A stretch of DNA of 47,023 nt, from contig JANWYO010000330.1 of NCBI GenBank assembly GCA_025055215.1, positions 1 to 47,023 of the forward strand, read 5' to 3'. Under the pieces are notes generated by a model that ran no database searches, had not been told where the DNA came from, and saw nothing but the letters and a program-made list of their open reading frames with translations. Below, piece after piece: positions 1-47,023 of this stretch; within the stretch, counting starts at the first letter, position 1, and each line of letters starts with the position of its first letter. Origin of the DNA: Gemmataceae bacterium. Lineage in GTDB: Bacteria; Planctomycetota; Planctomycetia; Gemmatales; Gemmataceae. A program made the translations under genes and the position numbers.

Positions 1-668
1 ATCCGCAAGCGGCGAACGTCGTCTTGTCCGGGGATGCCGATTTTTACCTTCAGGTGACAAAATCCGTAGACCCGTTGCCGCAGGGCCGAAAAGCGAATCT
101 TGAACGCCCCGTTGGCTGAGGTGATGGCGCCGCTGTAGCGCACCGAATTCCGCGGCCGATAGAGTTCCGGCGCCACGAGGGCCGTCACCGCCGACAACGG
201 TCGTCCGAAGCGCTGTCCCCAGGCATCCAGCAGGGCCAACTCGAGGGCACACCGGGCGGCATTTCCGCGGCAGCCGCGTCGGTCCCCGGGGACCGGCTCC
301 AGGCGGAGTCCCTCGGCCAGACGCACGGCGGCGGTAAAATCCCGACAAGGTCGCAGCTGCTCCGCCAGCTGACTCCGCCGCAACAGGTCCAGGGCCAGAT
401 CGATCGATTCTCCGGTGACGTATTCCCGCGGTACGCCCTCCCCGTAACCGACAGTCCCGTCGTCCAGGCGACAGCGAACAATTAGGTTGTCCGTGGCATT
501 CCGGGTGCATGAAGCATGTTGAACCCTTTTGCGTAGCGGGATGTGGACGTGCAGCGCCGTCAATTCCACCACCCGCGAATCATTCGCGGGTAGACGACCG
601 ACGGGGGTTGCATGATCCGGCAACCCCAAATGGTCCACCAGCTTTGCGGCGGCACTTCCGCGGGACAC
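1..668 (-). CDS. Enolase-superfamily protein (muconate cycloisomerase / dipeptide epimerase-like), 3' end missing
   Basis: The gene runs off the left edge; 222 residues are visible. The capping domain begins near residue 33 (VVELTALHVHIPLRKR). It continues through GYGEGVPREYVTGES, the helix LELALLDAWGQRFGRPL, the strand YSGAI and the catalytic-lysine motif KVKIG (K207, K209), which begins the TIM-barrel active site. Members abstract an alpha proton from a carboxylate substrate with Mg2+. The GTG start at 666-668 is supported by GGGAGG seven bases upstream and by an in-frame TGA immediately before it. The roughly 30 residues ahead of the capping domain are longer than usual. The metal-binding Asp/Glu residues lie outside the window, so substrate cannot be inferred; dipeptide epimerase or o-succinylbenzoate synthase are the likeliest subgroups. 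It lies 235 bp beyond the purQ stop on the same strand. Confidence 0.8.
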   Translation of the reverse strand, partial: MSRGSAAAKLVDHLGLPDHATPVGRLPANDSRVVELTALHVHIPLRKRVQHASCTRNATDNLIVRCRLDDGTVGYGEGVPREYVTGESIDLALDLLRRSQLAEQLRPCRDFTAAVRLAEGLRLEPVPGDRRGCRGNAARCALELALLDAWGQRFGRPLSAVTALVAPELYRPRNSVRYSGAITSANGAFKIRFSALRQRVYGFCHLKVKIGIPGQDDVRRLR

Positions 669-903
669 TCAGCAACCTCCCGGGAGACGGGCGCTTACGA
701 TCGGCGGAATCCCAAGTACGATCGCCTCAATTGTGCGGCACCGGGCCCCCGAAAGCAAGCCTCCCACCCGCCAAAGGGACGGACCCCGGGCGAGTTGCGT
801 TCCTTTTTCCGCGGATGCGCGCGAACAATGGCCTGCGAACCAAATGCGCCGGGCTGACTCGCCCCAAACGGTGACACTCATCGATTGCGGGTCGAGGGTG
901 GTG

Positions 904-1674
904 TTAGGCAAAGTAGTCAACGGCGTTCCGGAACAGTCGCATGCCGTCGCCCTCTTCCTTCCAATCCGTCCGCGTCCAGCGGGGATGCTGCGTGTGGAAC
1001 AGGTGGCGCTCTGGGTGCGGCATCAGGCCGAGGACTCGGCCGGTGATGTCGCAAAGGCCGGCCACATCGCCCTGGGAGCCGTTGGGATTGATCGGAAAAG
1101 GCCCTGGTCGCCCTTGGGCATCGACGTAGCGCAACACCAGCTGGCCGGTTTGCTCTAGCCCCTGGAGCAGCCACGGCTCCCGACAAAGGAATTTCCCCTC
1201 CCCGTGGGCGACCGGCAGGTAAAGGAGGTCGATCCCCTGCAAGAAAGGGGAAAGGTCGGACTGAACTTTCAGGTAAACCCAGCGATCGACAAACCGGCCG
1301 ATGTCGTTGTGCGTCAAGGTGGCGATCGGGCCGTCTTCGTCGGGCGGGACGATTAGACCTGCTTTGAGGAGCACCTGGAAGCCGTTGCAGATGCCCAGGA
1401 TAAGCTTTTCCTGGCTGCGGAATTCATGCAGGGCGTCGCGGAGGAAATGGGCCAACTGGACGGCCAGGAGTTTGCCGGCGGCCACGTCGTCGCCGTAGGT
1501 GAAGCCTCCGGGAATGGCGAGGATCTGGTAGCGGCGCAAGCGATGGGGCTCTTCCCGAAGCCGATTCACATGAACGCGTTCGGCGACCGCACCGGCCTGA
1601 TTGAAGGCGAACTCGGTCTCGAGGTCGCAGTTGGCCCCGGGCGCCCGCAGGATCAGGACACGTGGCTTGGCCAT
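904..1674 (-). CDS. purQ: Phosphoribosylformylglycinamidine synthase, glutaminase subunit PurQ
   Basis: PurQ is the glutamine amidotransferase subunit of FGAM synthase, the fourth step of purine synthesis. It releases ammonia from glutamine for the PurL subunit. The 256 residues form a class I glutaminase: RAPGANCD at the N terminus, the oxyanion strand IPGGFTYGDDV near 54-64, the nucleophile Cys96 in GICNGFQ, and the His220/Glu222 pair in LMPHPERH. Length is slightly above the usual 220-230. The start ATG at 1672-1674 gives the standard N terminus. No purL or purS is visible nearby, so the gene stands apart from the rest of the pathway here. The divergent 620 bp on its upstream side hold the rRNA promoter and leader. 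Confidence 0.95.
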   Translation of the reverse strand: MAKPRVLILRAPGANCDLETEFAFNQAGAVAERVHVNRLREEPHRLRRYQILAIPGGFTYGDDVAAGKLLAVQLAHFLRDALHEFRSQEKLILGICNGFQVLLKAGLIVPPDEDGPIATLTHNDIGRFVDRWVYLKVQSDLSPFLQGIDLLYLPVAHGEGKFLCREPWLLQGLEQTGQLVLRYVDAQGRPGPFPINPNGSQGDVAGLCDITGRVLGLMPHPERHLFHTQHPRWTRTDWKEEGDGMRLFRNAVDYFA

Positions 1675-1849
1675 AGCATCACAAGGTAGTGGCCGACGGT
1701 GAAACCTTCCTTGACGAAAGCCGCTCGGTCTGCCGATAATGTTCTAGCGAGGAGATACACCTGCCGGCAGCGGCTCAGGCGCGGCGCAGGCCCGCTGGCC
1801 GCCGGCTGGTGCGGTGGGTCTGTTTCTTCCGATTTTTTTCACGGAAGAC

Positions 1850-1879
1850 TTGACACGCCGGGTTTCCTCAACCTATATT
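1850..1879 (+). promoter_or_regulatory. rRNA promoter (-35 TTGACA, -10 TATATT)
   Basis: A consensus -35 TTGACA at 1850-1855 is followed by 18 bp and then TATATT at 1874-1879. Transcription would start near 1886, exactly at an 8-bp hairpin (1886-1893 pairing with 1899-1906, loop TCAAA). It is the strongest housekeeping-type promoter I can see in the window and faces the 16S gene. Confidence 0.75.
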
Positions 1880-2294
1880 TATCAATGCCCCGGTCAAACC
1901 GGGGCAACCCGCACGGTCAACCTTTTCTGCGAACCCTTTTTGCTGGTTCATCGTAATAAAGGTTGGGGGCCGATGGGTAACGCCGTAGGCCTGGGCTGTG
2001 CGTTTCGATCTGATCTTTGACAATTCGGTAGCACCTACGAGCCAAAGCGAGGATGTGTCACGCCGGGAGGCGCGGCACAGGACTCGCACCGCGATGGCGT
2101 AAGCTATTGAGGTTCGGATCTTTGAGTCGTGCCGAAAGGCGACCTCAAACTCTCAAAATGCTGATGGTTGCCGGAGCGGACCCGCTTCGGGACCGGGCCG
2201 GTGGCCGGAAGCAGGGTTAGTTTTCGGACGGCGGCATCCGCGGCTGGGGCCGGCGCAAGCTGGTCAGGGGATGTCGCCGAAGAAAGCTAATAAC
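1880..2294 (+). promoter_or_regulatory. 16S rRNA leader with boxA-like antitermination site
   Basis: About 410 nt separate the promoter from mature 16S; no coding gene is apparent in 1675-2294. A boxA-like element, TGATCTTTGACA at 2011-2022, matches the Escherichia coli rrn boxA (TGCTCTTTAACA) at 10 of 12 positions and would load the Nus antitermination complex. GGCCGGC at 2248-2254 is complementary to GCCGGCC in the 3' trailer (3865-3871) and could be part of a processing stem; that pairing is a weak inference. Confidence 0.55.
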
Positions 2295-3842
<1,548 letters not shown>

Positions 3843-3948
3843 CTAAGGATGAATCCTCCCGCTAGCCGGCCGCAGCAGCGACTGGTGACGCGGGACACCC
3901 AAACATGATCGCATCCTCCTTTGGCGGTGCTGCCGAACCAAAGATAAG

Positions 3949-3986
3949 ACCCGCCGGCCTCCAGGAGGCCGGCGGGTTCTTTTTTT
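3949..3986 (+). terminator. Intrinsic terminator of the 16S unit
   Basis: ACCCGCCGGCCTCC (3949-3962) and its complement GGAGGCCGGCGGGT (3964-3977) form a GC-rich hairpin. In practice the innermost pairs open to give a loop. It is followed directly by TCTTTTTTT. This is the clearest T-tract terminator in the window, and it shows that the 16S transcript ends before any 23S gene. The rest of 3843-4146 contains a short trailer and, after the terminator, nothing recognisable until the ribosome binding site AAAGGAGA of the next gene. Confidence 0.85.
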
Positions 3987-4146
3987 CGCCCGCCTCCCCC
4001 AACGTTCCCGCACCCAAGTCGGCCGCGCCGCCCGTAGCGAAAATGCCGACCCTCAGGCCTTTGTCGTCAATTCCGCCCCGCCCGCGTGCCGAAGAAAGTC
4101 ATCGGAGTCCGATCGCTCATCGGCAGGAGACGAAAGGAGACCACGG

Positions 4147-6039
4147 ATGGGCAAGGCACGGATCGGCGCAGGGTGGATCGCGGGCTGGCTCCTGTTCGGA
4201 GGCAGCGTCTCCTCCGCCTCGGCTGCCCCTACCCCCGCGCAGATTCTCGGCTTCAAACCCCGGCAGGAAGGCGTCGTCATCAGCACCCCTTCGGTCCAGG
4301 AGCACGATTCCTGCAAGGTCGAACTGGTCAAAGGCGCCAGTCGCGGCAGCGGCTGGCTGCTCCGCGACCCCCGCGGCCAGCCCCTACGCCGCTTCTTTGA
4401 CAGCAACGCCGACAACCAGATCGACATCTGGTCGTACTACCTCAACGGCGTCGAGGTCTATCGCGAGATCGACTCCAACTTCAACGGTAAGCCCGATCAG
4501 TACCGCTGGCTCAACGCCGGCGGCATGAAATGGGGCGTGGACCTCAACGAAGACGGCCGAATCGACGCCTGGAAAATGATCTCGGTCGAAGAAGTCAGCC
4601 AGGAACTCCTCCTGGCCTTGACGCGCAACGACCTCGCCCGCTTCCAGGCCCTGCTGCTGACTGAGACGGAACTCAAGGCCCTCGACCTGCCCGCGGCCGA
4701 GGCCAACCGCATCCGCGAGTCCCTCAGCCAAGCGCCGGCGAAGTTTCAAAGCGCGGCCGCGGCCCTGGCCGGTGCCCGCGACAAGGCCCGCTGGGTCCAC
4801 CTGGACACCGTCTCGCCCATCTGCGTCCCCGCGGAGACGAGCGGGGCCCGACAGGATTACGTCAAGCACCAGCAGGCCACGGTCTTGTACGAACTCAACG
4901 GCAAGACCGAGGGGATCCAAACGGGCCAGATCCTTCAGTACGGCATGGCCTGGCGGTTAATCGAAGGTCCGGTCCCCGGCCAGCCCGAGATCTCTCCCCA
5001 TCCGATGGACACCGTCTCGGGGACGAACGTGGTGGCGGAACTCCAGCCGCTGCTTGAAGAGCTGCGGAAGGTGGACGAGGCCCAGCCGCGCGGCGGCGAC
5101 CTTTTTGGCCCGAACCGGGAAGTGGCGACTTACAACCTCAAGCGCGCCGACGTCCTGGAAAAAATCGCCGCCAAGGTCAAGCCGGAAGAGCGCGAACAGT
5201 GGATCCGCCAGATCGCCGATTGCCTCAGCGCCGCCGCTCAGGCCAGCCTGCCCACCGAGGGGGCAGCTTACGATCGCCTGGTGCAGTATGTGGAAACGGT
5301 CGTCAAGTCGCACCCCGGCACCAACCTGGCGGCTTATGTGACATTCCGCGAGATGTCCGCCGACTATTCCCGCAAGCTGTCGGGGGCGCGGGACGGCGGT
5401 GATTTCAACAAGATCCAAGAGGGCTGGCTCGACCGTCTCAAGAAGTTCGTCCAGGACTATCCGAAGGCGGAAGACACGCCGGACGCCCTCTTGCAAATCG
5501 GCATGGTGAGCGAGTTCATCGGCAAGGAAGCGGAGGCCAAGAAGTGGTACGACCACTTGGCGAGCAATTTCCCGAGCCATCCGCTGGCCGCCAAGGCCAA
5601 GGGGGCAATCCGTCGGCTCGACATCGAAGGCAAGCCGCTGGAGTTGGCCTCTCCAGTGCTCGGCTCGGGAACGGCGTTCGACATCGGCCAGCTTAAGGGG
5701 AAAGTGGTGGTCGTCTATTACTGGGCCAGCTGGAACCAGCAATGCGTCGGCGACTTCGCCAAGCTCAAACTGCTGCTGAACACCTATGGCTCGAAGGGGC
5801 TGGAAGTCGTCTGCGTCAACCTGGACGGCAGTGCCGCCGAGGCGCTGTCCTTCCTCCAGCGCTCCCCTGCCCCGGGAGTGCAGCTGTTCAAGGAAGGCGG
5901 CCTCGACAGTCCCCTGGCCCGCGACTATGGCATCATGGTCCTGCCGAATCTCTTCCTGGTAGGCCGTGACGGCAAGGTCGTCAGCAACAAGGTGCAGATG
6001 GGGAACCTGGAAGAGGAGATCAAGAAATTGCTGCAATGA
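4147..6039 (+). CDS. Secreted TlpA-like thioredoxin-fold protein with EF-hand-like loops
   Basis: The protein has 630 residues. A signal peptide (1-27, ending SSASAA) is followed by three acidic loops: DSNADNQIDIW at 85-95, DSNFNGKPDQYRW at 109-121 and DLNEDGRIDAWK at 132-143. They resemble EF-hand or thrombospondin-type calcium loops. A long helical middle follows, with tetratricopeptide-like outer-membrane-assembly features around 425-490 (GWLDRLKKFVQDYP, DALLQIG). The C-terminal domain (about 495-630) is a TlpA/AhpC-type thioredoxin fold: VVVYYWASW, cis-proline P600 in VLPNLFLVG. The normal CxxC is NQQC (Asn530, Cys533), so a disulfide cycle like TlpA is not possible with these residues alone. 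Start ATG follows AAAGGAGA by seven bases. Probable periplasmic role; function unknown. Confidence 0.85.
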   Translation: MGKARIGAGWIAGWLLFGGSVSSASAAPTPAQILGFKPRQEGVVISTPSVQEHDSCKVELVKGASRGSGWLLRDPRGQPLRRFFDSNADNQIDIWSYYLNGVEVYREIDSNFNGKPDQYRWLNAGGMKWGVDLNEDGRIDAWKMISVEEVSQELLLALTRNDLARFQALLLTETELKALDLPAAEANRIRESLSQAPAKFQSAAAALAGARDKARWVHLDTVSPICVPAETSGARQDYVKHQQATVLYELNGKTEGIQTGQILQYGMAWRLIEGPVPGQPEISPHPMDTVSGTNVVAELQPLLEELRKVDEAQPRGGDLFGPNREVATYNLKRADVLEKIAAKVKPEEREQWIRQIADCLSAAAQASLPTEGAAYDRLVQYVETVVKSHPGTNLAAYVTFREMSADYSRKLSGARDGGDFNKIQEGWLDRLKKFVQDYPKAEDTPDALLQIGMVSEFIGKEAEAKKWYDHLASNFPSHPLAAKAKGAIRRLDIEGKPLELASPVLGSGTAFDIGQLKGKVVVVYYWASWNQQCVGDFAKLKLLLNTYGSKGLEVVCVNLDGSAAEALSFLQRSPAPGVQLFKEGGLDSPLARDYGIMVLPNLFLVGRDGKVVSNKVQMGNLEEEIKKLLQ

Positions 6040-6083
6040 GCCGATCGTCAGCCGGCCCTGTCAATTGGGTCGGAGCGTGCCCG

Positions 6084-6116
6084 GGCCGCCCGGTTTCCAG
6101 AGGAAACCGGGCGGCC
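6084..6116. terminator. 15-bp GC-rich hairpin between convergent genes, no T-tract
   Basis: A perfect 15-bp stem (6084-6098 with 6102-6116) and a 3-nt loop lie midway between the stops of the thioredoxin-fold gene (6039) and the RND permease (6141). Neither side has a run of T. It would fold identically from both transcripts, so it probably terminates or end-protects both. Confidence 0.5.
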
Positions 6117-6140
6117 TGTGGGTGCCGGACTCATCGCGAG

Positions 6141-9100
6141 TCAGCCACCGTCGTCGTCCCGCCGAAGGAGCAGCGGCGCCGCGGCGCGGAGCCTTTCGAG
6201 CAGGACGTAAAACACTGGAACCAGCAGGAGCGTCACCAGGGTGGAGAGAACGATGCCGCCGATGATCGCCCGGGCCATCGGCGCCCGCGTCTCAGCGCCA
6301 GGCCCCAGCCCCAACGCCGCCGGCACGGCCCCGGCCACCGTGGCCACCGACGTCATCAGGATCGGTCGCAACCGCACCGGACACGCCGCCAACACCGCTT
6401 CCCGCACCTCCCTCCCCTCCGCCCGCAGCTGGTTGGTGTAATCCACCAGGATGATCGAATTCTTCTTCACCAGCCCCATCAGCAGAACCAGGCCGATCAT
6501 GCTCATCATGTTGAGCGTGTCGCCCGTCAGCCAGAGTGTTACCAGTGCCCCCGTGATGGCAAAGGGCATCGCCATCAGCACCGTCAGCGGGTGAAGAAAC
6601 GAGTTGAATTGCACCCCCAAAATCATGTAGGCAACCACCACCCCCAGCACCAGGGCGAAGACCAGGCTCTGCATGGTCTCGTGCATCGCCTGGGCATTGC
6701 CCATCTCGATCAGCTGGAACCCCTCTTCGGGCAAGACCGCGGCGGCAATCGCCCGGCAGGCGGCAATGGCTTCGCCCTGCGACACGCCCGGCGCCGGACT
6801 GGCGGTGATCTCGATCTTCCGTTGGTGGTTGTAACGGTTGATGATCGGCAGGGTCGCGCGGGTGACATAGCTGGCCACGTCGCTCAATGGCACCAGCCGT
6901 CCATCCTGGGTGCGCAGGTTCAGCGGTGAGAGATCGTCCGGGCTGGAGCGCTGCTGAAGGCGGAGCCGAACCCGGATGTCGTAGCGGCGGCCGCGGTCGG
7001 TGTACTTGCCCACGCGCTGGCCCCCCACCAGCAGCGCCATACTGTCCGCCAGCCGTCCCACCGGCACGCCCACCAGCGCCAGCTTCTCGCGATGAGGGAT
7101 GATCTGCACCTCGGGCATCCCGGGTCGATAGTCGGAATCGACATCGAGCACCAGCCCGCTGGCCCGCATCCGCTTCATGATCTCGTCCGCCAGTGCCGGC
7201 AGCCGTTGCCAATCACCCTGAATCGCAAAATCCACCGGATCGCCCCGCTGGGCCGTGAAGCCCTCCGTGGACTGGTCTCGTACCACCACCCGGATGTCCC
7301 GGATCTCTTCGAGCTCGGCCCGTACCTGCTGCATGATCTGCTGTTGCTTGAGCGGTCGCTGCCGCTGCGGTACCAGATGCACAAAGATGTCGGCCTCGTT
7401 CATCAACTGCCCCGATTCGGTGGCCACCGTGCTCAGGATGCCGGCCACGTCCGGCCGCCGAACCAGAACGTCTTCACATTCCTGGAGCAACTGGTCCATC
7501 TGATCGATGCTCGAACCGACCGGCCCGACGACGTGGATGACAAACCGGCTCTGGTCCTCGCTGGGGACCAGCTCGCGGCCGAGGACATCGAAGGCCAACA
7601 TCCCGGCCGCCACGGCGATCAGGGCCGCCCCTCCGGCCAGGACGGTGACCCAATGCCGCAGCGACCACGCCAGCAAACGCCCGTAGCCATTGGTCAGCCG
7701 TTGCAGCACCCACTCGGTGGGTCGAATGAGAAACGGTTCCAGGACGAAGCGATCCGCAGCCCACCAGCCGATCGGGCCGTAGCGGACCAGGACGAGGGCG
7801 GCGGCCGCCTCCGTCAGCGATTCGCTGAGCCAGCGGACGAGAGGCTGGCCGACGGCCTGCGGGCCGCCGGCCAGGCTGAGGACCGGCCACGCCCACGGCC
7901 CCAGCGCCGGGTACGCCCACGCCGCCAGGCGTAACCCGGACAGCAGCACAAGCAGCGCCGCCGCGACGACGCCCGCCAAGGCCCACCGGAATGGGGCCGG
8001 CCGCGGCGGCTTCTCATGCAACACGACGCCCGCCTCCGCCACCGTCACCAGGCGCACATTGAGGAAATAGCTGCACAGCATCGGCGTCAATGTCAACGCA
8101 CACAGCAGCGACAGAAAAACCGCCACACTGACGGTGACACCGAATTGGAAAAAGAAGCGGCCGATGGTCCCGGTCATGAACGCCACGGGCACGAAGATCG
8201 CCATGATCGACAAGGTGGCCGCCAGGGCAGCGAAGGTGATCTCGCGTGCTCCCCGGAGCGCGGCCTGCCGCCGGTCCTCTCCCGCTTCCCGATGCCGGTA
8301 GATGTTCTCCAACACCAGAATGGCGTCGTCCACCACCACGCCCACAGACAACGACAAGCCCAAGAGCGTCATCAGATTGATAGTGAACGGCGGCAGGCCC
8401 AAGAGCTTCATGCCGTAGTTGGTGACGAAGAAGGTCCCAATCAACGAAGTCGGTATCGACAGGCAGATGTTGATCGTCGTGCCGATGGAGCCGAGGAACA
8501 GGTAGCAGACCAGGGCCGTCAGGACGATGCCGAGGAACAAGGTCAGCTTCAGTTCCTCGACGTTTTCCCGGACAAACAGCGAGTAATCGACCGGCACGTG
8601 CAGCTCGATGCCGGGAGGCAGGCGACGGCGCAACTCAGGCAGCTTGGCCTTGACCGCTTCGCAAACGGCCACCAGGTTGCCTCCCACGGCTTTCCGCACG
8701 CCGACGGCCACCGCCGGCAGCCGGTTGTACCGCGCCAGGCTGCGGCGATCCTCCAAACCGTCTTCGATGACTGCCACGTCTTCCAGATGGATCGGCTGGC
8801 CGTTCCGCTGAGCCACGATGAGCTTGCGGAACTCGGGCAAGGAGTATGCCTCGCCCATGATCCGCAGGTTGAACTCGATCAGGTCGCTCTTGATGTACCC
8901 CGCCGGCAGTTCGGCATGTTGCTTCTGGATCGTGGCGAGGACATCTTCGGCCCCCAGGTTGTAGGCCGTCAGCTTCTCGGCATCGACCCAGATGCGGATG
9001 TTCCGCGATTGCAGGCCAGCAAACTGCACTCCGCCGATGTCGTTGGAGATCGACACAATCTGTTGCTTGAACTCCTTCTCGGCGTAGTCGCTGATCTTGT

Positions 9101-9578
9101 TCAGCGGCACCGAGCCGGAAAGCGTCAGCCACATCACCGGCAGATTGTTCGGATTAACCTTGGAGATGACCGGCGGATCGATGTCGATCGGCAAGCGCCG
9201 GCGGGCCGCGGCGACGGCGTTCTGCACGTCCTGCATGGCCACGTCAATGTTCCGCGAGAGGTGGAAGTAGACCGTGACGATGCTGGTCCCTTCCAGGCTG
9301 TGCGACATGATGTAATCGACGCCCTCGACGCCGGCGATGGCGTCTTCCACCACGTCGCTCACGTCCCCGTCCATGACCTCGGGCGACGCCGCCTCCCGCG
9401 TGATGACGACACTCACCACCGGAAAGTCGATCTCCGGGAATTGGCTGACACCCATGTCGCGGTAACCGAGCCAGCCGAAGACGATCATCGCCGCCGAGAG
9501 CATGACGGCGAAGACCGGGTTCTTGATCGACAGGTCGGACAGGGACCATCGGGCGTCGTCGGCTCGCACTCCGGACAC
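6141..9578 (-). CDS. RND efflux permease (AcrB/MdtB-type), with long TM6-TM7 insertion
   Basis: This proton-driven inner-membrane exporter has 1145 residues. TM1 is near 20-40 (SIKNPVFAVMLSAAMIVFG), followed by the first porter domain. The TM2-6 block is at about 345-500 with the proton-relay aspartates D417-D418 in VGVVVDDAILVLEN. The second half repeats the plan: VLGRELVPSEDQSRFV, MILGVQFNSFLHPLTV, and KKNSIILVDYTNQLR with its conserved lysines. Between TM6 and TM7, residues about 505-630 form an insertion with extra hydrophobic stretches that the neighbouring paralogue lacks at this length. It is third in an operon: the upstream RND gene ends 22 bp before it. The pair resembles MdtB/MdtC-type heteromeric pumps. 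Substrate unknown; no outer-membrane channel gene is present nearby. Confidence 0.92.
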   Translation of the reverse strand: MSGVRADDARWSLSDLSIKNPVFAVMLSAAMIVFGWLGYRDMGVSQFPEIDFPVVSVVITREAASPEVMDGDVSDVVEDAIAGVEGVDYIMSHSLEGTSIVTVYFHLSRNIDVAMQDVQNAVAAARRRLPIDIDPPVISKVNPNNLPVMWLTLSGSVPLNKISDYAEKEFKQQIVSISNDIGGVQFAGLQSRNIRIWVDAEKLTAYNLGAEDVLATIQKQHAELPAGYIKSDLIEFNLRIMGEAYSLPEFRKLIVAQRNGQPIHLEDVAVIEDGLEDRRSLARYNRLPAVAVGVRKAVGGNLVAVCEAVKAKLPELRRRLPPGIELHVPVDYSLFVRENVEELKLTLFLGIVLTALVCYLFLGSIGTTINICLSIPTSLIGTFFVTNYGMKLLGLPPFTINLMTLLGLSLSVGVVVDDAILVLENIYRHREAGEDRRQAALRGAREITFAALAATLSIMAIFVPVAFMTGTIGRFFFQFGVTVSVAVFLSLLCALTLTPMLCSYFLNVRLVTVAEAGVVLHEKPPRPAPFRWALAGVVAAALLVLLSGLRLAAWAYPALGPWAWPVLSLAGGPQAVGQPLVRWLSESLTEAAAALVLVRYGPIGWWAADRFVLEPFLIRPTEWVLQRLTNGYGRLLAWSLRHWVTVLAGGAALIAVAAGMLAFDVLGRELVPSEDQSRFVIHVVGPVGSSIDQMDQLLQECEDVLVRRPDVAGILSTVATESGQLMNEADIFVHLVPQRQRPLKQQQIMQQVRAELEEIRDIRVVVRDQSTEGFTAQRGDPVDFAIQGDWQRLPALADEIMKRMRASGLVLDVDSDYRPGMPEVQIIPHREKLALVGVPVGRLADSMALLVGGQRVGKYTDRGRRYDIRVRLRLQQRSSPDDLSPLNLRTQDGRLVPLSDVASYVTRATLPIINRYNHQRKIEITASPAPGVSQGEAIAACRAIAAAVLPEEGFQLIEMGNAQAMHETMQSLVFALVLGVVVAYMILGVQFNSFLHPLTVLMAMPFAITGALVTLWLTGDTLNMMSMIGLVLLMGLVKKNSIILVDYTNQLRAEGREVREAVLAACPVRLRPILMTSVATVAGAVPAALGLGPGAETRAPMARAIIGGIVLSTLVTLLLVPVFYVLLERLRAAAPLLLRRDDDGG

Positions 9579-9600
9579 TCCTCACCTGACGCGGCCAGTT

Positions 9601-12600
9601 TCACGTGGGGGCGGCGACGAAGGCCTCGTCCCGGGGGCCAGCCGCGCCCGCTGGCCGCGGCGGCACCTTCGGGCCCCGATGCCGCGAGGGCAGCGTCGGC
9701 TCGGGTCGCCCCGTCAACCCGCGCAGCCAGTCCGCGAAGCGGTCGAGCAGCACATACAGCACCGGCACCAGAACCAAGGTCACCAAAGTGGAAAGGAAAA
9801 TGCCCCCGATGATGCTCCGCGCCAGCGGCGCCCGCGTCTCCGCCCCAGGCCCATAACCGAACGCCAACGGCACGGCGGCGGCAATCGTCGCCAGTGACGT
9901 CATCAGGATCGGCCGCAAGCGCACCGGGCATGCCGCCAGCACCGCTTGCCGCGATCCCTGGCCCTCGGCCCGCAACTGGTTCGCGTAATCCACGAGGATG
10001 ATCGAATTCTTTTTCACCAGTCCCGCCAACAGAACCAGGCCGATCATGCTCATCATGTTCAAGGTGTCGCCCGTCAGCCACAGCGTCGCTAATGCCCCGG
10101 TCACGCCAAACGGGACCGCCACCAGCACCGTCAGCGGGTGCACGAAAGAGTTGAACTGGACGCCGAGGATCATCCACGCCACCACGAAGCCGAGGGCCAG
10201 TGCCCAGGTGAGGCTGGCAAGGACGTCTTGCATCGCCTGAGCGTTCCCCAGCTGCACGAAATGATACGACGGCGGAAGGCCCATCTCCTCCCGAACGGCC
10301 TGCGCCAGTTCCAGGCACCGGCTGATCGCCTCGCCCTGCGAAACTCCCGGGACCACGTTGGCCGTCAGTTCGATTTTCCGCGCGTGGTTGTAGCGGTTGA
10401 TGACCGGCAGGGTCGAAACCGTTTCCCAGCGAACGACGTCGCGCAGCGGCACTAGGGCTCCCTTCTCGGTCTTGACGCACACCTTCTCCAACTGGTCGGG
10501 AGAAGACCGCTGCCCCTCGAGGAAGCGAACGCGGACGTCGTAGCGCCGGCCCTCGTCCGTGAAGCGCCCCGCCCTAACGCCGCCAAAGGCGGCGTTCAGG
10601 GTCAGCGCGATCCGCTGAATCGAGACCCCGACTTCCGCGGCCTTCACCGGATCGGGAACCACCTGCACCTCGGGCATTCCCGGCCGATAGTCGGTGTTGA
10701 CGTCCGTGACCACGCCGCTGTCGATCATCCGCTGCCGCACCCGTTCGGCCAGAACGATCGTCTTCCGCCAGTCCGGCCCCTGCACGGCAAAGTCCACCGG
10801 ATAGCCCCGGGCTGCCGTGAACCCTTGCGTGGACAGGTCCAGGACGATGGCTCGCATGCCGGGAACCTGAGCGAACTTCTGCCGCGCCATGGTCATCACC
10901 TGCGCCTGCGTGACGCTGCGTTCGTGCAAGGGGATCAAGCGCACGAACAGGATCCCCTCACTGATCAGCGCCCCGGGCCGAATCGAGATGGCGGTGAACA
11001 GGCCGGCCACCAGGTCGCGGCCGGTCGTCGGGTCGCGCAGCCCAATCAGGATGTCCTCGCCTCGCTGGAGCATGCGATCAACGTAGTCGATGCTACTGCC
11101 GACGGGACAAATGACTTGGACGACGAACCGGTTCTGGTCTTCGCTCGGGACCAGTTCCCGACCCACCGGCTTGACCGACAGCTTCGGTCGGCCCACGACA
11201 CCGGCCACGGCATCGGGCACCGGCACGTCCAGGCCGAAGGCGAAGATATACGCCGAAGCCGCCAACAGGCTGCTGGTCGAGATCACCACCGCGGGATGGC
11301 GCAGGGCCAGGCGCAGCACACGCTCGTAGGCGCGGCCCAGCCAGGCGAGGAACCGGTCGAGCGGGTTGAGCAGGCACGGTTCCAAAAGCCAACGATCGAC
11401 GAGCCAGTGCAGCCGCGTCACCAGGGTCGCGGCTGGACCGAGCCAGCCGCGATAGGGCCGCGGGCAGGGACGACCTCGGGGTCGCACCTGCAAAAACACC
11501 GAACACAGCATCGGCGTGACGGTCAGGGAAATCACCAACGACAGCAGCACGGCAAAGGCGACGCTGATGCCGAATTGTAAGAAAAAGCGCCCGATGGCGC
11601 CTTTCATGAAGGCCACGGGCACGAAGATCGCCACCACGGATAAGGTGGCGGCGAGGGCGGCGAAGCTGATTTCGCGGGCCCCGCGCTGAGCGGCGTCCAC
11701 TCGCCCCTCGCCATGTTCCCGCCGGCGATAGATGTTCTCCAGCACCAGAATGGCGTCGTCGACGACGACACCGACGGCCAACGACAGGGCCAGCAGCGTC
11801 ATGAAGTTCAGGGTGAAGCCAAAATAGCGCATCACCATGAACGTGCCGATCAACGATGTCGGAATGGAGACGCAGACGTTCAGCGTCGTCCCCAGGGAGC
11901 CGAGGAAGACGAACGTCACCAGGGCCGTGAGGAGGATGCCCAGAAGAAGCGACTGTTTGACTTCCTCGATGTCGTCCTTGATGAAGAGGGAATAATCGGA
12001 GCCGATGCCGATCTCCATGCCCGGGGGAAGGAGGCGGCGCAGCTCAGGAAGGCGGCGTTTGACCTCGTCGCAAAGCTGCACAATATTGGCCCCGTTGGCG
12101 CGGAGCACCCCGATGCCGATGTTGGGCTGCCGGTTGAAACGGGCGAAACCCCGGTAATCTTCCAGACCGTCCTCCACCACGGCCACGTCGCCCAGCCGGA
12201 CCAGGGCGGCACCCCGTCCCGCGATCGGCATGGCCGCGAATTCCGCGGCCGTGCGGGCCTCGCCCAGGGTGCGGACATTCAGTTCCCGCCGCTCTCCTTG
12301 GAGGTAGCCCGCAGGCTTTTCCACATGCTCCCGCCGCAGCGCCTGCACCACGTCGACAGCGTCGAGTTGGTGCGCGTGCAGCCGATCGCCGTCGAGCCAG
12401 ATGCGCATACTCCGCCGCCGCAGCCCGCCATAAATAAACCCGCCACAACCCGGAATGCTCTCCAGATGCTGCTTGAAATGCTCGTCCACGAAACGCGAAA
12501 CCTCGGCCATCGGCTGTCGGCCATAGATGCTCAACCAGATGACCGGGTACTTGTTGTAATTGACCTTGGAAACAATCGGCGGGTCGATGGGCGGATCGAC

Positions 12601-12966
12601 GCCGGTGGGGAGGTTACGGGCCGCGGCGCTGACGGCGTTCTGCACGTCCTGCATGGCCACGTCGATGTCCCGGTCGAGGTGGAAGTAGACCGTTACCACG
12701 CTCACCCCCTCCAGGCTTTGCGACTGGATGTAATCGATCCCCTCGACGCCGGCGACCGCATCCTCAATAACATCGGTGACGTCGTGATCGATGGTCTCGG
12801 GAGAGGCGGCTTCCCAATAGGTGGTGATGTTGACCACCGGGAAGTCGATCTCAGGAAACTGGCTGACGCCGAGGTCGCGGTAGCCCAGGTAGCCGAAAAT
12901 GACCATGCCGGCCGAGAGCATGACCGGAAAGACCGGATTACGGATGCTGACGTCGGATAGTGTCAT
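9601..12966 (-). CDS. RND efflux permease (AcrB/MdtC-type), second paralogue
   Basis: The protein has 1121 residues and the same architecture as the downstream permease: TM1 at about 10-28, TM2-6 at about 340-480, and proton-relay D403-D404 in VGVVVDDAILVLEN. The second-half motifs are VGRELVPSEDQNRFVV, MILGVQFNSFVHPLTV and KKNSIILVDYANQLR. The insertion between TM6 and TM7 is shorter and less hydrophobic than in the neighbour. The C terminus ends in a proline/arginine-rich cytoplasmic tail. It begins 42 bp after the membrane fusion lipoprotein and is followed after 22 bp by the other permease. The two differ throughout, so they look like an old duplication that may form a heterotrimer, as in MdtABC. 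Confidence 0.92.
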   Translation of the reverse strand: MTLSDVSIRNPVFPVMLSAGMVIFGYLGYRDLGVSQFPEIDFPVVNITTYWEAASPETIDHDVTDVIEDAVAGVEGIDYIQSQSLEGVSVVTVYFHLDRDIDVAMQDVQNAVSAAARNLPTGVDPPIDPPIVSKVNYNKYPVIWLSIYGRQPMAEVSRFVDEHFKQHLESIPGCGGFIYGGLRRRSMRIWLDGDRLHAHQLDAVDVVQALRREHVEKPAGYLQGERRELNVRTLGEARTAAEFAAMPIAGRGAALVRLGDVAVVEDGLEDYRGFARFNRQPNIGIGVLRANGANIVQLCDEVKRRLPELRRLLPPGMEIGIGSDYSLFIKDDIEEVKQSLLLGILLTALVTFVFLGSLGTTLNVCVSIPTSLIGTFMVMRYFGFTLNFMTLLALSLAVGVVVDDAILVLENIYRRREHGEGRVDAAQRGAREISFAALAATLSVVAIFVPVAFMKGAIGRFFLQFGISVAFAVLLSLVISLTVTPMLCSVFLQVRPRGRPCPRPYRGWLGPAATLVTRLHWLVDRWLLEPCLLNPLDRFLAWLGRAYERVLRLALRHPAVVISTSSLLAASAYIFAFGLDVPVPDAVAGVVGRPKLSVKPVGRELVPSEDQNRFVVQVICPVGSSIDYVDRMLQRGEDILIGLRDPTTGRDLVAGLFTAISIRPGALISEGILFVRLIPLHERSVTQAQVMTMARQKFAQVPGMRAIVLDLSTQGFTAARGYPVDFAVQGPDWRKTIVLAERVRQRMIDSGVVTDVNTDYRPGMPEVQVVPDPVKAAEVGVSIQRIALTLNAAFGGVRAGRFTDEGRRYDVRVRFLEGQRSSPDQLEKVCVKTEKGALVPLRDVVRWETVSTLPVINRYNHARKIELTANVVPGVSQGEAISRCLELAQAVREEMGLPPSYHFVQLGNAQAMQDVLASLTWALALGFVVAWMILGVQFNSFVHPLTVLVAVPFGVTGALATLWLTGDTLNMMSMIGLVLLAGLVKKNSIILVDYANQLRAEGQGSRQAVLAACPVRLRPILMTSLATIAAAVPLAFGYGPGAETRAPLARSIIGGIFLSTLVTLVLVPVLYVLLDRFADWLRGLTGRPEPTLPSRHRGPKVPPRPAGAAGPRDEAFVAAPT

Positions 12967-13008
12967 GGTCGTGACATCGCGGGGCCGGGGCCGTTGGCTG
13001 GCGGGAAC

Positions 13009-14343
13009 TCACCGGAGTGTGGGGTCCTCGGGGAAGCGGATGGGCGTGCCGTCCTCCAGCGCCTCGGCGCCGCGGCGGACGATCCACTGCCCCGGGGTCA
13101 AGCCGCGGCGGACCTCGACCCAGCCCGGGGCGCGATAGCCGAGGTCGAGCGGGACGGCCCGGGCGACCCAGTCGCTGCCGCCATCGCGACCGGGGCGAAG
13201 CACCGGCTCGAAGGCCACGAAGCCGCGCTCCGTGGCCCGGACGGCTTCCTCCGGCACCACGCAGGCCCGGTCGTTGCTCCGGAGGGGGAAACGGATGCGG
13301 GCCGTGTAACCCGGCTGCAACGCCGCTTCCACGAAGCGGCGGTCAATCTCCGCCTTGCACTCAAACATGTGCGTGGAAGGATCGGCCACCTTGCTGAGAA
13401 AAAAAATCCGCGCCCGGAAGGTCTGGTCGGGCAACGCGGGCACGGTAAACTCCGGGTCGAACCCTGAGGGGACATCGTTCGCTTGGACGAGCACCGGCCC
13501 GGCCAAGGCGGCCCATGGAGTCCCAAGGCCGATCACGCCGAGCACCAAGCCCACGGCGTTACCGTGAATCCGCTTTTCCTGCGCGGCTTTCAACTCCCGG
13601 ACCAGCGGGGCGGCCGTCTCCGGCACCCAGCCGACCAACCGGAGCCGGCTCAAGTCGGCCATGGTGGCGATGACGGTCTTGTCTTCGAGGTAGGTCCCCG
13701 GGGTGACGCGCCGCTGATCGATCTGGCCCGCGTAGGGGGCGCGAACCTGGGATTTCTCGAAGTTATTCCGTGCCAGCTCCAGCGCTGCCTGGGCGGAGAG
13801 CAGTTCGGCCTCGGCGACACTGAGGGCCAGGGCGGTCTTGGCTTTTTCTTCCACCGACGCACCGGCGCCAGCACGCTGGGCCCGCAACGCCAGGTCGCGG
13901 GCCAAGGCCAGATTGGCCTGGGCCCGCTGCTCGTTGGCCTCGGCTACCCGCAGGGCCGCCCGGTACCGCCGTTGGTCTACCTTGACCAGGATCGTGTTCT
14001 GATCCACGAGGTCCCCCTCGCGAAAGAGCACCTCGTCCACGACCCCGGAGACGCCGGCGGCAATCTCGGTTTCCCCCTCCGCCTGAAGCACGCCGACGGT
14101 CTCCACGTAGTAGACCAGGGGCCGCTGCTCGACCCGCGCCAGTTCGACGTTGCGTTTCAGGTCCACCATGCGGGGCGTGCGGGGATCGCCGCCCACCGGG
14201 GCATCCGTGCCCTGTCGGCCGCATCCCGTCAGCAGCGGGCTCAGCGTGACCAGCCCCGACAGAACCACGGAGAGGACGCGCCGGGAATAACTCGATGGCT
14301 CGCGCGGGCAGCGACGGTCAATGGGAACGCACGGTGCACTCAT
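13009..14343 (-). CDS. Membrane fusion lipoprotein of the RND efflux operon (HlyD/AcrA family)
   Basis: With the ATG at 14341-14343 the protein has 444 residues. A lipoprotein signal peptide ends in LSPLLTGC, with Cys41 as lipid anchor. Next comes a barrel-sandwich half (VETVGVLQAEGETEIAAGVSG), a coiled-coil hairpin rich in Ala/Glu (about 120-200, ALRVAEANEQRAQANLALARD), the return lipoyl strand VRAPYAGQIDQRRVTPGTY, a beta-barrel and a membrane-proximal domain near VVPEEAVRATERG. It couples the inner-membrane pump to an outer-membrane channel in the periplasm. An open frame continues upstream to 15177, but that extension lies over the tetR coding region and its composition is not protein-like, so I use the start just before the lipoprotein signal. 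First gene of the operon, divergent from tetR. Confidence 0.9.
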   Translation of the reverse strand: MSAPCVPIDRRCPREPSSYSRRVLSVVLSGLVTLSPLLTGCGRQGTDAPVGGDPRTPRMVDLKRNVELARVEQRPLVYYVETVGVLQAEGETEIAAGVSGVVDEVLFREGDLVDQNTILVKVDQRRYRAALRVAEANEQRAQANLALARDLALRAQRAGAGASVEEKAKTALALSVAEAELLSAQAALELARNNFEKSQVRAPYAGQIDQRRVTPGTYLEDKTVIATMADLSRLRLVGWVPETAAPLVRELKAAQEKRIHGNAVGLVLGVIGLGTPWAALAGPVLVQANDVPSGFDPEFTVPALPDQTFRARIFFLSKVADPSTHMFECKAEIDRRFVEAALQPGYTARIRFPLRSNDRACVVPEEAVRATERGFVAFEPVLRPGRDGGSDWVARAVPLDLGYRAPGWVEVRRGLTPGQWIVRRGAEALEDGTPIRFPEDPTLR

Positions 14344-14466
14344 CGGCGTCGCCTCGGCGAAAGAGCTTGGCGGAGTGCCGGCGGAGGGTATAATCGGGAC
14401 TGACCAGTCGGTTCCACAATAAACCCACCGGGGCCGCGGGTCAACAACCCCCGGGAACATTTCTCC
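14344..14466. promoter_or_regulatory. Divergent promoter region with candidate TetR operator
   Basis: For the tetR side, TTGGCG at 14367-14372, 16 bp and a consensus TATAAT at 14389-14394 make a promoter. A short inverted repeat GACTG-AC-CAGTC (14398-14409) sits at the predicted start point. It lies between the two divergent start codons, where a TetR dimer would repress its own gene and the efflux operon. The minus-strand promoter is not clear. Confidence 0.5.
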
Positions 14467-15045
14467 GTGCGGACCAAGACGCCCCAACAAGCCGAAAAGA
14501 TGCTCGCCGCGGCCGCGCGCTTGTTCGCCGGTCAGCGCTTCCATGAGGTGCGCATGGAGGACATCGCCGCCGAGGCGGCCGTCGGCAAGGGGACGCTTTA
14601 CCGCTACTTCGCCGACAAGGAGGAACTCTTTCTCGCCCTGCTGGATCGGGCCTCGGCCCAGCTGCACGACCGGCTTCAGCAACAGGTCGTGCCCGTCGCC
14701 GAGCCACGGCGTCGGCTGGTAGCGGTCGTGGCCACCATCATCGGCTTTTTCGACGAGCAGCCCCACCTTCTGGACCTGATTCAACGGGAGGAAGTGCTGC
14801 TGGGGCCGGACTTTCCTTGGAGGAAGACGCGAGACGAGCTGCTGCGGCTGGTGCTGGAGACGTTCGCGGAGGCACGAGCGCGGAAGGAGTTCGTGATCGA
14901 CGACCCGGAGACCGCCGCCCTGATGCTGCTGGCGGGGCTCCGGGGTGTCATCCGCTTTGGGCGCAAGCCACGCCCGCGGCACTTGGCCGAGCGGATCGTC
15001 AGGGCCTTTCTCGGCGGCCACGACACGTTGGGCGGTAGTCGTTGA
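14467..15045 (+). CDS. TetR/AcrR-family transcriptional regulator
   Basis: The protein has 192 residues with a GTG start. The N-terminal helix-turn-helix spans about residues 8-55 (AEKMLAAAARLFAGQ, VRMEDIAAEAAVGKGTLYRYF), with the GTLYRYFADKEELF signature of the family. The remainder is helical and would bind a small ligand. It is divergent from the efflux operon, the classical arrangement of AcrR/TtgR-like local repressors, so it probably derepresses the pump on binding the exported compound. The ribosome binding site is weak (GGGA about 10 bases upstream); no better in-frame start is seen. Confidence 0.9.
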   Translation: MRTKTPQQAEKMLAAAARLFAGQRFHEVRMEDIAAEAAVGKGTLYRYFADKEELFLALLDRASAQLHDRLQQQVVPVAEPRRRLVAVVATIIGFFDEQPHLLDLIQREEVLLGPDFPWRKTRDELLRLVLETFAEARARKEFVIDDPETAALMLLAGLRGVIRFGRKPRPRHLAERIVRAFLGGHDTLGGSR

Positions 15046-15139
15046 CCCGTTCGACCGCCTGTGTCTGGGGGGACGACGCGGGCTAGGCCTGGGGCGGCCG
15101 CGGCCGTGGGGTGGGGCGGGCGGCGCCAAGCAAACGCAC

Positions 15140-15167
15140 GGGGCCGGCGGCCCCCGCCGCCGGCCCC
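15140..15167. terminator. 12-bp GC-rich hairpin between convergent genes, no T-tract
   Basis: A perfect 12-bp stem (15140-15151 with 15156-15167) with a CCCC loop lies between the tetR stop (15045) and the zinc-ribbon stop (15205). No T-run flanks it. Candidate bidirectional 3' end element. Confidence 0.45.
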
Positions 15168-15204
15168 CGCAAATCACCCGTGCTCCGCCCGTCCTCGTCC
15201 GCGC

Positions 15205-15408
15205 TCAACGCAAAGCCGCCACCAGACGCACCACCGGCTGACGGGGCCGCGGTGGACGTTTCTCCGGAGGCTCGTGACAACAGAGCGTGTAGGCTCCGCA
15301 CCGCGGACAGGGACAAGACTCTACCGCCTGCTGTTCGTATACCGAGAAGGTGTTTTGCACCGTCCAGGAATGACGGCAGCTCCGACAGGAAATGGTCAAC
15401 CGGTTCAC
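15205..15408 (-). CDS. Small zinc-ribbon protein, function unknown
   Basis: The protein has 67 residues from a GTG at 15406-15408. It begins VNRLTISCRSCRHSW and continues to SCPCPRCGAYTLCC, giving two CxxC knuckles about 28 residues apart, as in rubredoxin-like zinc ribbons. A basic proline/arginine tail follows. GAGGT five bases upstream of the GTG supports this start; the frame stays open upstream to an ATG at about 15503, but that part has no protein-like features. It is read divergently from the xylose-isomerase-like gene and convergently with tetR. I do not recognise the family by name. A single-stranded nucleic-acid or protein-binding role is possible but unproven. Confidence 0.6.
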   Translation of the reverse strand: MNRLTISCRSCRHSWTVQNTFSVYEQQAVESCPCPRCGAYTLCCHEPPEKRPPRPRQPVVRLVAALR

Positions 15409-15522
15409 ACGGACCTCACCACCAGCCGCTGCCTCGGGGCGAGGTGCCCCCTGCCGGTGTCCGCCGGCAGCGCAGCAATCAACATTAGTTGCTCTGATCG
15501 GCATCCGAGGGGGAAAACTTGA

Positions 15523-16548
15523 ATGGCCGCCGCCAAGACTTACCTTTTCACGTTCGGCCCGTGGAACATCAGCACCGGAGCCGACCCGTTCGGGCCGCCG
15601 GTGCGGAAGGAAGTGACCTTTGCCGCGAAAATCCGCGAATACAAGAAGCTCGGCTTCGACGGGGTGCAGTTCCACGACGACGACGTCGTGCCGGCCGACC
15701 TGTCATGGGCCGAGACCGAACGAGGGGCGGCCAAGGTCAAGAAAGTCCTCGATGGCGAAGGGCTGTTCTGCGAGATCATCGCGCCCCGGCTGTGGGAGCA
15801 TCCGAAAACCATTGACGGGGCCTTTACCTCCAACAACGCCGCCGAGCGTCGCTACGCCCTGGAGCGCTCCAAGCGGTGTATTGACATCGGCAACATCCTC
15901 GGTTGCCGAAATGTCGTGCTTTGGCTGGCCCGCGAAGGAACCTACATCCGCGAGGCCAAGGACCCCATAACGTCCATCGGCCGGATTGTCGAGGCGATCA
16001 ATGCCCTCCTCGAGTACGATGCGAACATCCGCATTCTGGGCGAGATGAAGCCTAACGAGCCGATGGACCAGTCGTATCTTCCGACCCCGGGGCATTTCCT
16101 TGGTATCGCTTACCGCACTTCCCAGCCCGACCGGGTGGGCACGCTTATCGAATCGGCCCATTCCATCCTGGCCGGCCTCGACCCCTCGGATGACATGGCC
16201 TACGCCCTTTGGCACAAGAAGCTCTGGAGCGTGCACCTCAACGACCAGAACGGGCTGAAGTATGACCAGGACAAGACGTTTGGCTCGGTCGATCTGCGGC
16301 GGGCGTTCAACATCGTCTGGGTCCTCGAACGGGGCGGCTACGAAGGCTGCATCGGCCTGGATGTCAAGGCCATGCGCACGACCAAGCCGGCGCACCAGAC
16401 CCGGCATCTGGCCAACAGCCGGGAAATGTTCCTCCGATTGCTGGAAGTGGTTCGCAGCGTTGATGCCGCGAAGGTTGAGGCGTTTCGGGCCGAGCGGGAC
16501 TACGAAGGACTGGAGATGTATGTCTTGAGCAAGCTCATGGGCCGATGA
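15523..16548 (+). CDS. Xylose isomerase-like TIM-barrel protein
   Basis: The protein has 341 residues and no signal peptide. The barrel opens with FTFGPWNISTGADPFG and contains YKKLGFDGVQFHDDD, CRNVVLWLAREG, a metal-ligand glutamate in ILGEMKPNEP, the ESAHS strand, WSVHLNDQNG and YEGCIGLDVKAMR. This is the pattern of divalent-metal ketose/aldose isomerases (XylA class) and the related AP endonuclease 2 superfamily. The HLNDQNG motif and the following Asp-rich strand favour true xylose-isomerase-type chemistry on a free sugar, but the substrate (xylose, rhamnose or other) cannot be fixed by eye. A purine-rich GAGGGGGA precedes the ATG. No kinase or transporter for the sugar is adjacent. Confidence 0.8.
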   Translation: MAAAKTYLFTFGPWNISTGADPFGPPVRKEVTFAAKIREYKKLGFDGVQFHDDDVVPADLSWAETERGAAKVKKVLDGEGLFCEIIAPRLWEHPKTIDGAFTSNNAAERRYALERSKRCIDIGNILGCRNVVLWLAREGTYIREAKDPITSIGRIVEAINALLEYDANIRILGEMKPNEPMDQSYLPTPGHFLGIAYRTSQPDRVGTLIESAHSILAGLDPSDDMAYALWHKKLWSVHLNDQNGLKYDQDKTFGSVDLRRAFNIVWVLERGGYEGCIGLDVKAMRTTKPAHQTRHLANSREMFLRLLEVVRSVDAAKVEAFRAERDYEGLEMYVLSKLMGR

Positions 16549-16551
16549 GGG

Positions 16552-16584
16552 GCCTTCGGCCGCGGCGGGGCCGCGGCCGAAGGC
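16552..16584. terminator. 14-bp GC-rich hairpin between convergent genes, no T-tract
   Basis: A perfect 14-bp stem (16552-16565 with 16571-16584) with a 5-nt loop starts four bases after the isomerase stop and ends just before the aminotransferase stop at 16590. No T-tract on either strand. Confidence 0.5.
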
Positions 16585-16589
16585 GCGGG

Positions 16590-17906
16590 CTACGTCCCCT
16601 GTGCCAATTGGGCGACGGCGCCCTCAAGGCGCCGCAGGGCTTCCTCCACGTCGGTCAGCGTCATGGCAGCACAGAAGCCATGATGACACGCCGAGCCACC
16701 GTAATCGTGAAAATAAACACCCTGTTCGATCGCCAGCCGGATGAAGCGAAGCATCTGGTCGCGGTGATGGCGGACGGCGTCGCGGTAGTTGCGGATCGGG
16801 CCACTCACGCCGAAGTAAATGCCGAAGCGGGCGCCCAGGCCCTGGACCCGAGCCGCCACGCCGTGCCGGTCAAAGATCGCCTGAAGACCGTCGTACAGCC
16901 GCTTGGCCACGGCGAAGATGTGATCGTAAAAGCCCGGCTGGCGGTAGGCTCGCACCGCCGCCAGACCGGCGGCCACGCAGACGACGTGGCCGTTGTAGGT
17001 GCCGCTGTGTTGGCAGTCGCCTTGGGGCATGAGCCGGTCCATGATCTCCTTCCGGCCGCCGAAGACGCTCAGGGGGAAACCGCCGCCCACCGCCTTTCCC
17101 AGCGTGCAGAGATCCGGCGTCACGCCGAGGTACTCCTGAGCACCTCCCGGGGCCATGCGGAATGCCGACAAGACTTCGTCAAAAATCAGCACGGCCCCGT
17201 GAGCGCGGGGTAGCCGCTGAAGGGCGTCGAGAAACTCCCGCGTCGGCTGGATGCACCCGGCGTTGTAGTAGATCGGCTCACCGATGACGGCCGCAATTTC
17301 CGCACCATGCCGCTGAAACGCTGCCTCCAAGAGGTCGGGTCGGTTGTATGGCACGATCACCAGATTGCGATCCAGGCCGGCGGCTAAGCCGGTCGAGCCT
17401 GGATAAGGTGCCGGCGATTCCTCGGGACCAAGGCGGTCAGCCGGGGTGCCGATGGCGAACATTACCTGGTCGTGGTAGCCGTGAAAATTTCCCTCGAACT
17501 TGAGGATTTTCGGCCGGCCGGTGAAGGCTCGCGCCAAGCGGAGGCAGTGCATGGTGGCTTCGGTGCCGGAGCTGGTGAAACGGACGCGCTCCAGGCAGGG
17601 AACCGTCTGGCACAGCAGTTCGGCCAACTCGGCGTGCCAGGTGTTCTCGTAGGAGCAGGGAAATCCCCGGGCCAAAGCCGCCTCCACCGCCGCTCGCACC
17701 CGGGCATCGCCGTGGCCCAACAGCGTCGCCCCGTGGCTACAACACAGGTCGATGTAGTCACGGCCATCCAGGTCCCAGACGCGGCAGCCTTCCCCCCGGT
17801 CGAAGAGCATGGCGTGCCCCAGCGCTTTATTGACCCGGGTTGACGAGGAGACACCTCCGGCCAGATAGCGGCAGGCACGCTCATATTGCTCGCGGACTCG
17901 GTTCAT
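16590..17906 (-). CDS. Class III aminotransferase (glutamate-1-semialdehyde aminomutase-like)
   Basis: This PLP enzyme has 438 residues. The N terminus carries the family pattern VFDLDGRDYID-like (VWDLDGRDYIDLCCSHGA). The phosphate loop is SSGTEATMHCLRLARAFTG near 112-130. The cofactor-ring aspartate is in IFDEVLSAFR near 241-250. Lys271 in TLGKAVGGGFP forms the Schiff base. Glutamate-1-semialdehyde aminomutases share this whole layout, but the HemL-diagnostic surroundings are not all present, and planctomycetes carry several such paralogues, often in sugar or cell-wall loci. So aminotransferase or aminomutase is safe and HemL is not. It faces the isomerase gene. The 153 bp upstream hold a direct repeat of CGGCGCGGCG at 17941-17950 and 17971-17980. 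Confidence 0.85.
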   Translation of the reverse strand: MNRVREQYERACRYLAGGVSSSTRVNKALGHAMLFDRGEGCRVWDLDGRDYIDLCCSHGATLLGHGDARVRAAVEAALARGFPCSYENTWHAELAELLCQTVPCLERVRFTSSGTEATMHCLRLARAFTGRPKILKFEGNFHGYHDQVMFAIGTPADRLGPEESPAPYPGSTGLAAGLDRNLVIVPYNRPDLLEAAFQRHGAEIAAVIGEPIYYNAGCIQPTREFLDALQRLPRAHGAVLIFDEVLSAFRMAPGGAQEYLGVTPDLCTLGKAVGGGFPLSVFGGRKEIMDRLMPQGDCQHSGTYNGHVVCVAAGLAAVRAYRQPGFYDHIFAVAKRLYDGLQAIFDRHGVAARVQGLGARFGIYFGVSGPIRNYRDAVRHHRDQMLRFIRLAIEQGVYFHDYGGSACHHGFCAAMTLTDVEEALRRLEGAVAQLAQGT

Positions 17907-17991
17907 GATGCTTGCTCAAAACTTCACTAGTTCACCGGGGCGGCGCGGCGCCGAAGGTCCGGCTCCGCCGCGGCGCGGCGGGGCCGGCTAG

Positions 17992-18018
17992 TTGTGATTT
18001 CCGCCGCTGCACTATAAA
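17992..18018 (+). promoter_or_regulatory. Possible promoter of the radical SAM gene
   Basis: TTGTGA at 17992-17997 and TATAAA at 18013-18018 are separated by 15 bp, a little short. The AT-rich stretch stands out in GC-rich surroundings and lies 40 bp before the start codon. Confidence 0.35.
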
Positions 18019-18059
18019 ATAAGGCCGACCTCGCAGCAATCCTCCCTCAAAGGACGACG

Positions 18060-19337
18060 ATGTATCTGAAGCTGGCCAAGCGGCTGTTGTCGGAGCCGGA
18101 CAAACGGGCGTTATGGAAGCTTGCCTGGAACATGGGCTGGAAGGGGATTCTCTCCGTCCGGAAGCACAAGCGTCGGCTCCGCCGGGGAGAGTTTTTCCCG
18201 CCCTTCCTCTACGTGTCAATCATCAATAGCTGCAATCTCCGCTGCCAGGGCTGCTGGGTGGACGTGGCCGCGAAGCAACAGACGATTTCGCTCGAGGCCA
18301 TGAACCGGCTGATCGCCGAAGCCAAGGCGATGGGGAACGTCTTTTTCGGCATCGTCGGGGGGGAGCCGTTCCTGCACCCGCAGCTCTTCGACATCCTGGC
18401 GGCCCATCCCGACTGCTATTTCCAGGTGTTCACCAACGGACAGTTCATCACGGAAGAGCGAGCGAAGCGGCTGCGAGACTTGGCCAACGTCACGCCGCTG
18501 ATCAGCGTCGAGGGGAACGAGATCATCAGCGACGAGCGGCGTGGCCGCCGCGGCGTCCTCAGCAAGACCCTCCAGGGGGTGGAGAACTGTGTCAAACACC
18601 GCGTCGTCACCGGCGTCTGCACCAGCCTTTGCCAGAGCAACTTCACCGACCTGCTGACCGAAAAGTGGCTCGACCGACTGATCGACCTGGGGGTGATGTA
18701 CACTTGGTACCATGTCTATCGGCCGATGGGGCCGGACCCCCATCCCGAACTCTGTCTGACGCCGGAGCAGCAGCTGGAGGTCCGGCGGTTCGTGGTGGAG
18801 ATGCGTGCCTGTAAGCCGATTATCATCATTGATGCTTACTACGACGGCGAAGGCCGGGCCCTATGCCCGGCGGCCACGGGGATCAGCCACCACATCAACC
18901 CCTGGGGCGGCATCGAGCCGTGCCCCATCGTCCAATTCACGAAGGAATCGATCCATCCCGAGGACGATCCCCGGCCCCTGCGGGACAAGTTCCTTCAGTC
19001 GGAGTTCCTTCGGGATTTCCGCGCCTTGGCCCGGGCGACGACCCGGGGTTGCATCGTGTTGGAGCGACCCGACTTGCTCAAGGCCCTGGTGGAAAAGCAC
19101 GCGGCCCGCGATGCCACGGCCCGCGGCACCGCCTTGCAAGAACTGGCGGCCATGACGCCGCGGACGTCCCAATTCAACCCCGGCCGGGAAATCCCCGAGA
19201 AGAGCTGGGCCTACCGACTGGCCAAGCGGTATTGGTTTTCGGATTTCGGCCTGTATGCCGGCCATGACCACCGCCACTTGGCGGCTTCTCACCTGCCGGG
19301 GCGGCAGGGCGCCCCGGCAGTGGCCCGGCAAGGCTAA
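18060..19337 (+). CDS. Radical SAM protein of unknown substrate
   Basis: The protein has 425 residues. The iron-sulfur motif C58-x3-C62-x2-C65 ([11 protein letters not shown]) binds the [4Fe-4S] cluster that cleaves S-adenosylmethionine; GGEPFLHP near 100 is the SAM-amino-group loop. Later Cys residues in [18 protein letters not shown] followed by IEPCPIVQF resemble a SPASM/Twitch-type auxiliary cluster region. A basic N terminus (about 1-45) precedes the barrel. It resembles the large group that includes HpnH- and MoaA-like proteins, but no partner peptide or hopanoid gene is adjacent. AAAGGAC sits seven bases before the ATG. The stop codon overlaps the stop of the convergent fumarase gene. 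Confidence 0.8.
19293..19320. terminator. 11-bp hairpin inside the radical SAM coding tail, downstream of fumC
   Basis: An 11-bp stem (19293-19303 with 19310-19320) lies in the last codons of the radical SAM gene and 14 bases past the fumC stop as read on the minus strand. No T-tract. Probably ends the fumC transcript. Confidence 0.4.
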
Positions 19338-20752
19338 TCCCCAGGCCCGATCATCCTCTCCGGACGAACGATCTGGTCGAACTGCTCGCCGCTGAGAAAG
19401 CCCAGCGCCAGGCACGCCTCGCGCAGGGTTGTCCCCTCGGCGTGGGCTTTCTTGGCCACTTGGGCCGCCTTGTCGTAGCCGATGTACGGGTTGAGGGCCG
19501 TGACGAGCATCAGCGAGCTGCGCAGGTGCCGCTCGATTTGCGCCCGGTTGGCCTGGATGCCGACCACGCAATGGTCGGTGAACGAGACACAGGCATCGGA
19601 CAAGAGGCGGACCGAGTGGAGGAAGTTGTGGATGATGACCGGCTTGAAGACGTTCAGCTCGAAATTGCCCTGGGAGCCGGCGATGGTGATGGCGGTGTCA
19701 TTGCCGAAGACTTGAACGCAGACCATCGTCATCGCCTCGGATTGGGTGGGATTGACCTTGCCGGGCATGATCGACGAGCCCGGCTCGTTTTCCGGGAGCG
19801 AGAGTTCTTGCAAGCCGCAGCGCGGCCCGGAGGCGAGCCAGCGGATGTCGTTGGCGATCTTCATGAGGGCGGCGGCCAGGCTCTTGAGGACGCCGCTGGC
19901 CATCACCAGGCTGTCGTGGGCCGCGAGGGCGGCGAACTTGTTCGGGGCGGAGACAAAGGGAAGCCCGGTCAGCTCGGCGATGCGGGCTGCCACCCGCTCG
20001 GCGAAGCCCGGTGGGGCGTTCAACCCAGTCCCCACGGCCGTGCCGCCCAGCGCCAGCTCGCACAGCTCGGGCAGCATGCCGCGAATCCGCCGCAAGGCGG
20101 CGTCGAGCTGCGCCACATAGCCGGAGAATTCCTGTCCCAACGTCAGCGGCACGGCGTCCATCAGGTGCGTTCGGCCGATTTTGACAATATCGCGGAACTC
20201 CTCCGCCTTGGCGTGCAGTGCCTCGCGGAGTTTGGTCAGGGCAGGGATGAGCCGATGATGCAGCTGCTCCACCGCCGCGATGTGCATCGCCGTCGGGAAC
20301 GTGTCGTTGGACGACTGCGACATGTTGACGTCGTCGTTGGGATGGATTGGCTTTTTGCTCCCTAAGACGCCACCCGCCAACTCGATCGCCCGATTGGCGA
20401 TGACCTCGTTGGCGTTCATGTTCGTCTGCGTGCCGCTGCCCGTTTGCCAGATGCGGAGCGGGAAATGGCTATCAAGCTGCCCGGCAATGACTTCGTCGGC
20501 GGCGCGGATGATGAGCTGCGCCTTGGCTTCGGGGAGTCTGCCTAAGTCGCGGTTGACCTCGGCGGCTGCCTTCTTGAGGATGCCGAAGGCGCGGATGATC
20601 TCTCGGGGCATGGTGTCATGCCCGATGGCGAAGTGGACCAACGAACGAGCCGTCTGGGCGCCGTAGTAACGGTCCGCGGGCACCTCGATGGCGCCCATAG
20701 TGTCGGTCTCGATGCGGGTGGCGGCTTTCGGAGCCGTGGTCGCATGGATCAT
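19334..20752 (-). CDS. fumC: Fumarate hydratase class II
   Basis: The enzyme has 472 residues and catalyses the reversible hydration of fumarate to malate in the TCA cycle as a cytosolic homotetramer. All landmarks are present: [16 protein letters not shown], the [14 protein letters not shown] loop (104-117), [14 protein letters not shown] (137-150), the catalytic His196 in GRTHLMDA and the mobile catalytic loop [11 protein letters not shown] with Ser327. The length is typical. The stop TAG (19334-19336) overlaps the radical SAM TAA. The NtrC-type regulator gene lies 143 bp upstream on the same strand. Confidence 0.96.
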
Positions 20753-20895
20753 GGTCTTCGGTCCTTCGTCAAGGTTTGGCCGCGCGGCTTCGCGGGCCTC
20801 GGCCCGGTCGGCGGGCCGAGGCTTGGCCTGGGCGTGCGCTGTTTTATGGAACTCTTCCGCCTACTGCGAGGGCGTGCGGACGAGGGGCCAGCCGA

Positions 20896-22377
20896 TCAAC
20901 TCGCCGGCTGCTTGGGCGGAGCGGCGGGAGCGGCGTCGGACCAGACCCACCGTTCCATGTTGATGCCGAGGGAGCGAATCTTGCTCCGCAGGCTGTTGCG
21001 TGCGATGCCGAGAAGACGCGCCGCCTGCACTTGGTTGCCTTGCGTGAAGCGGAGCACCCGCAGCAACAGGTGCCGTTCGGTCAGGGCAAGCCACTCGGCG
21101 TAAAGGTCCGTGGTGCCGAAGTGCAGGCGGTCGTCGATGAACTGGTCCCAGGAGGCCGTTGGGGAAGCCGTCGGCTCCGGGAGAGGCTTGTCCGGCTGCC
21201 GCAGGTAGGCGGGCAGAAACTCGGGCAGCAGCACGGGACCGGCTGCCTGGAGCATGGCTTGTTTGAGGACGCTTTGCAGCTCGCGGAGGTTGCCTGGCCA
21301 GCTGTGGCGCTGGAGCAGGGCCATCGTCTCCGGCGCTACCTGGAAGACGTCCTTACCGAGTTCCGGTTGGAACCGCTGGACGAAATGCTCGACCAGCAAC
21401 GGCAAGTCGTCACCGCGCTCCCGCAACGGTGGCAGGGAAATCGTGAAGACGCTCAGCCGATAGTAAAGGTCGCTGCGGAACTGCCCCAAGGCCACCAACC
21501 GCTCCAGGTTGCGGTTGGTGGCGGCGATCAGGCGGACGTTGGTCTGGATGGTTTCGTTGCCGCCGACGCGCTCGAAGCGCTGCTCCTGCAAGACGCGGAG
21601 GATTTTGGTCTGCGTCAGCGGCGTCATGTCGCCGATCTCGTCGAGGAAGAGCGTGCCCCCGCTGCACTGCTCGAACTTGCCGATGCGACGGCGATCGGCC
21701 CCGGTAAAGGCACCTTTCTCGTGCCCGAACAACTCGCTCTCCAGCAGTGTCTCGGGAATGGCCGCGCAGTTGATGGGCAGGAATGGGCCGGAAGCCCGCC
21801 GACTATGCTGGTAGATCGCCCGGGCCACGAGTTCCTTGCCGGTGCCGCTTTCGCCCAGGATGAGCACGGTCACGTCCTGGGGAGCAACCCGGCCGATGGC
21901 CTTGTAGACTTCTTGCATGGCGGGGCAATGGCCGATCAACACGTCTGTGGAGGTCGGCACCCGGTCGGCATCCTTGGGGAGGGCCGGATCCCGCATCAGA
22001 CGGCTGACCTCAACGGCCCGGCCCACCAGCTGCCGCAGCCGGGCGGTCTGGGCGGGCTCGAACAAGTGGTCCTTCAGCAGATAGTCGTAGGCCCCCAGTT
22101 TCATGGCCTCGATGGCCCGCTCGGTGGTGCCGTGACCGGTGACGAAAATAATCGGAATCCGGGCGTCGTATTGCTGGATGCGCCGGCAAGCCTCCAAGCC
22201 TGAAAGATCGGGGAGGATGATGTCGAGGAGGACAGCATCCGGCCGCTGCTCGGCCAGCTGCTCCAGGCCGGCAGCCGCCGACGTCGCCAAGCGTAACGTG
22301 TACGCCGGCTCGGGGAAGATGCGCCGGTAAGCCGCCAGGATCATCGGATCGTCGTCGATGGCGAGAAGAATCGACAT
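20896..22377 (-). CDS. NtrC-family sigma-54-dependent response regulator
   Basis: The protein has 493 residues. The receiver domain (1-120) has the acidic pocket DDD at 8-10, phosphoacceptor Asp52 in LLDIILPD and Lys102. The AAA+ domain has Walker A GESGTGKE at 175-182, the sigma-54-contacting GAFTGA at 222-227, Walker B GGTLFLDEIGD near 240-250, and the arginine-finger region FRSDLYYRLSVF. The C terminus carries a Fis-type helix-turn-helix (QGNQVQAARLLGIARNSLRSKI). It activates sigma-54 promoters after phosphorylation. No histidine kinase is adjacent, so it is an orphan here. GGGAG lies seven bases before the start ATG. Regulon unknown; an effect on the downstream fumC would be speculation. 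Confidence 0.93.
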   Translation of the reverse strand: MSILLAIDDDPMILAAYRRIFPEPAYTLRLATSAAAGLEQLAEQRPDAVLLDIILPDLSGLEACRRIQQYDARIPIIFVTGHGTTERAIEAMKLGAYDYLLKDHLFEPAQTARLRQLVGRAVEVSRLMRDPALPKDADRVPTSTDVLIGHCPAMQEVYKAIGRVAPQDVTVLILGESGTGKELVARAIYQHSRRASGPFLPINCAAIPETLLESELFGHEKGAFTGADRRRIGKFEQCSGGTLFLDEIGDMTPLTQTKILRVLQEQRFERVGGNETIQTNVRLIAATNRNLERLVALGQFRSDLYYRLSVFTISLPPLRERGDDLPLLVEHFVQRFQPELGKDVFQVAPETMALLQRHSWPGNLRELQSVLKQAMLQAAGPVLLPEFLPAYLRQPDKPLPEPTASPTASWDQFIDDRLHFGTTDLYAEWLALTERHLLLRVLRFTQGNQVQAARLLGIARNSLRSKIRSLGINMERWVWSDAAPAAPPKQPAS

Positions 22378-22612
22378 GATGAACTCCCGGGGACACCCGC
22401 GGCTGCTGGCGTCGGTGGGGAGGGAGCTTGGTCTTCGGCTGTTCGGTCGGTTTGCGGGCCTGGAAACGGAACTTCGCCCAACCTTGGACGCCCCTTCCCT
22501 CGTTCCGTCATTTTAGCTCATGGCGGGCGTCGTGACAGATACACGGCTGAACCCTTTGATCATTTTTCGATCAGGGTGCTCACAAAATGGCCAGAGCGGG
22601 GAGAAAAGCGGG

Positions 22613-23089
22613 ATGACGGATGCCACGAGGCCACACAAAGAGAGAGGAAATCGGCTTCGCTGGCTGATGTGGTCGGGGTATTTGACGTTGTTGACCGCAG
22701 CCCTGGTCACACCGCAACCGACGCAGGCAGCTCGCCAAGTGTTAACGGAGACGCCGGCCTTCGTGACGGCCAAAATCGTCCACGTGGCGGCGTACGCCGT
22801 CCTGGCGATGCTTACCGGCTGGCTCAGGCCAAGCCGCCATCGCTGGTTGTTCATGGCGGCCTTGGTGCTGCATGCTCTGGGCACCGAGTACGTCCAACAA
22901 TTTGTGCCGCTACGCACTGGCTCGTGGCGGGATGTCGGCCTCGATCTTTTGGGTATCGCCTTGGGCACGCTCTTGACGTGGAACTGGTGGCGAGAGGCAC
23001 GGCCGCCGGCGTCCGAGCCAGCCGCTCCGGCTGGCTCGGACGCAGATGGGGCGACGGCAGCGGGGGAGACAGGACGCCTCAATAGTTAA
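22613..23089 (+). CDS. VanZ-like membrane protein
   Basis: The protein has 158 residues from the ATG at 22613, which follows GGGAG at a plausible distance. A longer frame from 22520 exists, but its first 31 residues look non-coding. Predicted membrane segments: LRWLMWSGYLTLLTAALV, KIVHVAAYAVLAMLTGWL, WLFMAALVLHALGTEYV and LDLLGIALGTLL. The core H-[AY]AxL...E..Q...RTGSWRDVGLDLLG matches the VanZ family, known from teicoplanin resistance but common and of unknown general function. The hydrophilic tail is alanine/proline rich and overlaps, in the last 11 bases, the convergent DUF1571 gene. Confidence 0.8.
   Translation: MTDATRPHKERGNRLRWLMWSGYLTLLTAALVTPQPTQAARQVLTETPAFVTAKIVHVAAYAVLAMLTGWLRPSRHRWLFMAALVLHALGTEYVQQFVPLRTGSWRDVGLDLLGIALGTLLTWNWWREARPPASEPAAPAGSDADGATAAGETGRLNS
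23012..23040. terminator. 12-bp hairpin inside the VanZ-like coding tail, downstream of the DUF1571 gene
   Basis: A perfect 12-bp stem (23012-23023 with 23029-23040) and 5-nt loop lie 38 bases past the DUF1571 stop on the minus strand, inside the VanZ-like 3' coding region. No T-tract. Confidence 0.4.
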
Positions 23090-23867
23090 ATGCCGCATCG
23101 GTCAGGCCGACGTTCAGCTTGAGGTCCACATAGCTGTAGCACTCCAGCAGATCGCCGTTGGGGTCGCCGCCGGGCTTGGGCCAATCGTAGGCCTCGAAGC
23201 GGATGGGAAGGTGGTTTTCCTGGTCGTAGTAAACCAGGCAGCGATACGCATACGCGCTCCCCGGCTGGGGCGCAATCGCTTCCACCCGGGTACACCGGCG
23301 CTTGTTGTATTCGTATTCGCCGATGTTGAGGGTGTAGCCCGGCGGCCGAGGCCCCTCCGAGCGGCGGGCGATCCTCTCGATCAGATTGCCGATCCCTGCC
23401 TGGGTAATGTCGTGGCGGTTCATACGCATGGCTCGAGGATCACGCGGGTCGATGGACACCCAGCCGACGGCGGCCAGCAGGCCGTTGGAGTGGACGCGCA
23501 TCTGGCCGTTGTTCTTGCCGGCCACGTAGCATGCCTCTTGGCCCACGAGTTGCTTAGGCGCCAGCCAACGCAAGTAGACGCTAAATGGCTGGCTGCGGAC
23601 GCGCATGGCGATGACGTTTTCCGGCTGAAGCTCATTGCCGACTCGTTCCCGCTTGATGAATATGGCCGTGTAGTCCCGCACGTTCTGATAACTTTGCCGC
23701 GCCTTGGCAATGAGCTGGGCCGAAACCTGGGCCGGATCCGTGACCGGTGGCGTCGGCTCGCCCCGGACCCGCCCGGCTCCCCAGCCGCCGAACGCCCAGC
23801 TCACAAGGCCGGCAGCCACCAGGGCAATCAGCACCCGCCACGGCTTCGAGTTTCGGGTTGGTTGCAT
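23079..23867 (-). CDS. DUF1571 family secreted protein
   Basis: The protein has 262 residues from the ATG at 23865-23867. That start is decided by a full Shine-Dalgarno AAGGAGGT five bases upstream, complementary to the 16S 3' end in this same window. A longer frame from 23945 is rejected. A hydrophobic N-terminal segment (WRVLIALVAAGLVSWAFGGW) is a signal peptide or anchor. The body contains YQNVRDYTAIFIKRER, PFSVYLRWLAP, GQEACYV, and LVYYDQENHLPIRFEAYDWP, the layout of DUF1571, an outer-membrane lipoprotein-sorting (LolA-like) relative abundant in planctomycetes. Function unknown. Convergent overlap of 11 bp with the VanZ-like gene. Confidence 0.8.
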   Translation of the reverse strand: MQPTRNSKPWRVLIALVAAGLVSWAFGGWGAGRVRGEPTPPVTDPAQVSAQLIAKARQSYQNVRDYTAIFIKRERVGNELQPENVIAMRVRSQPFSVYLRWLAPKQLVGQEACYVAGKNNGQMRVHSNGLLAAVGWVSIDPRDPRAMRMNRHDITQAGIGNLIERIARRSEGPRPPGYTLNIGEYEYNKRRCTRVEAIAPQPGSAYAYRCLVYYDQENHLPIRFEAYDWPKPGGDPNGDLLECYSYVDLKLNVGLTDAAFNY

Positions 23868-24065
23868 GTCGGACCTCCTTGCCCACGTCGGTCGTTCGTC
23901 CCGCGGACAGGGGTGCAAATATCGTTCCGCCGGGGTGTCCGCCACCTCGGGGAGCGCAAGCGACGTGCCGGCAGCAAATTAGACTGCCGGCCGGCGTCGC
24001 CAAGCGCCGGCCGGCGTGTAAAATCTGCCAAGCCAGCCTGCAAGCGGCCTACATTCGGAGGATGC

Positions 24066-24719
24066 ATGTCTGCCCCACCGCAGATCCACACGATCGTCTC
24101 GATGCCGTTTACCGAGAATACCTACGTCCTCTGGCACACGGGCCGCGAGGAGGCGTTGATTATCGACCCGGGGTTGGAGCCGGAGTTGATCCTCGACTTC
24201 CTCCGGGACCATGCCTTGGTGCCGGCGGCGCTGCTCTGCACGCATGGACACGGCGACCACATCGGCGGTAACGCGGCCCTGAAAGAGGCGTTTCCCGCGG
24301 TGCCTCTTTTCATTGGCGTCAACGACGTTCCGCTCCTGAACGATCCGGAGTTGAACATGAGCGCGCCGTTTGGTCTGCCGATCACCAGCCCGCCCGCCGA
24401 CCAAACCCTCCGCGAGGGCGACGTACTCGATCTGGCCGGCATCCGGTTAGAAGTGCTCGACCTTCCCGGGCATTCGCCCGGCCACATCGTCTTCCTGTTG
24501 CGGCGGCAGCCCCCGATCGTCTTTGCCGGCGACACGCTGTTTCGCGGCAGTGTCGGGCGATGGGACTTCCCCGGCAGCGACGGCAACCTGCTCTTGACCG
24601 GCATCCGGGAGAAGCTCTTCCGCCTGCCGCCGGAGACCGTGGTCTACCCCGGGCACGGGCCGGCGACGACCATCGGCCATGAACGCGCCACGAACCCTTT
24701 CGTCGGCCTGGGGCGGTGA
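24066..24719 (+). CDS. Metallo-beta-lactamase-fold hydrolase (glyoxalase II-like)
   Basis: The protein has 217 residues. Zinc ligands are seen in THGHGDHIGG (His60, His62, Asp64, His65), PGHSPGHI (His136), FAGDTLF (Asp156) and YPGHGPAT (His197). The GDTLFRGSVGRWDFPG strand is typical of the YcbL/hydroxyacylglutathione-hydrolase branch, which hydrolyses thioesters. The shorter C terminus lacks the full glutathione-binding domain, so the natural substrate is uncertain. GGAGG five bases before the ATG fixes the start; the reading frame is open far upstream but only as the antisense of the DUF1571 gene. It converges on the MFS transporter with 39 bp between the stops. Confidence 0.88.
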   Translation: MSAPPQIHTIVSMPFTENTYVLWHTGREEALIIDPGLEPELILDFLRDHALVPAALLCTHGHGDHIGGNAALKEAFPAVPLFIGVNDVPLLNDPELNMSAPFGLPITSPPADQTLREGDVLDLAGIRLEVLDLPGHSPGHIVFLLRRQPPIVFAGDTLFRGSVGRWDFPGSDGNLLLTGIREKLFRLPPETVVYPGHGPATTIGHERATNPFVGLGR

Positions 24720-24758
24720 CGTGCCGGAGCCAACCCACCATTCGGCCGGGTGCTTCCG

Positions 24759-26063
24759 TCAGTCTTTCGACGTGGGGGGCATGATCGGCTTGGTGGCGTC
24801 GATCCAGATCCAGCAGACGCCGGCCAGGGCGATCAGCACGGCACAGGCGAGCAACGAGGCGTTCCAATCGAACCGCTGAGCGAGAAAACCCAGCAGGGGC
24901 GGGCTGATGGCCGACCCCAGGTTGCCGAACATGTTCGCCCAGGCGAGGAAGGTCGAGACGTAGCTGCCGCCCGTGTCCTGGAAATACGCCCAAGTAGCTC
25001 CCAGACCGAGATCGACGAGAAAGGCGGCGAGGGTGAGCCAGGCAATCGTTTCGCCCGGAGCTTGGGTATACGGGCAGACGGCAATGGCCCCGGCGGCCAG
25101 GAACTTGGTCACGGTCGGGACCAGGCTTCGCCCCCAGCGTAAGCCGAGCCGGCGCGTCAACCGATCGGTCAACCAGCCCCCGAGCAGACAGCCGACCATC
25201 CCGCCCAGCAAGGGGACGCAGGCCCAGTATCCCGCCGCCGTCGGGTCGATGTGGTACTGCTCTCGGAGATAGGTCGGTAGCCAGGTGATGAGAAAGACCC
25301 AACTCATGTTGCCTAACAGCTGCCACAGGCATTGCATCCACAAGCTCAGGCTTTGCAACATGGGCCACCACGGGATCTGCCAAGCCGGGGCGTCCCGGGC
25401 CGTAGGGCGGCCCGCCTCAATCAGGTTGATCTCGGCGGCGTTGCAGCGAGGATGTTGCGCGGGCGTGTCGCGGAACCAGTCCCAGAAAAGGACCGTCCAG
25501 ACCAGGCCCAAAAGCCCAAACAGGATGAACGCCGGCCGCCAGTCATCAAACCAATGGATCAAAAGCGCCGTCAACGCTGGGGCAAGGACGCCGCCGAGCC
25601 GGCCGCCCATGGTGATAACGCCGTTGGCAAAAGCCCGGTCGCTCAAGGGGAACCAGCGGCCGCCGATCCGCGCGGCCACGGGGTAGGCGGCCGCCTCCGT
25701 GATGCCGAACAGAAACCGGATGACCAGAAGCGAGTACAGCCCGACGGCCAGGGCGGTGCCGGCCGTCAGCAGCGACCACGCCAGGACCGCCGCCGACAGC
25801 ATCCAACGCGTGCCGAACTGGTCGCCTAACCAACCCGCCGGCACCTGGAGCATCGAATACGCCAGGAAAAAAGCGCCGAGGACATAGCCCATCTGGGTCT
25901 TGTCCAGGCAGAACGTCTCGCGGATGGCCGGCACCGCCACGGAAATGCAGATGCGGTCCAGGTACAGCAGCACCGACATCAGCGTCAAGAAGACCAACAC
26001 GCCGTGCCGGACCCCGCTGGGCCGCGCGACCCCGCATTCGTCCGTCAGCGCCCGATCGTGCAT
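24759..26063 (-). CDS. Major facilitator superfamily transporter (ACS family-like)
   Basis: The protein has 434 residues and about 12 membrane segments. TM1 carries LLYLDRICISVAVPAI, the anion:cation symporter (GudP/ExuT) signature. The TM2-3 loop has AGWLGDQFGTRWML (motif A), and TM4-5 has RFLFGITEAAAYPVAARIGGRWFP. These exporters or importers usually carry hexuronates, glucarate or other organic anions with protons or sodium. The start ATG at 26061-26063 directly precedes the conserved core; the frame upstream to 26276 lies in the divergent intergenic region and has no membrane or family features. It is divergent from the CbiX gene; the substrate cannot be inferred from context. Confidence 0.88.
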   Translation of the reverse strand: MHDRALTDECGVARPSGVRHGVLVFLTLMSVLLYLDRICISVAVPAIRETFCLDKTQMGYVLGAFFLAYSMLQVPAGWLGDQFGTRWMLSAAVLAWSLLTAGTALAVGLYSLLVIRFLFGITEAAAYPVAARIGGRWFPLSDRAFANGVITMGGRLGGVLAPALTALLIHWFDDWRPAFILFGLLGLVWTVLFWDWFRDTPAQHPRCNAAEINLIEAGRPTARDAPAWQIPWWPMLQSLSLWMQCLWQLLGNMSWVFLITWLPTYLREQYHIDPTAAGYWACVPLLGGMVGCLLGGWLTDRLTRRLGLRWGRSLVPTVTKFLAAGAIAVCPYTQAPGETIAWLTLAAFLVDLGLGATWAYFQDTGGSYVSTFLAWANMFGNLGSAISPPLLGFLAQRFDWNASLLACAVLIALAGVCWIWIDATKPIMPPTSKD

Positions 26064-26290
26064 GTTGCCACTGGCCCCCCACCGTGGATCTGACGAGTTA
26101 TTGGTGCCGCCTTCGCCGCGGGCACAGGCGATGGGGCCCGAGCCCGCGCCGGCGGCCATGCCGCCGGCTTGGACGCCGCAGACCAGCGGCTCGCTTGTCC
26201 CATGCCCGTGGTCGCGCAGCCAACGCTGGCGATAGCACGGGAAGCTGTGTAAAGTACCATTTCTTGATGACGGCACAAAGGGGGATTCCC

Positions 26291-27307
26291 ATGACGCAAG
26301 CCCTGCTGATTTCCGGACACGGCAGCCGCGATCCCGAAGGGGTGGCCGAGTTCCTTGATATGGCCCGACATTTTCGCGCCTACCGGCCGGACTTGCCGCC
26401 GGTGGAGATTTCCTTTCTGGAGTTCGCCCGCCCGACGATCCAGGAAGGTATCGACCGCCTGGTCGCCCGGGGCGCGAGCAGCATTGTGGTCTTGCCTGGG
26501 GTGCTGATGGCGGCGGGCCATGCCAAGAACGACATGGCCAGCGAGGTTCGCCACGCGCGTCTGCGGTATCCGCACGTGCCCATTCACATGGGCCGCAGCC
26601 TTGATCTCGACCATCGTCTTCTCCAACTGTGCCGCTTGCGCTACGAGGAAGCGCTGGCCGACCGCCCCCCGATCCCGGCGTCGGAAACCCTGCTGTTGGT
26701 TGTCGGCCGCGGCAGCAGCGACCCCGATGCCAACTCCAACATCGCCAAAGTCGCCGCCTTCCTCCGCGAAGGCTACCCCACTGGTTGGGCCGCCTGGGCT
26801 TATAGCGGGGTCGCCCGTCCCCTGGTCGAGGAGGCCTTGCCGGTCTGTGCCCGGGCCGGCTTCCGCCGCATCGTCGTCCAGCCTTACTTCCTCTTCACCG
26901 GCATCCTCCTGAAACGGATCTACGCCCAGGTCGAGGAACTCCGGCAGGCTCGTCGCGACCTCGACGTGGTCGCCACCCCCCACTTGCAAAGCCATCCGCT
27001 GCTGTTGGAAACATTTCTCGATCGTGCCCGGGAGGCGGTTGAAGGGACCGGCCATATGAACTGTTCATTGTGCCAATATCGTGTCCCGATCGTGGGCCAC
27101 GAACACCGCGTCGGTGAGCCACAACAACCGCATCACCATCACGTCCAGGGCTTGTACGCGCACGTCCATCACCTGGACGACGCACCACACGCCCATCGCC
27201 CGCACCATCACCACCACGCCCATGCCAGCCGCTCGACCCTGGCGGACATCGAATGGACCGACCCCCATCCCTGGAGCGAGGCGCTCCGCGAACAGTTGCA
27301 GTTCTGA
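26291..27307 (+). CDS. cbiX: Sirohydrochlorin chelatase, long CbiX type, with MxCxxC motif and His-rich tail
   Basis: The protein has 338 residues. CbiX inserts Co2+ (or Fe2+ in SirB) into sirohydrochlorin on the way to cobalamin or siroheme. Two CbiX repeats are fused: the first has catalytic His10 in LLISGHGSRD and His77 in LMAAGHAKND; the second begins VVGRGSSDPDAN, with Arg in place of the first His. The C-terminal extension has MNCSLC at 256-261, the MxCxxC [4Fe-4S] motif described for CbiX(L). Next is a strongly histidine-rich stretch (about 270-312, including HHHH and HHHHH) that could store or deliver metal. GGGGGA lies six bases before the ATG. No cobalamin riboswitch could be recognised upstream, and no other cbi genes are adjacent. 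Confident family, metal not certain. Confidence 0.92.
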   Translation: MTQALLISGHGSRDPEGVAEFLDMARHFRAYRPDLPPVEISFLEFARPTIQEGIDRLVARGASSIVVLPGVLMAAGHAKNDMASEVRHARLRYPHVPIHMGRSLDLDHRLLQLCRLRYEEALADRPPIPASETLLLVVGRGSSDPDANSNIAKVAAFLREGYPTGWAAWAYSGVARPLVEEALPVCARAGFRRIVVQPYFLFTGILLKRIYAQVEELRQARRDLDVVATPHLQSHPLLLETFLDRAREAVEGTGHMNCSLCQYRVPIVGHEHRVGEPQQPHHHHVQGLYAHVHHLDDAPHAHRPHHHHHAHASRSTLADIEWTDPHPWSEALREQLQF

Positions 27308-27347
27308 TTGACACGGCCCGCAAGTCGGGCTAAAAATGGGTGCAAAG

Positions 27348-27420
27348 GCCCCCATCGTCTAGCGGCCTAGGACGTAGCCCTCTCACGGCTAAGACAGGGG
27401 TTCGAGTCCCCTTGGGGGTA
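27348..27420 (+). tRNA. tRNA-Glu (anticodon CUC)
   Basis: The cloverleaf is complete over 73 nt. The acceptor stem is GCCCCCA with TGGGGGT (G-U first pair). The anticodon stem TAGCC/GGCTA holds loop CTCTCAC. The T-arm is AGGGG-TTCGAGT-CCCCT and the discriminator is A. CCA is not encoded. Confidence 0.95.
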
Positions 27421-27451
27421 TCCGTAAAAGGAATGTCAGTGCCACGGCATG

Positions 27452-27491
27452 CAGAAACCGACTGCTCACGGCAGCCGGTTTCTGTTGTTCT
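27452..27491 (+). terminator. Possible terminator of tRNA-Glu
   Basis: CAGAAACCG (27452-27460) pairs with CGGTTTCTG (27476-27484). A mismatch and four more inner pairs follow, with loop TCACG. The hairpin is followed by TTGTTCT, a weak T-rich tail. It lies 31 bases after the tRNA. Confidence 0.45.
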
Positions 27492-27767
27492 GGGGGGGCG
27501 CAGATCTCCGACAACCGCCACTTCCCGCCTGGCCGCCACCGCGCACGCCACCGATGGCCGGCGCCTGCGCGTTTGGACTTCTTCCCCAGCCACCTGGACG
27601 GTTCACATACCCCGAGTGTTGAAGCCGGAATCCCGACCACTCCCAGTAAAGACCTCAACCTTGCGACCTGAGCGTGGCAGGTTCACCGCAACGCTGAGCT
27701 TGGCGACGTGCGGGGTGGCACGTCTTGCGGCGCCGGGTGCCCACCCTGCCCGTCAGACGTCACACGA
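27492..27767. other. Gene-poor stretch after tRNA-Glu
   Basis: I see no gene, RNA or clear repeat here. Together with the terminator it makes a 444-bp gap before the DUF4038 gene. I looked for a copy of the tRNA-Glu 3' end that would mark an integrated island and found none by eye. Confidence 0.4.
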
Positions 27768-27773
27768 TATAAT
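27768..27773 (+). promoter_or_regulatory. Possible -10 element of the DUF4038 gene
   Basis: TATAAT is a consensus -10, 92 bp before the start codon. No convincing -35 is seen 16-18 bp upstream. Confidence 0.35.
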
Positions 27774-27864
27774 CCCGACGTCGGTTGCTGGACGCTATGG
27801 TTTGGCTACCAAGGTCCAGCATCCAAAGTGACTCTCTCCCCTGCCGATGTCGAGGAAGCGTGGT

Positions 27865-29211
27865 ATGAAGCTATTTTCCCTCCTCGTGCTGGCCCTATCT
27901 ACAGGGGCAGCTGTCGCAGCGGACAACCCTTTTGCCAAGCACGGACGTCTACGCGTGGCCAAGAGCGGCACCTATTTGGAACATGCTGATGGCACTCCGT
28001 TTTTCTTCCTCGCCGATACCTGCTGGGCCGGTCCGGCACTGAGCACCGAGGAGGATTGGCACAAATACCTGCATGACCGTGTCAAGAAAGGGTTCACGGC
28101 CATCCAGTTTAATGTCGTCTCACCCTGGCGCGTTGCGCCGACCGATGCGCAGGGAAACATTTCCTACATCTTGAAAGGTGGCCAGCTCACGCTCCACGAG
28201 AAGTTCTACCAAAGGTTGGACGCTCGGTTAAAAGCAATCAACGATGCCGGTTTGCTAGCGGTGCCGGTGCTGTGCTGGTCCCATAAGAGGACCGACGCCG
28301 GAAACCTCCTGACTGAAGAGCAGATTATCACGCTGTGCAAGTTACAGGTGGCGCGTTACAAGGAAGCGCACGTCATGTGGATCCTGGCCGGAGACAATCC
28401 CTATCGAGGAGCCGATGCCGATAAATGGAAGCGGATTGGGCGCGCCGTGTTCGGTGATAAGACATCGGCCCTTGTTACGACCCACCCGACCGGCGAGAAT
28501 TGGCCTTGGAACGATTGGGAGGACGAAAAGTGGCTGTCCGTCCTGGGCTACCAGTCTGGCCACGGTGACAGCGATCAAACCTGGAAGTGGTTACACAGCG
28601 GGCCGCCGGCCGAGTACGGCAAACGGAAAGCATTCGCTCGTCCCGTCATCAATCTCGAGCCGCCCTACGAGGGCCACAACGGCTATAGCAGCAGGAAGCC
28701 GCACTCCGATTACAGCACCCGCCGAGCAATTTACTGGAGCCTGTTGGTTCATCCTCCGGCCGGCGTGACGTACGGCGCACATGGCGTGTGGAGCTGGCAC
28801 ACTAAGCCGGGCGAGGAACCGACCGACCACCCAGGGAGCGGAGTCGCAAAGGTGTGGAGCGAGGCGATCGACTTGCCGGGGGCCGGGCAACTGAAGCACT
28901 TGCGTGCCTTGATGAACGAGGTGAAGTGGCATACTCTACGGCCCGCTCAGGAGGTAGTGCACCAAAACGACGCGCCCGCTGACCAGTACACGGTTTGTGC
29001 ACGAGCTGCCGACGGGACTTACGTTGTCTACTTCCCGGCAAAAACACCTGCCAGGTTATCTCCGCACCTGAGTGCAACGGTTGCCGATGTTTCTCTTCGC
29101 TGGTTCAACCCGCGAACCGGGGAGTGGGGCCGACCGGCCAACGCCGACCCCACGCGAGACAAGCTTTCTCCACCCGACGACAACGATTGGGTCCTGGTGA
29201 TGAAGCCATGA
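27865..29211 (+). CDS. Secreted DUF4038 glycoside-hydrolase-like protein with collagen-binding-like C-terminal domain
   Basis: The protein has 448 residues. The signal peptide is MKLFSLLVLALSTGAAVAA. The catalytic-like barrel starts with LRVAKSGTYLEHADGTPFFF and LADTCWAG. Further motifs are GFTAIQFNVVSPWR, LLAVPVLCWS, VMWILAGDNPY, the acidic VINLEPPYEG, and GVTYGAHGVWSWH. This matches DUF4038, the fold of apiosidase-type hydrolases of plant pectin. The C-terminal 80 residues (YVVYFPAKTPARLSPHL, LRWFNPRTGEWG) look like the putative collagen-binding beta domain that often follows it. GAGGAAG eight bases upstream supports this ATG over the one 18 bases earlier. Third codon positions look more mixed than in the flanking genes. 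Isolated between two tRNA genes, which suggests acquisition. Substrate unknown. Confidence 0.8.
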   Translation: MKLFSLLVLALSTGAAVAADNPFAKHGRLRVAKSGTYLEHADGTPFFFLADTCWAGPALSTEEDWHKYLHDRVKKGFTAIQFNVVSPWRVAPTDAQGNISYILKGGQLTLHEKFYQRLDARLKAINDAGLLAVPVLCWSHKRTDAGNLLTEEQIITLCKLQVARYKEAHVMWILAGDNPYRGADADKWKRIGRAVFGDKTSALVTTHPTGENWPWNDWEDEKWLSVLGYQSGHGDSDQTWKWLHSGPPAEYGKRKAFARPVINLEPPYEGHNGYSSRKPHSDYSTRRAIYWSLLVHPPAGVTYGAHGVWSWHTKPGEEPTDHPGSGVAKVWSEAIDLPGAGQLKHLRALMNEVKWHTLRPAQEVVHQNDAPADQYTVCARAADGTYVVYFPAKTPARLSPHLSATVADVSLRWFNPRTGEWGRPANADPTRDKLSPPDDNDWVLVMKP

Positions 29212-29673
29212 CCGTGGGCTGCTTGGTCAGCGGGTTCCTGTCCCATTTGGGCCCCACATGGTCAAGGAGCGATGGGGCAGGTTACTGGCATGCTGATGTC
29301 AGAGGCCACTTCGCAGGCGAGCGCACGCAGCTTGGCCCAAAGCGCATCGGGAACCTCACGCCCAGCCGGCCGACCAGCATCCTCGTGACCCGCGGCGCGA
29401 TCGGCGGCCATCGAAAGGCACTTAGGCCGTTTGTCTCAGTTGAGCGAAGACAGGGAGAGGGACACCGTACCCCCTTTGACAGGCGGTGACGGGATCAATC
29501 GCCCCAGCCGAGTCACGATTTTTCGCCCCCCGGCACGTCGACGTTCCCGCAGGCGCTATCGGCAAGAGCCATCCACCGCGGTTCAAGCCGGCAGAAATGC
29601 CGTCACAGCTGGCGATGGACGCTACGCCAATTCGCCGACAATCGCGATAGTGCACTTGCCACTGGTACGTCAA
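29212..29673. other. Gene-poor stretch between the DUF4038 gene and tRNA-Lys
   Basis: No gene is supported here. A 49-codon minus-strand frame (29411 down to 29262) encodes the helical-looking PDALWAKLRALACEVASDI and might be a gene remnant. Two overlapping frames on opposite strands at about 29422-29676 have no recognisable features. No inverted-repeat insertion-sequence ends were found. Confidence 0.35.
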
Positions 29674-29746
<73 letters not shown>

Positions 29747-29754
29747 GCCGCGTT

Positions 29755-29781
29755 GCGGCCCAGCCTGAGAGGCTGGGCCGC
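29755..29781. terminator. 11-bp GC-rich hairpin after the GH15 gene, no T-tract
   Basis: GCGGCCCAGCC (29755-29765) pairs perfectly with GGCTGGGCCGC (29771-29781), loop TGAGA. It lies between the GH15 stop and tRNA-Lys, both on the minus strand, so it may separate the two transcripts. Confidence 0.45.
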
Positions 29782-29911
29782 GGACCACGTTTGTCCCATT
29801 CTATCTCGCCAGGGGCACCGGAACAGGTCGGCGTTGGCGGCATCGACTGGCCAAGGCAGCGCCGTAGCGCGATGCTCCGCAGCCCAGGGCCGCTTGGGAC
29901 CAGACGACTGG

Positions 29912-32359
29912 CTAACCGCCGGTCATGGCGACGGCGAAATCACGCCCTTCCCAACGATCAACCTCAGGCCAGTAAAAAGTAAAGCGCACGGGGGCCCTCT
30001 GGCTTACTGACACCGGAATGTCCACGTAGTACACCCGCAGGCCGGAATCTAGCGAGACTGTTTGGTGGACGGTGGCCCAGTCGTCGGCGGACCAGGTGAG
30101 GCGGAAGGGGGCCCGGGCCAGGATGCGCAAGACGTGGCCCGGCCGTACCTCGCGCACTTGTCGATGAAACTTCCAGATTTCCAGGGGTGGCTTGTCGGGG
30201 CGGCGGCCGAGGTAGCGGTCCGCGACGATCGCGAGACGGTCGAAGACGTACCCCTCAGCGTAAGAGCGGACCAGTTTGACGTATTCGGCATGGGCCCACA
30301 GCAGCGGGATGGCGCTGCCGGTCGGCCGGCCGAAATAAAGGAACGCTTCGGGGCGGTCGGGCTGGGACCAGACCTGTTCGGGAAGGAGGGCGGAGGCGGT
30401 GGCGAAGCGTTCCATCGTCTGGATATACGGGAGGACGGCGCGGCCGGCGGCCAGCTCGTAGTGGCCGCGCTCCCCGGTAAGCAGCGGCCAAAGGTGGCCG
30501 TGGCCCGAGCCATTGAAGGGCGAGCCGTCGAGGTGCTCGCCGTAGCCGTCATGGTTGTAGCGATGCCAGCCGGGGCCGTAGGGCGTGTCCTTTTTCAGCA
30601 CGGCATCAACGACGCGGAGGGAATCTTCCACGAGCGGGTCGCCGGCCTTGCGAATGCCATAGCGGACAAGTTCGAGGAACCCCGCATCAACGATTTCCTT
30701 GGCGGGAAAGTTGGCGGGCATCCCCGGCGGGCGATTGCGAATCGTAACGACGCCATGGTTGGGGTCTTCGTCCGGCTGGGGATCGTCCACGTCCACGGGA
30801 TGAATGCGGATGTAGTGGCGGGGAATTTCGCGGACCAGCGTCCCCTGGGTGGTGACGGTCCAGCTTTCGATCCGGCTTTCGAGAAAATCGGCATAATCTT
30901 CGATGAAGCGCGCCGTGTCGGGCCGGCCGACCCGGCGAGCCAAATCTGCGGCACAAATCAGGCCGGCGATCTGGGCCGCGAGTGTCGAGGGGGAGTAACC
31001 GCTGTTTTCCTCCCAGCGTTCCTGGGGGGTGGCGGGGCCCTGCTGGATCAGGTATCCGGCGGCGCGCTGGACCATGGGCCAGGGGTTGAAATCGCCGAGG
31101 GCGTCGGCCTGGAGAAGTCGCCAGGCGAGCATGACGGGGAAGGCGGTTTCGTCGAGCTGGATGCCGCGCCAGTAGGCCTCGCCGTTGATCCAGAAGTTCT
31201 GGTAGAAGCCACCGTCGTCGCGTTGCGTGCAGGCGAGGTAGATCAGCGCCCGGCGGGGAGTGGCGGTGTTGCCGGCCGCCAATAGTCCTGTGGCGCTCTG
31301 ACACATGTCGCGTGTCCAGACGAGGTGATAGCCTCCGAGGTCATCATCGCCTTTGATTTCGCCCCACGGAATACTGAGCGAGGCGATCATGGCGCCTTCG
31401 AAATGCTTGTCTTCGTGGGCGAGCAAAATGCTGACACTTTTGCGGAAGAGCCGTCCCTGGTCGCCGGTCAACGCCCCGGTGGCGGGCGGAGAGATGCCCA
31501 GTTCCTGTTGGCGACGGGTGAGGAAGTCGTCGCAGCGGTTGGCGGCCCGCGTCCATTGTTCGATGTAGCGCTCCCGATGTTGACGGAAGGGGACAAACAA
31601 CGATTGGGCCAACTGCACGAGGGCCGCGTGCAGAGATTCGCCGAAGGCCAAGGCCAAGACAAACTCATTCCCCCGACGCAGATCGAGTTCGGCGGTCAGG
31701 GCGATATTGCCATTCAGGGCGTGGTCATAGTCGTGGTCCATGTCGAAGTTATGGGCCAGGTCTTGCCAACCGTCATTGACGCCCACGTAACCGCAGGAAC
31801 AGCGTCGGAAGGGAATGGAGGCGGCCATGATCAGCCAGGTGCCATCCTTGTGGGCGGCCAGGATGTCGCCCCAGTCAGTGCGGAGGACGTGGCCATTGTT
31901 GCCCCAACCGCTGCCGCCCAGGTGGGGAGCCAACAGACCGAAAAGCCGCAGCCGCTCGCGCCATTCCGGCTCCACCTCGAAACGGGTGTGGACCAGCAGG
32001 CAGGGCCGATGCGGGTCGGTAATGGTCTCCTTGATAAGGCGATATCGGCCCTGGGGGTCGGAGCTGATGACCCGGAAGCCGAGCGTGTGCGGCGCGAGGT
32101 AGTCTTGTTCGTGGCGCAGGTGGCGGCGGCTGTCTTGGAAGAAGGTGCGACCATCGCTGACCAAATACTGGAAATCGCGGACTTGCGGCCGATCGATGGT
32201 GGGGTAATAGATCTCGTTGATGACGCCCCGGGAAATGGTGAACCAGACACGACTGAGGGCGGAATACGCCGTGCCTACGCCGTCTTTGTCGCTGCGAGTC
32301 CAGCGAGGTTCAATCCCGGGTCCGCCGGGGGCCGGTTTGTCACACAAGAGGACCGCCAT
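29912..32359 (-). CDS. Glycoside hydrolase family 15 glucoamylase-like protein
   Basis: The protein has 815 residues from the ATG at 32357-32359. An N-terminal beta-sandwich domain (about 20-280; GVGTAYSALSRVWFTISRGVINEIYYPTID) precedes the (alpha/alpha)6 barrel. The barrel has FEGAMIASLSIPWGE, GGYHLVWTRDMCQSATGLLAAG (substrate-binding Trp/Arg/Asp), and QRWEENSGYSPSTLAAQ, whose Glu pair includes the probable general acid. The later segment with DGSPFNGSGHGHLWPLLTGERGHYELA completes the active site. Family 15 enzymes release glucose from the non-reducing end of starch or glycogen; this bacterial-type two-domain form has no clear signal peptide, so an intracellular role is likely. The frame extends back to 32443, with no good ribosome site at either ATG. 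With this start it overlaps the upstream FixH-like gene by 20 bp. Confidence 0.9.
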   Translation of the reverse strand: MAVLLCDKPAPGGPGIEPRWTRSDKDGVGTAYSALSRVWFTISRGVINEIYYPTIDRPQVRDFQYLVSDGRTFFQDSRRHLRHEQDYLAPHTLGFRVISSDPQGRYRLIKETITDPHRPCLLVHTRFEVEPEWRERLRLFGLLAPHLGGSGWGNNGHVLRTDWGDILAAHKDGTWLIMAASIPFRRCSCGYVGVNDGWQDLAHNFDMDHDYDHALNGNIALTAELDLRRGNEFVLALAFGESLHAALVQLAQSLFVPFRQHRERYIEQWTRAANRCDDFLTRRQQELGISPPATGALTGDQGRLFRKSVSILLAHEDKHFEGAMIASLSIPWGEIKGDDDLGGYHLVWTRDMCQSATGLLAAGNTATPRRALIYLACTQRDDGGFYQNFWINGEAYWRGIQLDETAFPVMLAWRLLQADALGDFNPWPMVQRAAGYLIQQGPATPQERWEENSGYSPSTLAAQIAGLICAADLARRVGRPDTARFIEDYADFLESRIESWTVTTQGTLVREIPRHYIRIHPVDVDDPQPDEDPNHGVVTIRNRPPGMPANFPAKEIVDAGFLELVRYGIRKAGDPLVEDSLRVVDAVLKKDTPYGPGWHRYNHDGYGEHLDGSPFNGSGHGHLWPLLTGERGHYELAAGRAVLPYIQTMERFATASALLPEQVWSQPDRPEAFLYFGRPTGSAIPLLWAHAEYVKLVRSYAEGYVFDRLAIVADRYLGRRPDKPPLEIWKFHRQVREVRPGHVLRILARAPFRLTWSADDWATVHQTVSLDSGLRVYYVDIPVSVSQRAPVRFTFYWPEVDRWEGRDFAVAMTGG

Positions 32360-32912
32360 CGTTTGTCCGGAAAGGGGAACGGGGACGCGGTGTCGTTCCC
32401 GGCGAGCGATCCCGACCTCGAACGAGCCACTGCTGCCAGGCATAAAGCCCGATCGGCAGCACCGGCCAAGTCAGCCAAAGCGACAGGTCGGCCCAGCGCG
32501 GCGGGGCCTCGGCCACCTCGACGTTGCAACTGATCCGGGCCGGTCCTCTCGGCCCCTCCACGGCCACGTCGATTTGCCAGGCGCCGGCCGTGCCAGCGTC
32601 CAGGGTCGCTGCTCGCAGCAGTTTATTGCTCGCCGCTTCCGTGGTCGCCAATTTTTCCTGCGTCATTGACAGCTGCCGCTCCGCTGTCAAACGGATGGTC
32701 ACGGTTCCATCGAGGATCGGTCGCCCCGTGTGGCGGTCCTGAAGCAGCACGCTGACATCGATCGGCCCTGCCCGCAGCGGGGTCGGCGTCGTAAACACGG
32801 TCAACCGATAAGGGCCAGCATCGCCGGACCACTGCACCATGCCTCCGTCGGCATACGCTGCGGCCGGCCGCAGCAGCAACACCATCCCGACCGCCAGGCT
32901 GGCCCGCGCCAT
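32340..32912 (-). CDS. FixH/YtkA-like membrane-anchored periplasmic protein
   Basis: The protein has 190 residues from the ATG at 32910-32912, which overlaps the stop of the upstream CtaG-polyferredoxin gene in TGATG; longer frames are rejected for that reason. A signal peptide (1-21, ending AAAYA) is followed by an immunoglobulin-like beta domain. It contains YRLTVFTTPTPLRAGPIDVSVLLQ and PILDGTVTIRLTAE, the layout of FixH and YtkA domains. A C-terminal membrane segment (LSLWLTWPVLPIGLYAW, 143-159) and a basic tail complete it. FixH-like proteins assist cbb3 oxidase biogenesis, and YtkA-like domains occur with copper proteins. Translational coupling to a CtaG/polyferredoxin fusion makes a role in oxidase or copper-centre assembly likely, but this is inference. 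Confidence 0.65.
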   Translation of the reverse strand: MARASLAVGMVLLLRPAAAYADGGMVQWSGDAGPYRLTVFTTPTPLRAGPIDVSVLLQDRHTGRPILDGTVTIRLTAERQLSMTQEKLATTEAASNKLLRAATLDAGTAGAWQIDVAVEGPRGPARISCNVEVAEAPPRWADLSLWLTWPVLPIGLYAWQQWLVRGRDRSPGTTPRPRSPFRTNDGGPLV

Positions 32913-35218
32913 CACATCATCCCCCGCATCTCCATCGGCTGAAAGACGATCCACAGACCCACGGCGAACAATAGCAAGACGAGGCCGGCCCATGGGAGAA
33001 ACGCGTGCACGGCCCGACGCCAGACCGGGTGCAGTTCCAAGGAGATACGATACGCCAGGTACAACGAACCGAGTAGCCCCGCTTGAAGACATAAGATTTC
33101 CGCCTGGAGCAGCCACTCGGCCACCGGCGAATTACACCGGCACACCCAGCGAAGCTCAGCCGTGCTCTCAAACCCCAGGGCTTGGGCGACCCGTAAGGTC
33201 ACCGGAAAAATCGCTTCCCAGCTAGTGACCAAATGAAACCCGTAATGAGCCATCCACATACCAAAGCCGAGGGGCACGAAAGCGAGAGCGTAGCGCTTGA
33301 CCAGGCCCCAGGGCGACAAGAGCGATCCACTCCCAAGTCGGCTCAGGAGTGCCACGCTGCCGACCAGCGCGACCGGCACCAGGCCCAGGGCGAAGATGCA
33401 GTTGAGGGTGACGACGGCCCAGAACGGCCAGCCGAGCCGCTCCGCCAGCCGGTCTTGACAGGCCAGCACCGGGGCGGTCATGCCAGCGGCATTGACGAAG
33501 GCGACAAAAACAAGGAGCAGGACCAACAAGGCCACGTCGGCACGCCGGCCCAATCGACCGACTCCCGAACGCTGCGGGTCGGTGAGCAGCTCCTGGCCCG
33601 GGATCCGGGCCAGGATGCCGACGTTGTCGTGCGGACAGGCGTGAATGCAATCCAGACAGAATATGCAGTCCCAGTTGCCGACCTTCCGCGGGATGAACAG
33701 GTGAAGCTCGCACCCCGGGACGGGACCACGGCCACGAATGCAATCCTTCGTGTCACACCGCTGACACACCTCGGCGGAGCGCGCTCGGACCTCCCAGGGG
33801 GAGACGAGCGATTGCACGAAGTTGAATTGACCGATGGGACAGAGGTATTTGCAGAAAGCGGCGCCGCGAAACCAGCTATCGACGACGAAAGCGGCGAGAA
33901 AATACGCCGCCGCCAGCGAAGCGGTGGCCCACGGGTCGGCCCAGAGGGCGAACGTTTCGTACGCCCAGAAAAAGACAACGAGAAAGGCAACGGCTAGCCA
34001 CTTCGAGCGGAGCCAGCTTGGCCAGGAACGCCGCGCCGGCTGCCAGCGCCGGGCCCAGGTTCGCGGCAGGAGAAAGGGACACGCCAAGCAAAAGACGTTG
34101 CCCAGGGCCAACAACCCGAGCACGACCAAGCCGCGCCAATGAATCCAAGGGACGATCCCGGCCAGATTCATTCCCTCGACGGGAGGTCCTAGCCAACCGT
34201 CGAGGATGATCGCCCCGGCAAGGACGAGCATCAGCCCTTGGAGCAGCGTTCGGGCATGCCGCCAGCGCAGGAAGCGACCCAGCAGCGGCAGGCGGAGGAG
34301 GTCGGGGGTCGCCGGATTCGTGGGGCCCGCGAGGGGCAGGCCGATGCGTCCACCAACTAGCCGCGGCACCGCCGCGGGACGGCGAGTTGACGCCGGTGCC
34401 GACCCAAACAACAGGCCGCAGCCGATCCACCCCAGCGGCAGCAGAAAGGCCATCGACCCCGGGACCCACATGATGACACCGGCAATCGCCTGATCTTCCA
34501 GCGCCGAGAGGTCCCACAACCGTGGCACCCTTTCGTAATGCGGGTAAATGACGCTGTCGGAGAACGCCAACAGAGCGGAAAGGACCGTGTTCTGCACGTC
34601 GGCGAAGAGGAGGTACGGCAAGATCAACCACCGCGGGCCTGGGGACTGGGCCGGATAAGGGAGGACCACCGGCCACCAGAAAACCAGCGCCGACCCGAAA
34701 AAGCACAGGTGTTCGACATAGTGTAACCCCGGTGACACCAGGGCGGCGTCGAACAGCGCGGGCACATGCCAGAGCCAGGTCAAGCCGACAAAGAGCAACC
34801 AGGCAACGCGCAAATCGCTCAAGGCGGCCCCGAGGCTCCGCGCCAAGCCATCGCGCAGGAATGGGCCGATCGCGTGTCGGCGGACCGATGCCGGCAGGCC
34901 ACGCAGCAGCGGCCACAGTGGGGCCCCCAGCCAGATGAGGGGCGGGGCGACCATCATCAGCAGGAGGTGCTGCACCATGTGCACCTGCAGCAGGAGGGCC
35001 GACAGAGGTTCGACGGGCGACGCCAGGGCCAGGAGGACAACGACCAAGCCGCCGACAAACGCCGCAGCTTGGCACCCGCCCCAGCGCGCGGGCGCCCGCC
35101 GCCGCAACACGGACCAGCCTCGCAGGTACAGCCCCGCCGCAAGAGCTAGTCCCAGGCAGAGCCACGGGTCCCACACCCAGGAGCGAAGCAGGGCCGTTTC
35201 GATGCGATCGCCGTCCAT
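32912..35218 (-). CDS. Fusion of CtaG-type cytochrome oxidase assembly domain and polyferredoxin membrane domain
   Basis: The protein has 768 residues from the ATG at 35216-35218. Residues about 10-270 are a CtaG_Bd/caa3-CtaG membrane domain with the conserved histidines of HMVQH (80, 84), WHVP (151) and HYVEH (166, 170). Residues about 325-768 form a second membrane domain of the NapH/CcoG/NosR type. It has FCLAC (377-380), CKYLCPIG (456-460), CQRC..C (485, 488, 493) with Cys503, and the classical [4Fe-4S] run CIFCLDCIHACP (518-528). CtaG assists copper-A insertion in caa3 oxidases; polyferredoxins pass electrons across or along the membrane. One chain therefore could couple electron supply to metal-centre assembly. 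Longer N-terminal frame to 35509 rejected: no family features. Next gene overlaps by one base. Confidence 0.88.
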   Translation of the reverse strand: MDGDRIETALLRSWVWDPWLCLGLALAAGLYLRGWSVLRRRAPARWGGCQAAAFVGGLVVVLLALASPVEPLSALLLQVHMVQHLLLMMVAPPLIWLGAPLWPLLRGLPASVRRHAIGPFLRDGLARSLGAALSDLRVAWLLFVGLTWLWHVPALFDAALVSPGLHYVEHLCFFGSALVFWWPVVLPYPAQSPGPRWLILPYLLFADVQNTVLSALLAFSDSVIYPHYERVPRLWDLSALEDQAIAGVIMWVPGSMAFLLPLGWIGCGLLFGSAPASTRRPAAVPRLVGGRIGLPLAGPTNPATPDLLRLPLLGRFLRWRHARTLLQGLMLVLAGAIILDGWLGPPVEGMNLAGIVPWIHWRGLVVLGLLALGNVFCLACPFLLPRTWARRWQPARRSWPSWLRSKWLAVAFLVVFFWAYETFALWADPWATASLAAAYFLAAFVVDSWFRGAAFCKYLCPIGQFNFVQSLVSPWEVRARSAEVCQRCDTKDCIRGRGPVPGCELHLFIPRKVGNWDCIFCLDCIHACPHDNVGILARIPGQELLTDPQRSGVGRLGRRADVALLVLLLVFVAFVNAAGMTAPVLACQDRLAERLGWPFWAVVTLNCIFALGLVPVALVGSVALLSRLGSGSLLSPWGLVKRYALAFVPLGFGMWMAHYGFHLVTSWEAIFPVTLRVAQALGFESTAELRWVCRCNSPVAEWLLQAEILCLQAGLLGSLYLAYRISLELHPVWRRAVHAFLPWAGLVLLLFAVGLWIVFQPMEMRGMM

Positions 35219-35369
35219 ACCGCGTTGTCTCGTTGGCCCGGTTGGTGGGATGTGGTAGGTTATCCCCGGAGGTAATGTAGCGAAGGTCGCGGGGCTGGGC
35301 GGCCGGCCGATGCCGGCCGCCCAACCCTCCGGCCCCGAGCGACCCCGCCTGGGCTCTCCCCTGGCCTCA

Positions 35370-36896
35370 ATGACGCAAGCCATGAACGTGCCCGACGCCA
35401 CTTCCACACCTGTCCAGGACGATCCTTTCGCGGCCAAGCGGGCGGCGATGCGGGAAGAGTTTTTTGGCCGATTCTTCCTCCTGGGCGGTTGGCTGGGAGC
35501 GACCGACACTTACAAGCGGACCATGTGGGCCGCCGTCCCCGAAATCGCGGTGGCGCGGGCCGGCTATACCCTCACCATGCGCAAGGGCCTTCCCGAGGAA
35601 GGCGCCAACGGCCAGCTCATCATGGCCGGCCACGAGGCCATGCTCGCTCAGTGGTTTCATCGCCCGCTGCGCCGCAGTGACATCGAGCTGGCACGCCGCT
35701 GGTTTAGCGCTCACGCCCACGTCAAGGCCTTTCCCCATGCAGTCTGGGACGCCATCCTGCAAAGCCAGAGTGGCGAGGACATTTACCTGCCGGTCGATGT
35801 CTGGGGCTTCCCCGGTGGCCAGACCTTTCTCGCCGGTATGCCGTGCCTGTCGTTTGAGGGAATGGGCGGCGCCCTCTCTTACCTTGAGCCGGCCATGTGC
35901 CGCTACTTCGCCCCCATCATCCAGGCCACTAAGGCCCGCCTGATGAAGCAGGTCACGCCGCAGGATGCCGAGTTCGGCCTGCGCTCCGCGGTCAACGAGC
36001 TGGCCCACATCGTCCTCCTGCTGGCCCGTTACGTCGGCGGCGGCGGGCGGCTGACGTCCAATGACACGGCCGAATTCCTCTTCCCCGAGCTGTTCCGCAG
36101 CGCCGGGACCATCGGCCACGAAATGGTCTGTGCCGCCCAGAGCTTCGACCGCACACTGGCGGAGGCCGAGTATGAGATGATGGACCGCTTCGTCACCGCC
36201 ATGGGCGAGGCATCGCTGCTGTGCGACCTGGTGGACGCCGAATCGGTCGGGCTGGAAAACGCCCTCCGGGTGATGAAGGCCCATCCGGACAACCCCCGCG
36301 TCGGCATTCGCGTCGACTCCGGCGACTTGGCAGAGCAATGCGTTCTGTACGACCGCATGATCCGTGACAGCGGCCTGTCACCCAGGCGGATCGTCTTCGA
36401 GGACCAAGTCACTCCCGATGTAATCCGCCGGGTGTACGGGCACTACCGGCGAGCCACCGGCCGCGAGCCGGACAATCTCTTCCCAGGCGCCGGCGGCTAT
36501 TGGTGGTGGCTGGTCCACCGCGACACCGTGGCGGCGGCGTTCAAGCGTTCCGCCACCGGGGACCACCCGAACGTCAAGTTTTCCAACTCGCCGGGCAAGG
36601 AATCGCTCGGGGGCTATCTGCGGGTGTATGGGCGCGGCGACGTGCTGGTGATTGCCGACGCCTCCGAGCCGCCCCCTGGAGAGCCGCTCTTTGTCCGTCT
36701 GGTCGAAAATGGTCGGATCGTGTATCAGGAAAGCTTTGAAACGCAGGCGGCTCGGGCGGAGCGAACCTGGGGGCGCTACCGCCGCTTCGAGCTATCGGAG
36801 CAAGTGCAGGCGGTCATGGACCGCTTTCGCCGGATGCGCTGCGAGGAAGTGGCCAAGGCGCGCGAGCGGCTCCAGGGTCGCTCGACTTCACCATGA
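35370..36896 (+). CDS. Nicotinate phosphoribosyltransferase-like protein
   Basis: The protein has about 508 residues; start uncertain between ATGs at 35370 and 35382, neither with a good ribosome site. The phosphoribosyl-binding motif GIRVDSGDLAE and the C-terminal strand PNVKFSNSPGKESLGGYLRVYGRG correspond to the conserved loops of NAPRTase (PncB). NAPRTase joins nicotinate to PRPP in NAD salvage. The N-terminal half is unusual: GGWLGATDTYKRTMWA replaces the normal TDLYELTMA opening, and the aromatic stretch YWWWLVHRD is not typical. It may therefore be a divergent or differently specific phosphoribosyltransferase. It is convergent with the HTH gene, 35 bp between stops. Confidence 0.7.
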   Translation: MTQAMNVPDATSTPVQDDPFAAKRAAMREEFFGRFFLLGGWLGATDTYKRTMWAAVPEIAVARAGYTLTMRKGLPEEGANGQLIMAGHEAMLAQWFHRPLRRSDIELARRWFSAHAHVKAFPHAVWDAILQSQSGEDIYLPVDVWGFPGGQTFLAGMPCLSFEGMGGALSYLEPAMCRYFAPIIQATKARLMKQVTPQDAEFGLRSAVNELAHIVLLLARYVGGGGRLTSNDTAEFLFPELFRSAGTIGHEMVCAAQSFDRTLAEAEYEMMDRFVTAMGEASLLCDLVDAESVGLENALRVMKAHPDNPRVGIRVDSGDLAEQCVLYDRMIRDSGLSPRRIVFEDQVTPDVIRRVYGHYRRATGREPDNLFPGAGGYWWWLVHRDTVAAAFKRSATGDHPNVKFSNSPGKESLGGYLRVYGRGDVLVIADASEPPPGEPLFVRLVENGRIVYQESFETQAARAERTWGRYRRFELSEQVQAVMDRFRRMRCEEVAKARERLQGRSTSP

Positions 36897-36931
36897 GACC
36901 GCTCGGTGTCCCGCACGCGAGCAGCGGGCGG

Positions 36932-37306
36932 TCAGCGTTCCGAGCCGACGATTCGATCGACTTGCGCCTTAAGCCTCTGATGCGCTGCTGTCCGTCCCTT
37001 GGCCAAGGTCATCGCCTCGCCCACACTGAGATTCGGGTCTGGGAACGGCAAGCGGAGGATGATATTGTTGACCGGCCCCGGGAGGCCATAGCGGCGGTCG
37101 TGGCAGGTAAGATGGATTCCGGCGGCGCGCAGGCATCCCAGGTCACGGTAAAAGGTGCGGACGTTCAAGCGCAGCTTCCGCAGGATCGAGTCGCGGGTCA
37201 TGGGCCCATCGGCGAGGAGCTTGACCAGCCGATACAAGCGGGCCGCCCGTTCGGCCGTGATGGCCGAATGGCTCACCTCAACACGCACCGAGCGCTTGGT
37301 CGCCAT
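36932..37306 (-). CDS. Small helix-turn-helix protein (DeoR/HTH_11-like)
   Basis: The protein has 124 residues from the ATG at 37304-37306, chosen because GAGGA lies five bases upstream; the open frame to 37594 is unsupported. The centre (RLYRLVKLLADGPMTRDSILRKL-type pattern followed by NVRTFYRDLGCLRAAGI) is a winged helix like the N-terminal half of WYL and DeoR regulators. The YGLPG wing and a short tail with LRLPFPDPNLSVGEAM follow. The effector or WYL domain is missing, so it is either a stand-alone DNA-binding protein or a truncated descendant. It is divergent from the alpha/beta hydrolase gene 268 bp away. Target unknown. Confidence 0.7.
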   Translation of the reverse strand: MATKRSVRVEVSHSAITAERAARLYRLVKLLADGPMTRDSILRKLRLNVRTFYRDLGCLRAAGIHLTCHDRRYGLPGPVNNIILRLPFPDPNLSVGEAMTLAKGRTAAHQRLKAQVDRIVGSER

Positions 37307-37574
37307 GGAATCCTCGTGGGTGAAACCATCGAGATCATCCCAGGAAGGACAGCGCCTCCGTGCCGGGCGGAAATCCCAAGCCCTGGCGGGGGCCCGCCCC
37401 GCCCCCGCCGGCCGCCTCAAGCGGGCTTCTATGATAACGGCCACCCAAAGGAAGGGGCAAATGGAGAGCAACGGAAGAATCATTGCCCCGGCAACCGTTC
37501 CTGTCTCCCGCCTCCTTTCCGACTGTCTGGCACGAAGGCCCCGCGAGGCCGCCCGAGCTTGAAGGGATGCCGTC

Positions 37575-38375
37575 ATGCCCAAACTGCCCTGCAATGGTTT
37601 CGAGCTGCATTATGCCATCAGCGGCGTCGGCGTGCCCTTGGTGTTCCTCAACGGCCTGGCCGGCGACCACCTCTATTGGGCAGGGCAGGTCCGCACTTTC
37701 AGCAAAGAGTTTTTGTGCCTGGCGCTGGACAATCGAGATGCCGGGCAATCGAGCTATGCCGAGTCAGCCTACAGCATTTCCGACCTCGCCGACGATGTTT
37801 TCCACCTCCTCGGTTCGTTGGGCCTGCCGCCGGCCCATGTGGTGGGCTTATCGTTGGGGGGAATGATCGCCCAGGAATTGGCCCTGCGTCATCCCCAAGC
37901 CGTCCGCAGCCTCGCCTTGATCGGCACCCTGGCGCGACCCGACGCCTGGTTCCTCGACCTTTTAGACGCCTTCGGCATCATTCGCCGCCACGTGGCCGAC
38001 AGCGGGGCCTTTTTCGAGGCCGTCCTCCCGTGGCTGGTGAGCCATCGCTTCTATCAGGAGTCGGGACGCGCCGAGTGGCTGAAGGCCCTGCTGCGACAAA
38101 GCCCCTATCCCCAGCGGATCGACGGATTCTTCCGCCAATTCGACGCCATCCGCAGGCACGACGCCCTCGATCGGCTCGGCAACGTCCGCTGTCGGGTGCT
38201 GGTGGCCGTTGGTGAGCACGACGCCATCATCCCGCCTCGATACTCGCACGAATTAGCCGCGCGCCTGCCCCACGCCCAACTGCGCGTCCTGCCCGGGGTG
38301 GGGCATGCCCCGCCGCTCGAGGCCCCGCGGGAATTCAATCGCATGCTCCTGGAATTCTTGCGCGACGAGCCTTGA
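37575..38375 (+). CDS. Alpha/beta hydrolase
   Basis: The protein has 266 residues. The triad is visible: nucleophile Ser93 in VVGLSLGGM, Asp216 in VAVGEHDAI and His244 in PGVGHAPPLE. The oxyanion strand is VFLNGLAGDHLYW. This layout matches the 3-oxoadipate enol-lactonase/haloperoxidase-like branch of carboxylester or lactone hydrolases, but no aromatic-degradation gene is near, so the substrate is open. AAGGGA before the ATG is a fair ribosome site. It precedes the deacetylase gene by 30 bp on the same strand, probably in one operon. Confidence 0.9.
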   Translation: MPKLPCNGFELHYAISGVGVPLVFLNGLAGDHLYWAGQVRTFSKEFLCLALDNRDAGQSSYAESAYSISDLADDVFHLLGSLGLPPAHVVGLSLGGMIAQELALRHPQAVRSLALIGTLARPDAWFLDLLDAFGIIRRHVADSGAFFEAVLPWLVSHRFYQESGRAEWLKALLRQSPYPQRIDGFFRQFDAIRRHDALDRLGNVRCRVLVAVGEHDAIIPPRYSHELAARLPHAQLRVLPGVGHAPPLEAPREFNRMLLEFLRDEP

Positions 38376-38405
38376 CCTGTCCCCTCGGCCGATGGAGGAA
38401 CAATC

Positions 38406-39095
38406 ATGCTCGATTACCTCGTCATCGCGCCGCACCCGGACGACGCCGAACTGGGCGTCGGCGGGACGATCCTGTTGCTTAAGGCCCAGGGAGCGCGCGT
38501 CGGCGTCCTCGACCTGACCGACGGCGAGCCCACGCCACACGGTAGCCCGGAGCTTCGGCGGCGCGAGACGGAGGCGGCCACGGCGGTTTTGGGGTTGGAC
38601 TGGCGTGGCAACCTCGGACTTCCGAACCGGGCCTTGGTCCACGACTTGGCCGCGCGCAAGGCCCTGGCCTCGGTCATCCGCGAACTGCGGCCGCGCGTCC
38701 TCTTCGCCCCCTACTGGGAGGACGCCCATCCCGATCATGTGCAGGCAAGTTCCCTGGCGGACGCGGCCCGCTTCTGGGCCAAGCTGACGAAAACCGACAT
38801 GCCTGGCGAGCCACACTACCCCCAACGCATGTTCTACTACTTCTCGATCCACCTCCGGGTGCATCCCAAGCCATCGTTCGTTATGGACATCTCGCCGTAC
38901 CTGGAGGGCAAGATGCGGGCCGTGAGCTGTTATGAGTCGCAATTCCTCAGCGGCCGATCGCCTCAGTGGCCAACCATCCTGGATGACTTGCGCGATCGGG
39001 CAAGGTATTGGGGTTGGGCCATCGGCAGCGCCTACGGCGAGCCGCTTGTCTCTCGCGAGGAAATCGGTTTGCGCGGCTTGCGCGACCTGGTGTGA
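38406..39095 (+). CDS. LmbE/PIG-L deacetylase, BshB1-like
   Basis: The protein has 229 residues. Zinc and catalytic residues are visible in APHPDDAELGVGG (His10, Asp12, Asp13) and EDAHPDHVQAS (His108, Asp110, His111). The family removes the N-acetyl group from GlcNAc conjugates; the closest pattern is BshB1, which makes GlcN-malate for bacillithiol. The C-terminal segment (YESQFLSGRSPQWPTILDDLRDRARYWG-type pattern) supports the BshB1 rather than the mycothiol branch. No bshA or bshC is in the window, so bacillithiol production is not shown. GGAGGA lies seven bases before the ATG. Likely co-transcribed with the preceding hydrolase. Confidence 0.82.
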   Translation: MLDYLVIAPHPDDAELGVGGTILLLKAQGARVGVLDLTDGEPTPHGSPELRRRETEAATAVLGLDWRGNLGLPNRALVHDLAARKALASVIRELRPRVLFAPYWEDAHPDHVQASSLADAARFWAKLTKTDMPGEPHYPQRMFYYFSIHLRVHPKPSFVMDISPYLEGKMRAVSCYESQFLSGRSPQWPTILDDLRDRARYWGWAIGSAYGEPLVSREEIGLRGLRDLV

Positions 39096-39265
39096 CGGAT
39101 TCGGGGATGAAAATCGTGAAGAGCGGGATGACAGAAGCGGCACGCCGCCCTGTTTTTCCCTTTCTCCTTTTCTCATGAAGAAAGGTTCCCGTCGGTGCTG
39201 GTCGATATTCAACTGCGGCGGCAAGCGCACTGAGGCATCGGCAGGCCGCGTTTGAGGAGCGACCC

Positions 39266-39487
39266 GTGCGACGGGAGTTTAACGTCCTGGCGTTGATCAA
39301 AGGGGTAGAACGCTACGTGTATGTCTATGACGACGACAGCCAAAGCGAGCTGATTGACGCCTTTCGCGATCACGCGGCCGACCCGCGCCTGAGCTTTACC
39401 TGGTTTGACGCCAGCGTGTTGACGGACAAGGCCCGCGAGCAGGCCCGAGGAGCGCCCGCGGTGCCGAGGTCTCGGCCCCGCGTTTAG
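39266..39487 (+). CDS. Small protein of unknown function upstream of xerC
   Basis: The protein has 73 residues with a GTG start, supported by GAGGAG seven bases upstream. The first 56 residues are protein-like (EFNVLALIKGVERYVYVYDD, FRDHAADPRLSFTWFDASVL), with alternating hydrophobic strands and one acidic loop. The end is arginine/proline rich. I do not recognise a family. It ends 12 bp before the xerC start, so the two are probably co-translated. Its position suggests an accessory to the recombinase or simply a shared transcript. Confidence 0.65.
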   Translation: MRREFNVLALIKGVERYVYVYDDDSQSELIDAFRDHAADPRLSFTWFDASVLTDKAREQARGAPAVPRSRPRV

Positions 39488-39499
39488 AGGGAGCCGTCC

Positions 39500-40399
39500 A
39501 TGGATGAAGCCGTGGCCGATTTCCTGCGTCATTTGGCCCTGGAGAAGAATGCCTCGGCGCACACCGTCAAGTCGTACCGCGAGGACTTGATGCAGGCAGT
39601 GGCGTTTTTCCGCTCGCGGACGGGCGGGAGCGACTTGAAGCCCGCGCAAGTGACCTCGCGGATGCTGCGGGCCTACCTGGCGTGGCTGCACGAGCAGGGA
39701 TACGCCAAGGCGACCATCGCCCGGCGCATCGCCGCCGTGCGCTCTTGGTGTCGGTTCTTGTGTCGCCAGGGAGTGCTGGAGGCCAATCCCGCGGATGGCC
39801 TGCGCGGCCCGCGGCAAGACAAGAAGTTGCCGCTATTTCTCGCTGTCGCCGAGTTGGCCCGGCTGCTCGAGACCCCGCCCGCGACGACGCCCTTGGGACT
39901 GCGCGACCGAGCCATCCTGGAAACGCTCTACTCCGCGGGGCTCCGCGTCAGCGAACTGACCGGTCTGGACCTGGATGACATCGACCTGGACAGCGGCATG
40001 ATCACCGTCCGCGGCAAAGGGAAGCGGGAGCGGTTGGCGCCGATTGGTCGACCGGCCTTGCAGGCAGTGCGAGCTTGGCTCGAAGTGCGGCCGACCCTGC
40101 TGGTCGGCCGCCGGCATCCTCCGGCTGCCCTGTTCCTGAACAAAAACGGCACGCGCCTGACGTCCCGCAGTGTCGGGCGATTGCTGCAAAAGTATCTCGC
40201 TCAGGCCGACGTGGACTCGCGCGCCAGCCCTCACACCTTGCGGCACAGCTTCGCCACCCACCTGCTCGACCGCGGGGCCGACATCCGCAGCGTGCAGGAA
40301 TTGCTCGGGCACCGCAGCCTGGCCACGACCCAGATTTACACCCACGTGACCACCAACCGACTGCGGGACAGCTACCACAAGGCCCACCCGCGGGCCTGA
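39500..40399 (+). CDS. xerC: Tyrosine recombinase XerC/XerD type
   Basis: The protein has 299 residues. The N-terminal SAM-like DNA-binding domain (1-110; ASAHTVKSYREDLMQAVAFF) is followed by the catalytic domain with all key residues: Arg149 (GLRVSEL), Lys173 (GKGKRER), His245 and Arg248 (HTLRHSFATHLL), His271 (LLGHRS) and nucleophile Tyr280 (TQIYTHV). Xer recombinases resolve chromosome dimers at dif. The length and complete motif set favour a housekeeping Xer over a phage integrase; XerC versus XerD cannot be decided by eye, and the symbol is provisional. GAGGGAG lies six bases before the ATG. No dif-like palindrome was recognised in the window. Confidence 0.92.
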   Translation: MDEAVADFLRHLALEKNASAHTVKSYREDLMQAVAFFRSRTGGSDLKPAQVTSRMLRAYLAWLHEQGYAKATIARRIAAVRSWCRFLCRQGVLEANPADGLRGPRQDKKLPLFLAVAELARLLETPPATTPLGLRDRAILETLYSAGLRVSELTGLDLDDIDLDSGMITVRGKGKRERLAPIGRPALQAVRAWLEVRPTLLVGRRHPPAALFLNKNGTRLTSRSVGRLLQKYLAQADVDSRASPHTLRHSFATHLLDRGADIRSVQELLGHRSLATTQIYTHVTTNRLRDSYHKAHPRA

Positions 40400-40474
40400 C
40401 CCGCCCGGCGGCGGGAAGCACTTCCCGAGCCGGGCTTGCAGCAATTACGGAGAACGACAAGAGGCTGTCTGATC

Positions 40475-42046
40475 ATGTCCCGAACTGCGTATCCTGTCCT
40501 GGTGATCGCCCTTGGCGCGCTGGGCGGCCCCCTTTTCGTCAGCCCCGCGGCCGCCGAGGAGGTCCAATGGCGTGCCAACTATGCCGCCGCCCGCCGCGAA
40601 GCCCAGGAGAAGAATCGGCCGCTCCTTGTCGATTTCGGGACCCGTGATTGCTTCTTCTGCAAGAAGCTGGACGCGATCACCTTCCGAGACCCCGCCGTCC
40701 TGAGCGTCGTCAATCAGCAGTACATCCCGGTGAAGGTCGATGCTGACGCGGAGCCTCATTTGGCCCAGGCGCTGAGGATCCAAAGCTATCCCACGGTGAT
40801 CCTGGCCGCGCCGGACGGGCGGATCATCGGCACGCTGGAAGGGTATCTTGAACCGGCTCAGTTCCACCACAACCTGCTGCTGGCCCTCAAGGCCCTGCCC
40901 AAGACGGAGGTCGCCTCGCGACCGGCGGAGCCGCCGGCCACCACCGTCAGCGCCCCGGCCCCCAGCGGCCTGGAAACCTCCCTGATTCGCTGGCGGCACG
41001 ACTACAACGCCGCTCGGGCCGAGGCCCAGGAGAAGGCCAAACCCTTGGCCCTGGACTTCGGCACGGCCGACTGTCTGCACTGTAAGCGGCTCGAGGCGAG
41101 CACGTTCCGCGATCCCAGCATCGTCCAGCTCCTCAACGAACACTTCATTCCTCTCCGCATCGACGCCGACAAAGACGCCCAGCTCGTGCAGTTCCTGCGG
41201 GTGCAGAAATTCCCTACCATCATCCTGGCCGCCCCGGATGGCCGTATCCTGGGCACTTTTGAGGGGTATCTCGAAGCGGCCCGGCTGAGCGAGTACCTGC
41301 AACGGGCACTCGTCAGCGTGACCAACCCGGAGTGGATGCTGCGCGACTACCAGGCGGCATCGAAAGCCATCGCCCACTCGGACTACGCTCGGGCCATTGC
41401 CCTCCTGCGAAGCGTGACCGAGGACGGCATGGAACGGCCCATTCAGCTGAAGGCCCGACAGCTGCTGCAAGACCTGGAGCAACAGGCCGCGGGCCGGCTG
41501 GCCCGGGCCAAGCAGCTGGAAGACAAAGGCCAAAGCGCGGAGGCCATGGAGACGCTCACCGACCTGATGCGCGTCTTTGCCGGCACGCAGGCGGCGGCCG
41601 AGGCGGGGCAGCTGCTTAACACCATCGCCGCGAAGCCGGAAATCAAACAGCAACAGCGCACGCGCCGAGCCCGGGAGCTTTTGGCCCAAGCCAAGGAAGA
41701 TTACCGGACACAGCAGTTCCTGTGCTGCCTGGACCGCTGCGAAGTCCTGGCCAGCAGCTACGGCGACCTGCCTGAAGGGCTGGAGGGCATGCAGCTGGCC
41801 AGCGAGATCAAGAACAACCCGGAATGGATGCGGAAGGCGTGCAACGACCTGAGCGACCGCCTGTGCACGTTGTATCTCGCGCAGGCGGAGACCTGGCTGA
41901 AGAAAGGCCAGCCGCAACAGGCCGTGGCCTGCCTGGAACGCGTCATTCAAGGCTTCCCCGGCACCAGCCAGGCCGAGGCCGCCCAAGTGCGGCTGGCGCA
42001 AATCCAGGGCCAGCCGACGCGACAAGCCACGTTCAACAACCCCTGA
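40475..42046 (+). CDS. Secreted protein with two thioredoxin-like domains and a helical-repeat tail
   Basis: The protein has 523 residues from the ATG at 40475. The signal peptide (1-27) ends SPAAA. Thioredoxin-like domain 1 (about 30-142) has Cys59-FF-Cys62 and cis-proline in SYPTVIL. After a Pro/Ala linker, domain 2 (about 168-282) repeats the fold with Cys200-LH-Cys203 and KFPTIIL. The two are clear tandem duplicates (YLEPAQF/YLEAARL ends). Residues about 290-515 are tetratricopeptide-like helices (YARAIALLRSVTE, AEAMETLTDLMRVFAG, QAVACLERVIQGFPG). A periplasmic thiol or redox scaffold role fits the fold, but the partner is unknown. It is convergent with the YyaL-like thioredoxin gene, 49 bp between stops. 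Confidence 0.85.
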   Translation: MSRTAYPVLVIALGALGGPLFVSPAAAEEVQWRANYAAARREAQEKNRPLLVDFGTRDCFFCKKLDAITFRDPAVLSVVNQQYIPVKVDADAEPHLAQALRIQSYPTVILAAPDGRIIGTLEGYLEPAQFHHNLLLALKALPKTEVASRPAEPPATTVSAPAPSGLETSLIRWRHDYNAARAEAQEKAKPLALDFGTADCLHCKRLEASTFRDPSIVQLLNEHFIPLRIDADKDAQLVQFLRVQKFPTIILAAPDGRILGTFEGYLEAARLSEYLQRALVSVTNPEWMLRDYQAASKAIAHSDYARAIALLRSVTEDGMERPIQLKARQLLQDLEQQAAGRLARAKQLEDKGQSAEAMETLTDLMRVFAGTQAAAEAGQLLNTIAAKPEIKQQQRTRRARELLAQAKEDYRTQQFLCCLDRCEVLASSYGDLPEGLEGMQLASEIKNNPEWMRKACNDLSDRLCTLYLAQAETWLKKGQPQQAVACLERVIQGFPGTSQAEAAQVRLAQIQGQPTRQATFNNP

Positions 42047-42049
42047 GAA

Positions 42050-42081
42050 GGCCGCAGCGTGCCCCACACTTCGGTGCGGCC
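42050..42081. terminator. 7-bp hairpin between convergent thioredoxin-family genes
   Basis: GGCCGCA (42050-42056) pairs with TGCGGCC (42075-42081) with an 18-nt loop and no T-tract. It lies just after the tandem-thioredoxin stop and before the YyaL-like stop. Weaker than the other convergent hairpins. Confidence 0.3.
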
Positions 42082-42095
42082 AGCTCGCTCCGCGG

Positions 42096-44165
42096 TCAGC
42101 CCTTTTCCAAAGCCTTCTCCAAGGCTTCGGGGCCGGCCAAGGGAGCGGCGCAGGTGAAGTCTTGACAGATATATGTCATCACCGTGTCCGCTGCCGGCTT
42201 TCCCTGCAATAACGGTGTCCACGTGGGCTCGGGTTCGCTCCGGGAGCGAAACGCCACCAGCTTGTTGGGCAGGAAGCGCGTGCGAATGGCCCGAAGGACG
42301 CGCTGCGTCTCGGCATCGGCCAAGTCGCCGACCACCGCGAGTTCCCGCACCGGCCCCAGCAGGAAATCGAGGGCCACGAGGAATTGCCCGGCTGCCAGCG
42401 CCGAGCGGTCCATTAAACCGCTCGCGGCCTCCAGGATCGCCTCGGCGCGGCGGCGGAGGTCTGTCCTGCCGGTCAGGGCGCCCAGGCGCAACAGGCCCGT
42501 TGCGGCCATGGCGTTGCTCGACGGGATTGAGCCGTCGATAAACTCCTTGCTGCGCATCAGGAGCGATTCGTGGCGGCTGCTGGTGTAGAACAACCCCGCT
42601 TCTCCCGCGTCACTGAAGTCCGCAAGCATGGTCTCCGCGAGCTTAATCGCTTCGGCGACCCATCGGGGGCTGAGCGTCGCTTCGTACAACGACACCAGGG
42701 CATCAATCAGGAATGCGTAGTCCTCCAGGTAGGCGTCCAGCTTTGGCTCGCTGCCGGCGGACCAGGTGCGGAGCAGCCGGCCATCGGAGGTTCGCATCCG
42801 CTCCAGGATGAACTCCGCCGCCCGAACGGCGGCGGAGGTGTACTGCGGGTCATCCAGCGCCGCGCCGGCGGAAGCAAGGCTGGCGATCATCAAGGCGTTC
42901 CACGACGTGAGTATCTTTTCGTCCCGGCCGGGCCAAACCCGTTGGCTGCGGACCTCCAAAAGGCGCCGCCGCGCCTCCGCCAATCGGGCGGTCAACTCCG
43001 CTTCGCTCAACCCGAGGAGCCGGGCGCACTGGGCGTCGGTCTTGGTGCGGTGGAGGATGTTTCGTCCTTCCCAGTTCCCTTCCTCCGAGACTTCATAGAC
43101 GTAGTTGAACGTCTCCGCCACTTCCTTGCCCAGGACTCGCTCGATCTCCGCTGCGGACCAGACGAAAAACTTTCCCTCCACGCCCTCACTGTCGGCATCT
43201 TGGCTGCTGTAGAACGGTCCCTCGGGGCTGGTCATTTCACGTAGGACGTAGTTCAAGGTTTCCTCGACGATCCCACGGTAGAACGGCTCGCGAGTGAGTT
43301 GGTAGGCTTCGAGGTAGACAAGGCTCAGGAGGGCGTTGTCGTAGAGCATTTTCTCAAAGTGCGGGACCAGCCACTGGGCGTCGGTACTGTAACGGTGGAA
43401 GCCGCCCCCGAGGTGGTCATAGATACCGCCGTGGGCCATGCGGTCGAGGGTATGGCGGGCCATTCCGAGGGATTCGTCGTCGCGAAAGCGGACGGCGGTC
43501 CGCAGCAGCAGGCGCAGGTCGATGGGGTGGGGAAACTTCGGGGCCGCGCCAAAGCCTCCGTGCACGGGATCGTAGACTCGGCGCAGCTGGGCGACGGCTT
43601 GGCGGAGGAGTTGCTCGTCGAGCCGACCGGTGGCCGTCGGCACCCGGTCGCTTTGGCGCAGATGTCGGGTAATCTCCTCCGCCTGCCCGACGAGCGCCTC
43701 GCGTCGCGTCTGCCAGGCTTCCGCCACGGCCAAGAGGAGGCGTTTGAAGCCTGGCCGACCATAGCGGTCGTCCGGCGGAAAATAGGTGCCGCCGAAGAAC
43801 GGTTGCAGGTCGGGCGTCAGGAAGACCGACATCGGCCAGCCTCCCTGGCCGGTGAGGAGTTGCACCGCCGTCATGTAGATGTGGTCCAGGTCGGGCCGCT
43901 CCTCGCGGTCGACCTTGATGCTGACGAAATGGCGGTTGAGGATGTCGGCGATCTCGGGGTCTTGAAAACTCTCATGCTCCATCACGTGGCACCAATGACA
44001 CGCCGAGTAGCCGATGCTGAGAAAGATCGGCCGATCGAGTTCCTTGGCCTTCTGGAGCGCTTCCGGACCCCAAGGATACCAGTCAACGGGATTGGTGGCA
44101 TGTTGCCGAAGGTACGGACTCGATTCACGGGCGAGGCGATTGGTCGGCGCGGCGGCAGTTGTCAT
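42096..44165 (-). CDS. DUF255 thioredoxin-domain protein, YyaL/SSP411 family
   Basis: The protein has 689 residues from the ATG at 44163-44165. The N-terminal thioredoxin-like domain has the family opening [25 protein letters not shown], the redox motif Cys56-HW-Cys59 in SACHWCHVM, and the hallmark [42 protein letters not shown]. The rest is an (alpha/alpha)6 barrel of N-acylglucosamine-epimerase type ([35 protein letters not shown]). The family is widespread with no settled function; suggestions involve thiol redox. An upstream in-frame ATG at 44234 is rejected because the family N terminus starts at this ATG. GAGG lies nine bases upstream. Convergent with the tandem-thioredoxin gene. Confidence 0.92.
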
Positions 44166-44616
44166 GGGGAGTTTGCCTCGACACGGGATGAGGGAGGGCG
44201 TCTGCCGATATGATAGGGATTCCGCGACAACCACCCAAGCTGCTCCCAGGCGGCACCGTCGCGGGAGCGTGCGGCTGACCTGGTGGGGCCGATGCCCAAG
44301 GCGTCGGCCCGGCCCCGCGCCGGCCCGGCCACCTTCAGGATGCTCTTATCGGTTGGGGTGAGGTTGAGCGCTCCAAGCGGCGTCTATTTCCCAACCCCCG
44401 CCGCGCCGATTCTTCGGTTCGCGCCCGCGGAGCACGCGACGAGCGCGAACCGATCAATCTGCCCACCCCCGTGTCCAACCCGCGACTGACATCGTCGCGC
44501 GAGTGCGCATCGATTGACCCCTCTCCGGGGCTGCACCTTCGGCCCGCCGAAACCCAGAGCGACCGACCCCTCAAAGTCGCCTGGGCGCCTCGCCGCCACG
44601 ACGCTAAACCATCCTC
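44166..44616. other. 451-bp intergenic region with an 11-bp inverted repeat
   Basis: No gene is supported on either strand. TCGGTTCGCGC (44414-44424) and GCGCGAACCGA (44443-44453) form an 11-bp perfect inverted repeat with an 18-nt loop, 164 bp before the ABC-F start codon. It may be a leader structure or a protein-binding site. No T-tract follows it. Confidence 0.4.
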
Positions 44617-46509
44617 ATGATCCTGCTCAGTTGCACCGGCTTGTCCCGCAGCTTCGACGCGGGACCACTCTTTGAAGATATCGGCTTCGAACTGCACGCC
44701 GGCGAACGCGTCGGCCTGGTTGGTCCCAACGGCGTCGGCAAGACGACCCTGCTGCGCCTGCTCGCCGGCTTGGACGCCCCGGACGCCGGCGAGGTCCGCC
44801 TGCACGCCGGGGCGCGGGTCGCCCTGCTTCGGCAGCAGCCCGACTACGTTCCGGGTCGGACGCTTTTCGCCGAGGCGCAGAGTGCCCTGCAAGCCTTTCT
44901 GTCGGCCCACGACGAGATGGTGCGCACCGCCGAGGCCCTGGCCCGCAGCACCAACCCCACCGAACACAAGGCCCTGGCCGAGCGTTACGACCGACTCAAT
45001 GAATTGCTCCGCCATCACGACGCCTACCACGTCGATCATCGGGTCGAAGAAGTCCTCGACGGCCTCGGCTTCGACCGCCAGGATTATGACCGCCCCGTCG
45101 AGACATTCAGCGGTGGGCAGCAGAGCCGGCTCATGCTGGCCAAGCTCCTCTTGGCCTCTCCCGACGTCATGCTCCTTGACGAACCGAGCAATCACCTCGA
45201 CATCGCCGCCACCCGTTGGCTGGAAAGCTACCTCGTCAAGCAGCCCCAGGCGATGCTCATCGTCAGTCACGACCGCTATTTCCTCGATCAGGTGGTGACG
45301 AAAATCTTCGAACTCACCGGCCGAAAGCTCACCGCCTATCCCGGGAATTACCGCACTTACTGGCGACTGCGACAAGAGCGCTACGAGCAACAGCGGAAGG
45401 CCTGGGAAGCTCAGCAAGAGTACATCGCCCGGCAGGAAGAGTACATCCGCCGCGTCCACTACGGCCAGCTGCACCGGCAGGCGCAGTCCCGGCGAAAGGC
45501 CCTGGAACGACTGGAGCTGGTCGAGCGCCCCACCTTCGTTGAGGCCCCTCGGATGCATTTCGGAGAGGTGCGCCGCTCAGGCGACATCGTGCTGCACGTG
45601 GAAAACCTGGCGAAGGGCTATGATCGGCCATTATTCTCCGGCCTCAGTTTCACGCTGGCCCGCGGTCGCCGACTCGGCATCCTTGGGCCCAATGGCTGCG
45701 GCAAGACAACGCTCCTTCGCGTCCTTATGGGCCAGGAGCCGCCCGACGCCGGTCGCGTGCAGCGCGGCCACCTGGTCGAGTTCGGTTATTATGACCAGCA
45801 TCTCAAGCTCCTCCCGGAGGACGAGCCGGTCATCCAGGCGGTCTGGCCGGACCTCGACCCGTCCGTCACCGAGCAACGGATTCGGGACCTCCTCGGCCGA
45901 TTTGGTTTGAGTGGCGACCAGGTGTATCAACCGGTTCGGGAGCTGAGCGGAGGCGAGCGCAGTCGGGTGGCCTTGGCCCGATTGGTTGTTCAGGGTGTTA
46001 ACGTGCTGGTCCTCGACGAACCGACCAACCATCTCGACCTGTGGGCGTGCGACGCTTTGGAGCAGGCGTTGCTCGAGTTCCAGGGGACGGTCATTGTTGT
46101 CAGCCACGACCGCTACTTTCTCAACCGTGTCGTTGACATGCTCCTGGTTTTCGAGGATGGCCAGGTCCGGGTGGTTCACGGCAACTACGATACCTACGAG
46201 CGCCTGCGGGCGGCGGCGGTCGAGGAGGAAGGCCCTCGCGTCCGCCGCCGCGACGAGCCGAGACCCGCGGCGGAGCCCCCCGCGCCTCGGAAGCGGAAAC
46301 GCCGCTTCCCGTACCGCAAGGTCGAGGAGCTGGAGGCTGACATCGCCGCGGCCGAGGCCCACCTCCGCGAGCTGGAGCGGCGCCTGGCTTCTCCCGACCT
46401 CTACCGCGACGGCGAGCGGGTCAAGGAAGCAACCCGTGATTTTGCAGAAACCAAGGCCCGACTCGCACAGCTCTACGAGCATTGGGAAGAGGCCGTAGAA
46501 CTCAATTGA
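44617..46509 (+). CDS. ABC-F family ATPase (Uup-like)
   Basis: The protein has 630 residues and no membrane segments. ABC domain 1 has Walker A GPNGVGKT (36-43), signature SGGQQSR and Walker B VMLLDEPSNHLD. The charged helical linker (about 240-310, RYEQQRKAWEAQQEYIARQEEY) is the P-site-tRNA-interacting arm. ABC domain 2 has GPNGCGKT, SGGERSR and VLVLDEPTNHLD. The C-terminal 80 residues form a basic linker and coiled coil (KVEELEADIAAAEAHLRELE), as in Uup. ABC-F proteins bind the ribosomal E site and rescue stalled or drug-bound ribosomes, or act in ribosome assembly. Uup is the closest type by the C terminus; antibiotic resistance cannot be inferred. Weak ribosome site. lutB follows 14 bp downstream. 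Confidence 0.93.
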   Translation: MILLSCTGLSRSFDAGPLFEDIGFELHAGERVGLVGPNGVGKTTLLRLLAGLDAPDAGEVRLHAGARVALLRQQPDYVPGRTLFAEAQSALQAFLSAHDEMVRTAEALARSTNPTEHKALAERYDRLNELLRHHDAYHVDHRVEEVLDGLGFDRQDYDRPVETFSGGQQSRLMLAKLLLASPDVMLLDEPSNHLDIAATRWLESYLVKQPQAMLIVSHDRYFLDQVVTKIFELTGRKLTAYPGNYRTYWRLRQERYEQQRKAWEAQQEYIARQEEYIRRVHYGQLHRQAQSRRKALERLELVERPTFVEAPRMHFGEVRRSGDIVLHVENLAKGYDRPLFSGLSFTLARGRRLGILGPNGCGKTTLLRVLMGQEPPDAGRVQRGHLVEFGYYDQHLKLLPEDEPVIQAVWPDLDPSVTEQRIRDLLGRFGLSGDQVYQPVRELSGGERSRVALARLVVQGVNVLVLDEPTNHLDLWACDALEQALLEFQGTVIVVSHDRYFLNRVVDMLLVFEDGQVRVVHGNYDTYERLRAAAVEEEGPRVRRRDEPRPAAEPPAPRKRKRRFPYRKVEELEADIAAAEAHLRELERRLASPDLYRDGERVKEATRDFAETKARLAQLYEHWEEAVELN

Positions 46510-46523
46510 CGTCAGGTCACCCC

Positions 46524-47023
46524 ATGAGCGATTACGCACGGCAAGAGCACCACGACTTCCTCGGCGGCTCGCAGCAGGCACTGGCGAACCCGCCCCTGCA
46601 AGCGGCCCTGGTCCGGCTCACGAGCACGCTCATGGCCGGCAACCGCCGCGGCTACGCCGCGTTGAGCGACAGCAGCGCCCTCCGCGACCACGCGAAACGC
46701 ATCAAGGAACACACCCTGGCCCATCTCGACCGCTATCTGGAGCAACTCGAGGCCGCCGTGCACCAGCACGGCGGCCAAGTCCACTGGGCGGCCACGGCCG
46801 CCGACGCCTGCGACATCGTCCTGGCCATTGCCCGGCAAGCCAACTGCCGACGCATCGTCAAAGCCAAGTCGATGACCACCGAAGAAATCCATCTCAACGA
46901 TGCCCTGGAAGCCGCCGGACTGGAAGTCACCGAAACCGACTTCGGCGAGTTCGTCATCCAGTTGGCCGGAGAAAGGCCGTCCCACCTGGTCGCACCGGCG
47001 GTGCACCACACCCGCGAAAGCAT
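46524..47023 (+). CDS. lutB: LutB-type iron-sulfur lactate utilisation protein, 3' end missing
   Basis: The first 166 residues are visible before the right edge. The conserved N-terminal domain is recognisable: VRLTSTLMAGNRRGYAAL, LEAAVHQHGGQVHWAATAADA, IVKAKSMTTEEIHLNDALE, ETDFGEFVIQL, and RPSHLVAPAVHHTR. LutB carries two [4Fe-4S] clusters in its missing C-terminal part and works with LutA and LutC to oxidise L-lactate to pyruvate at the membrane. lutC or lutA would be expected just beyond the window. AGGT lies nine bases upstream of the ATG, and the ABC-F stop is 14 bp before it. Confidence 0.9.
   Translation, partial: MSDYARQEHHDFLGGSQQALANPPLQAALVRLTSTLMAGNRRGYAALSDSSALRDHAKRIKEHTLAHLDRYLEQLEAAVHQHGGQVHWAATAADACDIVLAIARQANCRRIVKAKSMTTEEIHLNDALEAAGLEVTETDFGEFVIQLAGERPSHLVAPAVHHTRES

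Follow-up and report, generated by a model that had tools for sequence, protein, structure and literature searches.

Why should a planctomycete encode, in one open reading frame, an oxidase copper-assembly domain and an iron–sulfur polyferredoxin? The gene lies in the window, by which we mean the whole stretch of DNA that was analysed, 47,023 nucleotides of contig JANWYO010000330.1 from a Gemmataceae bacterium, and it bears on the question of how Cu(II) is reduced before it is inserted into A-type oxidases. CtaG is required for an active caa3 oxidase in Bacillus, where it has been proposed to insert CuB (or CuA) (PMC9145763, PMC13344008), and YtkA, renamed CtaK, has been implicated in the CuA centre and supports the caa3 oxidase of the same genus (PMC13344008). 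Whether the reduction of Cu(II) is catalysed by an enzyme was given as unknown in that 2026 Bacillus study, and CcoG is absent there (PMC13344008). CcoG itself carries two [4Fe-4S] clusters and reduces Cu(II) specifically; among its listed homologues is YccM, in which the Ig domain is missing (PMC7558416).

The reading frame has no internal stop over its 768 residues, and its features, together with those of the gene that follows it, are collected in the table. Caa3_CtaG (PF09678) matched the N-terminal domain with an E-value of 1.3e-55 (1.0e-56 in the genome-wide search) and a score of 189 bits (cut-off 27.7), covering positions 2-230 of the 237 in the profile; the Bacillus CtaG equivalog TIGR02737 scored 67.3 bits, which is below its cut-off of 279.4. 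With this match, and with intact counterparts in relatives, the one-chain fusion of CtaG and polyferredoxin that the preliminary description had read from the sequence is real. The putative copper ligands of the CtaG domain (H80, H84, H151, H166, H170 and D242) are kept in 77-78 of 78 aligned fusions. By its position, rather than by an alignment, D242 is presumably the counterpart of Bacillus D249, which has been proposed as a copper ligand.

Table. Features of the fusion gene and its partner; positions are those of the window.
Feature	Position	Strand	Description
CtaG-polyferredoxin fusion	32912..35218	-	768 aa; about 16 predicted membrane helices
CtaG domain, aa 30-265	34424..35131	-	7 helices; PF09678 match
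Polyferredoxin core, about aa 322-555	33552..34254	-	Helices with C377xxC380P and C456xxxC460P, then two cluster motifs
C-terminal membrane bundle of the fusion, about aa 560-768	32912..33541	-	Invariant H658 and H662; QPMxMRG tail
YtkA-like partner, 190 aa	32340..32912	-	Signal peptide, Ig-like beta sandwich aa 24-135, C-terminal membrane helix aa 139-168

The cysteines of the second half are just as constant: C377, C380, C456, C460, C485, C488, C493, C503, C518, C521 and C528 are invariant in the 78 aligned fusions, and C524 is present in 77. Two CP-cysteine pairs, CX2CP at 377/380 and CX3CP at 456/460, both align with YccM, and the first of these is the extra FCLAC pair picked out earlier. 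The two full [4Fe-4S] motifs that had been announced fared less evenly, as the second (C518/521/524/528) is a canonical C-X2-C-X2-C-X3-CP, while the first (C485/488/493/503) reads C-X2-C-X4-C-X9-C and is non-canonical, so that the chain lacks the pair of CX2CX2CX3CP motifs by which CcoG/FixG proteins are recognised. The CcoG model TIGR02745 had no match in the fusion at E-values up to 0.1. With the CcoG model unmatched and one cluster motif non-canonical, the polyferredoxin half was not filed as CcoG, and the earlier label of a NapH/CcoG-type domain stands only as a resemblance to YccM, the CcoG homologue: E. coli YccM aligned with residues 341-532 at an hhalign probability of 97.5 and an E-value of 5.5e-12, and the NapH/MauN model TIGR02163 gave 37.1 bits over residues 434-533, far under its curated cut-off of 213.

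The AlphaFold2 model of the fusion (mean pLDDT 92, pTM 0.76) predicts seven helices in the CtaG domain and nine in the polyferredoxin and C-terminal parts, and the topology was derived from these helices and from family-averaged positive-inside loop charges. On the predicted periplasmic face are the six CtaG ligands, the two invariant histidines of the C-terminal bundle and its QPMxMRG tail; both cluster motifs and the CP-cysteine pairs fall on the predicted cytoplasmic face. When the whole 768-residue model, rather than its single domains, was searched against the PDB with Foldseek and VIA-align, nothing meaningful was retrieved.

This arrangement is where an alternative has to be weighed, in which a NapH-like, quinol-linked electron device, formed by the polyferredoxin half, reduces a target other than copper while the oxidase is assembled, such as disulfides between CuA ligands or the site of heme a3, and CtaG handles the copper alone. 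The NapH models are the sole NCBIfam similarity found for this half, NapH aligns with it at an hhalign probability of 95.2% (E 2.6e-8), and the clusters on the predicted cytoplasmic face would be far from the CtaG ligands; the alignment with YccM/CcoG is nevertheless the stronger, and copper is the simplest substrate for a domain fused to a putative copper-insertion domain. We regard the NapH-like device as unlikely. That the polyferredoxin half would work like CcoG is the leading interpretation of its sequence.

The fusion is a conserved, widespread family and not a peculiarity of the window's genome, and its carriers include cultivated strains, for example Lacipirellula limnantheis and Blastopirellula marina. 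When 59 related genomes were searched, it turned up at full length in nine other genera, with reading frames 41-56% identical to the window protein, and a scan of genome contigs with an alignment of the window protein and its near relatives retrieved 249 relatives. The best 80 of these, from Planctomycetota, Verrucomicrobiota and Acidobacteriota, all read through both halves in one open frame, three of them running off the contig end on the 5' side. A sequencing error, a frameshift or a chance reading frame was rejected on these 80 of 80 retrieved loci, and the conservation across several genera that had been looked for was found, here extending to three phyla. The tree of the fusions, computed with FastTree only, was nearly structured by phylum: the Planctomycetota all fell to one side of a branch, and each of the other two phyla showed three changes. 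CtaG was present in only 14 of 294 sampled genomes of the phylum, in three of them in frames of more than 780 residues.

Several loci met in these searches are recorded here in their own right. One fusion with its oxidase operon (L121) is titled as a Klebsiella pneumoniae MAG and groups with Acidobacteriota, and it probably comes from a mislabelled bin. One genome with an intact fusion and two COX1 genes of the lineage associated with it contains, in addition, a decayed second copy interrupted by several stops in frame (L020; G023:C1:113861-115666). At L037:9050-12660 (G023:C7) there are two adjoining polyferredoxin genes, one of them with YHS domains, near a gene for a protein with a Tat signal and one for a cytochrome c-like protein. 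CtaG domains also occur in 470-residue frames of another planctomycete family (G202:C25:17590-18321 and G230:C27:148587-149318), possibly as a different fusion.

The stop codon of the fusion overlaps the start of the following gene in the sequence TGATG, as the preliminary description had noted, and this coupling is widely kept: among the best 80 of the 249 relatives the partner profile had a match downstream of the fusion in 72 loci, within 60 nt in 69 and overlapping it in 35. The partner had been called FixH/YtkA-like, and it is the YtkA side of that name that is favoured, with 17 of 60 partner homologues matching the YtkA-like family PF13115 (best 2e-7) and four of 60 matching FixH PF05751 (best 4e-4), while the window protein itself matched neither. 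By sequence, the partner thus appears YtkA/CtaK-like rather than FixH. In Foldseek its model (pLDDT 90.5) found the copper protein CrdA of H. pylori as the best match (E 8e-6, TM 0.77 by target length), and VIA-align superimposed the two over 102 residues (Z 14.1, rmsd 2.0), with the metal proteins P19, FetP and FtrA next at Z 11-13. Past the signal peptide, however, no His, Met or Cys column was common to even 30% of the family members and, because of this, a role as a copper carrier or copper-binding protein is not indicated. The partner may serve instead in anchoring or docking. One locus (L070, downstream of 12262) is missing the YtkA-like gene, and there the fusion is followed by what reads as a UbiA/CtaB-like gene, another oxidase biogenesis factor.

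The company that the pair keeps points to its target. In relatives the operon runs in the order coxB, coxA, coxC, coxIV-like, cytochrome c, Rieske and cytochrome b (with a fused cytochrome c), after which the fusion and its partner close it, and Pfam identified the oxidase from COX2 with a fused cytochrome c, the hallmark of caa3, with COX1, COX3 and a subunit IV-like protein. Counted over the 57 loci with at least 6.5 kb of upstream sequence, from the best 80 of 249 relatives, coxA was upstream of the fusion in 50, coxA and coxB together in 47 (three further loci had coxA without a coxB match in range), and all seven operon genes in 44.

As cytochrome b was immediately upstream of the fusion in 62 of 75 loci, the polyferredoxin could also be thought to serve the cytochrome bc part of the operon (Rieske, cytochrome b and cytochrome c) and not the oxidase. 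This is very unlikely, given that the fusion follows directly after coxIV at two loci (L108 and L113) with no bc genes detected in the available flanks, that the bc genes at a third (L099) are downstream of it, and that three genomes (G050, G054 and G056) have a cytochrome b gene beside CtaG and no polyferredoxin match; the domain to which the polyferredoxin is fused, CtaG, is moreover an oxidase factor.

In the window's own genome the fusion pair is away from the oxidase operon, flanked by genes for a GH15-type glycosidase and a phosphoribosyltransferase-like protein. The operon is on another contig (C286) that ends inside cytochrome b, and a further contig (C102) begins with a cytochrome c piece similar to the cytochrome b tail. 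The glycosidase gene (Glucodextran_N and Glyco_hydro_15; 29912-32443, minus strand) is directly downstream of the YtkA-like gene; its overlap with the end of that gene is 104 nt when counted from its first ATG and about 20 nt from a later one. Elsewhere in the window, a gene that reads as a CbiX-like chelatase (26084-27307, plus strand) encodes a very His-rich stretch near its C-terminus. The genome has a single CtaG and one SCO-family match, and a search of it for the CcoG family gave no match. The preliminary description had set the unit in the frame of cbb3 assembly, and this was not supported, the conserved operon being that of an A-type caa3 oxidase and the genome being without a CcoG-family match. 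Assembly of cbb3 as the main target was rejected on the identity of the operon, yet the same genome also has a second, CcoN-like COX1, by reading, together with a P-type ATPase on contig C118. It is very likely that the target of the fusion is the A-type caa3 oxidase and not cbb3.

Co-occurrence also ties the fusion to this oxidase. When the caa3-type COX1 lineage was defined as orthologues of at least 65% identity, it was present in 12 of the 59 related genomes, and the fusion was found in 11 of these 12 as against none of the 47 others (Fisher p 4e-11 over the 59 genomes, with no phylogenetic correction). Ten of the eleven are full fusions, and the remaining one (G017) is an N-terminal piece of 49 residues at the edge of a short contig that also has coxA; when it is left out, p is 1e-9. 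In the twelfth genome (G014), where the fusion was not found, the operon contig ends inside cytochrome b. The co-occurrence holds even though the pair and coxA are on different contigs in several genomes, and together with the conserved operons it bears out the tie to terminal-oxidase assembly proposed earlier, so that the link of the fusion and its partner to the oxidase is well supported.

Genomes with the next-nearest COX1 (49-57%) have a stand-alone CtaG (G050, G054, G056 and G058), and in the first three of these caa3 COX1, cytochrome b and CtaG are close together without the fused polyferredoxin. As these three do without it, the fusion module is not essential for CtaG everywhere. Scanning the neighbourhoods of the stand-alone CtaG in G050, G056 and G058 revealed no YtkA-like gene, from which it seems that the polyferredoxin and the YtkA-like partner have been gained or lost together.

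Some iron uptake systems pair P19-type proteins with polyferredoxin-type membrane proteins. The pair might by the same token be a metal (copper or iron) uptake or redox system of the FtrABCD kind that is beside oxidase genes incidentally, which the partner's structural matches to P19, FtrA and FetP would suit. This explanation is highly improbable, since no further broadly conserved gene behind the pair was found as a possible permease, the partner is without conserved metal ligands, and the link to one COX1 lineage is strict.

We therefore favour, with a probability of roughly 0.6, the reading of the fusion and its partner as a dedicated Cu(II)-reducing and copper-inserting maturation unit for the A-type caa3 oxidase, because copper-handling and reductase-like parts are joined in one chain. 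The His/Asp ring on the periplasmic side of the seven CtaG helices would handle the oxidase copper (CuB and/or CuA), and the polyferredoxin half, with two [4Fe-4S] clusters toward the cytoplasm and two CP-cysteine pairs, would provide the electrons for the reduction of Cu(II) to Cu(I). One molecule would then both reduce and insert copper, with the polyferredoxin handing over to CtaG. The partner, a membrane-anchored periplasmic Ig-like domain, would dock the unit to the oxidase or to a copper donor, in the role that CtaK has in Bacillus, or that CcoH and the CcoG Ig domain would fill jointly. Copper as the substrate, the direction of electron flow, the electron donor and the docking by the partner are steps that we infer, and copper reduction by the fusion would follow by analogy. 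Against the maturation unit it must be said that the clusters are predicted to be cytoplasmic and the CtaG ligands periplasmic, which would put reduction and insertion on opposite faces, that the first cluster motif is non-canonical and the CcoG model unmatched, and that lineages with a caa3 COX1 and a stand-alone CtaG lack the module.

The broader proposal, that the family as a whole is a one-chain cupric reductase and copper insertase supplying Cu(II) reduction for A-type (caa3) oxidases in three phyla, is more tentative, and we place it somewhat short of an even chance. If true, the fusion family would supply a Cu(II) reduction step that is without a known enzyme for these oxidases. The natural joining of CtaG to a CcoG-like polyferredoxin gives direct genomic evidence of a coupling between CtaG and an Fe–S electron-transfer step. 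In the literature covered, which excludes most subscription journals, work linking CtaG to polyferredoxin, NapH or 4Fe-4S was looked for and none described this fusion; other fusions of CtaG, and Fe–S fusions to copper chaperones, are already known. The published CtaG phylogeny took only proteins with 6-9 helices, so that fusions with 16 would fall outside it (PMC8239418).

Set beside these known systems, the CtaG half shares with Caa3_CtaG of B. subtilis the seven-helix domain, the conserved His/Asp ligands on the outer face and the link to the caa3 oxidase, but the Bacillus protein stands alone and is not fused to a polyferredoxin. CtiP of Corynebacterium, a CtaG-CopD protein, likewise joins CtaG to another membrane domain related to copper, which there is a CopD-type copper transporter and here an Fe–S polyferredoxin (PMC9145763, PMC13344008). 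The other half resembles CcoG/FixG/RdxA and YccM in being a membrane polyferredoxin that bears CP-cysteine pairs and two [4Fe-4S] motifs, and CcoG, too, is found in an oxidase assembly cluster with a FixH/CcoH protein; it differs in serving the cbb3 oxidase, in its canonical first motif, in carrying the Ig domain in the same chain and in having no CtaG domain. The partner appears akin to YtkA/CtaK of B. subtilis through the YtkA-like family and the association with caa3 oxidase assembly, whereas CtaK is a lipoprotein and the partner combines a signal peptide with a membrane helix at its C-terminus and is without conserved metal ligands. CopZ of Archaeoglobus (cited in PMC7558416) offers the precedent of a copper-handling domain fused to an Fe–S domain that reduces Cu(II), although it is a soluble cytosolic chaperone whose domains are unrelated to those of the fusion.
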